Assembly: GCA_028824295.1 (NCBI GenBank)
Contig: JAPPED010000016.1
Span: 1 to 64,000 of the forward strand
Source of the DNA: Rhodospirillales bacterium
GTDB lineage: Bacteria > Pseudomonadota > Alphaproteobacteria > TMED109
Reading direction: 5' to 3'
DNA: 64,000 nt
Of this stretch, positions 1 to 64,000 are shown piece after piece. The position numbers and the translations under genes are program-made. The notes beneath the pieces were generated by a model. That model saw nothing but the letters and a program-made list of their open reading frames with translations. It did no database searches and had not been told where the DNA came from. Positions within the stretch are counted from its first letter, which is position 1, and every line of letters starts with the position of its first letter.

Positions 1-527
1 CGAGCGTCACCATCAAGTCCCACCACAACGTCGGCGGCCTGCCGGAGCGCATGCAGATGCAGGTGGTCGAGCCCCTTCGCGAGCTGTTCAAGGACGAGGT
101 CCGGGAACTGGGCCGGGAACTCGGCCTGCCTGAAAGCCTGGTGGGTCGCCATCCGTTTCCGGGACCGGGCCTCGCGATCCGGATTCCCGGCCCGGTCAGC
201 CGGGAGAAGATCTCGTTGCTCCGGGAAGCCGACCGGATCTATCTGGATGCGATCCGCAAGGCCGGCCTCTACGACGACATCTGGCAGGCGTTCACCGTCC
301 TGCTGCCGGTTCGGAGCGTTGGCGTGATGGGCGACCGGCGCTCGTACGACTATGCCCTGGCGCTGCGGGCGGTGACGTCGGTGGACGGCATGACGGCCGG
401 CGTCTATCCGTTCTCGGCGGACTTTCTCGCAGACGTGGCGACCACGATCGTCAACCGGCTTCCGGGCATCAACCGGGTGCTGTACGACGTCACGTCAAAG
501 CCGCCCGGCACGATCGAGTGGGAGTGA
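1..527 (+). CDS. guaA: GMP synthase (glutamine-hydrolysing), C-terminal part
   Basis: This is the 3' end of guaA; the gene starts left of the window. The reading frame is open from base 3 and encodes the ATP-pyrophosphatase C-terminus and dimerisation domain. Recognisable pieces are [12 protein letters not shown], the [11 protein letters not shown] stretch, and the terminal [16 protein letters not shown] ending typical of GuaA. The enzyme converts XMP to GMP in the cytoplasm using glutamine. Its last 33 bases overlap the convergent SLOG gene on the other strand. The assignment is secure. Confidence 0.97.
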
Positions 528-983
528 GGCAGCGGGCGCCAGCGCCCGGTAGAACCGCAACATCATGTCCCGGACCGCTATCCGGATCCCGGGTTCCTGG
601 CTCTCGCGAGGGCCGCCGACCAGCAGGAGCCTGATCCGGTGACGCCGGCAAAAACGGATTGCCGCGGTCACGGCGCGCGAAGAGCGCGGATCGAGCACGA
701 GCCGGGGGCGTGACGCGCCGGCCGTCCGGGGCAGCACGACGCTGCCTCCCCGCAGACGATGTCCGGCAAGGATCAGGACACCGTCGGCCAGCCGCAGGTT
801 CCGGCGCGTCCGCTGGATGGGACGGCGCATGGGCGTTGGCGTCAACGGCCAGCGTCGGCTGAGCGGCCCGGCTTCGGTCCAGCGGCCACCGGGACACCAG
901 CCGGTAATCGGAATGCCGCAGGCGCGGGCGGCCTCCAGGGCGCCCTGGTCGGCGCCGGTCTGCCCTCCCGACACCAGGACCAT
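495..983 (-). CDS. SLOG-family (circularly permuted YpsA-like) protein
   Basis: A Rossmann-like protein of about 162 residues that opens with the glycine-rich [15 protein letters not shown] signature of the cpYpsA branch of the SLOG superfamily (often annotated putative molybdenum carrier). [14 protein letters not shown] and a later [10 protein letters not shown] segment fit the family. SLOG proteins are thought to bind nucleotide-derived ligands; the actual ligand here is unknown. I chose ATG 983 because the family starts right at this motif. An upstream in-frame TTG at 1070 overlaps the stop of the thioesterase gene (TTGA) and would add a basic, low-complexity 29-residue extension. The 3' end overlaps guaA convergently. 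Confidence 0.75.
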
Positions 984-1066
984 CGCACGCCGGGAGCCCG
1001 TGCCCGGCCGCGAGCGGAGGAACGCCCTCGGTTGCCGTGGACGGGGCGGCGGAGCCGGACGGCGCG

Positions 1067-1498
1067 TCAAGGGTCGGAGGGCGTGGTCACATGCCTGGCG
1101 AGATTGCGACGCAGGTCGTCGGGGATCGGGGTCGAGCGCATCGTGTCCTGATCCGCGTGCACCCAGACGACGCGGCCACGGGACAGGATGTCGTCGCCGT
1201 CGGCCGGATGCAGGGTCGTGGTAAACGTGACGCTGGAGGTTCCCAGCCGGGCGATCGCGACCGCGACGTCCAGCTCGTCGTCAAGCCGTACCGGCCGGGC
1301 GAAATCGATTTCCGCGTGGACGACGTTGAAGTCGAGACCCGACGCGCGTGCGTAGTCGAACAAGTCGAACGGCAGCGAACGAAGGAACTCGGTGATGGCG
1401 TTGTCGTAGTAGGTCAGATGCTGCGCAAAATACACCAGAGCCTGAGCGTCAACTTCGTTGTAACGGACCCGCATGCGCCAGCGGAACGGCTTCGACAC
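1067..1498 (-). CDS. Acyl-CoA thioesterase, 4HBT/YbgC-FadM type
   Basis: A 143-residue single hotdog-fold protein. The N-terminus carries VRYNEVDAQALVYFAQHLTYYDNA, in which the Asp of the NEVDAQG-like motif is the usual 4HBT catalytic residue. Later strands (VHAEIDFARPVRLDDEL, GRVVWVHAD) match the fold. It probably hydrolyses short acyl-CoA thioesters in the cytoplasm; substrate is not predictable. It lies in tandem with DUF2794 upstream and the SLOG gene downstream on the minus strand, with tight spacing suggesting one transcript. Confidence 0.85.
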   Translation of the reverse strand: MSKPFRWRMRVRYNEVDAQALVYFAQHLTYYDNAITEFLRSLPFDLFDYARASGLDFNVVHAEIDFARPVRLDDELDVAVAIARLGTSSVTFTTTLHPADGDDILSRGRVVWVHADQDTMRSTPIPDDLRRNLARHVTTPSDP

Positions 1499-1507
1499 GC
1501 GGTTGGG

Positions 1508-1882
1508 TCAGCCCTGCCGCACGCGTCGGGTGCGCGCCTCGAGCCAGGTGAGCAGCAGCGGCAGACTGGCCGAATGCTTGAGGAATCTTCCCCGCTGAAA
1601 GACCTGCCACTCGGGCACCCGGCTGCCCTGGTTGCCGCGCACCAACTGGTATTCCGGCGCTTCGCGGGCGTACCGGTAGACGCAGAACACCGCCAGCGTG
1701 TCCGAATGGTCGATCGAGTAGTCGTGCCAGAAACCGGCCTTCAGCATGCGCGAGAAGAGCCCGACCAGCTGGCTGATTTCACCGTCCCGGAAGACGTTTT
1801 TCGGGCTTGATGCCCGCCGGCCCGGTCGTGAAACGACCCGGGCCGCCAATACACTGGGCGTCGTTTGTGCCTGCCCTTCCAT
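1508..1882 (-). CDS. DUF2794 family protein
   Basis: A 124-residue protein of unknown function matching DUF2794, a family essentially confined to Alphaproteobacteria. The conserved part is ISQLVGLFSRMLKAGFWHDY, followed by SIDH, AVFCVYRYA and a C-terminal GRFLKHSASLPLLLTWLE segment. I placed the start at ATG 1882; the same frame stays open further upstream but would run into the antisense of the tRNA gene, which is not plausible. It is probably co-transcribed with the thioesterase. Confidence 0.8.
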   Translation of the reverse strand: MEGQAQTTPSVLAARVVSRPGRRASSPKNVFRDGEISQLVGLFSRMLKAGFWHDYSIDHSDTLAVFCVYRYAREAPEYQLVRGNQGSRVPEWQVFQRGRFLKHSASLPLLLTWLEARTRRVRQG

Positions 1883-2010
1883 AGTCCAGCAGTATGGTTG
1901 CGCCAGCAACTCAATGCAACCGATCCAGCGCCGGCGCCGCCGGATCGGCCGGTGCTTTCCGGACTTGCGAAGTCGGCGCCAATGGAGTTGAGTCCCCCTA
2001 GGCGCTGCGC

Positions 2011-2097
2011 GCGGGTGTGGCGGAATTGGTAGACGCGCCGGATTCAAAATCCGGTTCTGGCAACAGAGTGTCGGTTCGAGTCCGACCACCCGCACCA
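2011..2097 (+). tRNA. tRNA-Leu (anticodon CAA)
   Basis: An 87-base class II tRNA with encoded CCA. The acceptor arm GCGGGTG (2011-2017) pairs with CACCCGC (2087-2093), followed by A-CCA. The anticodon stem CCGGA/TCCGG encloses TTCAAAA, giving anticodon CAA (2045-2047) that reads UUG. A variable arm and the T-arm with GGTTCGAGTCC are present. The D-loop holds the usual GAATTGGTAGACGC sequence of Leu tRNAs. Confidence 0.97.
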
Positions 2098-2132
2098 GGA
2101 ACTGGCCGAGCATGGCAATGGCGCCCCGCCGC

Positions 2133-2771
2133 TCAGCGTGTCATGCTGATCAGCGGGCCCGCCTCGGACTTGCGCATGGCACCGAAGGCGCCTTCGACGA
2201 CGTGTCCCTTGCGGTCGTACTTGAACGTGCCCGCCACGGCCTCGCCCCTGAGCCCGAAGAACGCTCCGATGACGGTGACGTGGGGCAGAAACTCGGCAAA
2301 GTGGCTGTACCTGGCGACGGCGAGGTGCTGGAACGAATCGCCGGCTATCGCCTGCCAGCTGCCGTCCGCGAGTTCCTTTGCCAGGCCCCACAGCCGAACG
2401 TTGACGGTGTAGGCGTTGGCGCCGTCGGCAATGAATTCAACGGTGACGTTCCCGCGGACCCGGGCGTCCCGGTCGCGCTGAAGTTGGTCGCCCACGCGGC
2501 TCACGCCGCCGGAGGTGGAGGCCCACACGAAACCGTCGTAGATCACGTTGACGCCGTCACGATCAGGCGGAATTTCCGAGCGGAGCGCCCGCCGCCCGAA
2601 GCCGAGCACATGGAATTCTCCGTCCGCCTGGACGATGCCGTACCGGCTGTCGTGGTCGAAGGTCTGAACGTCGAACCAATTGCCCCAGCAAAATGTGGTG
2701 GTCAAGTCGCACGCGCGTGCAGCGGAGGTCAATGTAAGGGCGAGAATGAGGGCCAGGATGGGGACTTTCAT
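2133..2771 (-). CDS. Secreted TbpB-like beta-barrel domain protein
   Basis: A 212-residue protein with a clear signal peptide (MKVPILALILALTLTSAARA). The C-terminal third has the pattern VTVIGAFFGLRGEAVAGTF followed by VEGAFGAMR, which is characteristic of the transferrin-binding protein B beta-barrel domain family (GxFYGPxAxExGGTF...GxFGA). There is no lipobox cysteine immediately after the signal, so it looks periplasmic or secreted rather than a lipoprotein. A Fur-like box lies 54-75 bases upstream of the start, consistent with iron control. The natural ligand is unknown; a general heme/iron or surface-protein role is inference. Confidence 0.65.
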   Translation of the reverse strand: MKVPILALILALTLTSAARACDLTTTFCWGNWFDVQTFDHDSRYGIVQADGEFHVLGFGRRALRSEIPPDRDGVNVIYDGFVWASTSGGVSRVGDQLQRDRDARVRGNVTVEFIADGANAYTVNVRLWGLAKELADGSWQAIAGDSFQHLAVARYSHFAEFLPHVTVIGAFFGLRGEAVAGTFKYDRKGHVVEGAFGAMRKSEAGPLISMTR

Positions 2772-2824
2772 GGTCGTGGTCCGTTCGTGTGTTTGGGCCT
2801 CCTCTTGCGTGAAAGAGAATGTAT

Positions 2825-2846
2825 ATGAGAATGAGTTGCATTCGCA
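2825..2846 (-). promoter_or_regulatory. Candidate Fur box upstream of the TbpB-like gene
   Basis: On the minus strand the sequence reads GCGAATGCAACTCATTCTCA, a close relative of Fur-box hexamer arrays (GATAAT/ATTATC repeats). It lies 54-75 bases upstream of the start codon of the gene at 2771. The site is imperfect and was recognised by eye only. Confidence 0.4.
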
Positions 2847-2847
2847 A

Positions 2848-3879
2848 GTAATATCAGCTACAGTCTGGTCACTGTGGCAATGCCGCAGGAGGGAGGGAAC
2901 GTGTGATGCAACGACGTGCCGTTCGCTGCATCCGCTAACCCATGGCGTCCAGCAGGCTGGCCGACCGTCCGTTCACCTGTAGCGGCCGGCACCTCCTCTC
3001 GGACTGGCATGCTGGCGCCAGGCGCGAAGGGGCGCTTCTCCGGCTCGCCGACATCCCCTCGCGGACCGGTCGGTAGCGCCTCTTCGCGCAATCCTGCGCT
3101 CGTCGAGTTGGAGCCGGGTACGCCATGGGCTGGTCTGCGGTTGGCCAGCTGGCGGGAGTGGAGCTTCTCTGGCCGTGCCGCCAGTTCGCTTGCAGCACGC
3201 GATGCGACGTGGTGGCCGTCCAGGAAGAGTTCCAAGCTGACGTTACGGACATCAACGCCATCGGGTTGATGAGCCGGTTTGCCGAGGACTCGGACGTCAT
3301 GACCCAGGGCCTTGTTCTGGTCTCGGTCTTCCCGGTCGACAGCTGCGCCGATTCACCGAAAGGTGTCCCGTGATGCTGGCTGCGGCGGGTGCCCATTCGG
3401 ATGTCCGGACGTCTCCACAATCTGTCCACAGGTTTTCCACCCGTCGCGGGTACGGGTTGCCGGCTTCGCTTGGTGCATCCAGGGAAAGTTTTGCGCAGCG
3501 TAGTCCGATGCAAGGAAAAGAAGCGCGGAGCCCCTTGATCCCACTGCCAAATGGTCACGAGCGTCTGGTCCAACTCGGTTGAACCCGCTTCGAGAAACTG
3601 TATGGTTGTCCATGCGGGCTTTCCGTGATCGTCTCCTCAGATGTGTGAAGTGTGGCGTCGCGAAGGTCGGCAGCCGCCATTTGTGCCTGCGCGCGCAATG
3701 GCCGGGGGACGACCCTCCCCTTCCGCGACGTCATCGTGGATCCCGTAGGTCGTACTAATCCGGGCATGTCTCGCGCTTGGCTGTGCAAGCCGGGTTGGCG
3801 GGTCCGGCGCAAATTTGAAGGAATCACCGGGTGCACGCTTCCCGCTGTCGCGGGAACGGTCGGCCGGTAATGAGGCGCC
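2848..3879. other. Long stretch without a recognisable gene before nusA
   Basis: About 1 kb in which open frames on both strands translate to Arg/Ser/Pro-rich sequence with no recognisable domain, as expected for out-of-frame GC-rich DNA. In most alphaproteobacteria rimP sits directly upstream of nusA; I see no RimP-like sequence here. The segment must hold the nusA operon promoter, probably within 3600-3870. A cluster with repeated TCCACA (3414-3448) resembles DnaA-box fragments but is too degenerate to call. Confidence 0.5.
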
Positions 3880-5535
3880 TTGACGCAGAACGTGAACGCA
3901 ATTCCTGAACTTGGACGACCGGAACTACTCGAGTTCGCCCAGTCCATCGCCAACGAGCGTTTGATCGATACCGACGTGGTGCTGGGCGCCATGGAAGAAG
4001 CCGTGCAGGTAGCGGCGTTGCGAAAGTACGGTCAGGACCTCGAGGTGAAGGCAAGCATCGACCGGAAATCCGGCGAGATCACGCTCCAGCGGGTACTGGA
4101 GGTGGCGGATCCGGTCGACGACTGGCATCGACAGATCAGCCTCGAGGACGGGAAAGCGCGCGATCCGGACGCAAAGATTGGTGATCGGCTGCACGAGCCG
4201 CTACCGCCGATCGACCTGGGGCGCCTCTCTGCGCAGACGGCCAAGCAGGTGGTGTACCGCCTCGTCCGTGAGGCTGAGCGCAAGCGCCAGTACGAGGAAT
4301 TCAAGGGCCGTGTCGGCGAGATCATCAACGGCATCGTCAAACGCTTCGAGTACGGCAACGTGATTGTGGATCTGGGCCGCGCGGAAGGGTTCATGCGCCG
4401 CGACCAGACGCTGGCCAAGGAGGCGTACCGGACCGGCGACCGGATCCGTGCGTACATCATGGAGGTGCGTGAGGAGACCCGGGGTCCGCAGATCCTGCTG
4501 TCACGAGCGTGCAACGAATTTCTCGTAAAGCTGTTCGCCCAGGAAGTTCCGGAGATCTACGACGGGATCGTGGAGATCGTTGCCGCCGCCCGTGACCCAG
4601 GGAGTCGCGCCAAGATTGCGGTGATTTCGAATGACCCGGGGATCGACCCCGTGGGTGCCTGCGTCGGGATGCGTGGCAGCCGAGTTCAGGCCGTTGTGGG
4701 CGAGCTGCAGGGCGAGCGCGTCGACATTATCCAGTGGTCCCCCGATACCGCCACGTTCATCGTTAACGCGCTGGTTCCGGCCGAGGTGACAAAGGTCATT
4801 CTCGACGATGAAGCGACGCGGGTGGAAGTGGTGGTTCCTGAGAACCAGCAGAGCTACGCCATCGGACGGCGTGGCCAGAATGTGCGCCTAGCGACGAAAC
4901 TGACCGGTTGGGAGATCAAGATCCTTACCGAAAAGATGGAATCCGACCGCCGGCAGGACGAGTTGCGGCAGCTCATCAAGATGTTCGTCAAGACTCTCGA
5001 CGTCGACGAAGTGGTCGCGCACCTGCTGGTGACGGAAGGCTTCGACTCCCTGGAGGCCATCGCGTTCGTCCCGTTCGAGGAACTGGCGGAAATCGAAGGC
5101 CTTCGGGAGGAAGTTGCCGAGGAGCTCCGTGAGCGCGCCACGAAGGTGATCCTTGAGCGCAACGAGGAGCTGCTGAAAGTCCGGACCAAGCTGGGCGTGA
5201 CCGACGAGGTCGCGGCCATCGAGCAGCTCAGCCCGTCGATGCTGGTGGTGCTGGGTCTCAACGGCGTGCGGACGCTCGACCAGCTCGCGGACCTTTCGAA
5301 CGACGAACTGACCGAGCTGCTGGCCGACAAGGTGGCCGTGGAGAAGCTCCGCGTGTTCTATCAGGCCAACAACGAGGAGATGGGGCCCGGCATCCAGCTG
5401 CCCGACGTGGAGCTTGAGCAGGACGAGGCAAACCAGGTGATCATGGCGGCCCGCGCGCACTGGTTTGCCGATGACGAAGCCGGTTCGGGCACTGCCACGG
5501 CAGACGCGCCCCCGACGGCGGAAACGACTGCATGA
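3880..5535 (+). CDS. nusA: Transcription termination/antitermination factor NusA
   Basis: A 551-residue NusA. The N-terminal RNA-polymerase-binding domain starts LLEFAQSIANERLIDTDVV. An S1 domain follows at about 140-205 (GRVGEIINGIVKRFEYGN), then KH1 (around 238, GIDPVGACVGMRGSRV) and KH2 (around 321, QSYAIGRRGQNVRLA), and a helix-hairpin-helix-rich C-terminus with an acidic tail. It modulates pausing, termination and antitermination. The start is TTG at 3880 with GAGG 7 bases upstream; GTG 3892 is an alternative. It is the first gene of an operon with overlapping stop/start junctions. Confidence 0.97.
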   Translation: MTQNVNAIPELGRPELLEFAQSIANERLIDTDVVLGAMEEAVQVAALRKYGQDLEVKASIDRKSGEITLQRVLEVADPVDDWHRQISLEDGKARDPDAKIGDRLHEPLPPIDLGRLSAQTAKQVVYRLVREAERKRQYEEFKGRVGEIINGIVKRFEYGNVIVDLGRAEGFMRRDQTLAKEAYRTGDRIRAYIMEVREETRGPQILLSRACNEFLVKLFAQEVPEIYDGIVEIVAAARDPGSRAKIAVISNDPGIDPVGACVGMRGSRVQAVVGELQGERVDIIQWSPDTATFIVNALVPAEVTKVILDDEATRVEVVVPENQQSYAIGRRGQNVRLATKLTGWEIKILTEKMESDRRQDELRQLIKMFVKTLDVDEVVAHLLVTEGFDSLEAIAFVPFEELAEIEGLREEVAEELRERATKVILERNEELLKVRTKLGVTDEVAAIEQLSPSMLVVLGLNGVRTLDQLADLSNDELTELLADKVAVEKLRVFYQANNEEMGPGIQLPDVELEQDEANQVIMAARAHWFADDEAGSGTATADAPPTAETTA

Positions 5536-6137
5536 CGGCCGCGCGGACCACCGAAGACGCCGGCACCCGCCGCTGCATCGTGGCGCGGACGGTGGAAGCG
5601 CGGGCCGGCCTCGTGCGGTTCGTTGCAAATGGCGCGGACGTCGTGCCGGACCTCGCAGAACGCCTGCCCGGCCGTGGGGCGTGGGTCGGAGCCCGGCGAA
5701 GCCGGATCGACGAAGCGGTGCGGCGCAACCTGTTTTCCCGGGCCTTCCAGCGCCGGGTCGATGTACCTCCGGACCTTGCCGGACAGGTGGAGGGGCTGGT
5801 CGCCAGACGGGTGATCGACCTAGTGGGGCTCGCCCGCCGGGCAGGTCATGCAGTGTACGGACGGGACCGGTGCCTTGAGGCCATCAACTCGGGCGCCGTC
5901 GGGCTGCTGATCGTGGCGGATGACGCCGGAACGGAGTCGCGACGGATGTTGCGCACAGCCGACGCGTGCAGCGTCGCCACTGGCACGGGCCCGTCCAAGG
6001 CCAAGCTCGGAACTCCTTTCGGCGTTGACAGCGCCGCCTACGTCGCGGTTTGGGCCGGATCACTCTGTGACCGGATCAAGCGCGATCTGCAACGCCTGGC
6101 CGGCCTGCGTCCGGCCGAACACGGAAATCAGGCATGA
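5532..6137 (+). CDS. YlxR / L7Ae-like RNA-binding fusion protein
   Basis: A 201-residue two-domain protein. The N-terminal half is the YlxR (DUF448) domain (RRCIVARTVEARAGLVRF, then GRGAWVGARR); the C-terminal half resembles an L7Ae-type RNA-binding domain (DLVGLARRAGHAVYGRD, GLLIVADDAG, GTPFGVDSAAYVAV). This fusion between nusA and infB is typical of Alphaproteobacteria. The start codon overlaps the nusA stop (ATGA), and its own stop overlaps infB the same way, so translation is coupled. It probably binds RNA or the ribosome; the exact role is not established. Confidence 0.92.
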   Translation: MTAARTTEDAGTRRCIVARTVEARAGLVRFVANGADVVPDLAERLPGRGAWVGARRSRIDEAVRRNLFSRAFQRRVDVPPDLAGQVEGLVARRVIDLVGLARRAGHAVYGRDRCLEAINSGAVGLLIVADDAGTESRRMLRTADACSVATGTGPSKAKLGTPFGVDSAAYVAVWAGSLCDRIKRDLQRLAGLRPAEHGNQA

Positions 6138-9013
6138 CCGATAAACCCCTTGGCCTAGATCCCGACGCCAAAGGCGGAAGTCCCGAGAGTCTCCAGCTCA
6201 GCCGCACGGTGAGCGGAGGCACGGTGCGCCAGAACTTTTCACGCGGTCGGAGCAAGCCGGTCGAGGTCGAGCGTCGCAAGAAGCGGGTCTTCAAGAAGGG
6301 CGCCGGGGGGCGCATGGAGGAGGACAAGGCCAAGGCGACGACGTCCACGCTGACCCCGCGGCCGACCGTCACGCCATCGCCCGGCCGGACCGACACCGTA
6401 TCGCCTCCGCCCCCGACCCCTCAGCGCAAGAGCGCTCCCAGCGGTCTGTCGGAAGGAGAGCGCCGAGCGCGGCTCCGGGCCCTTGAGGAACGGGCCCGAC
6501 GGCTTGCCGAGCCTCTCCCCGAGATGACCGAGCAGGTGACGATCGTGCCGCCCCCCGAGCAGGAGCTCGAAGCGCCGCCCGAGGCGCGCCGGCGCCCGCC
6601 CGAACGTCCGGCACCGACCCCGGATCCGCTGGACTCCGGGCCGCCGCCGATGGAAGAGGGCGACCCGGGTGTCACCGAAGATCCCTCCCGTTCGCTTGGA
6701 CCGGACGTCCGCGTGGTCGCCAGAGCGCCCCGGCCTTCCGGCCGCGATGACGCCGATCCGGACGTCCCGCCGCCCGCGATGCGCGGGCCGCGGCCGCACC
6801 GCGACCGACCGACCGGACCGAGGGCTCCGGGAGACGGTCCAGCCGGCCCAAGGTCCGGCGGCCCGCGCTCGAGCGAGGCCCGAACCGGAGGTCCGGGGCA
6901 TCCCGGTTCCCGGCCGGCCGGTCCTCGTCCTGCAGGCTCTCGCCCGTCCGGGCAGCGTCCCCAGGGCGCTCGCCCCGCCGCCCCGCGTACGGGCGCCCCG
7001 CGGCCGACGGTACCCCGGTCGCCGGAGACGACCGAGCGTTCGCGCAAGTCCCGTAACCGGCCGCGCCGGGAGGCACGCAAGCAGGCGAACCGGGCCGAGC
7101 AGACCGAACGTCGGCGTTCCGGAAAGATCACGGTCCAGCAGGCGCTGGACGACACCGAGCGCCAGCGCTCGCTGGCCTCGGTCCGCCGTGCGCGTGAGCG
7201 CGAGCGGCAGGCGCAGCGACGGGCGCAGGGCAGTACCGCCCAGAAGGTCGTGCGCGAGGTCGTCGTCCCTGAGGCGATCACAGTGCAGGAGCTGGCCAAC
7301 CGGATGGCCGTGCGGAGCGCCGAGGTGGTCAAGACGCTGATGGGCCTCGGCGTCATGGCGACCGTGACCCAGACCATCGACGCGGACACCGCGGAACTCG
7401 TGGTCGAGGAACTTGGCCACCGCGTGAAGCGGGTGTCGGCCGCGGACGTCGAGATCGGGCTCAAGGCTGCCGAGGACAGCCCCGAGGACCTGGTCCAGCG
7501 CAGTCCGGTCGTGACCGTGATGGGACACGTCGATCACGGCAAGACGTCGATCCTCGATGCACTCCGTTCGACGGACGTGGCGGCCAAGGAGGCCGGCGGC
7601 ATCACGCAGCACGTGGGGGCGTATCAGGTCAGCACCGAAAGTGGCCAGAAGATCACGTTCATCGACACGCCCGGGCACGCGGCGTTCACCGCGATGCGGG
7701 CCCGCGGGGCAGACGTCACGGACATCGTGGTGCTGGTGGTGGCCGCGGACGACGGGGTCATGGCCCAGACGATCGAGGCCGCGCAGCACGCCCGGGCCGC
7801 CAACAAGCAGATCGTGCTCGCAATCAACAAGATCGATACGCCGGGGGCGGATCCCGGGCGGGTAAAGAGTCAGCTGCTGCAGCACGAGATCATCACCGAG
7901 GACCATGGCGGTGACGTGATCCCAGTCGAGGTGTCGGCGACCAAGAAGATCAACCTGGAAGGCCTGATCAACGCGATTCTGCTGCAGGCCGAGATGGCGG
8001 ACCTGAAGGCAAACCCGAAGCGGTCTGCGGAAGGCGTCGTCATTGAGGCGCGCCTTGACCGGGGCCGCGGCGTGGTTGCGACCCTGCTGGTGCAGCGTGG
8101 CTCGCTCCGGGTGGGGGACATCGTGGTCGCAGGGTCCAAGTGGGGCCGGGTGCGGGCACTGACCGACGAACGCGGCGCGAAGGTGCCTGGGGCGACGCCA
8201 TCGGTGCCGGTCGAGATGCTCGGCCTGAGCGAGGTTCCCGAGGCGGGTGACGAGTTCGTCGTGGTCAAGAGTGACGCGCGGGCACGCGAAGTCAGCGAGT
8301 ACCGCGAGCGCATGGAGAAGCAGAAGCGGGTGGCGGCGTTGGCGAAGGGTACCAACGTCGAGGAGATGCTCCGGAGCATGGGCACCGCTCAGCGCCAGAC
8401 GGTCGCCGTGATCATCAAGGCGGATGCGCACGGGTCGCTGCAGGCGATCGCCCAGGCGCTGACGGCCCTGACCACCGAAGAGGTGGGTTGCCAGATCCTG
8501 TACCAGGGTGTCGGCGCCATCACCGAGTCGGATGTGACCCTGGCGGCGGCGACGCCGGCGTTGGTGATCGGCTTCAACGTCCGCGCCGATGCGGTGTCCA
8601 GGCAGCTGGCGCGTCGACAGGGCGTGGACATCCGCTACTTCGGGCTCATCCACGAGTTGATCGACGACGTCCGGTCGATGCTCTCCGACCTGCTCGCACC
8701 GGAGATTCGCGAGGACTTCCTCGGCTACGCCCGTATCAAGCAGGTGTTCCAGGTCAGCAAGATCGGCAACGTGGCCGGCTGCGAGGTCACCGAAGGCGTG
8801 GTCCGCCGTGGCGCCAAGGTGCGCCTGCTTCGCGACAACGTTGTCATCCACACGGGCACGCTGGCCACGCTCAAGCGGTTCAAGGACGACGTCGACGAAG
8901 TGCGCTCCGGCACCGAATGCGGGATGTCGTTCGAGAACTACGAGGACATCCGGGCCGATGACGTCATCGAGTGCTTCGTTGCGCGTGAGGAACGGCGCAC
9001 GCTGGGAGACTAG
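6134..9013 (+). CDS. infB: Translation initiation factor IF-2
   Basis: A 959-residue IF-2 with a long, Pro/Arg-rich disordered N-terminal region (to about residue 370), an IF2-N domain (around 379-430), and the GTPase domain. The G1 motif GHVDHGKT is near 463, DTPGH near 512 and NKID near 565. Domain II and the fMet-tRNA-binding C-terminus follow, with the ending [12 protein letters not shown]. It positions initiator tRNA on the 30S subunit. The ATG overlaps the preceding stop (ATGA). Confidence 0.98.
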
Positions 9014-9018
9014 GGGTC

Positions 9019-9402
9019 GTGGCTGCAGGCCGATGGGAGAGCGCCCGGAAGTACCGGGTCGGGCGCGCCGTCCAGGAAGCGCTGGCCCACGTACTTGCCG
9101 GCGACTCGCTCCGGGACCCGGTGCTTCGTGATGCCAACGTCACGGTCCTCGAGGTGCGGATGAGCCCGGACCTCCGCCGCGCCGACGTGTTCATATTGCC
9201 GTTCGGTACGGACCGGGCGGATGCTCCGGCCGAACTGCTGGAGCGCCTTGTCCGGGCGGCGCCGTACCTCGCTGGAGCCGTGGCCCGCCAGGCGCGTCTC
9301 CGGTACGCACCGAAACTTCATTTCCGGCTGGACCAGCAGCTGGACCGGGCAGCGGATGTCGACCGCCTCCTCGACGCCCCGTCGCCGGTTGATGCAGCTT
9401 GA
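9019..9402 (+). CDS. rbfA: Ribosome-binding factor A
   Basis: A 127-residue RbfA (KH-like fold) with RVGRAVQEALAHVLAG, VTVLEVRMSPDLRRADVFI and a C-terminal LHFRLDQQLDRAADVDRLL segment. It acts in late 30S maturation at the 5' end of 16S rRNA. The start is GTG 9019, five bases after the infB stop; the 3' end overlaps truB by 11 bases. Confidence 0.95.
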   Translation: MAAGRWESARKYRVGRAVQEALAHVLAGDSLRDPVLRDANVTVLEVRMSPDLRRADVFILPFGTDRADAPAELLERLVRAAPYLAGAVARQARLRYAPKLHFRLDQQLDRAADVDRLLDAPSPVDAA

Positions 9403-10324
9403 GCCCACCGGCTGGCTTGTTCTGGACAAGCCAGCCGGGATGTCGTCGGCGCGTGCCGTCGCGCAGGTGAAACGGTTGCTCGGTGCCTCAAAGGCGGGTC
9501 ACGCGGGCACGCTGGATCCGCTTGCCACGGGTGTCCTGCCGATAGCCGTCGGGGAGGCCACCAAGACGATGCAATGGGCGATGGACGGCATCAAGGCCTA
9601 TCGCTTCCGGGTCCGCTGGGGCGAGGCCCGCGACACCCTCGATGCCGGCGGCAAGGTCACGGGATGCAGCTCGACCCGACCGTCTTCCGGGGCGATCCGC
9701 AGGGCCTTGCCGGCGTTCACGGGGACGATCACGCAGATTCCGCCCGCGTACTCCGCCGTCCATGTCCAGGGCAAGCGCGCCTACGCGTTGGCGCGGGCCG
9801 GGAGCGCGGTCGAGCCGGCGCCACGCCGGGTCCAGGTGCACGAGCTCGAGCTCGTTGACATGCCGGATGCGGATCACGCGGACTTCCACATGGCCTGCGG
9901 CAAGGGGACCTATGTCCGGAGCCTGGCGCGGGATCTGGCCAAGGCCCTCGCCACCGAGGGACACGTGGTCACGCTGCGGCGGACCCGGGCCGGCCGGTTC
10001 GTCGAGGATGACGCGGTGACGGTTGCAGAACTTGCAGCAATCGCGGATAAAGGGGGGGTTGGTGCGGAACTTCTGCCCCTTGACGCAGCACTGGCCGGCA
10101 TCCCGGTGCTGGAACTGACAGAGAGGGAAGCGGCACGCGCCCGGCAGGGTCGTCGTGTCTGTCCGGAGCAAGTCCCCTGCATGTTCATCAGGGAAGGGGC
10201 TGTTGTCGCCTCTTGCGACGGCCGGGCAGTGGCGGTTGGCCAGTGGAGCAACCGGGAGTTTTCTCCCCGGCGGGTCTTCCGGAACGATCCGGGGATGCGC
10301 AATCGGTCCGAAGGGAACAGGTGA
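9392..10324 (+). CDS. truB: tRNA pseudouridine(55) synthase
   Basis: A 310-residue TruB. The N-terminal [16 protein letters not shown] and the catalytic motif [13 protein letters not shown] (Asp about residue 42) are diagnostic. [18 protein letters not shown] motif follows at about 170-187. It makes pseudouridine 55 in the T loop of tRNAs. ATG 9392 overlaps the last 11 bases of rbfA; the frame remains open upstream in rbfA but that is a shadow. The stop overlaps the rpsO start (TGATG). Confidence 0.96.
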
Positions 10325-10593
10325 TGTCGATTACAGCTGAGCGCAAGACGGCGCTCATTTCCGAATACTCTCGGGACGGGTCCGATACGGGCTCCCCCGA
10401 GGTCCAGATCGCGATCCTGACGGAACGGATCAACAATCTCACCGAACACTGCAAGGCGAACCACAAGGACGCGGACTCACGGCGGGGGCTGGTTGGAATG
10501 GTCAACTCGCGCCGCAGGCTTCTCGATTACCTTCAGAGATCCAATGAGGCCAAGTACCAGGACATCCTTCGTCGTCTCAATCTAAGGAAGTAG
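10324..10593 (+). CDS. rpsO: 30S ribosomal protein S15
   Basis: An 89-residue S15 with the family pattern [29 protein letters not shown] and the C-terminal [18 protein letters not shown]. It binds 16S rRNA in the platform. The ATG overlaps the truB stop codon. A GC-rich stem-loop follows before pnp, the usual place for RNase III processing in rpsO-pnp transcripts. Confidence 0.98.
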
Positions 10594-10677
10594 TTGTCCG
10601 TGAAAGACCGGGCCGGCCCAAGCCGGCGGGCGGCGCTCCGGATGCCGGTGGACTGTGCGCCGGCGTCCGGTCCTGCT

Positions 10678-10702
10678 GCGAGCGGGTCCGGAGTCCGCTC
10701 GC
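10678..10702 (+). promoter_or_regulatory. Stem-loop between rpsO and pnp
   Basis: A perfect 8-bp stem (GCGAGCGG/CCGCTCGC) with a 9-base loop in the 177-base rpsO-pnp spacer. It has no trailing T run, so it is more likely a processing or regulatory structure (pnp leader) than a terminator. High GC makes chance pairing possible. Confidence 0.4.
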
Positions 10703-10770
10703 GGACGAGACGCCCGCGAACCGGACGCGGCCGGTCTGGACCAGAAATGTGAAGAGGAGCGTTTAATTCC

Positions 10771-12924
10771 ATGTTCAATATCGAACGCCAGCAAATCGAT
10801 TGGGGCGGACGCCCCCTTGCCATTGAGACCGGGCTGATGGCCCGGCAGGCTGACGGCGCGGTCTTGGTCACGTACGGGGAGACCCAGGTCCTTTGCACCG
10901 CGGTGGCGCGGAAAGAAGTTCGCGAAGGCGCAGACTTCTTCCCGCTGACCGTCAACTATCAGGAAAAGATGTCGGCCGCCGGCCGCATCCCCGGCGGTTT
11001 TTTCAAGCGTGAAGGACGGCCGTCGGAGAAAGAAACCCTGACTTCGCGGCTGATCGACCGGCCGATTCGTCCCCTGTTTCCGGCCGGGTTCCGCAATGAG
11101 CTCCAGATCATCTGCACGGTGCTGAGCGCCGATCTCGAGAACGATCCCGACATCCCGGCAATGGTTGGCGCGTCCGCCGCCCTGGCGTTGTCGGGCGCGC
11201 CGTTCATGGGTCCGATCGCGGGGGCGCGGGTCGGCTTTGCGGAAGGCGCCTACGTCCTCAACCCGCGCATTCCGGAGCTTGCCGACAGTCATCTTGATCT
11301 GGTGGTGGCCGGCACGCGGGATGGCGTGCTGATGGTGGAATCGGAAGCCAACGAGCTGTCCGAGGAGACCATGCTGGGGGCTGTGATGTTCGGCCACGAG
11401 CACATGCAGCCCGTTATCAGTGCCATCGCCGATCTGGCTGCAGCCGCCGCCCGGGAGCCCTGGGCGACCGAAGAGGCCGAGGATCACAGCGCGGTGCAGG
11501 CATTCGTCGCCGAGGCCGGTGGCGACGGCCTTCGCGCGGCCTACCAGGTGCAGGAAAAGCAGCAGCGGGTCGAGCAGGTGGCCGCGGTGCGCGCCGACGT
11601 CGGCGAGCGGGCGGGCGAAGAGCACGACGCGACGGCCGTGGGCGACGCGCTCAAGAAGCTCGAGAAGGACATTGTCCGGTCCGCCATCCTGGAGACCGGC
11701 ACCCGGATCGACGGGCGCGACGTGCAGACCGTCCGGCCGATCGAGTGCCGCGCCGGACTGCTTACGCGCACGCACGGGTCCGCGCTGTTCACGCGCGGCG
11801 AGACGCAGGCGCTGGTCAGCGTGACCCTTGGCACCACTCCGGACGAGCAGGTGGTGGAATCGCTGGACGGGGTTGCCCGCGAGCGCTTCATGCTGCACTA
11901 CAACTTCCCGCCGTATTCGGTCGGTGAAACCGGCCGGATGTTCGGGCCCGGTCGCCGTGAAATCGGTCACGGCAAGCTGGCCTGGCGCGCCCTGCGCCCG
12001 CTCCTTCCCGATGCGGAAGCCTTTCCTTACACGATCCGGGTCATCTCGGAGATCACGGAATCGAACGGATCGTCGTCGATGGCGACCGTCTGCGGGTCGT
12101 CGCTCGCCATGATGGACGCGGGCGTCCCGGTTGCGCGCCCGGTGGCAGGAATTGCCATGGGGCTCATCAAGGAGGGCGACCAGTTCGCCGTCCTCTCGGA
12201 CATTCTCGGCGACGAGGACCACCTCGGTGACATGGACTTCAAGGTGGCCGGGACGCGGGACGGGATCACGTCGCTGCAGATGGACATCAAGATCACCGGA
12301 ATCACCGAGGAGATCATGCAGACGGCCCTGAACCAGGCGCGCGACGGACGCTTCCACATCCTCGATGCGATGGAAGGGGCCCTGAGCAGCGCTCGCTCCC
12401 AGATGAGCGCGCACGCGCCGAAGATCGTCGGCATCAAGATCCCGGTGGACCGTATCCGGGAAATCATCGGCCCGGGCGGCAAGATCATCCGCGAGATCTG
12501 TGCAACGTCGGGCGCCACGGTCGACGTGAACGACGACGGCTCGGTACAGATCGCCTCCAGCAGCCAGGAATCCATCGATCTCGCGCTCAAGGAAATCAAC
12601 AGCATCGTGGCTGAGCCCGAAATCGGCGGCATCTATGACGGAACCGTCGTGAAGGTCGTGGATTTCGGCGCGTTCGTGAACTTCTTCGGCAAGCGCGACG
12701 GTCTTGTCCACATCAGCGAGCTGGTTCCGCGCCGCGTCCGCTCGGTTCAGGACGTCGTGCAGGAGGGGGACGAGGTCAAGGTCAAGGTGATCGAAGTCGA
12801 CGACCGCGGCCGGGTCCGCCTGTCGATGAAGGCGGTGGATCAGGCGTCCGGCGAGGACCTGGCAAATCGCGCCAAGCCGGCTCCCGAACCAGCCCGGCGC
12901 ATGCGCCCCCCGGCTTGGGAGTAG
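10771..12924 (+). CDS. pnp: Polynucleotide phosphorylase
   Basis: A 717-residue PNPase with two RNase PH-like domains ([20 protein letters not shown] in the first; [20 protein letters not shown] and [17 protein letters not shown] in the second). The linker helical domain lies between, with a KH domain at about 557 ([20 protein letters not shown]) and a C-terminal S1 domain at about 619. It degrades RNA 3' to 5' phosphorolytically. The start has GAGGAG about a dozen bases upstream. Confidence 0.98.
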
Positions 12925-12955
12925 ACTGGCGGCCGCGCGCCGGAGAGGTTCACGG

Positions 12956-14353
12956 ATGAAGACCCTGAATGCGATCCGCATGGCTGGCCGGGAGATCCTG
13001 CCTCTCATCGAGGGCGGGAAGGGAATCTCGGTGACCAACGGCCGGAGCGCGGGGGCGTGGGCGTTCGCCGGCGGCGTGGGCACCTTCTCCGGCGTGAACG
13101 CGGACTCGCTGGATGCCAAGGGGCGCGTGATCCCTCAGATCTATTCTGGCAGGACCCGCGTCGAACGGCACGAGGAGCTGGTCCGGTACTCGATCGCCGG
13201 CGGCGTCACCCAGGCGCAGATCGCCCATGAGGAGCGTCGCGGCGAAGGCCGGCTGCACGTCAACATCCTGTGGGAAATGGGCGGGGCCCGCCGGGTGCTC
13301 GAGGGCATTCTGGCGCGCGCAAAGGGGCTGATCCACGGGGTCACGTGCGGCGCCGGCATGCCGTACAAGCTGAGTGAAATCGCGGCGCGATTTGGGGTGT
13401 ACTACTACCCCATCGTGAGTTCGGCGCGGGCGTTCCGCGTGCTGTTCCGGCGCTCCTACCACCGCAATCCGGAATGGCTGGGCGGTGTCGTCTACGAGGA
13501 TCCGTGGCTGGCCGGCGGTCACAACGGACTGTCGAACGCAGAAGATCCGAAACAGCCGGAGCCGCCGTATCCGCGTGTGACCGCGCTCCGCAGGGAGATG
13601 TCGGCGGTCGGCCTCGCCGACACGCCCATCATCATCGCGGGCGGGGTGTGGTATCTCCGCGACTGGGCGGACTGGATCGACAATCCCGAGTTGGGGCCCG
13701 TCGCGTTCCAATTCGGCACGCGTCCGCTGCTGACCACCGAGAGCCCGATTTCGCCGCAGTGGAAGAAGCGCCTGCTCACGCTCAAGCACGGGGATGTCAG
13801 TCTGCACCGCCACAGCCCGACGGGCTTCTATTCATCGGCGGTACGGAACAAGTTTCTCGAGGAACTCGATGAGCGGAGCCTCCGTCAGGTGCCGTACGCG
13901 CTGGCCGCGGAGGAAGACCGCACGGAGGCGGTCGAGGTGGGGGCCAGGAAGCGCCGGGTGTGGATGACCCCGGCCGACGCATCCTGTGCCCGGGAATGGA
14001 TGGCGGCCGGGCACACGGAAGGCCTCCGGACCCCGGCGCAGACGATGCTGTTCGTCTCGCCGGATCGGGCCCGGTCGATTCGCCGGGACCAGACCGAGTG
14101 CATGGGCTGCCTGTCTCAGTGCCTGTTCTCCAACTGGGCCGACAACGAGGATCACCGCACCGGCCGGAAGGCCGATCCGCGGAGCTTCTGTATCCAGAAG
14201 ACCTTGCAGGACATTGCCCACAACGCCGACGTCGACACGCAGCTCATGTTCGCGGGCCATAACGCCTGGAGGTTTGCCGAGGACCCGTTCTACGAGGGTG
14301 GTTTCATACCCTCCGTCCGTCAGCTGGTCGCTCGTTTGCAGACGGGCGACTAG
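12956..14353 (+). CDS. Nitronate monooxygenase-like flavoprotein with a Cys cluster
   Basis: A 465-residue TIM-barrel flavoprotein of the nitronate monooxygenase/2-nitropropane dioxygenase family (HVNILWEMGGARRVLEG, HGVTCGAGMPYKLSE, TPIIIAGGVWYLRDWADWI, FQFGTRPLLTTES). Unusually, the C-terminal part carries Cys382, Cys385, Cys389 and Cys412 (CX2CX3CX22C). This resembles the 4Fe-4S ligand set of old-yellow-enzyme-like reductases and is not a feature of ordinary nitronate monooxygenases. GAGAGG sits in front of ATG 12956. The substrate is unknown; the Fe-S cluster is inference. Confidence 0.75.
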   Translation: MKTLNAIRMAGREILPLIEGGKGISVTNGRSAGAWAFAGGVGTFSGVNADSLDAKGRVIPQIYSGRTRVERHEELVRYSIAGGVTQAQIAHEERRGEGRLHVNILWEMGGARRVLEGILARAKGLIHGVTCGAGMPYKLSEIAARFGVYYYPIVSSARAFRVLFRRSYHRNPEWLGGVVYEDPWLAGGHNGLSNAEDPKQPEPPYPRVTALRREMSAVGLADTPIIIAGGVWYLRDWADWIDNPELGPVAFQFGTRPLLTTESPISPQWKKRLLTLKHGDVSLHRHSPTGFYSSAVRNKFLEELDERSLRQVPYALAAEEDRTEAVEVGARKRRVWMTPADASCAREWMAAGHTEGLRTPAQTMLFVSPDRARSIRRDQTECMGCLSQCLFSNWADNEDHRTGRKADPRSFCIQKTLQDIAHNADVDTQLMFAGHNAWRFAEDPFYEGGFIPSVRQLVARLQTGD

Positions 14354-14455
14354 GGACGCACGCGGCCGCCCGAAACGCCCCTATAGTGTCTCGGGCCGAA
14401 ATCGCCAACGTGTTCCGCGCGTCGATCGGACTGTTCGGGTGTAGCCAGGAGACGG

Positions 14456-16111
14456 ATGATGCCGGATGACGCAGCCAGCCCGTTCCTGTCGAATCCGAAC
14501 GCCGACTTCGACGCGGTCATTGTCGGAGCCGGGGTCGCGGGGTTGTACGCCATCTACCGCCTGCGGAAGCTCGGCCTCCGGGTGCGAGCCTACGAGACGG
14601 GAGACGGTGTCGGCGGAACCTGGTTTTGGAACCGGTATCCCGGTTGCCGCTGCGATGTCGAGAGCCTCGAGTACTCGTTTTCGTTCGACGAGGACCTGCA
14701 GCAGGAATGGGAATGGCCGGAACGGTACGGAACCCAGCCTGAGATCCTGAAGTACGTTCACCACGTGGTCGAGCGGTTCGACCTGATGCGGGACGTCCAA
14801 CTGAACACGCGGATCACGGCGGCAGAGTTCGACGAGGACACGCTGCTGTGGACGCTCACGACAGAGGCCGGGGAGCAGGTGACCGCGCCGGTCTGCATCA
14901 TGGCGGCCGGCAATCTCTCCACGCCGCGCCGCCCGGCCTATCCGGGCCTCGATGCATTCGAGGGCAAGTCGTACCACACGGGGCTCTGGCCGAAGGAGGG
15001 CGTCGACTTCACCGGCCTGAGGGTGGGCGTCGTCGGCACGGGCTCGTCCGGTGTGCAGTCCATCCCGCATATCGCGGCGCAGGCAGCACAGCTGACCGTG
15101 TTCCAGCGTACCGCCAATTTCATTCTGCCGGCGCGCAATCGCCCGCACGTACCCGAGACCGTGCGCGAGCACAAGGCGACGTATGCCGAGCGCCGGCTCG
15201 CCGCGTTTGACACGCCATTCGGGATCGCGGGCTATCCGCCACCGACCAAGAAGGCGCTGGAGGCTGCTTCGGAGGAACGCCGCGCCCAGTACGAGGCCAA
15301 GTGGCAGGAGGGCGGCAGCATCAGCTTCCTGTTCTCGTACACCGATCTGCTTCAGGACATCGACGCCAACGTGACCGCGGCGGAATTCGTGCGCGAGAAG
15401 ATTCGTCAGACGGTGAAGGATCCGGTGACCGCTGAACGCCTGTGTCCGGACAATCACCCGATCGGTACGAAACGCCTGATCCTCGATACCAACTACTTCG
15501 AGACCTACAACGAACCGCACGTGTCGCTCGTGGACCTCAGGGAGACCCCGATCGAGACGATCACGCGAAGCGGAATCCGGACGACGGATGCGGAGTTCGA
15601 TCTGGATGCGATCGTGTTTGCGACCGGCTTCGACGCCATGACCGGCGCGATGCTCGCGATCGACATCCGGGTGAAGGACGGGATCACCCTTGAGGAGCAA
15701 TGGACCGGAGGGCCACGCACCTACCTCGGCCTGATGGTGGCGGGGCTGCCCAACCTGTTCATGGTCACCGGTCCGCAGAGTCCCGGCGTCAAGAGCCAAA
15801 TGATCCTGTCGATCGAGATGCACGTCGACTGGATCGCGGACTGCCTGGAGCGGATGCGGCGGGACGGTCAGAACCGGATCGTGCCGACGGCAAAGGCCCA
15901 GGAGGACTGGGTCAACCACGTCCGGGACGTGGCGGATGCCACGCTCTATCCGCAGGCCAATTCCTGGTACATGGGAGCCAACATCCCCGGGAAGCCGCGG
16001 GTCTTCATGCCGTACGTTGGCGGTGTGCACACTTACAAGAAGGCCTGCGACGAAGTCGTCGCCAAGGGCTATGAAGGTTTCGTGATGACCGGAGAGAAGG
16101 TCGGAGCCTAG
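14456..16111 (+). CDS. Baeyer-Villiger flavin monooxygenase
   Basis: A 551-residue class B flavoprotein monooxygenase of the cyclohexanone/phenylacetone monooxygenase type. It has the FAD-binding VGAGVAGLYAIYRL near residue 22-36, the Baeyer-Villiger fingerprint FEGKSYHTGLWP at about 168-179, the NADPH-binding VGTGSSGVQSIP, and IVFATGFDAMTG. It inserts an oxygen next to a ketone using NADPH and O2. AGGAGA precedes ATG 14456. Substrate not predictable; nearby Rieske, cyclase and dienelactone hydrolase genes suggest degradation of cyclic compounds. Confidence 0.9.
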   Translation: MMPDDAASPFLSNPNADFDAVIVGAGVAGLYAIYRLRKLGLRVRAYETGDGVGGTWFWNRYPGCRCDVESLEYSFSFDEDLQQEWEWPERYGTQPEILKYVHHVVERFDLMRDVQLNTRITAAEFDEDTLLWTLTTEAGEQVTAPVCIMAAGNLSTPRRPAYPGLDAFEGKSYHTGLWPKEGVDFTGLRVGVVGTGSSGVQSIPHIAAQAAQLTVFQRTANFILPARNRPHVPETVREHKATYAERRLAAFDTPFGIAGYPPPTKKALEAASEERRAQYEAKWQEGGSISFLFSYTDLLQDIDANVTAAEFVREKIRQTVKDPVTAERLCPDNHPIGTKRLILDTNYFETYNEPHVSLVDLRETPIETITRSGIRTTDAEFDLDAIVFATGFDAMTGAMLAIDIRVKDGITLEEQWTGGPRTYLGLMVAGLPNLFMVTGPQSPGVKSQMILSIEMHVDWIADCLERMRRDGQNRIVPTAKAQEDWVNHVRDVADATLYPQANSWYMGANIPGKPRVFMPYVGGVHTYKKACDEVVAKGYEGFVMTGEKVGA

Positions 16112-16227
16112 GCGTCGAAGGCCGTCTGTCGGCGGCCTGGCGGTCGGTGTGGGCCGATGCGGAGCGTAGCGCTTCGGCGGTCACCTCGGCGTGAATGGCG
16201 CGATCAGGCGGTCTGGATCTGTCGTGG

Positions 16228-17202
16228 TCAGGAGCCGGGGCCTGGTGCGCGGTTAATCGGCTCCTCGCCGCGCGACACCCGGACGACGTTGCCCAACGCC
16301 ACTTCGAAATTCCGTCGCTTGGATTCGAATGTCTGACCCCCCACGTGCGGGGTGACGAGCAGTCGGTTGCTCGCCGATTCGGACAGATTGAGAAAGGGAT
16401 GATCTGGGGGAAGTGGCTCCGACTCGAACACGTCGAAACCGGCTGCCCCGAGCCGTCCGTTCTCGAGTGCCTCGGCCACGGCGTCGTCATCGACGACTCC
16501 CCCCCGGCCGACGTGAATGAGCATGGCTCCGGGCTTCATGCGACCGACGCGCTCGCGATCGAGCACATGGTGGGTGTCACGTCGCGCGGGCAGCGACACG
16601 GTAACGATGTCAGAGGTCGCCAGGAGCTCGTCCAGCGGCACTCCCGGGATTTCCGGGTCGTGTTGGCGCGCGTGCTCAGCCCGTACGACTTCGAGCCCGA
16701 GACCGCGGAACATGCGAGCGATCTGCTTGCCGATATGGCCGTAACCGATGACGCCGACCCGGCCGGAAAGTTCGTGCGCCATGTCGGCGTGTGCCTTGCG
16801 AGCGGCGAGCCACTCGGTTTCGCCTCCGGCCTCGATCATGGTGAGGGGGCGGGTGAGGCGGAATGCCAGCTGGACCGCCAGCTGCGCTACCGACGGTGCA
16901 TTGAGGCCCGGGACGTGGCACACGGGGATACCGCGACGCGCGCACTCGGCATGATCGACATTGTCGTAACCCGCACCGGTCAGCTGAACCAGCCGGACTC
17001 TGGGCGCCAGGTCGAGCAGCGGCTTGTCGACGAAACCGAAGCCCGATCCGATCAGGATGTAGTCCGCGCCGGCGGCGCCGGCCTCCACTTCAGCGCGAAC
17101 GGTTGCCCGACCGAAACGGATCGCGAAGCCATCGGGTACCGTGAGACCGGTCGCCCGGAAATCGACTTCCGGCCAGAGGAAGGCAATCAGCGGCTCAGGC
17201 AT
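16228..17202 (-). CDS. D-2-hydroxyacid dehydrogenase (NAD-dependent)
   Basis: A 324-residue member of the D-isomer-specific 2-hydroxyacid dehydrogenase family. The Rossmann motif GVIGYGHIGKQIARMF is in the middle. The catalytic triad appears as Arg in HVGRGGVVDDDA, Glu in DVFESEPLP and His in TPHVGGQT. LTGAGYDNVDHAECARRGI is the typical substrate-domain hinge. It probably interconverts a 2-hydroxy acid and 2-oxo acid. It is convergent with the monooxygenase gene and followed on the same strand by the GFA protein and an SDR. Confidence 0.9.
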   Translation of the reverse strand: MPEPLIAFLWPEVDFRATGLTVPDGFAIRFGRATVRAEVEAGAAGADYILIGSGFGFVDKPLLDLAPRVRLVQLTGAGYDNVDHAECARRGIPVCHVPGLNAPSVAQLAVQLAFRLTRPLTMIEAGGETEWLAARKAHADMAHELSGRVGVIGYGHIGKQIARMFRGLGLEVVRAEHARQHDPEIPGVPLDELLATSDIVTVSLPARRDTHHVLDRERVGRMKPGAMLIHVGRGGVVDDDAVAEALENGRLGAAGFDVFESEPLPPDHPFLNLSESASNRLLVTPHVGGQTFESKRRNFEVALGNVVRVSRGEEPINRAPGPGS

Positions 17203-17465
17203 GGCGGGGCGCGGAGCTTCGTGAGGGGAGGGTGGTGGTCATCGCTCGGGCCCTGACGGTTTGATCAGTTGGAAAAGAGGCAACCGCCGTACGGACCGGC
17301 CGCACGGACTTCTAACAGATCGAAGCGGTCATTCAATGCATTGCCGATTCCGGAAGTCTCCGGCCCATCAAGACGTCGCGTTCGATGTCCGTGCATCGAT
17401 CCGGGTCCGGACGGCACCCGCAGGTTCCCGAAGCGAACCTTCGCGGTCGTCGTTGCCGGTGTCCG

Positions 17466-17906
17466 TCACGCCGATGACCCTTCCACCACTGTGACGTGGG
17501 AAATCCAGCGCTGTTTGCGCCGTGCGAGCCGAACCGAGATGTCCTCGGCCTCGTAATCGGCGACCGGCACGGAGGGCTTGTCGACGGACAACGGCGGCGC
17601 TAGGACGTTGGCGTTCAGCACCGCATAGAGCTGCCCTTCGAGTTCGCAGGTCGCGGCCGCGAATACGCCGCATCGCCTGCAGAGCAGGAACGTTGCCGTC
17701 TGGTGGCCGAAACGGTAGCGGCTCACGCAATCAGGTTCGGCCAAGGTCAACGTAAGGTGGCCAGAAGGAACCGAGACGTACAGCGCTGCGTGCCGCTGGC
17801 AGAAGTCGCAGCCGCAGTGGCGGGGAGACAGAGGGGCGTTTCCCTCTGCTTCGAGCGTTACGCGGATTGCCCCACAGTGACAGCTGCCATTGAATCTTTT
17901 CTGCAT
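17466..17906 (-). CDS. GFA / CENP-V family zinc protein
   Basis: A 146-residue GFA-domain protein with the zinc-binding pattern GSCHCGAIRVTL, HCGCDFCQRHAA and LLCRRCGVFAAA. The founding member was reported as glutathione-dependent formaldehyde-activating enzyme, but most homologues have unknown substrates. GGGGAG stands upstream of ATG 17906. Minus strand between the hydroxyacid dehydrogenase and an SDR. Confidence 0.87.
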   Translation of the reverse strand: MQKRFNGSCHCGAIRVTLEAEGNAPLSPRHCGCDFCQRHAALYVSVPSGHLTLTLAEPDCVSRYRFGHQTATFLLCRRCGVFAAATCELEGQLYAVLNANVLAPPLSVDKPSVPVADYEAEDISVRLARRKQRWISHVTVVEGSSA

Positions 17907-17989
17907 TGGTCCAACTCCCCCGGAATCCCGACAGCTTGCACTGGCGCCGCCAGCACCCGATCCCGCGTTCCTGCTCCGTGATCAGGGAC

Positions 17990-18727
17990 TCAGCGATCGA
18001 CCCGGGTGAACCGAAGTCCGCCGAAGGCCTGTTCGGTGGGCACGATCTCGATGGTGGAGACGTTCACCCTCCAGGGCGCGCTCACGGCGTAGAGGATCGC
18101 CTCTGCGATGTCCTCCGGCTGCAGTTCGTCGAACGACCCGTAGGTCTTGCGAGCCGCTTCCTCGCCGGCGGCGCCCGCCACGAACTCAGTGACGACGCGG
18201 CCCGGGCAGATTTCGGTGACGCGGATTCCCGTGCCGGCCAGATCGAGCCGCAGGTTTTGCGAGGCGAGCCGGACGGCTCCCTTCGAGCCGCCGTAAATCG
18301 GTGACTGGAGCGGATACAGCCCGGCCACCGAGCCGATCCCGACCACGTGACCGCGCTTGCGCTCGCGCATCCCCGGGAGGACAGCGCGAAGCGTGTGCAG
18401 GAATGCGGTCACGTTGGTTTCAATCGTCAGGTCGATGTCCCCGCGTTCAGCATCGACAAAGCTAGCCATGCCGCGCCCAAGACCGGCATTGTTGACCAGG
18501 ACGTCGACCTCGAGGGGTGCGAGCGCGTCATACAGTGCATCGGTATCGCAAAGGTCGAGTACCAAGGGGGTCGCGCCCGTCTCATCGGCTAGCGCTTCCA
18601 GCCTGGCGGCACGGCGTGCTACAGCGATAACGGAAAGGCCGGCATCGCGCAGGGCACGTACGGCCTCCCTGCCGATTCCCGCTGACGCTCCGGTAACCAA
18701 GGCCGTCCTGTAGTCATGTATTGCCAT
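17990..18727 (-). CDS. Short-chain dehydrogenase/reductase
   Basis: A 245-residue classical SDR: cofactor motif TGASAGIGREAV near the N-terminus, NNAGLGRG, and the active-site Ser/Tyr/Lys in IGSVAGLYPLQSPIYGGSKGAV. It resembles YdfG-type NADP-dependent 3-hydroxy acid/serine dehydrogenases (DYRTALVTGASAGIG, PGRVVTEF). ATG 18727 is preceded by GGAGGG; a longer open frame upstream to 18850 is not plausible. Substrate unknown. Confidence 0.88.
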   Translation of the reverse strand: MAIHDYRTALVTGASAGIGREAVRALRDAGLSVIAVARRAARLEALADETGATPLVLDLCDTDALYDALAPLEVDVLVNNAGLGRGMASFVDAERGDIDLTIETNVTAFLHTLRAVLPGMRERKRGHVVGIGSVAGLYPLQSPIYGGSKGAVRLASQNLRLDLAGTGIRVTEICPGRVVTEFVAGAAGEEAARKTYGSFDELQPEDIAEAILYAVSAPWRVNVSTIEIVPTEQAFGGLRFTRVDR

Positions 18728-19289
18728 GAAGTCCCTCCGTCGCCGCTGCTCAGTCGCCGGCGCATCATAACGGCCCCCGTCGCCGCGGCGGCTGCACCAC
18801 CGCCAGCTGCTGAGCCGGGCTGCTGCGAGCTCTCCAGCCACGACAGGCAAATGGAAGTCGCATGGCTGCTCTTGGTCGCTTCAACAGAGACCAATCACGT
18901 GACCAAGTACAGTTGTACGAAACAACTGTGGTATAACGGCGGTAGTTGTACATGAACAGCCGATGTTGTTTGTCGGCCCAGCAACTTCTAGATCTTCCAG
19001 AATCGCCTGGAAGACGAGGCCGAACGGACCCGATTGTTCCTGACAAAAGAAAGCCATCGATGTTGGGCTGCTCCTTCAATTGATTGGCGGTGGGATAACA
19101 AGTAAGGCAATTCAATGATGTTGTGCCAGTAAGTTATGTCTATTATCCTTCTTTTTCATACTGCAGAACAGGCGAATCCATAATACAGCTTTTCTGGTTT
19201 CCTGAAGTTTGATTGTAATTCCGAACTAAGCTGTTTAAGCTATTTGCCAAGATGACAGTTTACTGTCCATCGAGAGGGAGAAACACACA
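18728..19289. other. AT-richer divergent intergenic region
   Basis: A 562-base stretch between divergent genes with markedly lower GC than either neighbour (especially 19130-19280). No plausible gene is seen. It holds the operator-like repeats listed separately and presumably promoters for both the SDR and the cyclase. Confidence 0.5.
18911..18951. promoter_or_regulatory. Operator-like repeats (AGTTGT/ACAACT)
   Basis: An inverted repeat AGTTGT-N5-ACAACT spans 18911-18927 and a further direct copy AGTTGTAC is at 18944-18951, 33 bases from the first. A GGTATAAC sequence lies between the copies. This looks like a dimeric-repressor binding region controlling the divergent SDR and/or cyclase; no regulator gene is adjacent. 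Confidence 0.35.
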
Positions 19290-20327
19290 ATGAAACGACT
19301 GCTCTTGGCGTTGGTCATCGCGTGGGTCGGATCCGCCGAAGCTGCGGAAAAGCGCTGTCCCTGGCAGCAGGATGATCCCGAGGACCAGATTGGTGCCACG
19401 CGCACGCAAACACCTGAAAACGTGCTTGAATCGATCAAGCTGGTGCGGACCGGCGAGATCATCCGACTCGGTCACGTGTACGACGAGGTGACGCTTGGCA
19501 CGCCGCCGTTTGGCCGTGTGTTCGACGTCACGATTGCCCCGTTCAGTTTCCCGGACGAGGAGGAGAACTCACAGTCGTTCTACTCCGGTGGGGTGGTAGC
19601 GTCGATCGGCCAGATCGCGACCCAGTTCGACGGACTCGCCCATGCCGGGCACGACATGGGCTACTACAACTGCTTCACGCACGAAGACATTGGCCCGGAC
19701 GAGCTTGGGCGCACCAAGGCATTGGGAGTCGAGCTCGTGAAGCCGTTCTTCACGCGCGCAATCCTGCTCGACTTTGTGAACAATTCGGACGTGCCGAAGG
19801 TCGACTTCAACGGCCAGCAGATCGTCGAGGATTCCTACACGATCACGGTTGCCGACCTGGAGGCGGTACTGGCGAACCAGGGAGTAGAAGGTCCCGGCGT
19901 CGGGGACGTGGTGCTGATCCACACCGGATGGGACGCCCTGTTCGGGATCGACAACGAACGGCACTTCAATTCCCCGGGCATTGGCAGCGAGGTTGCCTGG
20001 TGGCTGGCTGAGCGGGGCATCGCCATGCTCGGCACCGATACGCAGCATTCAGAAGCGGCTGTCGGCGGCCGGAGCACCGAGTTGCTCGAAGACCCGTACC
20101 TCCTGGGCGAGGAATACGGATTCATCTTCAACTCCGCGCACTTCATCCTGATCACCCAGCACGGCATTCACTTGCTGGAATGGATGCGCCTCGGGGAGCT
20201 GGCTGCCGCGGTCAAGGCCGATGTCGGCGGTGATGTAAACCCGCACGAATTCCTGTTCGTGTTCTCACCGTTGCCGATCAAGGGCTTGGGTGGTGCCCCG
20301 GGCAGCACGGCCATGGCCGTCCGGTAG
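19290..20327 (+). CDS. Secreted cyclase-family (kynurenine formamidase-like) hydrolase
   Basis: A 345-residue member of the putative cyclase family (metal-dependent, related to kynurenine formamidase). A signal peptide (MKRLLLALVIAWVGSAEA) directs export. The metal-site region reads QFDGLAHAGHDMGYYN rather than the standard HxGTHxDxPxH, a common variant in this branch; Asp and His ligands remain. Later VLIHTGWD and MLGTDTQHSEA fit. Preceded by GAGAGGGAG. The substrate is unknown. Confidence 0.8.
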   Translation: MKRLLLALVIAWVGSAEAAEKRCPWQQDDPEDQIGATRTQTPENVLESIKLVRTGEIIRLGHVYDEVTLGTPPFGRVFDVTIAPFSFPDEEENSQSFYSGGVVASIGQIATQFDGLAHAGHDMGYYNCFTHEDIGPDELGRTKALGVELVKPFFTRAILLDFVNNSDVPKVDFNGQQIVEDSYTITVADLEAVLANQGVEGPGVGDVVLIHTGWDALFGIDNERHFNSPGIGSEVAWWLAERGIAMLGTDTQHSEAAVGGRSTELLEDPYLLGEEYGFIFNSAHFILITQHGIHLLEWMRLGELAAAVKADVGGDVNPHEFLFVFSPLPIKGLGGAPGSTAMAVR

Positions 20328-20546
20328 GCGTCAAGACTGTCGGCCGGTCCGCAACGGCCGGCCGGCGGTTCCCGTCCCACACAGATCGGCCAGGGTGCCG
20401 CCGACCCGCAGGATCGACGAGCAGTCCGGACCAGGAGTCCGAGCTGGCTGAGCGCCCGGCAGCGGCAGACCTGCGCACACGCCCGTGTAACGGCGACAAA
20501 TGGCGGGGCTGGTCCCCCGGGGTGCGAACCCCGGCCTGAGGTGCAA

Positions 20547-21683
20547 CTATTCCGCGAGCGCTGCGTCGCGCACGCGGTGGAAGTTTTGCAGGCCGATCTC
20601 GTTCCGACCGAACATGACTTCGCGCTGCAGCCCCGCCGAGAGGTTGGACTGCACACTCTCCATCATGGCGAAGTCCTCACGATCGAGTACGCCGAGCGCG
20701 AGCTGCAGCGCCTCGTCCCAATCGCGCCCGCACCCTTCGTCGGCCGGTGACGAAAGGGTCATGCGGCATTCCGTCGTGCCCGGTTGCTCGGGGTCGGGAA
20801 AGAAGCGGTACAGCTCCATGTGCGGGCCCTGGCTGATCAGTATCGCGTTGGGAAAAAGGCGATAGATGACGGTTGCGTGCGGGACCAGTCGCCAGTCCGT
20901 CGGGTCATTTCCGCGCTGTTCCTCGATGCTGCGGCGAGGCGCCACGAGGCGCGCATGCCGCCCGAACGGTTCGTACAGGAACGCGCTCTTCAGCACCGTC
21001 TTGGCGATCGTCTTCCGGTGGAGCACGGCCACGTGGTGCAGTTCCAGGAACGTATCGACGCCAAGCTTCCAGTTCATTCGCTTGGTCCAGGCGTGGCTGC
21101 CCCGGTGGGTATGCCCTGACAGTCGATAGCTGCCGAGTTCCGGCCCGAGGGCGCCGAGGCCGGGGTCGGGCACCCGTGACGCCGAAGGGTCGAGCAGCAT
21201 CCAGACCAGACCTTCATGCTCCTCGGTTGGAAACTGCATGAGGCGCGTGTCATCGACATCCACTTCGGGGAAGTGCTCGCTTCCCGGAAGAGCCCGCAGG
21301 ACACCGCAGCGGTCGTAGGCCCAGCCGTGGTAGGGGCACGCGAAGGCTTTGCCCACCTTGCCTCCACCGGAAAGCAGCCGCGCGCCCCGGTGGCGGCACG
21401 TGTTCAGGAGCCCGCGCACCGCACCCTCGTCATCACGCACGAGCAGCACCGGCACCCCAGCGATGTCGAAGGTCAGATAGCTGCCCGGTTCGGGCAACTC
21501 GCATCCCAGGGCCACCAGCAGCGGATGCCGGCGGAACAGCGCCGCATTCTCGGCCGCGAGCGCCGCAGCGGCGGTGTATCGGGCGCCGTCGACCACCATC
21601 GTGCTGTCCGCCTGCGGTACTGCGCGCCGTTCAATCCGGTCCAGCGCCTCCGCGGCCAGTCGTTGTTCGGTTTCCCGCTGCAT
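20547..21683 (-). CDS. Rieske non-heme iron oxygenase, alpha subunit type
   Basis: A 378-residue ring-hydroxylating-dioxygenase-type alpha subunit. The Rieske [2Fe-2S] ligands are in CRHRGARL and CPYHGWAYD. The mononuclear iron site is in DTFLELHHVAVLH (2-His with upstream Asp). The C-terminal domain is the START-like catalytic fold. No beta subunit, ferredoxin or reductase is adjacent, so its electron supply is elsewhere. A truncated copy of its 5' end lies just upstream (21742-21990). Confidence 0.9.
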   Translation of the reverse strand: MQRETEQRLAAEALDRIERRAVPQADSTMVVDGARYTAAAALAAENAALFRRHPLLVALGCELPEPGSYLTFDIAGVPVLLVRDDEGAVRGLLNTCRHRGARLLSGGGKVGKAFACPYHGWAYDRCGVLRALPGSEHFPEVDVDDTRLMQFPTEEHEGLVWMLLDPSASRVPDPGLGALGPELGSYRLSGHTHRGSHAWTKRMNWKLGVDTFLELHHVAVLHRKTIAKTVLKSAFLYEPFGRHARLVAPRRSIEEQRGNDPTDWRLVPHATVIYRLFPNAILISQGPHMELYRFFPDPEQPGTTECRMTLSSPADEGCGRDWDEALQLALGVLDREDFAMMESVQSNLSAGLQREVMFGRNEIGLQNFHRVRDAALAE

Positions 21684-21741
21684 CGCTATCCGTTCGCGGC
21701 TGCGTGTTCGCGCATACTACTGGGAGTCCCATGACATGGCC

Positions 21742-21990
21742 TCAGCAACGCCATCGCGATCTTCGCGCGATTGCCGGCGAGCGCGTCCGGGCAATACTCT
21801 CGGCTGCAAGCGCCGCGGCCGCCGTGTAGCGGGCGCCATCGACCACCATCGTGCTTTCGGCTTGCTGAATTGCACGCCGATCGATGCGGTCCGGCGCCTC
21901 GGCGGCCGGCCGTCGTCCGGTCTCTTGCTGCATCACCAGTCGTTCACGGTTGTGCCCATGCGCATACCACCCGGAGTTCCGTGGCCCGGG
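21742..21990 (-). pseudogene. Truncated duplicate of the Rieske oxygenase 5' end
   Basis: On the same strand, about 250 bases upstream of the intact gene, residues from ATG 21933 (MQQETGRRPAAEAPDRI...) align almost without gaps to the first 45 residues of the Rieske protein, including an identical STMVVDGARYTAAAALAAE. The ~55 bases upstream of both start codons are also similar. After about base 21800 the similarity stops and the frame becomes Arg/Ser-rich. It is a gene fragment left by duplication or the remnant of a second oxygenase gene. Confidence 0.8.
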
Positions 21991-22069
21991 ATCAGCGGCT
22001 GCCGCCCACCAAGGTCGCCTGACGCTGCGCACGGGCCACTTGCAAGTCATCAACCTGGTTGTCAGGAAG

Positions 22070-22262
22070 TGCATCCGCTGACCGGCGGGCGCTACGGCTA
22101 CCGCCGGCTTCACGTGTTCCTGTGGCGCAGGGGCTGCGAAGGGAACGCCAGGCGGAATCTTCCGGCTGTACTCGGAAGAGTGTCTGCAACCGCGGCTCAG
22201 GACGCCGGAGTGTCGGGTCGCGGGGAGGCCACGGCACCGCCGGCGGGCGCACGTCCCGTCGG
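22070..22262 (+). mobile_element. IS3-family transposase (OrfB) remnant
   Basis: A fragment on the plus strand encodes GGRYGYRRLHVFLWRRGCEGN in one frame and then, after a shift of frame near 22152, IFRLYSEECLQPRLRTPECR. This is the helix-turn-helix_21 region of IS3-type OrfB transposases (YGYRRIxxLLRREG...NxKRVxRLYREEGLxxRRK). The integrase core is absent. It is inactive and marks past insertion next to the vapBC module. Confidence 0.75.
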
Positions 22263-22293
22263 AGGCTAGTGGCGGGCATCAATGGATGTTACT

Positions 22294-22313
22294 GTGTAGC
22301 AGTCTTTCTACAC
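22294..22313 (+). promoter_or_regulatory. Candidate vapBC operator
   Basis: Inverted repeat GTGTAG-N8-CTACAC ending 15 bases before the vapB start codon, the expected place for autoregulation by a VapBC complex. Confidence 0.5.
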
Positions 22314-22327
22314 GTAGGGATTCACTC

Positions 22328-22582
22328 GTGGCATTGAACATTCGGAATCGAGCGACCGAGGAGCTCGCCGCGACCCTGGCCAGGTTGACGGGAGAAACCA
22401 AGACACAGGCAGTTACTCGAGCGTTGCAGGATCGCTTGGAACGAATTCGGCGGCGCCGCGTAGGTCGGAGTCTCGCAGCGGAACTCGACGAGATCGCCCT
22501 GCACTGCGCATCCTTGCCGGTGCTCGACGACCGGACGGCAACGGACATCCTGGGCTACGATGACCGCGGCTTGCCGGACTGA
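22328..22582 (+). CDS. vapB: VapB-family antitoxin
   Basis: An 84-residue antitoxin of the PSK/VapB type: N-terminal DNA-binding LNIRNRATEELAATLARLTG, KTQAVTRALQDRL, an RIRRRR linker, and the family's C-terminal ILGYDDRGLP toxin-binding tail. GTG 22328 is the start, placed by the conserved N-terminus. The stop overlaps the toxin start by one base (TGATG). Confidence 0.88.
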   Translation: MALNIRNRATEELAATLARLTGETKTQAVTRALQDRLERIRRRRVGRSLAAELDEIALHCASLPVLDDRTATDILGYDDRGLPD

Positions 22583-22968
22583 TGGTCATCGATACCTCGG
22601 CCTTGGTCGCGATTCTTCAGGATGAGCCTGAGCGCGGAGCGTTCAACGAAGCCATCGAGGCAGCCGACCGGCGGTCCATGTCAGTCGTTTCGTTCGTCGA
22701 GGCATCGATGATCCTTGAGACACGATTTGGACCGGATGGCGTGCGAGCGCTCGATCTGGTCATCGCGAAAGCCGGCATCGAGCTTGTCCCAGTCGACGCC
22801 GAGCAAGCTCATGCTGCCCGAATTGCGTTCCGCGCCTACGGCAAACGGCGTCATCCCGCTGGCCTCAACTTCGGAGATTGCTTTGCGTACGCCTTGGCAA
22901 GAACGCTCGGAGAGCCGCTGCTGTTCAAGGGATCGGACTTTTCGTTGACCGACGTCGACGTGTCGTAG
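22582..22968 (+). CDS. vapC: VapC-family PIN-domain toxin
   Basis: A 128-residue PIN-domain ribonuclease. Acidic active-site residues are Asp4 (MVIDTSALVAIL), Glu40 (SFVEASMIL), Asp99 (NFGDCFAYALA) and Asp119 (KGSDFSLTDV). It should cleave RNA (tRNA or rRNA in known members) when not bound by VapB. Coupled by overlap to vapB. Intact. Confidence 0.92.
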   Translation: MVIDTSALVAILQDEPERGAFNEAIEAADRRSMSVVSFVEASMILETRFGPDGVRALDLVIAKAGIELVPVDAEQAHAARIAFRAYGKRRHPAGLNFGDCFAYALARTLGEPLLFKGSDFSLTDVDVS

Positions 22969-23242
22969 GTCAGGGCATTCGAGTTCGTCCACATGCCGTA
23001 GCGAAGCAGGTTCCGGCGGCGCCAAGTGCGCCTGCGCCCGTCGTGAGAGCCGCCCCGCGGAACGGCCATCGTGCCGTGTCGAGGTGGTTTTGGGATTCCC
23101 GGCCGGGGCCTCAAACAGCACGCAACATTTTGGCGACCGTATTCGTCAAGCCTGCGGCGAATGCCGTATCCCCGGCAACCGGGGAGACGATTGAGCGCAC
23201 CGACCTGGTTCGGGCCGATAGCGACCGAGAGCCGGTCGCCTC

Positions 23243-24523
23243 TCAGGGGGTGTATTGCGGTACGACGTAGGGGCCTTCTGGCACGAACGCCACCCGGGGG
23301 TCGCCGGCTTCGGCCACGCTCCGGGCAATGGCTTCTTCGACCGAATCGATCATCGCGACACCGGTCAGAGCACGCTCCTCTTGATTCAGGCCCGTTGTGT
23401 ACAGCGAGACGGTACCGGCACGCATGGGGGCAAGCTGTTTTTCGGTTTGCCATTCGTCGATGTCGGCATGCTGCTTGTCGAGAAGACTGTCCAGGAACCG
23501 GTCCGGCCCTAGGGCGATGAGACGCCGCTGCGCATCCACGTATTCCGAAGATCCCATGCCCTCCGAGCAGGCCGAGACCACGATGAGGTGCCCCCGTGGC
23601 TCCAGGATGTCGAGGGGGCCGACCATCCCCTTGACCGTCTGGTAATAGGTCTTGTCGAGCGGGTAGCCGGCGCTTGACGTGACGATCGTCGGATAGCGCT
23701 CAGGCACCGGGAGCTCCGTATAAGCGCGGGTAAACGCCACCGCCTGCAGGTGGCTATCCACAATCTCGCCGTAGTTGACGAAGGACATCCGTCGCTCGTC
23801 GTCGAGCACCGTGTTGATCGCGTACGCGCCGCCGATCATTCGGACCACCTCAAGCTGGTCATCGTGCAGTGGATTGTCCTGGAGCACGCAGTTGGCCGCG
23901 TTCGGGTCTTCCATGTAACGGGCGCTGTGGAACGTGGTGATCGTGTCGGCGTGCGCGACACCGGGAGCGATGATCTTTCGCCCGCCCGAGTAGCCCGCCA
24001 TGAAATGCGGCTCCACGAGGCCGATGGCCAGGCGCAGGTCCGCCTCGATAAACCGCCGGTCCAGCTTGATGACGTTGCCGCGCCGGGTGGTGCCGACCTC
24101 CACGTGATCTTCGTCGCGGCGGGCAAAATGGTTCGCCACCTGGACCGCGTCGAGGACCCACCTGTCGCCGACCAGCTCGAGCAGTTCCTCGCCCTCGTTG
24201 GGTCGGTGCAACCCCGTCGCCACGAGGACGGTGATCGCCTCGGCCGGCATCCCGCTCGCCAGCAGCGTGCGCAGGACGACCGGCAGGATGTCGCCGTTGG
24301 GCACGGGACGCGTGATGTCGCAGATCAGGATGCAGGCCGACTTTGATGCGGCAGCGGCCTCACGGAGACCTGGTGCCTTGATTGGGGCGTCCAACGCCTC
24401 TCCGACGGCCCCGGACGGATCGGCGAGCACCGGCATAGCCGGTTTGTGCAGGACGGTTGCCCGCCAGTCCGGTGCCACGTTGACGGCCAGGGATCCGCGG
24501 TCGTAGTTCATGTCAACGTGCAT
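23243..24523 (-). CDS. larA: Nickel-dependent lactate racemase family protein LarA
   Basis: A 426-residue LarA. The N-terminal domain carries the DITRPVPN motif, and GLVEPHFMAGYSGGRKII includes Lys183, equivalent to the lysine that anchors the nickel-pincer nucleotide. Catalytic His candidates are in TGLHRPN and FHSARYM. It racemises lactate or another 2-hydroxy acid; LarA homologues have varied substrates, so lactate is not proven. It is the last gene of a four-gene operon with all cofactor-making enzymes, overlapping larB by 11 bases. ATG 24512 is an alternative start. Confidence 0.9.
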   Translation of the reverse strand: MHVDMNYDRGSLAVNVAPDWRATVLHKPAMPVLADPSGAVGEALDAPIKAPGLREAAAASKSACILICDITRPVPNGDILPVVLRTLLASGMPAEAITVLVATGLHRPNEGEELLELVGDRWVLDAVQVANHFARRDEDHVEVGTTRRGNVIKLDRRFIEADLRLAIGLVEPHFMAGYSGGRKIIAPGVAHADTITTFHSARYMEDPNAANCVLQDNPLHDDQLEVVRMIGGAYAINTVLDDERRMSFVNYGEIVDSHLQAVAFTRAYTELPVPERYPTIVTSSAGYPLDKTYYQTVKGMVGPLDILEPRGHLIVVSACSEGMGSSEYVDAQRRLIALGPDRFLDSLLDKQHADIDEWQTEKQLAPMRAGTVSLYTTGLNQEERALTGVAMIDSVEEAIARSVAEAGDPRVAFVPEGPYVVPQYTP

Positions 24524-25217
24524 GGTCGACTCCGACAGGGTCGGCCCGGTTCGCCCGCGCGTGCCCGATTGCGCGCAAGGCGGCGCAGGCGGCCCCGAAG
24601 CCGTTGTCGATGTTCACAACGGCGACACCGGGACTGCAGCTGGTGAGCGAACTATAAAGCGCGGTCTCGCCGTTCCTGGCGGCCCCGTACCCGGTAGAGA
24701 CGGGCACGGCGATCACCAGCCCCGGGACGAGACCGCCGATTACGCTGACCATGGCGGCATCCATCCCGGCGACTGCGATGACCACGTCCATCTCGGCGAG
24801 CCGGTCGACCTGGTCGAGCAGGCGCCACAGCCCCGCCACGCCGACGTCGCACACGAGATCGCTGGGAACTCCGGCGTAGGCCAGCGTACGGGCGGCTTCG
24901 TGGGCGACGGCCGCATCAGATGATCCGGCCGCCACGATCGCAATGCGGGCCGGGCCTTCCGGCGGCAGGACGTCACCAAGGATGGCGGTCTGCGAGAGCG
25001 CGTGGTAGTCGAGGGCAGCCGCATGCTCTTCCCGCAACGCCTGGACCTGCCGCTCCGATAACCGGGTCAGGAACGTGCTGCGGTTAGCGGCCGTAGCTTC
25101 ATCGAGGATGTGCGAAAGTTGCGCGAGGGTCTTCGTTTCGCACAGGATCGCTTCGTCCAGGCCGATGCGGGCCCGCCGTCCGGCATCCAGCAGGACCTCG
25201 CGGCTGACGTCACTCAC
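24513..25217 (-). CDS. larB: Nickel-pincer cofactor biosynthesis protein LarB
   Basis: A 234-residue LarB, a carboxylase/hydrolase acting on nicotinic acid adenine dinucleotide in the first step of the pincer cofactor pathway. The C-terminal AIR-carboxylase-like core shows IAIVAAGSSDAAVAHEAART, VAGMDAAMVSVIGGLV and AVPVSTGYGA, all family hallmarks. The GTG start at 25217 overlaps the end of larE; the stop overlaps larA. Confidence 0.93.
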   Translation of the reverse strand: MSDVSREVLLDAGRRARIGLDEAILCETKTLAQLSHILDEATAANRSTFLTRLSERQVQALREEHAAALDYHALSQTAILGDVLPPEGPARIAIVAAGSSDAAVAHEAARTLAYAGVPSDLVCDVGVAGLWRLLDQVDRLAEMDVVIAVAGMDAAMVSVIGGLVPGLVIAVPVSTGYGAARNGETALYSSLTSCSPGVAVVNIDNGFGAACAALRAIGHARANRADPVGVDHAR

Positions 25218-26043
25218 CGGGTTGCCCTCGGATCACTGCGCTCCCGCGCCGGTACGACGCAAACCCCACGGGCCCGTGGCGATCGGTCCCGGCAAACAGT
25301 GCGCGCACGCGCTCGCCAAGGTCGCGCCGCTCGTCCTCATCCAGCAGTTCCAGGGTCGGACCGTCGAGTTCCACCGTGACGGCGTCCGCGCGCACGCGGC
25401 AGCGGACCGTGGCAGGCGTCAGCTCCTGACGCAGCATCTGTTCAGCCGAATCGATGGCGTCGAGGACATCATCGGCAATCGATATGCCGGTCTCGACACG
25501 GCTCGACAGGCAGGGGGACGCCGGGAGGCCTGCGAACTGCTCGAGACCGTGTTCGGCCGCCAGCCGGCGAATCGCCGCCTTGTCGATGCGGGCCTCGATC
25601 CACGGATGACGCACGGCGTGATCCTTGGCCGCCCGGAGGCCGGGGCGGAAGTCGTCGAGGTCGTCCAGATTGGCCCCGGAGAGCACGGTCGACGTCGTGT
25701 GCTGGCGGATCGTCCGATAGAGGTTGTGCTTGCAGTAGAAGCAGCGGTTGACCGGATTGCGGAGGTAGTTCGGGTCCGAGAACTCGCCGGCGTCGATGAT
25801 GCTGAGCGGCCAGCCGGCCGGTTCAGCCAGGGCCCGCAACCGTTCGGTGGCCGCGGCGGGAACGGCCGGGGAGACCGCGTGGAACAGCCGTGTTTCGGAT
25901 GGTTTCCGTGTCAGCGCAAGCGCGGCAAGCGTGGTGCTGTCGACGCCTCCGCTGACCGCGACGGCAACGGGTCCCATCGCGTCCAGCACGCCGTGCAGGG
26001 AGGCCAGCAAGTCAGTCGTCGCGGTCGGCACGCTCAATTCCAT
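25210..26043 (-). CDS. larE: ATP-dependent sulfur insertase LarE
   Basis: A 277-residue LarE with the PP-loop SGGVDSTTLAALAL. Three cysteines are in the positions known from the cluster-containing LarE branch: Cys101 and Cys104 (NRCFYCK) and Cys178 (ASPCLSSR). The classic sacrificial type has only the last one, so this enzyme may use a [4Fe-4S] cluster. It thiolates the pincer precursor. The start ATG 26043 is favoured because GGAA lies at -7; ATGs at 26046 and 26055 are alternatives. It overlaps larC and larB. Confidence 0.9.
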   Translation of the reverse strand: MELSVPTATTDLLASLHGVLDAMGPVAVAVSGGVDSTTLAALALTRKPSETRLFHAVSPAVPAAATERLRALAEPAGWPLSIIDAGEFSDPNYLRNPVNRCFYCKHNLYRTIRQHTTSTVLSGANLDDLDDFRPGLRAAKDHAVRHPWIEARIDKAAIRRLAAEHGLEQFAGLPASPCLSSRVETGISIADDVLDAIDSAEQMLRQELTPATVRCRVRADAVTVELDGPTLELLDEDERRDLGERVRALFAGTDRHGPVGFASYRRGSAVIRGQPGE

Positions 26044-27232
26044 CATGATTTCCATCGGCTCGGGCCAACGCCTGCTGTTCGGCGCTGGCACGCAGTTCGG
26101 CCCGTCCGGCTCGGCCGGAATCGGCGGCGCTGACGTCGATCATCTCCGCTTTCGCGGAGCGCCGGCCGCCGGGACGCTCGGCAACCTTAACGCGGACAGA
26201 TCCTGCCGTGCCACCGACGGTTACCATGGTCCGCGGCAGAAGAAGGCGATCGGTCAGCGTCCAGCGCAACCCCAGGGTCGTGGTCTCGAGAAAGCAGCGC
26301 TCAGCCACTGCGCGGACCTGCTGGGGGCGAGCCAGCACCTGGACCCGGACCGCCATCCGATTGTGTTTGCCGGAGACGGCCTGCTGCGTGACGTCGAGCA
26401 CGCCGTCGCTGGCGCGCACCCGCTCGAGCCCGACCGCAAGATCTTCCGGCGACTGGTCGTCCACCTCGAAGGTCAGCACGGCGACCTGATCACCCTGCAG
26501 CTCAACAGCCACCGGATCGTAGAACTGGGCCCTGAGGACGTTGCTCCGGCCCTCGAACGTGCTGCTGCCGAACCCGTGGCCGGTGGCGAGCAGTCGCCGA
26601 GGCACGAAGTCTGCCGCCTGCTCCGGTGCGAGATGGCGCAGGATGGCGGCGCCGGTCGGCGTGATGCGTTCGCCCTCGACCCCGTCGTCGACCATCACCA
26701 TGCCGGCCAGCAGCAGGGAAGTGGCTGGCGCGGGAACCGGGAGCAGCCCGTGCTCCGTCTTGACCATTCCCCGACCGCGGGGGAGCGCGCCGCACGACCA
26801 GGTGGGCGATCCGGCGGCCTCGATCAGCGCCGCCGCTGCGACCAGGTCCACTGGCGTGTCCAGGCCGCCCAGTTCGTGAAACGCCACCTCGGCCACCGGT
26901 ATCCCGTGGACCTCGGCTTCGGCATTGGCGAGCAGCTCGAGAATGTCGAGCGCTCGCTCCTGCACCGCCTGCTCCAGTGAGGCCTGCGCGATCCATTCCC
27001 GTACCGTGTCCGCCGGCGTTGCATGCGGGGGAGCCGGGCAGGCCACCCGGAAACGGCTTCCGCTCAGGATGCCGTCGCTGTGCGCTTCGAATGCGATGGA
27101 TACCCGGTCGCCGAGCCGCAGCGCCTGGACCGCCGCCTCCACGGCCTCACCGTAGTCGGGACGGGCGTCGACCATTGCCGCCGCGAACATGTCGCCGGCG
27201 GCACCTCCTACGGCATCGAGATGAACGTGCAT
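26012..27232 (-). CDS. larC: Nickel insertion protein LarC
   Basis: A 406-residue LarC, the CTP-dependent nickel insertase of the pincer cofactor pathway. The N-terminal HLDAVGGAAGDMFAAAMVD, FHELGGLDTPVDLVAAA, ITPTGAAIL and GHGFGSSTF motifs are family hallmarks. It is one continuous reading frame, unlike the Lactobacillus gene in which larC1 and larC2 are joined by frameshifting. It is the first gene of the operon and overlaps larE. The 280 bases upstream separate it from a divergent SDR. Confidence 0.93.
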   Translation of the reverse strand: MHVHLDAVGGAAGDMFAAAMVDARPDYGEAVEAAVQALRLGDRVSIAFEAHSDGILSGSRFRVACPAPPHATPADTVREWIAQASLEQAVQERALDILELLANAEAEVHGIPVAEVAFHELGGLDTPVDLVAAAALIEAAGSPTWSCGALPRGRGMVKTEHGLLPVPAPATSLLLAGMVMVDDGVEGERITPTGAAILRHLAPEQAADFVPRRLLATGHGFGSSTFEGRSNVLRAQFYDPVAVELQGDQVAVLTFEVDDQSPEDLAVGLERVRASDGVLDVTQQAVSGKHNRMAVRVQVLARPQQVRAVAERCFLETTTLGLRWTLTDRLLLPRTMVTVGGTAGSVRVKVAERPGGRRSAKAEMIDVSAADSGRAGRAELRASAEQQALARADGNHDGIERADRDD

Positions 27233-27512
27233 CGGCAGCTTCTCGGAGGCCCGGGCAGGCGGGCGTCGGGGGATTGGGACAGCGGCACCGCGCCGCTCCC
27301 GTCGCTTCGCAACGCCGCTGCGCTGAATGTCGGCGCGGAGTTCGATCGCGCGGATGCGTCCGTCGCCGCGTGCTGTAAGGTGCGGCCCGCGAGTGTACCA
27401 CCTGTATCAGGCAGGCAATGACGGCCCGAACCGCCCGGATGACTTGCCGGTGCCGCTGCTACGGGTTGTCGAGGGTCCGCCCATCCGCCAATCGCCCGTG
27501 AGTTCCAGTTCC

Positions 27513-28277
27513 ATGCAGCCAGTTTGTCTTGTGATCGGTGCCGGCGCCGGTATCGGGAGTAACGTCGCCAGACGCTTTGCCAGCGAGGGTTACCACGCGG
27601 TCCTGTGCCGCCGTACCGACGAAGAGGGTCTGAAGAAGTCGGTCACCAGCATCGAGCGAGAAGGCGGCAGCGCGTCGGGGTTCCTGTTGAATGCCGTCGA
27701 ACCCGACAGCATCGAGGACCGGATCACGGACGTGGAAGCGAACATCGGGCCCATCGAGGTCGTCGTCTACAACCTCGGAGCCCAGATCGGCAACCGCACC
27801 CTCTCCGATACGACCTACAAGGCGTTTGAACGCGGGTGGCGCATGGCCACGTTCGGCCTGTTCCGCGTGGCCACCAGCGTGTGTCCGCTCATGGTGAAGC
27901 GGGGCAAGGGAACGATCCTGGTGACCTCGGCCACTGCGGCGATGCGCGGCAACAAGGAGCAGCACTCCCATGCGGCGGCCATGGGAGGGCGGCGCATGCT
28001 GTGCCAGTCCCTCAATGCTGAATTCAGCGGCAAGGGGATCCACGTCGTCCATATCCTGATCGACGGGTCGGTGGATGCGCCCGACACCCTCGGCAAGATG
28101 CTCGGGCCCGAGGCCTTTCAGAAGCTTCGTGAGGAACGGGGCATGGAGCATGACGGGCTGCTGCTTCCCGCGAAGATCGCCGAGACGTACTTCCATCTCG
28201 CGCAACAGCATCGCTCGGCCTGGACGCACGAGCTGGATCTGCGGGCGTTCTCCGACCTGCCCTGGTGGAACCACTGA
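27513..28277 (+). CDS. SDR-family protein lacking the YxxxK motif
   Basis: A 254-residue SDR-fold protein: MQPVCLVIGAGAGIGSNVARRF is the cofactor-binding start and VVYNLGAQIGNR replaces the usual NNAG. In the active-site segment (TSATAAMRGNKEQHSHAAAMGGRRML) neither the catalytic Tyr nor the Lys of YxxxK is present. A related SDR subgroup with FASAK in place of YxxxK also carries the GKGIHVVHILIDG ending. It may have an altered or no oxidoreductase activity. The start is ATG 27513; GTG 27498 is possible. Confidence 0.75.
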   Translation: MQPVCLVIGAGAGIGSNVARRFASEGYHAVLCRRTDEEGLKKSVTSIEREGGSASGFLLNAVEPDSIEDRITDVEANIGPIEVVVYNLGAQIGNRTLSDTTYKAFERGWRMATFGLFRVATSVCPLMVKRGKGTILVTSATAAMRGNKEQHSHAAAMGGRRMLCQSLNAEFSGKGIHVVHILIDGSVDAPDTLGKMLGPEAFQKLREERGMEHDGLLLPAKIAETYFHLAQQHRSAWTHELDLRAFSDLPWWNH

Positions 28278-28515
28278 TCGCGGGTCCGCAAGTTCAGCGA
28301 GTCTGTGTCAGCCGCTAGATGAACCGACGCGCCGGGCACCGCCCGCTCCGTCCCGACACGATTGGGACGGAGGCTGCCGAGATGGAGACTCGCGGGTACC
28401 GTCAGGTGGAGCCCGGTCCGCGCCCCGGTGTTGTGCCGCAAGGAAAGCCGGCCTGCCGGTCCGCATGGCGACACCGTGCGGCGGCCATGCGAGCCGATGC
28501 GAGTGGAGGAGCGAT

Positions 28516-29394
28516 ATGTGCGACGAGAGAACACAGCAAGACGCGGAGGTCTACCTGCGCCGTTCAGGGAACCTGACCCGGCGCAGGTTCGGGGCGCTGT
28601 CCCTCGGGACGGGAGCGGCGTCACTCCTCCCCTTGACGGCAGCCGCGCATGCGGTGACGGCCACGGATATCGAGGTGCCGACGCCCGACGGCGTGGCTGA
28701 CTGTCACTTCGTTCATCCCTCGAGCGGTGCCCATGCAGGCGTATTGGTCTGGCCCGATGCGCTCGGATTGCGACCGGCGTTCGAGGAGATGGGGCGGAGA
28801 CTGGCCGAAGCAGGCTACGCGGTCTTGGTCGTCAATCCCTACTACCGAACCGCGAAGGCGCCCGTCGCGCCGGAGGGCGCCTCTTTTCGCGACGAGTCAA
28901 CGCGCGCAAAGATCATCCCCCTGATGCGCGCCCTGAGCCCGAGGCACACCGTGACCGACGCCCGAGCCTTCGTTGCCTTCCTGGACAGCCAGGACGCAGT
29001 GGCCGGGGACCGCAAGATGGGAACGACGGGATACTGCATGGGTGGTGCCATGACCATGCGCACCGCGGCCGAGTTTCCCGACCGGATTGGCGCCGGCGCA
29101 TCGTTCCATGGCGGGAGGCTGGTGACCGACGCGCCCGACAGCCCGCATCTGCTCGTCAGCACGATGGGCGCGCACTACCTGGTGGCGATCGCCGAGAACG
29201 ATGACGCGAAGGAACCGGAGGCCAAGACCACGCTCCGTAGAGCATTTGCCGCCGCCGGACTGCCGGCGGAGATCGAGGTTTATGCCGGCACGCTCCACGG
29301 CTGGTGCTCGCTGGACTCTGCCGTGTACCACGAGGCGCAGGCGGAGCGAGCCTGGGGCCGGCTGCTGGCCCTGTTCGATAGAGCCCTAGCCTGA
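28516..29394 (+). CDS. Dienelactone hydrolase family protein, Tat-exported
   Basis: A 292-residue alpha/beta-hydrolase of the dienelactone hydrolase family. A twin-arginine signal is present: TRRRF at about residue 21-25, followed by a hydrophobic GALSLGTGAASLLPL stretch and AHA. The nucleophile is Cys174 in GYCMGG, as in true dienelactone hydrolases; His is in GTLHGW near the C-terminus. GGAGG lies before ATG 28516. It probably hydrolyses an ester or lactone in the periplasm. Confidence 0.85.
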   Translation: MCDERTQQDAEVYLRRSGNLTRRRFGALSLGTGAASLLPLTAAAHAVTATDIEVPTPDGVADCHFVHPSSGAHAGVLVWPDALGLRPAFEEMGRRLAEAGYAVLVVNPYYRTAKAPVAPEGASFRDESTRAKIIPLMRALSPRHTVTDARAFVAFLDSQDAVAGDRKMGTTGYCMGGAMTMRTAAEFPDRIGAGASFHGGRLVTDAPDSPHLLVSTMGAHYLVAIAENDDAKEPEAKTTLRRAFAAAGLPAEIEVYAGTLHGWCSLDSAVYHEAQAERAWGRLLALFDRALA

Positions 29395-29527
29395 GGGAAT
29401 CAACGGCCGCCAACGGCAGCGCCACCTTCGCAGGTATGCGTTGGCCGCTGTCGCGGACGGCTAGACGTGGTCGTCCGGGTGCCTCGCACCGCCTTGTGAC
29501 GACCGCGTCCGGTGGGCTAGCGATGTA

Positions 29528-30418
29528 CTAGCAGGGGTCCCTGGCATCCATCCAGTTTGCCACGGGGTAGTTGATCATCTCGCATTTCGACCAGTGGTCG
29601 ACGGTCCATTCGCCGTCGCGGCCCCCGTGCACATAGTGTCCTTCCTCGCGGGTGCTGCCACGGGCAGTGGTTCTCGTCTCGACCCAGCGGCCGTGTTTCT
29701 TCCCCTTCGAGAGGGTGCCTTCGTGTGCAACCCGCCATCTGAAGTCCCGGTTGGACGTCCCCGACAGCACGCCCTCCCCGTCAGCCACGCCGCCTCGGCA
29801 CGTTCCCGACCAGCTGGCACTTTCGTGGGTGGGGAAGCCGATCCAGCGAGTCTGATCCAGGTACCAGAAGTAGCACCCGGGCTGATTCGCCAGTTCGCTC
29901 CAGCAATTGAACCACACCGGCTGGCCGAATGGATTTCGCCCCGGGCAGATCACGTCCAACACCGTGGCGGGCCCGTCTTCGCCTGCAGGTCTTGCCAAGA
30001 CCACCGGCTGCTCGATGCGACCGGAGCCGCCCGCCTGTTGCAATTGTGAGCATCGTGCGAGCTCGAGCTGGCACCGGGCGCTCTCGGCCCGGCACTCCGC
30101 CAGCGCCTCCTGAGCGGCCGCTACCCGCAGCACGCCCCACCCCGTTCCGTAGCCGCCGTCGTTGCCGATTGCGAGGGCTCCGCAGGCCTTGCGGGACTGG
30201 CCGACCACCTGGCAGTCCCGTCCGCCATGCGTCTGGCACAGGACGAGCGCCTCCGCCTCTGCCTCCTGAGCGTTGTCAGGGTTCCAAGCGATACCCCAGG
30301 CGAAGCTACCGATGGAATCCCGTGACAGGGCGATCGAGCCAAAGGGCTCTTCGGCGTGCAGCGGAGTGGAACCACCGATGATCACCGCGGCTAGCGCACA
30401 AATTCGCAACGTCTTCAT
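29528..30418 (-). CDS. Secreted DUF4189 protein with MORN-like repeats
   Basis: A 296-residue exported protein (signal MKTLRICALAAVIIGGSTPLHA). The N-terminal part fits DUF4189 (GSIALSRDSIGSFAWGIAWN, ALVLCQTHGGRDCQVV, ACGALAIG). The C-terminal part has toxin-free MORN-like repeats (GTCRGGVADGEGVL, GTLSKGKKHGRWVE, GHYVHGGRDGEW). Many cysteines suggest disulfides. Function unknown; it is downstream of the cytochrome c and PQQ dehydrogenase on the same strand, but the 150-base spacing does not prove co-transcription. Confidence 0.7.
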   Translation of the reverse strand: MKTLRICALAAVIIGGSTPLHAEEPFGSIALSRDSIGSFAWGIAWNPDNAQEAEAEALVLCQTHGGRDCQVVGQSRKACGALAIGNDGGYGTGWGVLRVAAAQEALAECRAESARCQLELARCSQLQQAGGSGRIEQPVVLARPAGEDGPATVLDVICPGRNPFGQPVWFNCWSELANQPGCYFWYLDQTRWIGFPTHESASWSGTCRGGVADGEGVLSGTSNRDFRWRVAHEGTLSKGKKHGRWVETRTTARGSTREEGHYVHGGRDGEWTVDHWSKCEMINYPVANWMDARDPC

Positions 30419-30568
30419 GAGCCCATCCACCTCTCGGACCTTCGGGGCGGACGTAGTACGAACGCCCGAAGGCTGCAGGATAGCCAGCGGGCGATGGCGT
30501 CGCAGGTCCGCTTCGTTCCGGCACCCAGCGCTGTGCGGCCAATCGGCGATGATCGTCGGTTCTGACAG

Positions 30569-30955
30569 CTACCAGATGATCTTGCCGGGATCGCCCTTGT
30601 ACAGCGATCGAATGTAGGCGATGACTTTCCAGATCTGCTCGTCGGTCAGGCTGCTCGACCAGCCGACCATGTTGGTTCCCTTCCGACCCTTGGCAATTGC
30701 CTTGAAGATCGTCGCGTCGGTCGGTCGATACACCCACTGGTCGTCCGTGAGGTCGGGACCGACAGCGCCGCCCGCCTCCTTGCCGTGACAGGCATAGCAG
30801 CCGGTCTGGGCCCACAGCCGCTTGCCTTCCGCGATGGCATCGGGATCGCCCGTGAAGGGATTCGCGTCATCCGCGGCACGAGCCGCCGCGGCGCTCGCGA
30901 CGGTCGCCGCCAGCGCGGCGCCGAGCATGGCATTGAGAACAGGCTTGAAACGCAT
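30569..30955 (-). CDS. Class I cytochrome c
   Basis: A 128-residue periplasmic cytochrome c with a signal peptide ending AAAARA and one heme-binding CYACH (Cys53, Cys56, His57); the axial Met is probably in GTNMVGW. It follows the PQQ alcohol dehydrogenase and is likely its electron acceptor, equivalent to XoxG/cytochrome cL. ATG 30955 gives a standard signal peptide; ATG 30988 is an alternative that would put its GGGG ribosome-binding site inside the upstream hairpin. Confidence 0.9.
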   Translation of the reverse strand: MRFKPVLNAMLGAALAATVASAAAARAADDANPFTGDPDAIAEGKRLWAQTGCYACHGKEAGGAVGPDLTDDQWVYRPTDATIFKAIAKGRKGTNMVGWSSSLTDEQIWKVIAYIRSLYKGDPGKIIW

Positions 30956-30991
30956 CCTGCCGGGTTCCCCGCGAACGTTTGCAGACATAGA

Positions 30992-31021
30992 CCCCGGGGA
31001 GAGTGTGTGCTCTCCCCGGGG
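30992..31021 (-). terminator. Perfect hairpin between the PQQ dehydrogenase and cytochrome genes
   Basis: A 12-bp perfect stem (CCCCGGGGAGAG/CTCTCCCCGGGG) with a TGTGTG loop lies 45 bases after the dehydrogenase stop. There is no T run, so it may be a leaky terminator or an mRNA-stabilising element that makes dehydrogenase transcripts exceed cytochrome transcripts. Confidence 0.55.
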
Positions 31022-31065
31022 CCCTGCGGTTGCGGCGCGTCAGCCCGGGCTGACGCTGCGCCGAA

Positions 31066-32790
31066 TCATCTGTCGAAGAGACCGAACACCATCAGGTAGC
31101 CACCCTTGCGGCTGTCCTTCAGTTGCGGTGCTCCACCTTTCCCGAAGATGGCCCAGCCCGTCCAGCCGCCGAACCCGGCCGGGACGGCAACATACTGCTT
31201 GCCGTCAATGGCGTAGGTCATCGGGCTGCCGAAGATGCCGGTGCCGATGTTGTAGGAAAAGAGCTCTTCGCCGGTTTCCTGCCGGTACGCCTTGAAGTAG
31301 CCCTCCGGCGTCCCCGCGAACAGCAGACCGCCGCCCGTGGTGAGCAGGCCGCTGGTGTAGGGGGACGGCGCCTTGACGGTCCAGGTCTTCTCCCCGGTCC
31401 GTGCGTCGAACGCCACCAGCTGTCCGTAGCCGGGGTTCCAGCCGATCGTGCCGATGCCCCAGTAGGGCTTGCCGACGGTCCGCACCGGCGGGTTGAGCCC
31501 CTCGCCGAGCGGGGCGCTCTTGATGTCCACACAGATCTCGCGGCTGGGCACGAAGATCATCTTGGTGTGCGGATTGACCGACATGGGATTCCACCACTTG
31601 CCGCCTTCGGACGCAGGACAGATGTCCTTCGCTTCGTAGTCGTAGCTCGGCACCTTCTCGGGGTTCACGATGGGTCGGCCCTCGGGCGTGAACCCGGTCA
31701 TCCAGTTGACCTTGGAGATCGGGACCCCCCAGACGAAGCTGCTGTCGGTCCGGTCGATCGCGTACAGGAGACCGTTGCGGTCGCCGTGGAAGTACAGCTG
31801 CCTGCCGTCGACGTCCATCAGGACGGGCTCGTTGTTGCCGTCGTAGTCCCAGACGTCGTGCGGGGTGTACTGGTACCAGTGCTTGATCTCTCCGGTCGAG
31901 GGATCAAGGGCGAGCGTGGTGTTGGAGTAGAGGTTGTCCCCCGGGCGGTCGACGCCGTCCCAGTCGGGGTTCGGGTTGCCGACGCCCCAGTACAGGGTGT
32001 CGAGTTCCGGATCGTAGGCACCGGTGATCCACGCCGAGGCGCCGCCGTACGCGGCGGATTCTGCACTCCCCCAGGTATCGTGATTCGGCTCGCCCGGCGC
32101 CGGGATGGTGTAGCGCCGCCACGCCTGCTCACCGGTTTCGGCGTCGAGCGCTTCGATGTAGAGCCGGGTGGGGTATTCCGCCCCGGACAGGCCCACGATC
32201 ACGTTGCCCTTCACGACCAGGGGGGCAACGGTCATGGTGTACGCCTCTTCCCAGTTCCCGATGTTGGTGTGCCAGACGACTTCACCCGTCTTGGAGTCGA
32301 GGGCTACCACATCGGAATCCGGTGTCGCGACGAAGACCTTGTCGCCGTACAGCGCGACGCCACGGTTGCCGATGTCGCAGCACATGTTGCCCGCGACCCC
32401 CTCCGGAATCTCGTCGTAGTACCGCCAGATCTCGTCGCCAGTGCGAGCGTTGATCGCGAAGGTCCGGCCGTGCGAGGCGGTCGCGTACATCACGCCGTTG
32501 TTCACGAGCGGCGTGGTGTTCTGCGCGTCGAGAACGCCGAACGAGAAGGTCCACTTGGGTACCAGGCGTTTGACCGTCTTGGTGTTGATCTGGGCAAGCG
32601 GGCTGTACCGAGTGCCCGAGTAGTCCCGTGGCGCCATGAGCCAGTTGTTGGGATCCTGGGCTGCCTCAAGCAGCATCTCATCGGTTACGTAGTCCTGCGC
32701 CGAAGCTGTGCTCGTAACCAGTGCTACCGCGCCGGCGACGACTGCTCCCAGGATGAGGGAACCGGTCCTCCGAACGGTTTGAGTAGTCAT
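31066..32790 (-). CDS. PQQ-dependent alcohol dehydrogenase, predicted lanthanide type
   Basis: A 574-residue periplasmic quinoprotein dehydrogenase of the methanol/ethanol family: signal peptide to about residue 32, an eight-bladed propeller with tryptophan-docking repeats, and the vicinal cysteine pair Cys137-Cys138 (MCCDIG). The active-site segment PHDVWDYDGNNEPV contains Asp315 and Asp317; the second Asp is the known marker of lanthanide-dependent (XoxF/ExaF/PedH) enzymes, whereas Ca-enzymes have Ala/Ser/Thr there. GGGAGG precedes ATG 32790. Alcohol substrate unknown. No PQQ synthesis genes are in the window. Confidence 0.9.
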   Translation of the reverse strand: MTTQTVRRTGSLILGAVVAGAVALVTSTASAQDYVTDEMLLEAAQDPNNWLMAPRDYSGTRYSPLAQINTKTVKRLVPKWTFSFGVLDAQNTTPLVNNGVMYATASHGRTFAINARTGDEIWRYYDEIPEGVAGNMCCDIGNRGVALYGDKVFVATPDSDVVALDSKTGEVVWHTNIGNWEEAYTMTVAPLVVKGNVIVGLSGAEYPTRLYIEALDAETGEQAWRRYTIPAPGEPNHDTWGSAESAAYGGASAWITGAYDPELDTLYWGVGNPNPDWDGVDRPGDNLYSNTTLALDPSTGEIKHWYQYTPHDVWDYDGNNEPVLMDVDGRQLYFHGDRNGLLYAIDRTDSSFVWGVPISKVNWMTGFTPEGRPIVNPEKVPSYDYEAKDICPASEGGKWWNPMSVNPHTKMIFVPSREICVDIKSAPLGEGLNPPVRTVGKPYWGIGTIGWNPGYGQLVAFDARTGEKTWTVKAPSPYTSGLLTTGGGLLFAGTPEGYFKAYRQETGEELFSYNIGTGIFGSPMTYAIDGKQYVAVPAGFGGWTGWAIFGKGGAPQLKDSRKGGYLMVFGLFDR

Positions 32791-33176
32791 TGCAGTTTCC
32801 TCCCATCGAGGATGAGCATCCATCCTCTGCGGGCAGAGCATACGGGCTGAGAACCCGACGCCAAGGAAGGCCAAGGGCATCCGCCCGCCTCCGAGGCGAT
32901 CCGGGGCCGGTTCCCAGGGTTCAGGGAGGCGCACTTGTGGGAACGTCAACCATCTAAAATAATGATAATAATGACAGACTCTATTCGTTTACCTGATGCA
33001 GGGCCCACGGCTGATGACACTTGTAACTGCGCGTCCGAAATATCTGGTGAACTGCGAGCACTGCCGGGAGGGACGCTGCCTGCGGTGGCCAGCGCGGACG
33101 GAACGGCGGCTTACGAAGACATCTTGGCGAGAAAGGGTTTGCGAACCGTCACCGCGCCGCGCGTCCGCTCGTGCCA
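32791..33176. other. Intergenic region upstream of the PQQ dehydrogenase
   Basis: No convincing gene. A short frame on the plus strand (ATG 32971 to 33180) encodes about 69 residues without recognisable features. The region contains the Fur-like box at 32958-32975. Confidence 0.4.
32958..32975 (-). promoter_or_regulatory. Candidate Fur box upstream of the PQQ dehydrogenase operon
   Basis: AATAATGATAATAATGAC matches the Fur consensus GATAATGATAATCATTATC at 14 of 18 aligned positions, including 11 of the first 12. It is 168-185 bases upstream of the dehydrogenase start. AT-rich repeats can match by chance, but the surrounding DNA is GC-rich. Confidence 0.45.
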
Positions 33177-33848
33177 CTAGGTGGCAACCGGCACGGTGAC
33201 CCCGATGAGTGCGTCCCGGGTGACCAGGCCGGCCAGGTCTTCTTCGCTCATGCCGTCCGTGCCGGCCGGGCGCATAGGCAGGATCAGGTAACGCATGTCG
33301 GCGGTACTGTCGTGCACCCGGATGCTGACGTCAGGGTCGAGATCGGTGCCGAACTCGGCCAGCACGCGGCGCGGCTCGCGCACTGCCCGGCGGCGGTAGT
33401 TCCGGGACTTGTACCAGTCGGGGGGAAGACCGAGCAGGAACTTCGGATAGCACGAGCACAAGGTGCACACCACCAGATTGTGGGTTCGGGGTGTGTTCGC
33501 CATCACGAGGATCGGAATCGGCCCGATATCGATGCCGAGCTCCGCTGCGGCCGCATTGGAATCGGTCAGCAGGCGCTTGCCAAAGGCGTGGTCGACCCAA
33601 GCCCTGGCTACGAGACGTGCGCCGGTGCTCGGGTTTAGGGCGTCCATCCGCTCGACCTGTGCCCGCATGTCGTCCGCGCTGAAGATCCCCTTCTCGACAA
33701 GAAGCGAGGTCACCGCCATTTGCATCACCTGGTGTCGGACGAGAGGGGTGTCCTCCAGATCCGGTTGCGGGGGGTGGTGGTGCGTGGGATCCACGTCGTA
33801 GCCGTCGTGGTCGTGGCCGTGCGTGTTCCCGCCGGCAGGCCCAGTCAT
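33177..33848 (-). CDS. Thiocyanate hydrolase gamma / nitrile hydratase alpha-like subunit
   Basis: A 223-residue metal-binding subunit. The active-site claw CTLCSC (Cys128, Cys131, Cys133) is the cobalt-type nitrile hydratase/thiocyanate hydrolase motif, followed by LGLPPDWYKSRNYRRRAVREPR. The N-terminus is His-rich (THGHDHDGYDVDPTHHHPP), as in metal-handling extensions. The ATG overlaps the stop of the preceding small subunit (ATGA). The three-gene split of the partner subunit is the arrangement of thiocyanate hydrolase (scnB-scnA-scnC) or toyocamycin nitrile hydratase; which substrate is used cannot be told. Confidence 0.88.
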   Translation of the reverse strand: MTGPAGGNTHGHDHDGYDVDPTHHHPPQPDLEDTPLVRHQVMQMAVTSLLVEKGIFSADDMRAQVERMDALNPSTGARLVARAWVDHAFGKRLLTDSNAAAAELGIDIGPIPILVMANTPRTHNLVVCTLCSCYPKFLLGLPPDWYKSRNYRRRAVREPRRVLAEFGTDLDPDVSIRVHDSTADMRYLILPMRPAGTDGMSEEDLAGLVTRDALIGVTVPVAT

Positions 33849-34153
33849 TCGGTATCTCCCGACACCGGTTCGAGCCAATGCTCGTAGATTTCGATTTCGA
33901 CGCGGTCGCGCTCGCTGCCACGGTAGTCGGGCCACAGCGACCTGCTGGGGAATCCGACGCGGTAGAGCGTCTCCAGAGCGGCCTCCCGGTCGCCGTAGGC
34001 GAGCTGCTCCGGATTCCGGAAGCGTCCGCAGATCCGTTCTACCTGGCCGATCTTGCCGCGGCAGTACCAAGGCGTGCGCACGTGCCCCGGAGGGAACCGT
34101 TCGGAGACCCGGACGCGGCCGCCACGCGCATATCTTGGTGCCGGGCCGCTCAC
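33845..34153 (-). CDS. Thiocyanate hydrolase alpha-like subunit (C-terminal half of nitrile hydratase beta)
   Basis: A 102-residue protein matching the C-terminal half of nitrile hydratase beta: GRVRVSERFPPGHVRTPWYCRGKIG, LYRVGFPSRSLWP and DRVEIEIYEHWLEP. GTG 34153 overlaps the stop of the upstream subunit (GTGA), and its stop overlaps the downstream gene (ATGA), so all three are translationally coupled. In ordinary nitrile hydratase both halves are one chain; here they are separate genes. Confidence 0.85.
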   Translation of the reverse strand: MSGPAPRYARGGRVRVSERFPPGHVRTPWYCRGKIGQVERICGRFRNPEQLAYGDREAALETLYRVGFPSRSLWPDYRGSERDRVEIEIYEHWLEPVSGDTE

Positions 34154-34470
34154 CGGAGCGCCTCGTGGCGCCCCGCTTCGATCTCCGCCATGCGCTCGCC
34201 AAGCTCGTCGACCTCGATGACCCTTTTTTCGAGCAGGAGGTTCGTCATGGAGGCCATCCACCGCTCGTAATAGCTGTAGCGGTCGTAGGCGTCGGCGCCG
34301 AGTTCCTCGATCCCGCGGCGAAGCTCGTCGACCGTGAGGATTTCCTGCTGCCTCAGGAGCACCATGAGCGCGTCGACCCGCTTCTCCCACGGCGCGGGGT
34401 CGCGTTCCGCGCGGTCGATGGACCCGGCCTCAAGCCCTCCCATGTCGTGGTGGCGGCGTGCTCGGTCCAT
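34150..34470 (-). CDS. Thiocyanate hydrolase beta-like subunit (N-terminal half of nitrile hydratase beta)
   Basis: A 106-residue protein matching the N-terminal half of nitrile hydratase beta (HHDMGGLEAGSIDRAERDP, WEKRVDALMVLL, RRGIEELGADAYDRYSYYERW). GGAGGAGAAA precedes ATG 34470. First gene of the three-gene operon. No amidase, activator or metal chaperone is adjacent. Confidence 0.85.
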   Translation of the reverse strand: MDRARRHHDMGGLEAGSIDRAERDPAPWEKRVDALMVLLRQQEILTVDELRRGIEELGADAYDRYSYYERWMASMTNLLLEKRVIEVDELGERMAEIEAGRHEALR

Positions 34471-34869
34471 CGCTTTCTCCTCCACGGTCCTGGCTTCAGG
34501 TCTCTGCACCCTGGCCGTCGCGGCGCCGGCGTTCGCAGACTACCTGCCGCGCGCCTTGTCCTGCTCGTCCGTTCCCGGCAATGCCGGGTCATCCGGATGG
34601 AACCGTGGTTGTCCCACATGCTACCCGCCTTGCGCGGCATCGTGAACGCACCGGTACCGCGCCGACGCACCGGCGCGCGAAGGGTTACCGAAGCCCACTG
34701 CCGGGGAACAAGCGGTCCGCCAAGACCCCCGGCAGTTGGTGGAACCGCCGCTTTGACCTGGACGGCACTTCGGATGGGCGCTGCCCGGCGATCCTCAGGG
34801 GTTGGCTGCCGGGCTCGGCCGCGCGTCTTCGACGCGCTGCGGCGTTTCTACCGGAGCGCTTCGGCGCTG
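34471..34869. other. Intergenic region with no visible feature
   Basis: Roughly 400 bases upstream of the split nitrile hydratase-like operon. I see no gene; it presumably carries the operon promoter on the minus strand. Confidence 0.4.
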
Positions 34870-35379
34870 TTATTCGGAGTAGGGGCCGGTGCTGTCGATG
34901 GCGGCCGCGTACTGCGGAACACAGATCCCGAGGTACCCTTCGGCGGCTTGCTGGAGTTCGTCAAGGGATTCCAGCCCTGCCAGAACCTGCTCGGGCTCGC
35001 GCAACAGGGCATCGACACCAACGCCGGGTCCCTGGGCGAGCTCCCGCATCCACTGCCGGCACAGCCCGCCGACTTCGGACTTCAGGATCTGGTCGATCAC
35101 TGGTACGCAGGAGTGAAGGTACTCCTCGGCCATCCGAACTGGTCCACCTCGGCCGGCGAGAACCGCGATGAATCCGCGCGCGACGGCCTCGTCCGGACTG
35201 TGCAGACGAGACGTCCCCCACGGCTGGAGTTCCGCCCACAACGTACCGCACCGATCATTCCAGGCAGCCACCCGTTCCCGCGCAGCATCGCTCTCCGTTG
35301 CCTGTGCGTGGACGGGGCCCGGTTCGGCGAACGAGATGGACAGCGCAGCGATGGCGCAATAGGCGAGTGGTCTGGTCAC
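34870..35379 (-). CDS. Secreted protein of unknown function
   Basis: A 169-residue protein with a signal peptide (MTRPLAYCAIAALSISFAEPGPVHA). The mature part is helical with four cysteines (DRCGTLW, HSCVPVID, GGLCRQWM, LGICVPQY) that could form two disulfides. I recognise no family. It is transcribed toward the nitrile hydratase-like operon but separated from it by about 400 bases. Confidence 0.55.
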   Translation of the reverse strand: MTRPLAYCAIAALSISFAEPGPVHAQATESDAARERVAAWNDRCGTLWAELQPWGTSRLHSPDEAVARGFIAVLAGRGGPVRMAEEYLHSCVPVIDQILKSEVGGLCRQWMRELAQGPGVGVDALLREPEQVLAGLESLDELQQAAEGYLGICVPQYAAAIDSTGPYSE

Positions 35380-35697
35380 GAGGGCCTCCCCGGGTTCGTA
35401 TCAACCTGCGGGGCGACCTGGCCGGCCCACGGCAATCGACCGAGCATACGCTGCCCGACGACGCGTGGCGGCCCTTCCTCGGCTCTGCTGTGTCGGGTTG
35501 GTCCCGGAGACACGGGAGGACTTCACGCGGGGGCGGCAGACAGGGTACGACCACGCGACCCGGCAGCGGCAGGTCGTATGCGTGACGGCGCCGGACTCCC
35601 GGCGAGCCTGTCGCGGGGAGCGAACAACTACCATCTGGTGATCGGGCTCCGCGGGCCTGAACACCGGGATTCGGGGAGCGGGTAGCCGAAATTCTCA
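35380..35697. other. Intergenic region with no visible feature
   Basis: About 320 bases between divergent genes; no gene or repeat was recognised. Confidence 0.35.
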
Positions 35698-36369
35698 ATG
35701 GCGGTCGGTGACGAGATGACAGCGGGCGGTACGACCACCAAAGCCGTGTTCACGATCGGCCACTCCAACCACCCGTTGGACGGGTTTCTGGCCCTTCTAT
35801 TGCAACACGGCGTCACCGCGCTCGCCGACGTGCGTTCGGTGCCCCATAGCCGCCGCCACCCGCACTTCAATCGCAAAGCACTGGCCGCGGCGCTCGAGAC
35901 GCGCGGCATCGACTACGTGTTCCTCGGTGGAGAGCTGGGCGGACGGCCCAGGGATCCTGCGCTCTACGAGCATGGACGTGTCAGCTATGAACGGGTCATG
36001 CGCACGGAGCCGTTCCGGGCAGGGATCGGCCGCGTCCTGCGGGGAGCGGCGAGGCAATCGATCGCTCTCATGTGTGCGGAAAGGGAACCGCTGGACTGCC
36101 ACCGAACGCTGCTCGTCGCCAGGGCGCTGGATCTATGGGGTCTGGAGATCCGGCACATCCACGCCGACAGGAGGGTGGAACGTCATGCCGACGCGATGGA
36201 TCGCTTGGTCGAGAAATTCAACCTGCACGCGGAAGGGGACCTGTTCCAAGGGCCGCGCTCGCGCGCGGAACTCGTCAAGGAAGCCATGGCGCGCCAGGCC
36301 GGCATGGCTGCATGGTCCGATGGCCGTACTGACGCCGGACGGCGGCGGAAAGGCGATGGCTGGACCTGA
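35698..36369 (+). CDS. DUF488 family protein
   Basis: A 223-residue DUF488 protein: FTIGHSNHPLDGFLALL, ADVRSVPHSRRHPHFNRKAL, LGGELGGRP and the Cys motif ALMCAEREPLDCHRTLLVA. The family is widespread and of unknown biochemical role. ATG 35716 with GGTGA in front is an alternative start. The C-terminus extends past the core with a charged tail. Confidence 0.85.
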   Translation: MAVGDEMTAGGTTTKAVFTIGHSNHPLDGFLALLLQHGVTALADVRSVPHSRRHPHFNRKALAAALETRGIDYVFLGGELGGRPRDPALYEHGRVSYERVMRTEPFRAGIGRVLRGAARQSIALMCAEREPLDCHRTLLVARALDLWGLEIRHIHADRRVERHADAMDRLVEKFNLHAEGDLFQGPRSRAELVKEAMARQAGMAAWSDGRTDAGRRRKGDGWT

Positions 36370-36551
36370 CGACCGGGTCCGACGGGAATGCGGCAAGTTG
36401 CTTTCTCAGCCACTGCCTGCAGCCGGTGGCCCAGCAGCTTCGGCGTGCGACTTGGCCGGCGGCCGTGCACCTGCGTCAATGCCGTTCAGGTTGATTTGCT
36501 GTGGATTCCTCTCGTGATGCGATCGGAGGGTCGAACCTCCGGGACACCCGA

Positions 36552-37055
36552 TCAATGTCCGGAGAGGCGCCCGTCGTCGTCGATCAGAATCAGCTTCGTC
36601 GGTAGGCTAGAGCTCCATTTCCACATGACCAGATTGATGTCGTCGGGACTGCTGCCAATGGCATAGCTTCGGACCCGCATGCCCACATACCCCGCCGCGA
36701 TCAGCCGGTCTGCCAGAGCCTGTGAGGCGGGGATCGAACCAGCCAGCATTTCTGCTTCCCAGCGATGACATGCAAGATCGGCTTCTTCTATACCCAATGT
36801 GAGGCGCTGCTCTTCGTCCGATGCATTGAAGACGGGTTCCGCGTCAACCTCGTACGCACAGAGCGTGAGTGGTTGGATTGGCCGGCCCGCGGGCTGGGCC
36901 TCGCGTATGGCGGTCAGCACCGTGAGCGAGGTGTAGATTGCCGGAATACCACGCCGATTAAAGCGCCCACCGTGGCGTCGCGCGCCTTCGCCGGATAAGG
37001 GAGTCCATGCCCACTGCGGATTGTGTGCCCGGTACACCAGCTCTTTGAAGTGCAT
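36552..37055 (-). CDS. RES-domain toxin
   Basis: A 167-residue RES toxin: VYRAHNPQWAWTPLSGEGARR, GGRFNRRGIPAIYTSL with AIREAQ, and a C-terminal DDINLVMWKW core. The conserved Arg, Glu and Ser that name the family are present. Known RES toxins degrade NAD+. It follows its Xre-type antitoxin by 15 bases on the minus strand. A GGAGG/CCTCC hairpin (36532-36547) lies just after the stop. Confidence 0.88.
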   Translation of the reverse strand: MHFKELVYRAHNPQWAWTPLSGEGARRHGGRFNRRGIPAIYTSLTVLTAIREAQPAGRPIQPLTLCAYEVDAEPVFNASDEEQRLTLGIEEADLACHRWEAEMLAGSIPASQALADRLIAAGYVGMRVRSYAIGSSPDDINLVMWKWSSSLPTKLILIDDDGRLSGH

Positions 37056-37070
37056 CAGTTGGCGGAAGAT

Positions 37071-37421
37071 TCACGCATAGCCGCCGGCCATGACGCGGTC
37101 GAGATACGCATGGACGTGGCTGGCCCGGCCGTCACGCACCAGTTGATCCGGTGTCATGCCTCCGAAGCCGGGCAAGGGCTCTGCCCGGAACCAGGCATAG
37201 GCTCCGATCGGAGACCCTGTCTCGGCCTCAATGCGGTTGAGGATCTCCAACATCTCGCGCAAACGGGTCTGGGTCTTCCGCGCTCGGATTCTGGTCTGGC
37301 GCGAGAACGCATCCTTTCCGAGCCCCAGTGTCCCCGCGATCTCGGACTTGGTAGTCCGTAGCGCATTGGCAATGAGAGTCGGCGAGAAGACTTGGTCTTC
37401 GACGAAATTCCGGAATTGCAT
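37071..37421 (-). CDS. Xre/MbcA/ParS-type antitoxin of the RES module
   Basis: A 116-residue antitoxin. The N-terminal part (LIANALRTTKSEIAGTLGLG) is a helix-turn-helix and the C-terminal part is the toxin-binding MbcA/ParS domain (GSPIGAYAWFRAEPLPGFGGMT, DQLVRDGRASHVHAYLDRV). GAGG lies at -8 from ATG 37421. It neutralises RES toxin and probably represses the promoter. Confidence 0.88.
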   Translation of the reverse strand: MQFRNFVEDQVFSPTLIANALRTTKSEIAGTLGLGKDAFSRQTRIRARKTQTRLREMLEILNRIEAETGSPIGAYAWFRAEPLPGFGGMTPDQLVRDGRASHVHAYLDRVMAGGYA

Positions 37422-37526
37422 GTCACAACCTCAGGTATGTTCACGCATGTTAGCGTCATAAAATGTGCTAGTCGAGTGCGGCCCAAACCACCCTTTCGGT
37501 GAATACTCGGGCGGCTCACTCCCCTC

Positions 37527-37715
37527 TGGCGAACCTGAAAGACGATTACCGCTGACATTCAAAAGAGGGGGCCCAAGCCAAACTGGGCCATCTTGGCGGT
37601 TGGACGAAGCATTCGTCGGTCGCGCCACTACGGTCACGGATCTGGTTCACCAGGTTTCTGCCCCGCCGGTGTTGCAGTCAGTGCGAAGAGGTCAGCTGAA
37701 CATCCCGCAACCGCC
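37527..37715. repeat. Imperfect direct repeat, copy 1
   Basis: A ~190-base non-coding sequence resembling 38659-38845 in the same orientation. Shared blocks include AGGGGGCCC/AGGGGCCCC, GGGCCAT.TTGGC, TTGG.CGAAGC and CGGTGTTGCAGTCA. With copy 2 it brackets the Phd/VapC module. Confidence 0.7.
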
Positions 37716-37853
37716 GAGGCCGACAACTCCGGCACGCAAGCGCCGACATGCCGCCGCCTCTCGCGAGCACCGGTCCATTCGAAGATCGAGCAGAGGTTGC
37801 CCAGGAGAACAGCGAAAAAATCGCCAGTTTGCGCCTTACAATCTGCCACTGAC

Positions 37854-37876
37854 GCAAGTACCAACATTGCACTTGC
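37854..37876 (+). promoter_or_regulatory. Candidate operator of the Phd/VapC module
   Basis: Inverted repeat GCAAGT-N11-ACTTGC ending 18 bases before the antitoxin start codon, the expected autoregulatory position. Confidence 0.45.
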
Positions 37877-37894
37877 TAGACAACGGCTGAGTCC

Positions 37895-38140
37895 ATGCGA
37901 ACCGTCTCCCTAATGACCGCCAATCAGGAATTCTCGAAGCTGATTCGGGAGGTGGAGGGCGGCGATGAATTGGTCATCACCCGGCGCGGTGTGCCCATCG
38001 CGATGCTCGTCCCCCACCGGGGCGATCGGACGGTGGACCCAGTTTGGACGGCGGCGTACCAGCGCATGATGGCACGGCTGGAAGACGGTGCCTCGCTCGG
38101 CGGCCTGAAAATCCGGCGCGACGAGCTCTATGACCGTTAA
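37895..38140 (+). CDS. Phd/YefM-family antitoxin
   Basis: An 81-residue antitoxin with the Phd/YefM N-terminal fold (SLMTANQEFSKLIREVEGGDELVITRRGVPIAMLVP) and a C-terminal toxin-binding helix (RDELYDR). It overlaps the PIN toxin by 11 bases. Confidence 0.88.
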   Translation: MRTVSLMTANQEFSKLIREVEGGDELVITRRGVPIAMLVPHRGDRTVDPVWTAAYQRMMARLEDGASLGGLKIRRDELYDR

Positions 38141-38588
38141 GGGCCGATTCTCCCTTGACACGAACATTCTTGTCTATGCCGTTGACCGCGATGCCGGAGT
38201 ACGCCACGAACTGTCCCGGGCGCTCGTGGGTCGGGCCGCCCGGAGCGACTGCGTGCTCGCCGCGCAGGCACTTGCCGAGTTCTTTCACGCAACGACACGA
38301 AAGGGCCTTCTCGCGCCTGCGGCTGCAAGCGCTCTCGTGCGCGATTGGCTCGACGTCTTTCACGTGACTTCGGCCGACACGGTGGCCCTGGTCGAAGCGA
38401 TGGATGCAGTCGGGGAACACCGGCTGTCGTTCTGGGAGGCGATGCTCTGGGCCACGGCCCGGCAGAGCGGTTGCTCGGCGATCCTCAGTGAGGACATGCA
38501 GGATGGCCGGCGCCTGGGCGGCGTCGAGTTCTTCAATCCCTTCACGGAAGATGCTTCTGCCCGCCTTGAGCCGCTGTTGGCACCATAG
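38130..38588 (+). CDS. PIN-domain (VapC-like) toxin
   Basis: A 152-residue PIN-domain ribonuclease with Asp10 (SLDTNILVYAVD), Glu50 (ALAEFFHATTRKG), a Glu103 in place of the more usual Asp (SFWEAMLWATARQSG) and Asp122 (ILSEDMQDG). It pairs with the overlapping Phd-type antitoxin. The whole module lies between the two direct repeat copies. Confidence 0.9.
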   Translation: MTVKGRFSLDTNILVYAVDRDAGVRHELSRALVGRAARSDCVLAAQALAEFFHATTRKGLLAPAAASALVRDWLDVFHVTSADTVALVEAMDAVGEHRLSFWEAMLWATARQSGCSAILSEDMQDGRRLGGVEFFNPFTEDASARLEPLLAP

Positions 38589-38658
38589 TGCCCGAGTGAC
38601 TGCCTGATCCGCCGCCAGGTCGACGGCGCGAACCACCGCTGTGCGGCACGCGGACTGT

Positions 38659-38845
38659 GGCGATCCCGCGAGACGGTTGGCATCGCCGTTCGAGAGGGAG
38701 GGGCCCCAAGCTGACCGGGCCATGTTGGCAATTGGGCGAAGCGACGGCCGACCGCGCCTTAGCGATCCTGAAACCTGTTCGCCGGAGTTCTCGTCGGTCG
38801 GTGTTGCAGTCAAGGCGGGCAGAGCAGTGGGACATCCGTGAGCAG
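38659..38845. repeat. Imperfect direct repeat, copy 2
   Basis: Second copy of the repeat at 37527-37715, same orientation, immediately after the PIN toxin gene and before the convergent Fic gene. See copy 1 for shared blocks. Confidence 0.7.
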
Positions 38846-38855
38846 GGCATGCCGA

Positions 38856-40082
38856 TTAGTCTGCTGCTTCCGGGAACAGTCCCGGCAGCCAACGCGACGC
38901 CAGTCGTGCCGGGAAAGCGAGCCGAAGCGGGGCGTGCGAGGATTCGGACTGCAAGGCTCCGTGCTTCAGCAGGGCAGAGGTCACCCGACGGGCTTGCCGT
39001 TCCCTCGTTCCCAACAGGTTCGGAAGGTCGCCGCGCGGCAGTTCGCCGCGGAACAACACCGCCTCCAGCACGGCGCCTGATTTCATGGGCAGGGTGCCGA
39101 CGCGTTCTTCTTCTTCCGCCCAGACCATGATTCTGCTGTGCAGGCGCTCAAGGGTAACCAGCCCTCCCATGAACTGTACCTGGTCGATGCACAAGCGGAG
39201 AAAAAACCGCGTGAACTCCGCCAGTGCCTGTTCGCTCAAGTTTCCGCGTCCGTCGAGATCGTTCCGGCGAGACAGGTCGCAGGCTGCCAGTTGCGCCTTG
39301 TAGGCGTCGGCGTGGCGCGCAAGCCCCCGTGCGATCGACCAGACGCCACCGGTGTCGAGTGCGTCCCGGAGCATGGCGTAAGACATCATGCGGGCGACCC
39401 GCCCGTTGCCATCCAGAAACGGATGGATCCAGAGGAGGCGGTGATGGGCAGCGGCGGAGGCCATGATCGTGTCCGTCGTGCCAAGGCGGCTGTAGACGGC
39501 CTCGAACCGGTCAAGGAAACGCGGCACCGCGCTGGGGCTGACCGGGGAATGCCGACCCACCCGCACGTGGCGTTCGCGAAAGGCGCCAGGGATAACGGCA
39601 ACACGCTCCTTCGTGTCTGGCTCTTCGATCCAGCGCAGTGCGTCAGGGAGCAGCTGGCAAAATCGGCGATGGGTTTCCGTGAGGCCGGCAACCGTCACCG
39701 CGCGATCCTTCAGGCCGCCGCCGTCGATCCATTTCTGGACTTCGATATGGGCCTTCGCCTCAAGCTGGAGATCGCGTTGTTCGGGCTCGGTGCTGTAGTC
39801 GCCCTTGAGCGCGCGTTCGATGTCAACCGGATGGACGTCGTGCCCCTCGATCAGGTTGCTGTAGTAGCAGTTCATCGCGCGGACGAGCGTGGCGAGCCCC
39901 ATCAGCACGCCGTCCGGCAGGCTGCGCCGGAATCCGGTCGACCGGATCGCCAGTTCGACGACCAGATCGGTGAGTTCCGCGCGGTGCTTGGATCCTTCGG
40001 TAATGAGCAGGGGACCCATCCGAGCAGTGCGTTCGCCGTGGTCCTCAGCCTCGCCGGAGGCCGCAGATATGACCGGATTCAT
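38856..40082 (-). CDS. Fic-family protein (AMP-transferase type)
   Basis: A 408-residue Fic protein. The catalytic motif HPFLDGNGRVAR is at about 220-231. The N-terminal helix has the inhibitory SxxxE(G) motif (Ser75...Glu79-Gly80 in YYSNLIEG), so it is a self-inhibited class II Fic and needs no separate antitoxin. A winged-helix-like C-terminal domain follows. It probably AMPylates a protein substrate. The promoter region (40083-40140) is AT-rich. Confidence 0.92.
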   Translation of the reverse strand: MNPVISAASGEAEDHGERTARMGPLLITEGSKHRAELTDLVVELAIRSTGFRRSLPDGVLMGLATLVRAMNCYYSNLIEGHDVHPVDIERALKGDYSTEPEQRDLQLEAKAHIEVQKWIDGGGLKDRAVTVAGLTETHRRFCQLLPDALRWIEEPDTKERVAVIPGAFRERHVRVGRHSPVSPSAVPRFLDRFEAVYSRLGTTDTIMASAAAHHRLLWIHPFLDGNGRVARMMSYAMLRDALDTGGVWSIARGLARHADAYKAQLAACDLSRRNDLDGRGNLSEQALAEFTRFFLRLCIDQVQFMGGLVTLERLHSRIMVWAEEEERVGTLPMKSGAVLEAVLFRGELPRGDLPNLLGTRERQARRVTSALLKHGALQSESSHAPLRLAFPARLASRWLPGLFPEAAD

Positions 40083-40107
40083 GGCCGCTTCGTGTACTAC
40101 GATTAAT

Positions 40108-40375
40108 TCATATTAACATGTAGTTAGGATAACAATCAGGCCTTGGTTGGGCCGATATGAATACCGCTTTATGGGCTGGTTTGCCATGTCTGGATCGGCA
40201 CCCGATGCACCGGTCTCCGTGCGGTGGCACCAGGCAAGCGCTGTCTGTCGGCCGGTGGGCAGCGGAGGCATGTTCGTAGCGGACTGCATCCGCTTCCCCG
40301 AAACGGATGGCGAGGATGGCCGAGGTGTCGATGATCACTTGGGGAAGCCTTCATCGTCATAAAGGGCTTTCAACA
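40108..40375 (-). pseudogene. Remnant of a vapBC module
   Basis: On the minus strand the tail of a VapB antitoxin (LLKALYDDEGFPK, stop at about 40336) overlaps a VapC start (GTG 40338, VIIDTSAILAIRFGEAD). After about 25 residues the PIN sequence loses the family pattern and becomes Cys/His/Pro-rich; the frame ends after 76 codons. Upstream antitoxin sequence is missing. The module is dead. Confidence 0.75.
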
Positions 40376-40389
40376 GTCTGAGTAAGTAG

Positions 40390-40410
40390 CTACAATAGGA
40401 CTACAATCGG
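40390..40410 (+). promoter_or_regulatory. Candidate operator/promoter of RelB-YafQ
   Basis: Tandem repeats CTACAATAGG and CTACAATCGG spaced 11 bases apart (one helical turn), each holding a -10-like TACAAT, 12 bases before the RelB-like start codon. Confidence 0.5.
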
Positions 40411-40421
40411 GAGGGGAGTCA

Positions 40422-40679
40422 ATGCCGGCGGATGCAGTCGTGCGAGCCCGGATTGATCGGGACACCAAGGACCGGGCGGCGGACGCGCTCCGGGCGATGG
40501 GTCTTTCGATGTCAGATGCAATCCGTCTCTTGCTGTTGCGGGTGGCAGAGGAAAGGCGTCTTCCGTTCGCGGTTGAGGTGCCGAATTCCTTGACCGTCCA
40601 GGCGATCCAGGAGCTTGAAGAGGGCAGGGGCAAACCGTTCGCCGACGCCGAGGAGTTGTTCGAGGACGTTGGTATCTGA
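40422..40679 (+). CDS. RelB/DinJ-family antitoxin
   Basis: An 85-residue antitoxin: ribbon-helix-helix VRARIDRDTKDRAADALRAMGL and SMSDAIRLLLLRVAEERRLPF are typical of RelB/DinJ, with a C-terminal toxin-binding region (FADAEELFEDVGI). GGAGG precedes the ATG. It overlaps the YafQ-like toxin by 11 bases. Confidence 0.92.
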   Translation: MPADAVVRARIDRDTKDRAADALRAMGLSMSDAIRLLLLRVAEERRLPFAVEVPNSLTVQAIQELEEGRGKPFADAEELFEDVGI

Positions 40680-40953
40680 ACTGCTGACCCCGGTCCGTTC
40701 GACGCAATTCAAGCGAGACGTCGCAAGGGCGCGCAGACGGGGCAAGCACCTGGCCAAACTGCGAGCGTTGCTGACCGCACTGGTTCGACAACACCCCCTG
40801 CCGGCACGGTATCGGGACCATGCATTGCGCGGTCCCTGGACCGGTTATCGGGATGTCCACCTCGAACCAGACTGGATCCTGATCTACCGGGTTCGCGAGG
40901 GGAAACTGTATTTGGCCCGTACCGGAACCCACGCCGATCTGTTCCGGGAATAA
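40669..40953 (+). CDS. yafQ: YafQ-family mRNA interferase toxin
   Basis: A 94-residue YafQ/RelE-fold toxin: FKRDVARARRRGKHLAKL, then RDHALRGPWTGYRDVHLEPDW and LARTGTHADLF. His51, His64, Asp68 and His88 correspond to the catalytic residues of YafQ. TTG 40669 is the probable start, with GAGGA just upstream. It cleaves mRNA on translating ribosomes. Confidence 0.92.
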   Translation: MVSELLTPVRSTQFKRDVARARRRGKHLAKLRALLTALVRQHPLPARYRDHALRGPWTGYRDVHLEPDWILIYRVREGKLYLARTGTHADLFRE

Positions 40954-41088
40954 GGGCGAGCAACGAGAGAGGGGAGCGGCCCCCTTCCGGACCTGCACCT
41001 CCTGGTCCAGCCGTTAAATGACGCAAGATTGCCCGGTAGACGTCGTCCGGATATCGGCCGCCGCCAGCTTCCCGTGCCTGCCGTCGGG

Positions 41089-42237
41089 CTAAACCGTCCC
41101 GTCGGCACCGAGGATCAACGTGACCTGGCTCGAGAACAGGCCGCCGTTCCCGTGCGCGAGGGCGATCTCCGGGTTGGATTGCTGGCGCTCGCCGCAGTCG
41201 CCGCGCAGCTGCCGCACCGCCTCGATGAGCGGGAAGATCCCGTACATGCCGGGATGGCAGCACGAGAGGCCGCCGCCGTTGGTGTTGACCACGAGCCTGC
41301 CGCCGGGGGCGATCGCGCCGTCCTCGACGAAGGCGCCGCCCTCGCCCTTGGCGCAGAAGCCGAGGTCCTCGAGGAACATGATCGTGTTGATCGTGAACGC
41401 GTCGTACACCTGCACGAGGTCGATGTCGTCCACCGACACGCCGGCCATCGCATAGGCGCGTGGGCCCGAGTCGCTCGCGGCCGTCACCGTCAGATCCGGC
41501 ATGTTGGTGATGGCGCGGTGCCAGTGGGCCATCGCGCCACCGAGCACCGGGACCGGCGGGCGCTCGAGATCGCGGGCGCGCTCGGGCGAGGTGAGGATGA
41601 CCGCGCCGCCGCCGTCCGTGACTAGGCAGCAGTCGCGCACCGTGAAGGGATCGCTGATCGGTCGCGAATTGAGGACGTCCTCGATCGAGAGGGGCTCGCG
41701 GAGAAAGGCGTCGGGGTTCATGGCCGCCCAGGCGCGCGCTGCCGTCGCCACCTCCGCCAGCTGCTTGCGCGTGGTGCCGTACTCGTGCATGTGGCGCGAG
41801 GCGGCGAGCGCATAGGAGGTGATCGGCTGGCGTGGTCCGTACGGACTCTCGAACGGATCGGGCCTCGAGGTCGACACGAGGCGGCCTGACATGGACCGCT
41901 GGTTGCTGCCGTAGGCGACGAGGGCCACGTCGCACTGCCCCGTTGCGATTGCCATCATCGCCGTCAGCAGATGCGCCAGGCTCGAGGAGCCGCCGATCAT
42001 CGACGAATCCGAGAACTTGGGCGCGATGCCCAGGTACTCGCAGAGGGTGAGTGAGCCCATGTTGAAGGTCATCGAGGCGCAGAAGACCCCGTCGACGTCG
42101 GACGGACGCAGCCCTGCGTCGTCGAGCGCCGCCTGCACCGCGCCGGCTGTGATCTCGAGCTCGCTGAGCCCGGGGGCCTCGCCGAGGCCGTACGTGCCGG
42201 CGCCGACGATCGACGCCGCTCCCCGGAGCCCGGTCAT
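41089..42237 (-). CDS. Thiolase-family protein (SCP-x/acetyl-CoA acetyltransferase like)
   Basis: A 382-residue thiolase fold protein of the SCPx-thiolase branch: GVFCASMTFNMGSLTLCEYLG, LVAYGSNQRSMSG, IDLVQVYDAFTIN and GGGLSCCHPGMYG near the C-terminus. Together with the adjacent DUF35 Zn-ribbon/OB protein it forms the usual thiolase-DUF35 pair that acts in CoA-dependent side-chain or branched-acid degradation. The start overlaps the DUF35 stop (ATGA). Confidence 0.88.
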   Translation of the reverse strand: MTGLRGAASIVGAGTYGLGEAPGLSELEITAGAVQAALDDAGLRPSDVDGVFCASMTFNMGSLTLCEYLGIAPKFSDSSMIGGSSSLAHLLTAMMAIATGQCDVALVAYGSNQRSMSGRLVSTSRPDPFESPYGPRQPITSYALAASRHMHEYGTTRKQLAEVATAARAWAAMNPDAFLREPLSIEDVLNSRPISDPFTVRDCCLVTDGGGAVILTSPERARDLERPPVPVLGGAMAHWHRAITNMPDLTVTAASDSGPRAYAMAGVSVDDIDLVQVYDAFTINTIMFLEDLGFCAKGEGGAFVEDGAIAPGGRLVVNTNGGGLSCCHPGMYGIFPLIEAVRQLRGDCGERQQSNPEIALAHGNGGLFSSQVTLILGADGTV

Positions 42238-42632
42238 GAGCTCGACTCCGCCGGATGGAACACGACCATGGGATCGTCGCCGGAGCGGTCGATCACGGCG
42301 GTGACGGCCATGCCGATCCGCACGGCCTCGGGCGCGATGGTCTCAACCCGGCTCATCATGCGGGGCCCCTCTTCGAGGTCGATCAGCGCGACGTTGTAGG
42401 GCGGTCCCTGTTCGGGGCGGCGGCGGACGACGCTGGTGGCATGGACGGTGCCGCGCCCGGATGCCTCGCACTCGCTGAGTTCGCTGCCGCCACAGTGGGG
42501 ACACAGGGCGCGCGGGTAGAAGATGCTGCGCCCGCAGTCGTCGCAGTGCTGCAGCATGAAGCGCCCGTCGGCCAGGGCATCGAAGTAGGCCTGTTCCGGG
42601 CCCGGTTTGGCGGTGTCGGCTGGCATGCGCAT
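42234..42632 (-). CDS. DUF35 Zn-ribbon/OB-fold CoA-binding partner of the thiolase
   Basis: A 132-residue two-part protein: a rubredoxin-like zinc ribbon (CDDCGRSIFYPRALCPHCGG) followed by an OB fold (GTVHATSVVRRRPEQGPPYN, VALIDLEEGPRMMSRV). It probably recruits acyl-CoA substrate to the coupled thiolase. ATG 42632 with AAGG ahead is preferred; ATG 42626 is possible. Confidence 0.88.
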   Translation of the reverse strand: MRMPADTAKPGPEQAYFDALADGRFMLQHCDDCGRSIFYPRALCPHCGGSELSECEASGRGTVHATSVVRRRPEQGPPYNVALIDLEEGPRMMSRVETIAPEAVRIGMAVTAVIDRSGDDPMVVFHPAESSS

Positions 42633-42685
42633 GCCCTTTTCAGGTTGGCGGCGGGTTGGCGCGTCGGGCGCCAAATGTAGCGGGC

Positions 42686-43513
42686 TTACGTCGCGTCGTC
42701 GTCCGCGTGCGGCATGGCCACAAACTGGCCGCCCTGGTACTTGACCAGCGGGTCGTCCGGGCCGACGGGCGGCGTCGAGGCCTCGATGTCGGCGCGGTAT
42801 GCTTCGGCGTTGTCCCTGGGCCGGAAGCCGAGCGCGGCGGCCGCGCGGTTGTCCCAGAACGACTCGTGGTTGGCCGACACCCCGAAGACCACCGTGTGTC
42901 CGACCGCCGGTGCGATGAGGGAGCGCTCCACGAGGTGCACGAGGTCCGGGTACGAGAGCCAGGTCGCGAGCATCCGCCGGTCGATGGGCAGGTCCCGGCA
43001 GGAGCCGATCCGCAGCGACACCGCCTCGATTCCGTACTTGTCGTTGTAGTACTGCGCGAGGTCCTCGCCGAACGCCTTGGTGAGCCCGTAGTTGGTGTCG
43101 GGACGCTGCGGTACCGTCGCGTCGATGGTCCGGGTGCGGGGATAGAAGCCGATCGCGTGGTTGGAACTGGCCCAGACGACGCGTCCGACCCCGTTCTTCC
43201 GGCATCCCTCGAACAGGTGGTACATCCCGAGGATGTTGCCGTGGTGGAGGTCGGCGAACGGGGCTTCGCCGGAGACCCCGCCCATGTGGACGACGGCATC
43301 GACGTCGCGGGTGAGCGCCTGCATCCCGGCCGCGTCGCCGAGGTCGCACGGGACCACCTCCTCGCGCTCCCGCGCCGGGCCGAGCGGCTCGCGGTCCGAC
43401 ACCCGGAGGACGTCGGCGAGGGCCGGGAGGTGCTCGCGGAGCACCGTGCCCAGGGCGCCGGCGGCACCGGTCAGCAGGAGGCGCCGGAAGCGCCTCGATT
43501 GTGCTGGGTTCAC
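42686..43513 (-). CDS. NAD-dependent uronate dehydrogenase-like epimerase-family protein
   Basis: A 275-residue extended SDR closely resembling uronate dehydrogenase: LLLTGAAGALGTVLREHL, VVHMGGVSGEAPF, WASSNHAIGFYPR, the active-site TNYGLTKAFGED, LRIGSCRDLPIDRRMLATWL and VFGVSANHESFWDN. It should oxidise a hexuronate to the aldarolactone. GTG 43513 overlaps the stop of the PduO gene (GTGA). Confidence 0.83.
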   Translation of the reverse strand: MNPAQSRRFRRLLLTGAAGALGTVLREHLPALADVLRVSDREPLGPAREREEVVPCDLGDAAGMQALTRDVDAVVHMGGVSGEAPFADLHHGNILGMYHLFEGCRKNGVGRVVWASSNHAIGFYPRTRTIDATVPQRPDTNYGLTKAFGEDLAQYYNDKYGIEAVSLRIGSCRDLPIDRRMLATWLSYPDLVHLVERSLIAPAVGHTVVFGVSANHESFWDNRAAAALGFRPRDNAEAYRADIEASTPPVGPDDPLVKYQGGQFVAMPHADDDAT

Positions 43514-44094
43514 TGGTTGGCGCCCGGTACCCAGAGGACGTCGCCGCCAGCCCGCGCCGCCTCGGTCCGTGCGAGGACGAAGAGGTGGTCCGAGAGGCGG
43601 TTGACGTAGGCGAGCAGCTCATTCCGCACCACGGCGCGGGCGGCGAGCGCGCTCAGTTCGACCTCGGCCCGCCGGACGATGGCCCGGGCGACGTGGAGAT
43701 GGGCCGAAGCGCTGGTGCCACCCGGCAGGATGAACGAGGTCAGCGGCGCCAACCGCGCGTTGAGCTCGTCGATTTCGCCCTCGAGGCGCTGCACCTGTGC
43801 GGCGGAGATCCGGAGATTCCCGGCCCGCCGGCCGCGCCGGGCGGGCGTGGTGAGGTCGGCGCCGGCATCGAAGAGGTCGTTCTGGATGCGGGCCAGCATG
43901 GCGTCGGCGGCCTGCGAGACGTGCAGCCGAGCAATGCCGATGTAGGCGTTCGCTTCATCGATCGCGCCGCCCGCGCGGATCCGGAGAGCATGTTTCAGCA
44001 CCCGTTGTCCGTTGCCGAGCGACGTTCGGCCTTGGTCGCCACCGCGCGTGTAGATGCGGTCGAGCCGGACTACGGTTGACGGGTCGCGCGCCAT
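43510..44094 (-). CDS. Cob(I)alamin adenosyltransferase, PduO/MMAB type
   Basis: A 194-residue PduO-type adenosyltransferase with RIYTRGGDQGRTSLGNGQR, GAIDEANAYIGIA, DLFDAGADL, FILPGGTSASAHLHVARAIVRRAE and VNRLSDHLFVLAR. It makes adenosylcobalamin from cob(I)alamin and ATP. First gene of a four-gene minus-strand operon; no B12-dependent enzyme is adjacent. No cobalamin riboswitch was recognised in front of it. Confidence 0.94.
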   Translation of the reverse strand: MARDPSTVVRLDRIYTRGGDQGRTSLGNGQRVLKHALRIRAGGAIDEANAYIGIARLHVSQAADAMLARIQNDLFDAGADLTTPARRGRRAGNLRISAAQVQRLEGEIDELNARLAPLTSFILPGGTSASAHLHVARAIVRRAEVELSALAARAVVRNELLAYVNRLSDHLFVLARTEAARAGGDVLWVPGANQ

Positions 44095-44245
44095 CCGGCC
44101 TCCGTCGCGGCGAGGGTCGCGGGCCAGTCAGCTTACACCGTACGAGTCGGGGATACCTGACAAGCATGGTCAGGTATGTCCAACGGCTTCCGGATGGCGG
44201 TCGCCGGGCTCCGGTATGGTACCTTGGAGCCAAACAGGAGGTCCC

Positions 44246-45406
44246 ATGCCGGTCATTAACCGTATTGCGGGCGGAAGCGACGCCATGATCGAGTGGCGCC
44301 GCGATTTTCACCGCCATCCCGAACTTGCCTACAAGGAACACCGGACCGCGAAGCGGGTCGCCGAGTTGCTCCGCTCCTTCGGCGTGGACGAGGTCGTCGA
44401 GGGAATCGGGGGCACCGGCGTGGTCGGTCGGATCCGGAACGGCAGCGGCCCCTCGGTCGGGCTCCGCGCCGACATGGACGCGCTCCCGATCCACGAGCAG
44501 AACTCCTGCGAGCACGCCTCCTCGGCGGACGGCGTGATGCATGCCTGCGGCCACGACGGGCACACGACCATGCTGCTTGGCGCCGCCCAGTACTTGTCGG
44601 AGACGCGGAACTTCGAGGGCGACGTGGTGCTGGTGTTCCAGCCGGCGGAGGAAGGCTTCGCGGGTGCCAAGGCGATGCTCGACGACGGCCTCTTCGAGCG
44701 GTTCCCGGTGCGCAACATCTTCGGCATGCACAACATGCCGGGCCTCGAGCAGGGAAAGCTTCGGGTGGCGCCCGGGCCGATCATGGCCGCAGCCGACAAC
44801 TTCAAGGTCACGGTGCAGGGCAAGGGGGCGCACGGCGCGATGCCCCACCAGTCGGTCGATCCGATCATCGCCGGAGCGGCGATCGTGCAGGCGGTGCAGA
44901 CGCTGGTGTCGCGGACGAGCGATCCCAAGAACACGCTCGTGATCTCGGTAACCCAGTTCCACGCGGGCGACGCGTACAACGTGATCCCCGACAGCGCCGA
45001 GCTCTGCGGGACGATCCGCTACTTCTCGCCTGAGACCGGCGAGATGGTCCGGAAGCGCTTCCCGGAGGTGTGCGAGACCGTGGCCCGCGGGCTGGGCGCC
45101 ACGGCCGACGTCGACTACCAGCGGGGCTACCCGCCCACGGTGAACCACGCCGAGGAAACGGCCTTCGCCGGCCGGGTCGCCTCCGAGATCACCGGCGAAG
45201 CCGTGACGACCGAGCAGATGCAGGTGATGGGATCGGAGGACTTCTCGTTCTTCCTCCTGGAGCGCCCGGGAGCCTACGCCTGGATCGGAAATGGCGATTC
45301 GGCCTCCCTCCACAACCCGAGCTACGACTTCAACGACGACAACCTTGCGATCGGCGCGAGCTTCCTTGCCCGGATCGCCGAAGATGCGCTGCGTGTCACG
45401 GACTAG
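44246..45406 (+). CDS. M20-family amidohydrolase
   Basis: A 386-residue M20D peptidase/amidohydrolase (hippuricase/IAA-amino acid hydrolase type): RRDFHRHPELAYKEHRTA, LRADMDALPIHEQN, the metal-site HACGHDGHTTMLLGAA, QPAEEGFAGAKAML, GKGAHGAMPHQSVDP and MGSEDFSFF. AGGAGG lies 5 bases before the ATG. It is the first gene of an operon with a peptide-type ABC importer, so it probably deacylates an imported N-acyl amino acid or peptide. Confidence 0.92.
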   Translation: MPVINRIAGGSDAMIEWRRDFHRHPELAYKEHRTAKRVAELLRSFGVDEVVEGIGGTGVVGRIRNGSGPSVGLRADMDALPIHEQNSCEHASSADGVMHACGHDGHTTMLLGAAQYLSETRNFEGDVVLVFQPAEEGFAGAKAMLDDGLFERFPVRNIFGMHNMPGLEQGKLRVAPGPIMAAADNFKVTVQGKGAHGAMPHQSVDPIIAGAAIVQAVQTLVSRTSDPKNTLVISVTQFHAGDAYNVIPDSAELCGTIRYFSPETGEMVRKRFPEVCETVARGLGATADVDYQRGYPPTVNHAEETAFAGRVASEITGEAVTTEQMQVMGSEDFSFFLLERPGAYAWIGNGDSASLHNPSYDFNDDNLAIGASFLARIAEDALRVTD

Positions 45407-46961
45407 CGCCGCCCTCGCGCTCGCGGCCTCGATCGCGCTGGCCCTCCCGGCCAGCGCGGAGACCGTGCTCCGGGCCGTGGTGCACGCGGATCTCAAGAAC
45501 ATCGATCCGATCTGGACCACGGCCTACATCACCCGCAACCACGGGTACATGGTCTACGACACGCTGTTCGCGGTCGATGCGGAGTTCAACGTGCAGCCGC
45601 AGATGGTCGACACCTGGGAGGTGTCCGACGACGGGCTGACCTGGACGTTCCGGCTGCGGGACGGGCTCGCCTGGCACGACGGCGCGCCGGTGACGGCGGC
45701 CGACTGCGTCGCCTCGATCCGTCGCTGGGGGGCGCGCGACGGCATGGGCCAGAAGCTCATGGACGTCACCGCGGCGCTCGAGGCGGTGGACGACGCGACG
45801 TTCCGCCTGACCCTCACGCAGCCGTACGGGCTGGTGCTGGAGTCGCTCTCCAAGGCGAGTTCGAACGTGCTCTTCATCATGCCGGAGCGGCACGCGCTGA
45901 CCGATCCCTTCGAGCAGGTCCCCGAGGTGATCGGGTCCGGGCCGTTCGTGTTCGTGGCCGACGAGTGGGTCCCGGGCGCCAGGGTCGTCTACGTCAGGAA
46001 CGAGGCCTACGTGCCGCGGAGCGAACCGCCGAGCTGGGGTGCCGGCGGCAAGGTGGCGAAGGTCGACCGCGTGGAGTGGCTCTACGTCCCCGACACCGCG
46101 ACGGCCATGAACGCGCTCCTCGCCGGGGAGATCGACTACTTCGAGCTCCCGCCGCACGACCTCCTGCCGATCATGGAGGCGTCGCCCGACGTCACGGTGA
46201 AGCGCCTGGACCCGGTCGGCGTGCAGGGGCACATCCGCCTCAACCACCTGTACCCGCCGTTCGACCACCCGAAGGCCCGCGAGGCGATGCTGTGGCTGGT
46301 GGAGCAGCCCCGGTTCCTCCGCGCCGTGGTGGGGAACGAGGAGCACTGGCGCTCGTGCCCGGCGTACTTCGGCTGCGGCAGCCCCTACGAGACCGACGCC
46401 GGGGCGGAGGCGCTGATGGGGTTCGACCCCGAGCTGGCACAGTCGCTCCTCGAGGAGGCGGGCTACGACGGCCGGCCCGTCGTGCTGATGCAGCCGACCG
46501 ACGTCGCGATCCTGAGCGGCGCGGCGCTGATGCTGGCGGGCGTCCTGCGGGACGCCGGGGTGAACGTGGAGCTCCAGGCGATGGACTGGAGCACGCTCAC
46601 CAGCCGCCGCGCGCTCGACGCGCCGCCGGAGGAGAACGGCTGGAACATCTTCCCCACGTGGTTCATCGGCATGGACGTCGTGCACCCGCTTGCGAGCGTG
46701 GTGACGAGTGGCGGGTGCCGCGAGCGGGCGTGGTTCGGCTGGCCGTGCGATCCGGTGATGGAGGAGCTCCGCGAGGCGTTCGCGTTCGAGAACGACCCGG
46801 GACAGCGCTTCGCGCGCGCCGAAGCAGTGCAGCAGCAGGCATTCGCGCTGGTGCCGTACGTGAACTTCGGGGAATGGTTCAACCCGGTGGCGTTCCGGTC
46901 CGACCTCGAGGGCATCCTCGAATCGCCGATCCCGCTCTTCTGGAACATCGCGAAGCGTTGA
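45384..46961 (+). CDS. ABC transporter substrate-binding protein (peptide/nickel family)
   Basis: A 525-residue family-5 solute-binding protein with a signal peptide (residues 1-24, ending LPASA), LKNIDPIWTTAYITRNHGYMVYDTL, TWEVSDDGLTWTFRLRDGLAWHDG and a GSGPFVF motif. It overlaps the amidohydrolase by 23 bases. Ligand is probably an oligopeptide, opine or amide; not predictable. Confidence 0.93.
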   Translation: MRCVSRTSAALALAASIALALPASAETVLRAVVHADLKNIDPIWTTAYITRNHGYMVYDTLFAVDAEFNVQPQMVDTWEVSDDGLTWTFRLRDGLAWHDGAPVTAADCVASIRRWGARDGMGQKLMDVTAALEAVDDATFRLTLTQPYGLVLESLSKASSNVLFIMPERHALTDPFEQVPEVIGSGPFVFVADEWVPGARVVYVRNEAYVPRSEPPSWGAGGKVAKVDRVEWLYVPDTATAMNALLAGEIDYFELPPHDLLPIMEASPDVTVKRLDPVGVQGHIRLNHLYPPFDHPKAREAMLWLVEQPRFLRAVVGNEEHWRSCPAYFGCGSPYETDAGAEALMGFDPELAQSLLEEAGYDGRPVVLMQPTDVAILSGAALMLAGVLRDAGVNVELQAMDWSTLTSRRALDAPPEENGWNIFPTWFIGMDVVHPLASVVTSGGCRERAWFGWPCDPVMEELREAFAFENDPGQRFARAEAVQQQAFALVPYVNFGEWFNPVAFRSDLEGILESPIPLFWNIAKR

Positions 46962-46977
46962 GCGGAAGCCCGATCCG

Positions 46978-47919
46978 GTGACCGGCTTCCTGCTGCAGCG
47001 GCTGCTGGCCACCATCCCGGTGATGGCGGTCGTGGCCGTCGTCGTCTTCCTGCTGCTGCACCTGGGACCGGGTGACCCGGCGGCGGTGATCGCCGGCGAC
47101 TACGCGACGCCCGAGGACATCGAGCGCATCCGCGACCGGCTCGGGCTCAACGAGCCGCTCCACGTGCAGTTCCTGACCTGGATCGGCCAGGTGCTGACGG
47201 GCGATCTCGGGATCTCGATCTTCTCGAACCTGCCGGTCGCACAGCTGATCGCGCAGCGCGTCGAACCGACGCTCGCGCTCTCGATCGGGACGCTGATCCT
47301 GACGGTCGTGGTCGCGGTGCCGCTGGGCGTGGCCGCGGCCTGGCGGGCAGGCGGCTGGCTCGACCGCTGCCTCATGGGTGGCGCGGCGCTCGCCTTCGCG
47401 GTGCCGGTCTTCGTGATCGGCTACATCCTGATCTACGTCTTCGCGATCAAGCTCTCGCTGCTGCCCGTCCAGGGCTACCGGCCCCTGGCGGACGGCGCCG
47501 TGCCCTTCCTCCGCCACCTGGCGCTGCCGGTGGTGGCGCTCTCGTTCGTCTTCATCGCGTTGATCGCCCGGGTGACCCGCGCGAGCGTGCTCGAGGTGCT
47601 GGGCGAGGACTACATCCGGACCGCGCGCGCGAAGGGGGTGACCACGTTCCGGCTGCTCCGTCGGCATGCCCTCCGCCCGGCGCTGGTGCCGGTGGTGACG
47701 GTGATCGGCATTGCCTTCGCGCTGCTCGTGGGCGGGGTGGTGGTGACGGAGAGCGTCTTCAACATTCCGGGCCTCGGCCGGCTCACGGTCGATTCGGTGC
47801 TCCGGCGCGACTACCCGGTGATCCAGGGGCTGATCCTCGTGTTCAGCGCCGCCTACGTGATCACCAACCTGATCGTGGATCTGCTGTACAGCGTGCTCGA
47901 TCCGAGGATCCGCGAATGA
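46978..47919 (+). CDS. ABC transporter permease (DppB type)
   Basis: A 313-residue inner-membrane permease with an N-terminal transmembrane helix, the LGPGDPAAVIAGDYATPEDI segment typical of DppB, five further helices and the ATPase-coupling loop EDYIRTARAKGVTTF. GTG 46978 is the start. Its stop overlaps the next permease. Confidence 0.94.
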   Translation: MTGFLLQRLLATIPVMAVVAVVVFLLLHLGPGDPAAVIAGDYATPEDIERIRDRLGLNEPLHVQFLTWIGQVLTGDLGISIFSNLPVAQLIAQRVEPTLALSIGTLILTVVVAVPLGVAAAWRAGGWLDRCLMGGAALAFAVPVFVIGYILIYVFAIKLSLLPVQGYRPLADGAVPFLRHLALPVVALSFVFIALIARVTRASVLEVLGEDYIRTARAKGVTTFRLLRRHALRPALVPVVTVIGIAFALLVGGVVVTESVFNIPGLGRLTVDSVLRRDYPVIQGLILVFSAAYVITNLIVDLLYSVLDPRIRE

Positions 47920-48740
47920 ACGCGATCCGCCGGAACCGCTCGGTCCAGATCGGGATGGCGCTCCTCGCGCTGGTGGTGGTGACCGCGGTGCTGGCGCCGC
48001 CGATCGCCGGCATGGACCCCCTCCGGATGACTCCGGAGGACCGGCTCACGAGCCCCGTGGCGGCGCACCCCTTCGGGACCGACATGTTCGGGCGCGACAT
48101 CCTGGCGCGGACGCTCCACGGCGGGCGCGTCTCGCTGAGCGTCGGGCTCATGGTGGCCGCGGTGGCGCTCGCGGCCGGGCTCGGGATCGGCCTGGTCGCC
48201 GGCTACGTCCGGGGGGTCGACCGGATCGTGATGCGGGTCATGGACGGGATCATGGCGATCCCCGGCATCCTGCTCGCGATCGCGCTGATCGCGCTTTCGG
48301 GCGCCACGCTCACGACGGTGGTCGTCGCGATCGCGGTGCCGGAGGTGCCGCGCGTGGTGCGCCTCGTGCGGAGCGTCGTGCTGGCGGTCCGGGAAGAGCC
48401 CTACGTCGAGGCGGCCGTCGCGGCCGGCGCCCGGCTGCCGCGGCTCTTGGTCCGCCACGTGCTCCCCAACACGCTGGCTCCCCTGATCGTGCAGGGAAGC
48501 TACGTCTGCGCCTCGGCGATGATCGTCGAGTCGATCCTCGGGTTCCTGGGCGCGGGCATGCCGCCCGAGGTGCCGAGCTGGGGGAACGTGATGGCCGAGG
48601 GGCGCACCTTCTTCCAGATCGCACCCTGGATCCTGTTCTTCCCGGGCGCCTTCCTCGCGGTGACCGTGCTGTCGGTCAACCTGCTGGGCGACGGGCTCCG
48701 GGACACGCTCGATCCGCGGCTCCGGGGGCGGTTCCAGTGA
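47916..48740 (+). CDS. ABC transporter permease (DppC type)
   Basis: A 274-residue DppC-type permease: [21 protein letters not shown], several membrane helices and [19 protein letters not shown] as the coupling loop. ATGA overlaps with both neighbours mark a translationally coupled operon. Confidence 0.94.
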
Positions 48741-50350
48741 CGGAGACCGCGAACCGCACGGTCCTCTCGATCCGCGACCTCACCGTGGAGCTCCCGGTGG
48801 ACGCGGAGCGTGCCCACGCGGTCGAGGACGTGTCGTTCGACGTGCAGGCCGGCGAGATCGTGTGCCTCGTGGGCGAATCGGGGTCGGGGAAGTCGGTGAC
48901 CGCGCAGGCGGTGCTGGGTCTCCTGCCGCCGGGCCAGCTCCGGGTCACGGGCGGCGCGATTGAGCTCGAGGGCGAGGACCTGCGGACGGCGCCGCCGGCG
49001 CGGCTCCGCTCGCTCCGCGGGCGCGCCATGGCGATGATCTTCCAGGAGCCAATGACCGCGCTCAATCCCGTCCTCACGGTGGGCGAGCAGGTCCGCGAGG
49101 TGTTCGAGACGCATGGCGTCCTGAACCCATCCGAGCGGCGCGAGCGGGTGATCGAGCTGTTCCGCTCGGTTCAGCTCCCGGATCCGGAGCGTCTCGTGCA
49201 CACGTACCCGCACCAGCTCTCGGGCGGCCAGCGCCAGCGCGTGATGATCGCGATGGCGTTCGCGTTGGAGCCCGCGCTCCTGGTCGCGGACGAGCCCACG
49301 ACCGCGCTCGACGTGACGACGCAGGCGCGGATCCTCGAAATCATGCGGACCATCCAGCGGGCGCGCGGCAGCGCCGTGCTGTTCATCACGCACGACTTCG
49401 GGGTGGTGGCCGACATCGCCGACCGGGTCGTCGTCATGCGGACGGGGCGCGTGGTGGAGCAGGGGCCCCGTGACCAGATCCTGCGGTCGCCGTCGCACCC
49501 GTACACGTGCATGCTGCTGGAAGCGGTGCCGGGCCTCGAACCGGAGGCGCGGGACGGCAAGGCCGACAGCGCCGCGCTCGAGGTGCGGAACTTGTCCAAG
49601 ACGTTCGCCGGGGGCGGCTGGTTCCAGCGCGGCCGGACGGTGGAGGCGGTGCGCGACGTCTCGCTCGTGGTGCGGAAAGGCGAGACGCTGGCGGTCGTGG
49701 GCGAGTCGGGCTCGGGCAAGTCGACGCTTGCCCGCTGCACGGTGCGCCTCACGCGGGCGAGCAGCGGGGAGGTGCTGCTGGCCGGCGAGGACATCGCGCA
49801 GCTTGAGCCCCGGGCGCTCCGGCCGTTCCGCCGGCGCATCCAGATGGTCTTCCAGGATCCGTTCCGCTCGCTCAATCCGCGGCGAAACGTGGCGGCGGCG
49901 CTGATCGAGGGCCCAGTCAACTACGGGGTGTCGAGGGAGGAGGCGCTGGAGCGCGCGAAGCGGCTGCTGGGCCTCGTGGGGCTCGGGGACGATGCGCTCG
50001 GGCGTTACCCGCACCAGTTCTCGGGCGGCCAGCGCCAGCGGATCTGCATTGCCCGCGCGCTCGCCCTGGAGCCCGACGTCCTGATCGCGGATGAGCCGGT
50101 GTCAGCGCTCGATGTCTCGGTGCAGGCGCAGGTGCTCGACTTGCTGGCGGACGTGCGCGAGCGCTTCCAGCTCGCGATGCTCTTCATCACGCACGATCTC
50201 CGGGTGGCGGCGCAGGTGGCCGACCGAGTGGCGGTGATGTCGAAGGGGGAGATCGTGGAGACCGGGCCCGTCAGTGACGTGTTCGGAAACCCCCGGCACC
50301 CGTATTCCAGGGCGCTCTTGGCCGCGGCGCCGGGGCGCGGGCGGCTCTGA
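48737..50350 (+). CDS. Fused ABC transporter ATPase (DppD-DppF type)
   Basis: A 537-residue protein with two complete ABC domains in one chain. The first has [25 protein letters not shown] and [13 protein letters not shown]; the second has [22 protein letters not shown] and [12 protein letters not shown]. In most relatives DppD and DppF are separate genes; the fusion is known in Alphaproteobacteria. GTG 48737 overlaps the preceding stop. Confidence 0.95.
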
Positions 50351-50352
50351 CG

Positions 50353-50952
50353 ATGGTGGACGCCCTCACCGCTGGCTTGGGGCGTCTCTACGCGTGGGTG
50401 CTGAGGCTCGCGGGGCACCGCCACGCGGAGCCGGCGCTCGCCGCGGTGGCGTTCACGGAGAGCTCCTTCTTCCCCGTGCCGCCCGACGCCATGATCGTCC
50501 CCATGGTGCTCGCCCGCCGCGAGCGCTGGATCCGGACGGCGCTGATCGCACTGGTGGGATCGGTGGCCGGCGGCTTTCTCGGCTACGCAATCGGGTACCT
50601 GCTCTGGGATGTGATTGGCGCGGCGATCCTCGCGTTCTATGGGATGGGTGATGCGTTCGTGAAGTTCCAGGCCTGGTACGCCGACGGGGGCGCGCTGATC
50701 GTGTTCCTCGCCGCGTTCACGCCGCTCCCCTACAAGGCTGTGACGATCGCGAGCGGCGTCGTGGGCATGGATCTCGTGGCGTTCGGGCTGGCGTCGGCGG
50801 CGGGGCGCGGATTGCGGTTCTTCGTCGTGGCGGCGCTGCCCGCCTTCCTCGGGGAGCGGGCCGAGGCCCTGATCCGCCGGCATGCGCGTGTGGCGACCTG
50901 GGCAGGCCTGGTGCTTGCGGCTGCCGTCGTCGCCGTAGCAGCGCTGGCCTAG
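50353..50952 (+). CDS. YqaA/DedA-like membrane protein
   Basis: A 199-residue inner-membrane protein of the YqaA branch of the SNARE-associated/DedA superfamily: AFTESSFFPVPPDAMIVPMVLARR, a GGFLGYAIGYLLWD helix and FTPLPYKAVTIASGVVGM. The family is implicated in lipid flipping or membrane homeostasis by analogy. A frameshifted copy of its last third lies at 52535-52810. Confidence 0.9.
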   Translation: MVDALTAGLGRLYAWVLRLAGHRHAEPALAAVAFTESSFFPVPPDAMIVPMVLARRERWIRTALIALVGSVAGGFLGYAIGYLLWDVIGAAILAFYGMGDAFVKFQAWYADGGALIVFLAAFTPLPYKAVTIASGVVGMDLVAFGLASAAGRGLRFFVVAALPAFLGERAEALIRRHARVATWAGLVLAAAVVAVAALA

Positions 50953-50961
50953 GAGCGGGAC

Positions 50962-51492
50962 GTGCGGGCGGATGCCGTGGTGGCGGTCGTGCGATGGGTG
51001 ACAGGCACGCCGCCCGGGTATCTCGCGCTGGCGGTGGTTGCCTCGATCGTGGCATTGGCGTCGGCGCTGGTGATGCAGTACGGCTTCGGATTGCCGCCGT
51101 GCGATCTCTGCATCGAGCAGCGCTGGGGATTCGCCGGCGCCGGCGCCCTCGCGGCGGTGGGCCTCCTCGCGCACCGGGCGGGGATCGCACGACGGGCGAT
51201 GGTGGCCGCGGTCGGCGCGGCGTTCCTGGTGACCGCGGGACTGGGTTTCCGGCATGTCGGCGTGGAGCAACAATGGTGGCCGGGGCCCGATACCTGCACG
51301 GCGACCGGTGCGGACGCCCAGACGACGGATGAACTCCTCGACGCCATCATGAACGCCCCCTTGGTCCGCTGCGACGAGATCCCGGCGAGCCTGCTCGGCC
51401 TGTCGATCGCGGGCTGGGTGGTGGTGAGCGCGCTGGCGATGGCAGGGCTCGCGGCCGTGGCGCTTGCCCGGAGCCGGGGGGTTGCTCAGTGA
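50962..51492 (+). CDS. dsbB: Disulfide bond formation protein B
   Basis: A 176-residue four-helix membrane protein with both DsbB redox pairs: Cys47-Cys50 (PPCDLCIEQRW) and Cys112/Cys137 (DTCTATG, PLVRCDEI). It reoxidises periplasmic DsbA and passes electrons to quinone. Adjacent to coq7, as in many Alphaproteobacteria, with overlapping stop/start. Confidence 0.92.
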   Translation: MRADAVVAVVRWVTGTPPGYLALAVVASIVALASALVMQYGFGLPPCDLCIEQRWGFAGAGALAAVGLLAHRAGIARRAMVAAVGAAFLVTAGLGFRHVGVEQQWWPGPDTCTATGADAQTTDELLDAIMNAPLVRCDEIPASLLGLSIAGWVVVSALAMAGLAAVALARSRGVAQ

Positions 51493-52058
51493 CCAAGCGG
51501 CGACGGACACGACGACGGCAGGCTCTGCGCCTCCCCGGCGATCCGACCCCCGAACAGCGGATCGCGCGCATCCTCCGCGTGGACCATGCGGGCGAGTACG
51601 GGGCGAAGCGCATCTATGAAGGTCAGCTCGCCGTGCTGGGCGACACGTCCGCCGGGCCCGTCATCCGGGAGATGGCCGAGGGCGAGGAGCGGCATCTCGC
51701 GTCGTTTGCGGAGGATCTCGCAGACCGCGAGGTCAGGCCGACGGTCCTTTTGCCGCTCTGGCACGTGGCGGGGTACGCGCTGGGTGCGGCGACCGCACTC
51801 CTGGGTCGGGAGGGGGCCATGGCCTGCACGGAGGCCGTCGAGGAGGTGATCGACGGGCACTACGCAAGGCAGGAGCGGGCGCTCGGCGAGTCGGAGCCGG
51901 AACTCAGGGAGAAGATCCGTGAATTCCGTGCGGACGAACTCGGGCACCGGGACACCGCCCGCGCGGAAGGGGCCGCGGCCGCCCCGGGATATCGGGTGCT
52001 CAGGCGATCGGTGCGGGCGTCGACCCGGCTCGCGATCTGGCTGTCCGAGCGGGTGTGA
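51489..52058 (+). CDS. coq7: Demethoxyubiquinone hydroxylase COQ7
   Basis: A 189-residue di-iron hydroxylase of ubiquinone synthesis. The iron ligands are in RVDHAGEYGAKRIYEGQ, EGEERHLASF, CTEAVEEVIDGHY and DELGHRDTA (ExxH repeats). GTG 51489 overlaps dsbB (GTGA). Confidence 0.95.
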   Translation: MTKRRRTRRRQALRLPGDPTPEQRIARILRVDHAGEYGAKRIYEGQLAVLGDTSAGPVIREMAEGEERHLASFAEDLADREVRPTVLLPLWHVAGYALGAATALLGREGAMACTEAVEEVIDGHYARQERALGESEPELREKIREFRADELGHRDTARAEGAAAAPGYRVLRRSVRASTRLAIWLSERV

Positions 52059-52109
52059 ACTCGCAGTCTGGGACTTCCGGGCCCAAGACCGGTTCTTCCA
52101 GGGGTTCGG

Positions 52110-52400
52110 TCATTCCCGAGCTTTCTTGGCAGCGTCGACGACGGCGTTGATGTCGACGGGGATCGGGCCGTTGCCTGGTTCCCGCGGGAGATCGTCCGGA
52201 TGGATCGTCAACGAGAGATCCAGCGCTGCTAGAGCGCGGAGGACCAAACCGACTTCGGCACGCGATTTACCGCGTTCGAAGGCCACGAGCCACTGCCGTC
52301 CTGCCCCGATCTTGCTGGCGAGTTCGGCTTGGGTCAGCCCGAGTTTTCGGCGTCTGTCCCGGATGGTCAGGCCGAGTTCCAAGGGGGTTCGGATTTGCAT
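52110..52400 (-). CDS. HipB-like XRE antitoxin/regulator, orphan
   Basis: A 96-residue helix-turn-helix protein closely following HipB: LELGLTIRDRRRKLGLTQAELAS, KIGAGRQWLVAFERGKSRAEVGLVLRALAALD. HipA would be expected directly downstream on this strand, but coq7 ends there convergently, so the toxin partner has been lost. Confidence 0.85.
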   Translation of the reverse strand: MQIRTPLELGLTIRDRRRKLGLTQAELASKIGAGRQWLVAFERGKSRAEVGLVLRALAALDLSLTIHPDDLPREPGNGPIPVDINAVVDAAKKARE

Positions 52401-52534
52401 GATGATTCAGATGTCGGCGTTCGCTAACAATACAAGAATGTAGTCGTACGAAGACAAGAGCGCATTGTCGTCGATCGGAGACTTTCCCAAGTGTGCGGGT
52501 CCGGCCACTTCGCCAGGAGGGGCGCAACACTGTA

Positions 52535-52810
52535 TGCGATGACGATCGACAGCAGCATCACCTCGCATGAACATCCTGGCGTTCGGGCTCGCGTCGACCG
52601 CGAGGCAGGGATTGCGGTTCTTCCCAGCGTTGGCCGTGCCCGCCGTGCTCGGGGCGCTGGTCGGGACCCCTGATCCACCGGCATGCGCGTCTCGCGACCT
52701 CGCCCGGCCTGATGCTCGTGACTGCTGTCGTGGTGGCCGCGGTGCGCCGTCGGTTTGAATCAGAGACGCCCGACCGGCATGGCGGAGCCGTGTCCGTCAC
52801 GCTCAATTGA
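52535..52810 (+). pseudogene. Frameshifted duplicate of the yqaA 3' third
   Basis: On the same strand as yqaA, MNILAFGLASTARQGLRFFPAL aligns to MDLVAFGLASAAGRGLRFFVVA of the intact gene. After GALVGT the match continues in another frame as LIHRHARLATSPGLMLVTAVV against LIRRHARVATWAGLVLAAAVV. DNA similarity begins slightly upstream at about 52535. It is a truncated, frameshifted gene copy. Confidence 0.82.
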
Positions 52811-52911
52811 GGTCGACAGTTTCGCCAGTGGTCCCGCTGTCGCGCCAATCCCGGTGAATATCCTTCTATGACGTGGTCGGCCAGCAAGCCGGGATCAGGC
52901 TCACCTGCCGG

Positions 52912-53799
52912 TCAGGGTTCCCGCTCCAGGCTTCGCACTGCTGCTTCCATCAGACGTTCCACTTCCTGCGCCAGGAACTCCATGGAGCGCGGACTATCGA
53001 GTGTTTCTCGGGCGGCGTCCCGGCTCACGAAGCGCCGTATTTCCATGCCGAACGCCGGGAATCGGACGATGTCCCCCACGCTGTTGGCGGCAATCTCCAG
53101 CCAGGATGGAGGTGTGCGGTGGTCCCGCATCTTCGCCTGCAACAGGTCCGCGCGGATCTCCGTGCCTTGCACGTGCAGCCAGTGCATGTCCCAGACGTCG
53201 CGATAGCGCGGCCGGTCCCGTGTTGCTACGGACGAGGGAAAGGCTACGAGCTTGTTAGCGAGGATCTCCTCTCGGCTCTGCACGGCGATCAGCATGTCCA
53301 GATCGGGCAGCACGGCATATTGTCGGGCGATCCTTCGCACCTCCCGCGTGTGGCTCGGCGCGTTGTCGATGTCGAGCTTGACCCTCAGCATGGGAAGGTC
53401 GCTGCGGCCGGAAGGAGAGGGGATGGCGATTCGCCAGGAGGCGACCGACACGCTCTCCGACAGCGGGCGCCGCCGCGCGGACTTCGGGAGGGTTACGGAT
53501 GCGTCAAGGCCGCAGCGCTCCGCGAGTCCCTTCTCCAGGGCGTCGGCCAGACCCGCCAACCGCTCCGCCTCGAAATCCGGCCCGCCCGAGAAGTCCAGGT
53601 CCTCGCTAAACCGCGGGGCGCCATGGCAGAGTCGCAGGGAAGTACCGCCCTGGAACGTCAGTTCGTCGAGGAACCCTCCGCGTTCCATCATGAACAGCAA
53701 TTCGTGATGCAACAGTTCCTTCTCGACGACCGGGCGCAGTCCGTCGAGATCGGGATCCCGCATGGCCGTATCCACCAGGTAGTGGAAATCCTGCCTCAT
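52912..53799 (-). CDS. AbiEii-type nucleotidyltransferase toxin
   Basis: A 295-residue member of the AbiEii/AbiGii/MenT nucleotidyltransferase family: FQGGTSLRLCHGAPRFSEDLDF holds the GS-like and DxD catalytic motifs, followed by VKLDIDNAP and a REEILANKLVA ... RYRDVWDMHWL segment. In known AbiE systems it is the toxin of a type IV toxin-antitoxin phage-defence pair. Its start overlaps the antitoxin stop (ATGA). Confidence 0.92.
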   Translation of the reverse strand: MRQDFHYLVDTAMRDPDLDGLRPVVEKELLHHELLFMMERGGFLDELTFQGGTSLRLCHGAPRFSEDLDFSGGPDFEAERLAGLADALEKGLAERCGLDASVTLPKSARRRPLSESVSVASWRIAIPSPSGRSDLPMLRVKLDIDNAPSHTREVRRIARQYAVLPDLDMLIAVQSREEILANKLVAFPSSVATRDRPRYRDVWDMHWLHVQGTEIRADLLQAKMRDHRTPPSWLEIAANSVGDIVRFPAFGMEIRRFVSRDAARETLDSPRSMEFLAQEVERLMEAAVRSLEREP

Positions 53800-54356
53800 G
53801 CCACAGCCTGCTCGGCGAGAATGTCGCGATACGCTTCCATGTCGACCGTGTGCAGATTGCGTCCGACTCGCTTCAGGTCGCGCAGCGCGGTCTCGATCCT
53901 GGCGATCCGCAGCGGCCGGCCCTCCATGACCAGGGTGTTCGCCAGAATGTTGCGCACCGGGCGGGCGGTATGCGTGAACTCGATCTCCCCGTAGCGGGTA
54001 TCAATCAGCCCACCCCGGCCCGTCGTCACGACCGTGATCCGGGAGATGGGGACCTGCGAGATCGCGCCGAATTCCGAGAGCGCCGACTCCAGACTGACAT
54101 AGCTGTATTCGCCCCGTCGCATGCAGGCCGCGATCTCCTCGACCAGATACTTCCGGGACCGCTGCGACAGCGCATTTACGTAAGTGCCTCTCGCCGCCCG
54201 TTCGAGCACACCTTGCGCAACCAGTCGCCGCAGCCCCTCGGAAAAGGTCTTCTCCGAGCGTTCGGGAAAGATCCGGCGCAGGTCGGCCACCGCGAAGACG
54301 GACTTGTCCTGCCGGTCCCACAGCGCCAGCGTCTTGACCGCTTCGAGTGACTTCAT
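53796..54356 (-). CDS. AbiEi-type antitoxin/transcriptional regulator
   Basis: A 186-residue AbiEi-like antitoxin with an N-terminal winged helix (FAVADLRRIFPERSEKTFSEGLRRLVAQGVLERAARGTYVN) and the family C-terminal domain (FTHTARPVRNILANTLVMEGRPLRIA, ETALRDL). ATG 54356 is preferred; ATG 54392 is an in-frame alternative. Partner of the AbiEii toxin. Confidence 0.9.
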   Translation of the reverse strand: MKSLEAVKTLALWDRQDKSVFAVADLRRIFPERSEKTFSEGLRRLVAQGVLERAARGTYVNALSQRSRKYLVEEIAACMRRGEYSYVSLESALSEFGAISQVPISRITVVTTGRGGLIDTRYGEIEFTHTARPVRNILANTLVMEGRPLRIARIETALRDLKRVGRNLHTVDMEAYRDILAEQAVA

Positions 54357-54598
54357 GGCGTTGCCCCGACCCAATATGTACGCCTTAACCATAGATTTAG
54401 AGGATTACTGTGTATATCAGGAGGGTTTGCCCGGCAGGGGCGAAGCCCCGATGACGTGCAGGCAGCAGTCAGCGATGTGACCCGGCGCGGCATGCTCCGG
54501 CACCCTCGGTACGACCGCCGCGCGGGAACTGCATCCGGCCCTCGAAAGCCAACGCCCGATCCGGACCATCCGGCACCAGTCGCTGCGCGGATATCGGG

Positions 54599-54871
54599 AT
54601 GAAGCCCACGGAGAACGCGACCAGCTCGGCTCCGAGCGTCACCGCTACGCGATTGAACCCGGGCCCCCACCGGTCGGGCGATGTCGCCCATGTCCTCGAG
54701 TGGAAGGTCACCACGGTGGCACCCCTGCGGAACTCACTGATCGCCAAGGGAATGATCTTCAGCCCCGCGCACGGTGACAAGGCGTTCACCGTGCCGCTCT
54801 TCGGCGCCTTCATGCAGCGGATCATGCCGCAGTTGCGAGGAGACGAAGCGCCCTGCTTTCTCGCAATTTGA
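54599..54871 (+). pseudogene. C-terminal remnant of an AAA-type ATP-binding protein
   Basis: A frame on the plus strand reads GPHRSGDVAHVLEWKVTTVAPLRNSLIAKGMIFSPAHGDKAFTVPLFGAFMQRIMP, the winged-helix C-terminus of a family of P-loop ATPases usually 350-450 residues long (long form given here only as segments: GPHRSGDVAHVL, VTTVAPLRNSLIAKGMI, AFTVPLFGAFMQRI). No Walker motifs precede it within 250 bases, so only the tail survives. Confidence 0.65.
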
Positions 54872-54895
54872 AACTGTCAGGCCGGCCGCGAAGCA

Positions 54896-55519
54896 TCAGT
54901 CTTCGCCGCCGCCGACCGCCGCATGGTCGAGGGCCGTCGCCCTGCGATACGCCTCTCGCCCTTCGAGCCGGGACCAGTACGCCTCGAAGGCCGGCCGCTT
55001 CTCGATCAGGTCAAAATGGAGTCCCCACTGGATGTGCGAGCCCACGTAGACATCGGCGGCCGTGAACGTCTCGCTCGCGACATAACCGCCGCCGCCGAGG
55101 GCTTTCTCCAGGGTATCCATCGTCAGGCCGAAATTGCCGTAGCCCACCATCGCTTCCTTATCCTCCGGCGGGGCGAGGCCAAAATTGCGGTTGGTGACCG
55201 CGGCTTCGAGCGGCCCGGCGGCGAAGAACAACCAGCGGTAATAGGCGCCGCGCCACGCGGCGGGCGGGGCCAGCCCGGCCTCCGGGAAGGCATCGGCGAG
55301 ATAGGCGCAGATGGCTGGCGCCTCGGTGACCACAGTCGGGCCGTGGCGGATCGCCGGTACTTTCCCCATCGGGTTGACCGCGAGGTACTCCGCCGACTTC
55401 ATCGGCGGCCCGTATTCCAGGATCTCGGTGCGGTACGGAACCGCCAGCTCCTCCAGCATCCAGCGGACGATGCGCCCGCGCGACCTCGGGTTGGTGTAAA
55501 AGACGATCTCGGTTGTCAT
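54896..55519 (-). CDS. Glutathione S-transferase family protein
   Basis: A 207-residue GST: N-terminal thioredoxin-like domain EIVFYTNPRSRGRIVRWMLEEL, NPMGKVPAIRHGPTVVTEAPAICAYLADAFP, then the helical C-terminal domain (FTAADVYVGSHIQWGL). The catalytic Ser/Cys position is TNPRSRGR. ATG 55519 is the standard family start. It is an ordinary metabolic gene between two defence remnants. Confidence 0.9.
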   Translation of the reverse strand: MTTEIVFYTNPRSRGRIVRWMLEELAVPYRTEILEYGPPMKSAEYLAVNPMGKVPAIRHGPTVVTEAPAICAYLADAFPEAGLAPPAAWRGAYYRWLFFAAGPLEAAVTNRNFGLAPPEDKEAMVGYGNFGLTMDTLEKALGGGGYVASETFTAADVYVGSHIQWGLHFDLIEKRPAFEAYWSRLEGREAYRRATALDHAAVGGGED

Positions 55520-55612
55520 GGTGGCTCTTTCCCGCAATCGCGGCGCTGTTCCCAAGGATCGAAGCTACCGAAGTTCCTGCGATTGTCCTCCGATTCGCGG
55601 CAGGCGTCCTCT

Positions 55613-55999
55613 CTAATCGCGGCCTGTCGTCTTCAATAAATCTCGCAACGCCGGCAGCAGCACGGGAACGTCGTTGCAAACGATGTCCCAGACGACGTCA
55701 TTGTCGATGCGGAGATATTCATGACTGAGGCGGTTGCGTGTCCCGATGATGGTTTGCCAGGGGATCTCCGGATGGGCGTCACGGACCGATTCTGGGATCC
55801 GCATTGCCGCATCATCGATGAGCTCGAGGTTGCGCAGGGTGGCGTCGTATGGCATGGGGCTGGAGATGAACACAGCTTGATCCAGCCCGGCCGTATAGTC
55901 CCGGACCCTTTCGCAGAAGCCGATCATGTCATCGACGTAGAAGCGCCACTCCCTCGGTTCCCGTTCCCGCTCAGACTTGGAGCGCTTCGCGCTCCACAT
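55613..55999 (-). CDS. HEPN-domain (DUF86) ribonuclease-type toxin
   Basis: A 128-residue DUF86/HepT protein. The Rx4-6H motif is Arg88-x4-His93 in GTRNRLSHEYLRID. It pairs with the MNT nucleotidyltransferase antitoxin encoded by the overlapping upstream gene. HEPN toxins cleave RNA; MNT partners AMPylate and silence them. A decayed second copy is at 61803-62085. Confidence 0.88.
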   Translation of the reverse strand: MWSAKRSKSEREREPREWRFYVDDMIGFCERVRDYTAGLDQAVFISSPMPYDATLRNLELIDDAAMRIPESVRDAHPEIPWQTIIGTRNRLSHEYLRIDNDVVWDIVCNDVPVLLPALRDLLKTTGRD

Positions 56000-56261
56000 A
56001 GGGACGCAATTCCCGGCGCAATGCGCTGTCGGTCACCAGATCGACGGACCGGCCCAGCAGGTCTTCGATATAGAACTGCGTGCCAATGTTACGCGCGGAG
56101 GTTGCACGCCCGGCGAAACGAACAAGGAGATCGACATCGCTGTCTTCAGCCGCTCGGTTGCGGGCGATGGAACCGAACAGGGCGAGATCGGTGACGTTGA
56201 ACTGCTCCGCAAGGGCCTTCTTATGTGTCCGCAGTAGAGCGAGGACTTCGTCTCTGGTCAC
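55971..56261 (-). CDS. MNT minimal nucleotidyltransferase antitoxin
   Basis: A 96-residue MNT-type nucleotidyltransferase with the GSx10Dx(D) motif: Gly30-Ser31 ... Asp42 and Asp44 (LFGSIARNRAAEDSDVDLLV). It overlaps the HEPN toxin by 29 bases. Intact, unlike its second copy at 62098-62385. Confidence 0.9.
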   Translation of the reverse strand: MTRDEVLALLRTHKKALAEQFNVTDLALFGSIARNRAAEDSDVDLLVRFAGRATSARNIGTQFYIEDLLGRSVDLVTDSALRRELRPYVEREALQV

Positions 56262-56570
56262 CGGCCGTTCCTCGCCAGTCGTGTCCCGAAGATTTCAAGT
56301 GCCACGGATCAACTGACCCTAGTCTAGTGCTGCGGTGGTACCGCTATCTTCAGCGTCTATCTTCAGCGTCGAGAGACCGAGGCACCAGGACGCTTGGCAG
56401 ATGTCGATATCGACCACGTCGCGGGCGGCGTCATGGTCGACATTCAAGCAGTAGGGTTCCCGAACGCGCCACGTTCAGCACCGCTTTGAACTCCGCATAC
56501 AGCCTGTCCATTTCGGGATAGTGGTGCAGTTTTACTCTTGCCCCCTTCCAAGTTTCGGAGCGGGCCGCTC

Positions 56571-56612
56571 TCATTGGTCTACTTGAATGTGCCACTCGCC
56601 GTTCCATTCCGG
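56571..56612 (-). pseudogene. Tail of a second methyltransferase-HNH gene
   Basis: Minus-strand translation PEWNGEWHIQVDQ matches the PEWIGERHIQVG C-terminus of the gene at 62633. The original stop codon is changed to CAA here and a TGA follows directly. Everything upstream of these 13 codons is missing. Confidence 0.72.
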
Positions 56613-56688
56613 TGGTGGACTTGGGACCAAGTATGATGAAGGCGAAGAACGCATGTTTGAAGGTGTATACGCGAAGATGAGGCTGTAA
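56587..56688 (+). CDS. Short open frame at the truncated end of a gene cassette
   Basis: A 33-codon frame ending in TAA four bases before an attC-like site. From about GGGLGTKYDEGEERMF on it reads like the C-terminus of a cassette protein; the first codons come from the duplicated segment, so the junction at 56612 cut off its proper 5' part. No family recognised; may not be expressed. Confidence 0.3.
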   Translation: MCHSPFHSGGGLGTKYDEGEERMFEGVYAKMRL

Positions 56689-56691
56689 ACT

Positions 56692-56763
56692 GCTTAACCA
56701 GTCGCTTCAGCCGACGGCCAACCCGCTACGCGGCTTGCCCGCGGCTGAGTTTGGTCGTTAGAC
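56692..56763 (+). other. attC-like integron recombination site A
   Basis: 72 bases with consensus core sites: R'' GCTTAAC (RYYYAAC) and R' GTTAGAC (GTTRRRY) as imperfect inverted ends. Inside, CAGTCGCTTCAGCCG faces CGGCTGAGTTTGGTC, forming the L''/L' stem with mismatches, and the central part is a variable GC-rich loop. TTCAGCCGAC resembles the TTCAAGCCGAC of the classical aadA attC. Confidence 0.7.
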
Positions 56764-56789
56764 CTTCCATCTGCAATTAGCTTTCGCTA

Positions 56790-57359
56790 ATGCCAAATGC
56801 AGCGCGCAGTGCCTTCCGGATGCCCCGCCCAGTCAAGATCACTGGGCGAACATCAACGATCACTAATTCCTTCGTCAATGCAATCGTTCCTGTTATTGAA
56901 CCGACCGACGATGAGATCCTATCCGTACTACGGGTGCTCGATATGGATGTGGCAGATGTCCGATGCGCATACTGCGGTGATCCAGCAACCGAATGGGACC
57001 ATTTGGAGCCCATCGTCTCCGAAAAGCGCCCGACAGGCTATATCTCTGAAATCGCAAATCTTGTCCCAGCGTGCGGGAAGTGCAACCAGTCGAAGAGTGG
57101 GAGACGTTGGAGAGACTGGATCCAAGGACCAGCAGCTCTCTCCCCGAAAACGCGGGGAGTCCAAGATCTGCAGAAGCGAGTTGAACGCCTAGAGCACTTC
57201 GAGGCGATCCATTCTCGTCGTGTTATTGACTTCGAGGCGGTAGTTCCACCAGACCTTTGGGCCGCTCACTGGCGTAATCACGATGAGCTGCATCGAATGA
57301 TGCGCACGAGTCAGGGAACCGCCGAGCAAGTCCGCAATGCTGCCAAACGTGCAATCTAG
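56790..57359 (+). CDS. HNH endonuclease (gene-cassette encoded)
   Basis: A 189-residue HNH nuclease: zinc-knuckle Cys59/Cys62 (CAYCGD), His71 (TEWDHLEPI), Asn90 (SEIANLVPAC) and Cys95/Cys98 (CGKCNQSKSGR). No specificity domain is recognisable. It begins 26 bases after attC-like site A and ends one base before attC-like site B, the layout of an integron cassette. Base composition is lower in GC than the host genes, supporting transfer. Confidence 0.85.
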   Translation: MPNAARSAFRMPRPVKITGRTSTITNSFVNAIVPVIEPTDDEILSVLRVLDMDVADVRCAYCGDPATEWDHLEPIVSEKRPTGYISEIANLVPACGKCNQSKSGRRWRDWIQGPAALSPKTRGVQDLQKRVERLEHFEAIHSRRVIDFEAVVPPDLWAAHWRNHDELHRMMRTSQGTAEQVRNAAKRAI

Positions 57360-57420
57360 GTATAACCAGTCGCTCCGGCCAACGCCGCCCACATGGCGCG
57401 GCTGAGCTTGGTCGATATGC
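57360..57420 (+). other. attC-like integron recombination site B
   Basis: 61 bases starting right after the HNH stop codon. It shares TAACCAGTCGCT, GGCCAAC, CGCGGCTGAG and TTGGTCG with site A in the same order, with a shorter loop. R'' is GTATAAC and R' GATATGC, so the cleavage core has drifted from GTT to GAT and the site may be inactive. Confidence 0.6.
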
Positions 57421-57439
57421 ACTCGACATATTCGTCGGA

Positions 57440-58288
57440 ATGACCTTGTCCGAACACACGATTTCCGCCCTCGGTGCCATCATCACTGGTGATGGCGGAA
57501 TGACCCCGTACCGTTCTGGACCTGAACTCGTGAAATTCTTCAACCGGTTCGAACGAGCAGACGAATACAGCGGAGGATTCCCGTCTCGTTGGTACTACGC
57601 GGAGGAGTGCATTCGTGAGCTGAACGCAAGCGGTCTAGGTTCCGATGTCGTTGTTGCGACGCTAGATCGTCGACACTTTCTCGGGGGAAAGCACGACCCA
57701 GATGCAGTTGCCGAGCACTTGAATCAGTTCCTTGAGTTCGACGGCTACGAGATTCAGGCGTACGGAAAGAAGTGGCGAGTTGTTCCTCTCGCGGAGGAAG
57801 TTGACGTACCGACTATTTTGATCCCGACCGGAAGCGTGACGCACGATTTCTTGGCCGAACAAGTTCGGAAGTGTACTGAGAAGCTCCAAGCCGAAGACTA
57901 TGACGGTGCAATCACGAATGCGCGGTCGATGCTCGAGGCTACGTTAGTATCGCTTGAACGGCAACTTGTCGACGACCCTCCTGACTACGACGGAAACCTT
58001 CCAAAGCTGTACCGCCGGGTACAAAAGGAACTCAACCTGACTCCCGGCCAACAGGGTCTAGCCGACAGCCTGCGCCAGATCCTATCCGGGCTCACTAGCG
58101 TAACGAACGGCTTGGCTGCCTTACGAAACACAATGAGTGATTCTCATGTCGTCACATATAGGCCGGCGCGGCGCCATGCCCAGCTCGCAGTCAATGCTTC
58201 GCGTACCTTGGCCCGGTTTCTTTTCGAAACGCACGAGTATCAGCTCTCAAGGCGGAAAGAGACAGAGCGTGCAGAACAAACGCATTGA
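57440..58288 (+). CDS. Abortive infection family protein (Abi_C domain)
   Basis: A 282-residue protein. The C-terminal half matches the abortive-infection C-terminal domain: LQAEDYDGAITNARSMLEATL, LPKLYRRVQKELNLTP, LRQILSGLTSVTNGLAALRNTMSDSH and RHAQLAVNASRTLARFL. The RNxxSDxH segment is HEPN-like. The N-terminal 120 residues are a variable sensor region. It lies 20 bases after attC-like site B and so is probably the next cassette. Probable phage defence role; not proven. Confidence 0.85.
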   Translation: MTLSEHTISALGAIITGDGGMTPYRSGPELVKFFNRFERADEYSGGFPSRWYYAEECIRELNASGLGSDVVVATLDRRHFLGGKHDPDAVAEHLNQFLEFDGYEIQAYGKKWRVVPLAEEVDVPTILIPTGSVTHDFLAEQVRKCTEKLQAEDYDGAITNARSMLEATLVSLERQLVDDPPDYDGNLPKLYRRVQKELNLTPGQQGLADSLRQILSGLTSVTNGLAALRNTMSDSHVVTYRPARRHAQLAVNASRTLARFLFETHEYQLSRRKETERAEQTH

Positions 58289-58332
58289 GCGAACTGGCCC
58301 AATCGCGTATCGATTGGGCCAGTTCGCTAATG
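58283..58332. terminator. Long perfect hairpin after the Abi gene
   Basis: An 18-bp perfect stem (AGCGAACTGGCCCAATCG/CGATTGGGCCAGTTCGCT) around a 5-base CGTAT loop, extended by CATT/AATG with one bulged G. It overlaps the stop codon of the Abi gene. No T run. It could be a terminator or an atypical cassette-end site; it lacks the GTTRRRY core of attC. Confidence 0.55.
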
Positions 58333-58334
58333 CC

Positions 58335-58829
58335 TCTCGCTATCAATTCAGAAGCCGCAATTCCGGGGTGATGTTCGCGTAAGGGTGAACCAATTGAGTC
58401 GCCCTTCGTCGGCACATCCACGTCCCGAATTCGCCACAGACTCTCGGTGAAGTACGCCATCTTGAACTCGGGTTATTCCCCTCGCGAGACCGCCGACGAG
58501 TTCGCGTCCGATACGTGCGTTTCGGGTAACGACAGCGACTACGCGGCGTACACTCATACGCAACGCCCAAGCGGAGGCGAGACGCCCCAGGGGAAACTCG
58601 CCGCTGCGTCCCCGTGCGAGGATCGTCTCACACGACAAGGCTATCTTCGCCGGCGCTCGGACTGAACCGTGGCGGCGTCCGGTCCGGTTTCGCGTGCCCC
58701 ATTTGCGATCCGGACCTTTGATCAGTCGAGGCTTTCTCCTTGGGCTTCCACGTGGAAGCTCGGGAGTCTCCCCGACAAGACCAACTCCGGGACCAACCTT
58801 CGGACGGAAGGGCGTCGCAGGCTTTCATC
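58335..58829. other. Intergenic region without recognisable gene
   Basis: About 500 bases between the cassette-like hairpin and the nuclease-like gene on the other strand. Several short open frames exist in both directions but none resembles a known protein. Confidence 0.4.
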
Positions 58830-59663
58830 TCATGTTCCACCGACTTCGAGCAGCAGCCGGCAATGGTCGCTCGCCCCCATGCCTCCACGCCATAGAGGGC
58901 ACGAACCGTCACGTCTGCATGGAGTCCGCGGGAGGCAAAGGCGTAGTCCAGCTGGCGGTTCGTCTCGGCCGGCTTCTGGCGGTTGGAGTGCCAGGTCGGA
59001 ACGTCCCGCGTGTCCCCGGAGCTGTCCAAGGGGTGTGGATGACGCTGCTCTTTCGTTCGGAAGTTGCAGTCCGAGAAACTCGAGGCCGAGCGCCTTGAAG
59101 CGATCCCAGACGACGCGTTCGCGCGCATACCACGGCGCTTCGGTGGCTCCGTAGCATAGGTTCAGGTCGCCGGCCGCGAGCATCGGGTAATGGGAAGGGT
59201 CAAGGTAGTCCATGAAGCTTTGGAGGTTTGAGAGGATGCGGTGCACTGAGATGTCAGCGTGGCGACCCGGTGTCTCTACGGTTGTGCTCGGGTGCGCCCG
59301 CGTCCACCGCGCGTACATTGACACGGCAAGAAACGCCTCTTCTGTTTGTCCGCACGGCACCACGCGCGCAACCGCCAGCGTTCCGCTGCCGCTTACTTCG
59401 ATTTCCCGCTCGTCGCGCCACCATCCCAGCGCGGGAACCTGCCGGAACCACTCGACCTCCACCTTGTCGGACAGCTGCACGACCAGCGGCCTCCGGTCGA
59501 ACGACGTCGGTTCCAGGGCGTCATTCTCGTAGCGGAACCGGTCGGCAATCTCGCCGGGCGGATCTCCTGCCTCCTGTAGCAGCGCAAGGCCAACTTCGCC
59601 CCGGCTGGCCATCTCCGCCAGTTCAAACCACGGGTCCCGCTTTTGGGCGATGTTCCAGCTCAC
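58830..59663 (-). pseudogene. Endonuclease/exonuclease/phosphatase family gene with two compensating frameshifts
   Basis: The main frame (277 codons) starts like an EEP enzyme (MSWNIAQKRDPW, VGLALLQEA, MLAAGDLNLCYG) and ends correctly with ASDHCRLLLEV. Between about 59028 and 58875 the family sequence (DTRDVPTWHSNRQ, QLDYAFASRGLH, VRALYGVEAWG) is in a different frame. Each switch falls at a G run (CCGGGG and TGGGGG), consistent with one inserted and one deleted G. It is either a true pseudogene or two homopolymer sequencing errors. The start is GTG 59663 and uncertain. Confidence 0.72.
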
Positions 59664-59949
59664 GCCCCTGATGATTCTATCGGTTACGCACCGCGTCCTG
59701 GCTTTTCAGATGACACGCGGGCTTGGCTGGCCATACCGGACGATGCGTCGGCGGGTCCGGACCCACTATGCAGGAAAATCGGCTGCCTTGCGGGATACCC
59801 AGCGCTCACAGCCGCGCCCGGCGGCCGAGATCGAATGTAGACAATCGACATGTAGGATCCAGCATGGGCAAATGGATGCGGATTACGACCGCCGGGTTTC
59901 GTTCGAACTGACGGTTGATGCCGTGCCATCACCCGCGGACAGAAATTGG

Positions 59950-60004
59950 TTGTGAACATTATTCACAAAATAGGATTGTGCTGACGTTCCTATCATGATA
60001 TATA
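59950..60004 (+). promoter_or_regulatory. Promoter and operator of the HTH-ParA gene
   Basis: A perfect palindrome TTGTGAA-N5-TTCACAA (59950-59968) lies 7 bases upstream of a -35 TTGTGC (59976-59981), which is 17 bases from a -10 TATATA (59999-60004). The start codon is at 60041. The operator is well placed for autorepression by the HTH of the encoded protein. Confidence 0.6.
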
Positions 60005-60040
60005 AGTGGCCTTCTCGTCGTGCGATGAAAGGAAACCGTC

Positions 60041-61120
60041 ATGAATCGATCAGCGCTGGTAGGCATCGCCGAGATAGCGGAACTGTTCGGCGTGTCTCGA
60101 CAGGCCGCCTCTAACTGGCGTGAGCGACATGCCGACTTTCCACCGCCTACTGCGTCCCTGAAGAGCGGCCCGGTATGGGAGTTGCCGGACATACTTGCTT
60201 GGGGAGACGAACGTAAGATGAAGGTTAAGGTCGCGAAGGCGGATGCGTTAAAGTCTGGTGCTGATACCGAAGCTAAGTGTGTAGTTGTTGCGATGGTGAA
60301 TATGAAAGGCGGGGTTGGCAAGTCAACTCTAACAGCGAACATCGGCTGGTACTGTGCGTACTATAGAAACTTGCGCGTCTTGATGGTCGATCTCGATCCT
60401 CAGTTCAACCTGAGCCAATATGTACTCGGAAATGACCGTTATGAGGAACATCTGAAGGCAAGCAAGCCGACAATTGTGGACATTCTCGAACAACACACAC
60501 CTGGAAATGGAGCTAAAGGGGGCATTGGCAGGGAGGCGATCACCGTCGCCCGAAAATGGGACGATGGCAGCTTGATACATGTGATTCCATCGAAACTAGA
60601 GCTGGCTTGGACGTTGAAGAACCCTCATCAAAAGGAGCATCTAGTCAGGGACTATCTCCAGGACATCAGGGACGGTTACGATCTAATCCTCATCGATTGT
60701 CCGCCAACTGAGTCGATGCTGACGGCGGCTGCCTACATGAGTAGCGATTTTTTGGTTGTGCCGGTACGGCCTGAGTATCTCTCCACCATCGGTCTACCGC
60801 TGCTCGTACGTTCACTTGCTGATTACAAGAAAGCATACAAGAACGAGCCACATCCGAAACTAGCAGGCATCGTCTTCAATGATTCGGACGATTCAAAACC
60901 AGAACACCGCCGGTCGCGAGAAACCGTGGGAAAGGTTGCCACGGAACAGGGATGGGACATCTTCGACGGGCAGCTAACACACTCTGACTCGTACCCGGCC
61001 GGCGCTCGCACCGGTAAACCTATTTTCCTGACAGATTACGCCCGACACTGGAAGAAAGAGGAGCTGTATGTCGTTGCCCAGGAATTCATGGAGCGGGTCG
61101 GCCTCAAGGGGAGCAGCTAA
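60041..61120 (+). CDS. ParA-family ATPase with N-terminal helix-turn-helix
   Basis: A 359-residue protein. Residues 1-57 are an AlpA/excisionase-like helix-turn-helix (GIAEIAELFGVSRQAASNWRER, WELPDILAWGDER). The rest is a ParA/Soj ATPase: deviant Walker A MKGGVGKSTLTANIG, the signature DLDPQFNLSQYVLG, Walker B DLILIDCPPTESML and DFLVVPVRPEYLSTIGL. AGGA lies upstream of ATG 60041. The 181-residue partner gene follows after 2 bases. Its codon use and GC are lower than in the host genes. It looks plasmid- or island-derived; partition, transfer or defence are all possible. Confidence 0.85.
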   Translation: MNRSALVGIAEIAELFGVSRQAASNWRERHADFPPPTASLKSGPVWELPDILAWGDERKMKVKVAKADALKSGADTEAKCVVVAMVNMKGGVGKSTLTANIGWYCAYYRNLRVLMVDLDPQFNLSQYVLGNDRYEEHLKASKPTIVDILEQHTPGNGAKGGIGREAITVARKWDDGSLIHVIPSKLELAWTLKNPHQKEHLVRDYLQDIRDGYDLILIDCPPTESMLTAAAYMSSDFLVVPVRPEYLSTIGLPLLVRSLADYKKAYKNEPHPKLAGIVFNDSDDSKPEHRRSRETVGKVATEQGWDIFDGQLTHSDSYPAGARTGKPIFLTDYARHWKKEELYVVAQEFMERVGLKGSS

Positions 61121-61122
61121 CC

Positions 61123-61668
61123 ATGGGTAGGAGGCGTCCACCTTTGGTGGCTGAGATAGGCCGTTTGTTCGCGGAATATCCGGAGAAAGACTGGAGAGCA
61201 CTGGCAAGTCGCTTGCGAGATCGAGAGGTGATCGAGGACATCGCGAGGGCAATCGAAGACGCGGCGGCCGCGGCCACGAAATCGGTGGAGAAGACGAAGA
61301 AGAAGCGCCGAAGAGTTCGCGAGAGTTTGTTGACCAGAATCGCACGAGAGGACAAAGTCAAGGCTGAGATCCTGTCAGCGATCAAGTCACGCCTGACTAA
61401 CAAGGACAAAACTCTAGCTCTCGCGGAGATTCGACAGTTCGCCACTTCGCTCGGAATGAAGGAAGAACTTGCTGTTCGCCGGAATCAGGCAGCAAATCAG
61501 ATCGTCCGCCATTTGGCGACCAAATCGACGGAAGAAATCGAAGCCGCCTTGCATACGACGTTGCCTGAGCACCAGCCTCCCGGGGAGGAGTTTGGTCGTT
61601 GGGTTGAGCTGATTCTTGGGAGCGACACGAAGACAGGACAACCGAAAAACCCAGACGAAAATGGCTAA
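61123..61668 (+). CDS. Unknown basic helical partner of the ParA-like ATPase
   Basis: A 181-residue protein with no recognised domain. It is strongly helical and charged, with a Lys/Arg-rich patch at about residues 50-67 (TKSVEKTKKKRRRVRESLL) and no ParB HTH or CTPase motif. GGGGAG precedes ATG 61123, and the 2-base spacing shows co-translation with the ATPase. By position it would be the DNA-binding or effector partner; that is inference. Confidence 0.65.
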   Translation: MGRRRPPLVAEIGRLFAEYPEKDWRALASRLRDREVIEDIARAIEDAAAAATKSVEKTKKKRRRVRESLLTRIAREDKVKAEILSAIKSRLTNKDKTLALAEIRQFATSLGMKEELAVRRNQAANQIVRHLATKSTEEIEAALHTTLPEHQPPGEEFGRWVELILGSDTKTGQPKNPDENG

Positions 61669-61802
61669 CACGGAATTGTCAAGATGCAGGCTCTACTGCC
61701 AGATGAGCGGGTCCCTGCTCCCGCTGTTCAGGTCTCCATGGAGGATTGTATCGACGTAGCGAGGACGGGATTCTCCGGCCCTCTCGCGCTTGACCCGACT
61801 CG

Positions 61803-62085
61803 ACGTCCCAGACGATGTCGTTATCGATACCGAGATAACCGTGAATGAGGCGGTTGCGGATCCCGATGATCGCCAGGGAATCTCCTGATGGGCGTCACGG
61901 ACCGATTGAGGCGTCTGGGTCGCAGCCTCGCCGATGAGTTCGAGATTGCGCAGAGTGGCGTTGTAAGGCATGGGGCTGGCGACGCACGCAGCTTGGCCCA
62001 GCCCGGCGGTGTAGTCCCGCACCCATTCTCAGAAGCCGATCATGTCCTCGACGTAGAAGCGCTACCGCCGAGGTTCCCGGTCCCG
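61803..62085 (-). pseudogene. Decayed HEPN toxin, second copy
   Basis: Aligns with the intact HEPN gene at 55613-55999. The Cys codon of GFCERVRDY is TGA here (GF*), and a deletion in the GATGATGGTTTGCCAGG region shifts the frame before the Rx4-6H motif. The toxin cannot be made. Confidence 0.85.
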
Positions 62086-62097
62086 CTCAGACATGAA

Positions 62098-62385
62098 TCG
62101 CCTCGCGCTCACGCTCGATGTAGGGACGCCCTCCTCAGCGCAAGGTGCGGTCAGTCACTAGGTTGACGGGTTGGCCCAGCAGATCTTCGATGTAGAACTA
62201 CGTGCCGAAGTAGTGTTTGGAGGTCGCGCGACGGTCGAAATGAAAGAGGATATCGAGATCACTGTCTTCACCTAACTGATCGCGGGCGAAGGAACCGAAC
62301 TGGGTGAGATCGTTGACGCCGAAGGGAGTCGTCTTGTGCGTCCTCAGCAGTGCAAGGAATTTGTCTCTGGTCGTTGGCTGCCCCT
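62098..62385 (-). pseudogene. Decayed MNT antitoxin, second copy
   Basis: Aligns with the intact MNT gene at 55971-56261. The catalytic part survives (FGSFARDQLGEDSDLDILF), but the Gln codon in GTQFYIEDLLG is TAG (GT*FYIEDLLG), removing the C-terminal third. Similarity to copy 1 resumes after the stop. Confidence 0.85.
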
Positions 62386-62632
62386 GCTGTGTCCAGAAGA
62401 ACTTAAGCGCCACGGATCAACCGACTCTGATCGAGTGCGGCGCCAGGACGCACGCTTGAAATTGGGACCGACCACTTCGCTGGCCGCGTCAAAACCGGCA
62501 TGCGGGCCACCGGGGCATCGCGCGTTTCCGCGCCCGGCTCCGCCAGGAACTCGACATCGGGCCTATCCATTGGGGGCAATGGTGCAGATTCACTCTTGAT
62601 CCCTGCTAAATTCCCGGAGCGGACCGCCCTCA

Positions 62633-64000
62633 TCAGCCGACCTGAATGTGCCGCTCGCCGATCCATTCCGGAACTTGTTGGTCATCCTTCAAGCGAATTC
62701 GCTGAAAACACATGGCATCGAAGACGTCGTCCAGCCGCTTCTTATCGGCATCCACAGTCGGAAGACTCGACGTCGCCTCGAGCCAGAATCGTTCCGACAC
62801 CAATGGCAGGTCCTTGACATACGCTGATTCCCACCAGTTGAGAACCCTGTCCCGAGCGGATTGAAGAAGTCGGTCCGTCGGGAGACGTGCTCTTTTCTCG
62901 CGCTGGTTTACCGTCCGATGTGCCGGCATCAAATTCCAGAGGTCGCCACAGCTCCAGGCCGTCCAAGGGAAGCAATGGTCAATATCCAGAGATCGTCGAT
63001 TCAGATTTTGGCCGCTCCAGATGCAACGCAAATCACCGTCGGCCAACATGTTGAGTGCCCGCTCTCTTGCCAAGCCCACATCCCGCGTGGGCTCGTCCCA
63101 CGTCATCGACGCTGCAATGGTTGCATCGTCCACATTGACACCTTGGCGTGAAGCGTAGGACTTGATGAGACGGCTCCACTCGGAGACAAGGGACGGCTCA
63201 ACCCATGCGCCGAAGCGCCGCAAAGCCCACCAAAGATGCCTCGGGACCAGCATTTCGCCGAAGCGAAACAGGTACGCCTGATCCAATGTGATCGATGAAG
63301 AGAGAGGCGCCGTACCGGATTTCCGGACAGGAAATACCGGCCCTCCATTCGGATAGGTGATGTAGGTCGCGGGCATCTGCGCAATGGTGTTTGCGGCGTC
63401 CTTCAGCGCTTGGTGAAGGGCCGTGCCGGGTTCGCCTGAGAACCTGACCCCAACGCGGAGGTCGAGATGGGAGACGTCGGCAAGCCGTCGAAAAGCGTCC
63501 CTGACGAACCCGAGACGTCGCAGGCCGACGTTGGAAGGGTTTTGGGGAAGATTTGCGGATAACAGGGGTTTGAACAGCCGAATCCACGTCAGTGCGACAA
63601 GCCCAAGTGGCACGGCGACGAATTCGTCGTCGTGATCACGGGTACATCCTGCTGCACCGTCTGCCAGCCGACAGAGCGTACGAAGAAGCGCCAACTTGTA
63701 GGTTGAACTCTTGTCATCATTCAGGATGACATGCCGCAGCAGCGGAAGTGCTCCGGTTCCGTCGTCGGGCAATCGGACAGCGACTTGGATCCAGCGAATG
63801 CCAGGGCGGCCGAGGTGATCCTCCGCCTCTGTATGCCTTTCGACAAAAGCACCGTGATCGCGAGCCAGTCCGTCAACTTCTTCCAGCGAGATGGGGTGGA
63901 TGCTCCTTGTCTGGTCCGTCGGTCCATCGCGCAGAACGATCGCCAGCAGGCCGCCCGGCTTGAGCAGGTTGATGATCTTGCGAAATGCGCGCGGCCGGTC
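62633..64000 (-). CDS. Methyltransferase-HNH endonuclease fusion (partial, continues past the window)
   Basis: The frame is open from 64000 with no start, so the 5' end is outside; 455 codons are visible. The first segment is the end of a class I SAM-dependent methyltransferase (AFRKIINLLKPGGLLAIVLRDGP, SIHPISLEEVDGLARDHG). A middle region (LPDDGTGALPLLRHVILNDD, VPLGLVALTWIRLFKPLLS) follows, then a C-terminal HNH nuclease with CIWSGQNLN, LDIDHCFPWTAW and LWNLMPAHRTVNQREK. A protein joining modification and HNH nuclease functions suggests restriction-like activity, but the methylation target (DNA or other) is unknown. A tail of a second copy exists at 56571. Confidence 0.8.
   Translation of the reverse strand, partial: DRPRAFRKIINLLKPGGLLAIVLRDGPTDQTRSIHPISLEEVDGLARDHGAFVERHTEAEDHLGRPGIRWIQVAVRLPDDGTGALPLLRHVILNDDKSSTYKLALLRTLCRLADGAAGCTRDHDDEFVAVPLGLVALTWIRLFKPLLSANLPQNPSNVGLRRLGFVRDAFRRLADVSHLDLRVGVRFSGEPGTALHQALKDAANTIAQMPATYITYPNGGPVFPVRKSGTAPLSSSITLDQAYLFRFGEMLVPRHLWWALRRFGAWVEPSLVSEWSRLIKSYASRQGVNVDDATIAASMTWDEPTRDVGLARERALNMLADGDLRCIWSGQNLNRRSLDIDHCFPWTAWSCGDLWNLMPAHRTVNQREKRARLPTDRLLQSARDRVLNWWESAYVKDLPLVSERFWLEATSSLPTVDADKKRLDDVFDAMCFQRIRLKDDQQVPEWIGERHIQVG

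Follow-up and report, generated by a model that had tools for sequence, protein, structure and literature searches.

We find that the window (the whole stretch of 64,000 nucleotides analysed here) carries a two-site CALIN fragment in a variable defence-gene region of a probable alphaproteobacterium without integron integrase, and that positions 56758-57414 within it form a complete HNH cassette. We put the probability of this reading at about 0.88. The term CALIN denotes two or more clustered attC sites that no integron integrase accompanies (IntegronFinder 2 definition, PMC9024848), and the arrangement itself is a CALIN of ordinary, known type in an unusual host. With it, a well-supported cassette cluster becomes known from what is probably a class with almost no integrons, and a recurrent cassette-borne HNH nuclease comes to light. 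Two questions become testable, namely the route of cassettes into genomes free of intI and a possible part of the HNH nuclease in phage defence. The features are listed in Table 1.

Table 1. Features of the cassette cluster and its surroundings (positions in the window)
Feature	Position	Strand	Details
Variable region holding the cluster	55554..62610		absent in congener G027, 55553 joined to 62611
33-aa open frame	56587..56688	+	ends 3 nt before site A; from translation
attC site A	56692..56763	+	R'' GCTTAAC 56692-56698; R' GTTAGAC 56757-56763; cut after G56757
HNH gene cassette	56758..57414	+	657 bp, from TTAGAC to G of site B right core; rule G^TTRRRY
HNH endonuclease gene	56790..57359	+	189 aa; PF01844 E=1.3e-6
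attC site B (degenerate)	57360..57420	+	R'' GTATAAC; right core GATATGC 57414-57420, drifted
Abi_C (AbiJ-like) abortive-infection gene	57440..58288	+	PF14355 E=1.4e-20; PADLOC AbiJ E=6.7e-28
Long near-perfect hairpin	58281..58334		overlaps Abi stop codon; z=-9.5; not attC-like

The initial annotation had described two sites with the attC plan, and their coordinates proved right. We scored them with an independent covariance model (R1) built from 19 attC of intI-linked arrays in other genomes, none of them from the window or its genus. The training sites are strict ones in the usual orientation; several share arrays, and two come from the Stutzerimonas HNH array described below. Searched over the 64 kb on both strands, R1 matched site A with 36.4 bits (E=1.1e-7) and site B weakly with 14.2 bits (E=0.15), and found nothing else at E<=10, these E-values being rough owing to a short calibration. 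A covariance check of the kind proposed in the annotation, with R1 in place of the IntegronFinder model, is thus positive for site A and weak for site B. A second, home-made pair profile scored site A at 41.8 and site B at 28.6, and its maxima in 20 random 64-kb sequences ranged from 14.8 to 25.0. One further pair-profile match (23.0), on the minus strand at 53047-53120 within the AbiEii gene, falls within this random range, was missed by the covariance model and was dismissed. We know of no attC family in Rfam, and the Rfam scan, which gave no attC-type match, is therefore uninformative.

Site A is a secure and convincing attC, with RYYYAAC/GTTRRRY ends, an L''/L' stem with an extrahelical base, and a folded bottom strand (z=-4.6 against shuffles). 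Site B keeps the attC geometry and is a weakly supported, degenerate attC. Its right core has drifted, as had been proposed, with two deviations (A57415 and T57418), both of them on the right side of the cut; neither the L' arm nor the G on the left side is affected, and R'' differs from the consensus at one base. Because the bottom-strand fold of site B is no better than that of shuffles (z=-0.1), the case for it rests on its layout, its likeness to site A and its place at the HNH stop codon. The two sites point the same way at a distance of 668 bp, and direct repeats of 41 nt and 21 nt found by a repeat search (spacing 668/657) coincide with both ends of the sites. The short open frame upstream of site A, which had no match in plasmids, is perhaps the remnant of a preceding cassette gene.

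Between the two sites lies a complete single-gene cassette for a solitary HNH endonuclease. The open reading frame begins 32 nt into the cassette, and its TAG stop (57357-57359) abuts R'' of site B. It is worth noting that a TAA inside this R'' (57363-57365) is still in the HNH frame and that the same TAA serves as the stop in relatives from other bacteria. The protein matches its Pfam family above the cut-off and has the conserved residues C59/C62, D70/H71 and C95/C98/N99 of the HNH motif and zinc cysteines. Its structure model has a pLDDT of 88; a fold search of the model against the PDB gave no significant match, the top rows being the HNH domains of Cas9 and Cas5-HNH. The most probable role of the protein would be that of an accessory defence enzyme that cleaves foreign or modified DNA.

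It is also evident that relatives of the HNH gene reside in cassettes of unrelated bacteria, and we conclude that the gene travels as a cassette. A scan of genome contigs with the HNH protein yielded 178 relatives, and the best 80 were kept. Among these 80, an attC directly follows the HNH gene in seven, against 0.8 expected, and an above-threshold site precedes it in five (threshold, the 99th percentile of 564 control stretches). Measured from the stop codon, all seven downstream attC begin at an identical position, and the TAA of the stop falls within R''. Their hosts are Stutzerimonas, Pseudidiomarina, Microbulbifer, Aromatoleum, Zhongshania, Nitrosomonas and a Porticoccaceae MAG. In Stutzerimonas stutzeri V81 (G050, NZ_JAMOHY010000004.1), the HNH gene is part of an attC array with intI (383 bits, C4:134143-135072) about 6 kb from it, and the genomes of Pseudidiomarina, Porticoccaceae and Microbulbifer likewise contain intI. 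HNH genes that are nearly identical to one another share the ending CTATAAC and then continue into differing attC sequences. Nearly identical copies are spread over several genera and a Lentisphaerae MAG, although bins may be contaminated. The attC-linked rows are scattered over the HNH tree. Together with the R1 matches on both sides of the gene, these homologues bear out the proposal that the HNH gene is bracketed by attC as an integron cassette.

The closest HNH protein among the best 80 of the 178 relatives (82% identity) comes from a MAG labelled Thiotrichales (L085), and the window and L085 pair in the HNH tree with support 100/100. The DNA of L085 is 87% identical to the window over 56782-57356 and, separately, matches 55 nt of a site A-like attC; in the 12.6 kb compared, nothing matches beyond the HNH gene and the attC. 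Its attC is 72 nt long, the same length as site A, with 49/72 positions identical in a gapless alignment. It is decayed (score 13-14) and lies 3' of the HNH gene, whereas site A lies 5' of the gene in the window. Most of the best 80 HNH relatives have no detectable attC alongside, so the gene must spread in other ways too. No neighbouring gene recurs beside the HNH gene across distant hosts, and scans of viral contigs with the HNH protein, the Abi protein and the attC pattern gave nothing. Homologues on Hymenobacter plasmids (about 36% identical) are flanked by heavy-metal efflux and P-type ATPase genes and show no attC match. From a limited literature search, the HNH cassette family seems to be undescribed. 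We regard as unlikely the wider proposal that this solitary HNH family is a new stand-alone defence enzyme spread by cassettes across classes and phyla, and that integron-free lineages such as this probably alphaproteobacterial genus gain it by way of an IntI that works in trans on secondary GAT sites.

The initial annotation also took the Abi_C gene for cassette cargo, and here we depart from it. This gene lies only downstream of site B, its ATG 25 nt past the cut of that site. No attC follows it (best score 1.6 in 58230-58800, + strand), and none was found in the searched flanks of six Abi relatives (L168-L170, L181-L183), so we leave it out of the cassette claim. The annotation would have been refuted by HNH and Abi genes that are constant neighbours, and this is not the case: their relatives lie in different genomes, and no Abi gene accompanies the 82%-identical HNH gene. 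The hairpin that overlaps the Abi stop codon has 18-bp perfect arms without a T run and is possibly a terminator. The Abi protein contains a HEPN-like R-x6-H motif whose arginine is not conserved among relatives, and that the protein acts through this motif is a guess.

Neither the window nor the assembly as a whole yielded an intI, which agrees with the CALIN type proposed earlier. An intI family search of the host assembly gave partial Xer-like matches only, without the IntI-specific segment and none over the cut-off. As the host genome (3.02 Mb, the window being part of contig 16) is a draft of 35 contigs and 97.9% complete, the missing intI is not wholly certain. Likewise, intI was detected in none of 28 genomes of the order (E<=1e-30) and none of 289 genomes of the class (E<=1e-60), and 66 of 349 genomes across the phylum were positive (E<=1e-50), which provides a working control. 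The class of the host, which has at least 223 genera in our sample and is not that of G050, a member of the same phylum, is probably Alphaproteobacteria. Integrons have been described as extremely rare in (PMC9024848) or absent from (PMC9668308) Alphaproteobacteria. Matches to the attC model are also scarce, occurring in 2 of the 28 genomes of the order (E<=0.1), at different genomic places, and in 4 of the 289 genomes of the class (E<=0.001), the host of the window included; three other genomes of the class (L202, L203 and L204) have one strong attC each. In congener G026, two attC bracket a PIN_12-domain gene (L013:13166-14308) and form an independent small CALIN, and one of these attC is identical to site A at 60/72 bases.

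The contig is a genuine part of the host genome and not a stray, because its flanks on both sides of the variable region are collinear with same-genus genomes (~85-90% DNA identity). Congener G027 lacks 7 kb of the window at this place, 55553 running directly into 62611, and in congener G025 the same interval is filled by ~5.6 kb of other DNA. The G+C content of the variable region is 57.6%, compared with 68.9% to its left. This 7-kb region is a defence-gene region and contains a HepT-like/nucleotidyltransferase pair, the HNH cassette, the Abi gene and a ParA-like gene. The HepT-like/nucleotidyltransferase stretch is present twice (55681-56334 and 61801-62442, 75% DNA identity), in the same direction and near both edges of the region. 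At 60041-61668, a gene for a ParA-type ATPase whose N-terminal part is helix-turn-helix-like is followed by a gene for a 181-aa protein without family match, possibly an uncharacterised two-gene module. An AbiEi/AbiEii pair (type IV toxin-antitoxin) is found at 52912-54392, immediately left of the variable region.

We infer that the HNH cassette was excised from an array elsewhere and inserted here by IntI acting in trans; alternatively, it may have arrived already linked, within a larger transfer of the region. The cassette would now be stranded, as no integrase is present. Cassettes of CALINs are nevertheless still excisable or capturable by IntI in trans (PMC9668308), and site A still appears to be recombination-competent. 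The HNH protein would supply a DNA-cutting defence role.

One specific route of arrival is possible, though we give it less than an even chance: IntI could have inserted the cassette at a secondary, attG-like site. The left part of site B would then be an ordinary attC end, and the right core would represent the target G|ATATGC, which contains a GAT triplet and lies directly 5' of an Abi gene already resident there. Two of the six bases right of the cut (A57415 and T57418) depart from TTRRRY next to an intact L' arm and left G, and the lack of an attC after the Abi gene is as expected for a resident gene. GAT triplets are reported to be cleaved between G and A at secondary sites (PMC10127599), and Loot et al. 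2024, cited in PMC11023631, have reported cassette integration at attG. However, R'' of site B is also off consensus at one base, which makes general decay equally possible, and the 4/6 match to TTRRRY barely exceeds the chance expectation of 2.5. Moreover, no empty target site was found at base resolution, and the upstream site A means that at least one further cassette needs explaining.

It is rather unlikely that the cluster is instead what is left of a chromosomal integron that was formerly complete in this genus and has lost its intI and most of its cassettes. The G026 attC of the same type as site A, associated with other genes, would fit such an origin, but the lack of intI in all 28 genomes of the order and the confinement of attC to just two of them, at differing genomic places, argue against it. 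That both sites are chance or terminator-like hairpins with no cassette is highly improbable, since the poor fold of site B is outweighed by matches to an independent model, by the constant placement of the sites at the ends of genes and by the homologues found in arrays with intI.

The two-site CALIN with its HNH cassette can be compared with several known systems. Like AbiJ/Abi_C proteins, the neighbouring Abi protein has an Abi_C domain, and relatives 44% identical to it on Acinetobacter plasmids are annotated as abortive infection family; unlike them, its match to the PADLOC AbiJ model is limited to residues 90-265. With attG insertion, as far as the account of Loot et al. 2024 cited by PMC11023631 goes, the window shares a cassette in an integron-free genome and a GAT triplet at the 3' junction, whereas the insertion in the window is a candidate event only, and decay also fits. 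Compared with CALINs in general, the window has the two same-orientation attC-like sites, one complete cassette and no intI, and it differs in the degeneracy of site B and in its probably alphaproteobacterial host, integrons of that class having been reported as great rarities (PMC9024848) or as lacking altogether (PMC9668308). The V81 array is a complete one in which intI lies about 6 kb away and the attC belong to another sequence type, yet the Stutzerimonas stutzeri V81 cassette holds a homologous HNH gene (49% identity) and, as in the window, its attC starts at the stop codon.
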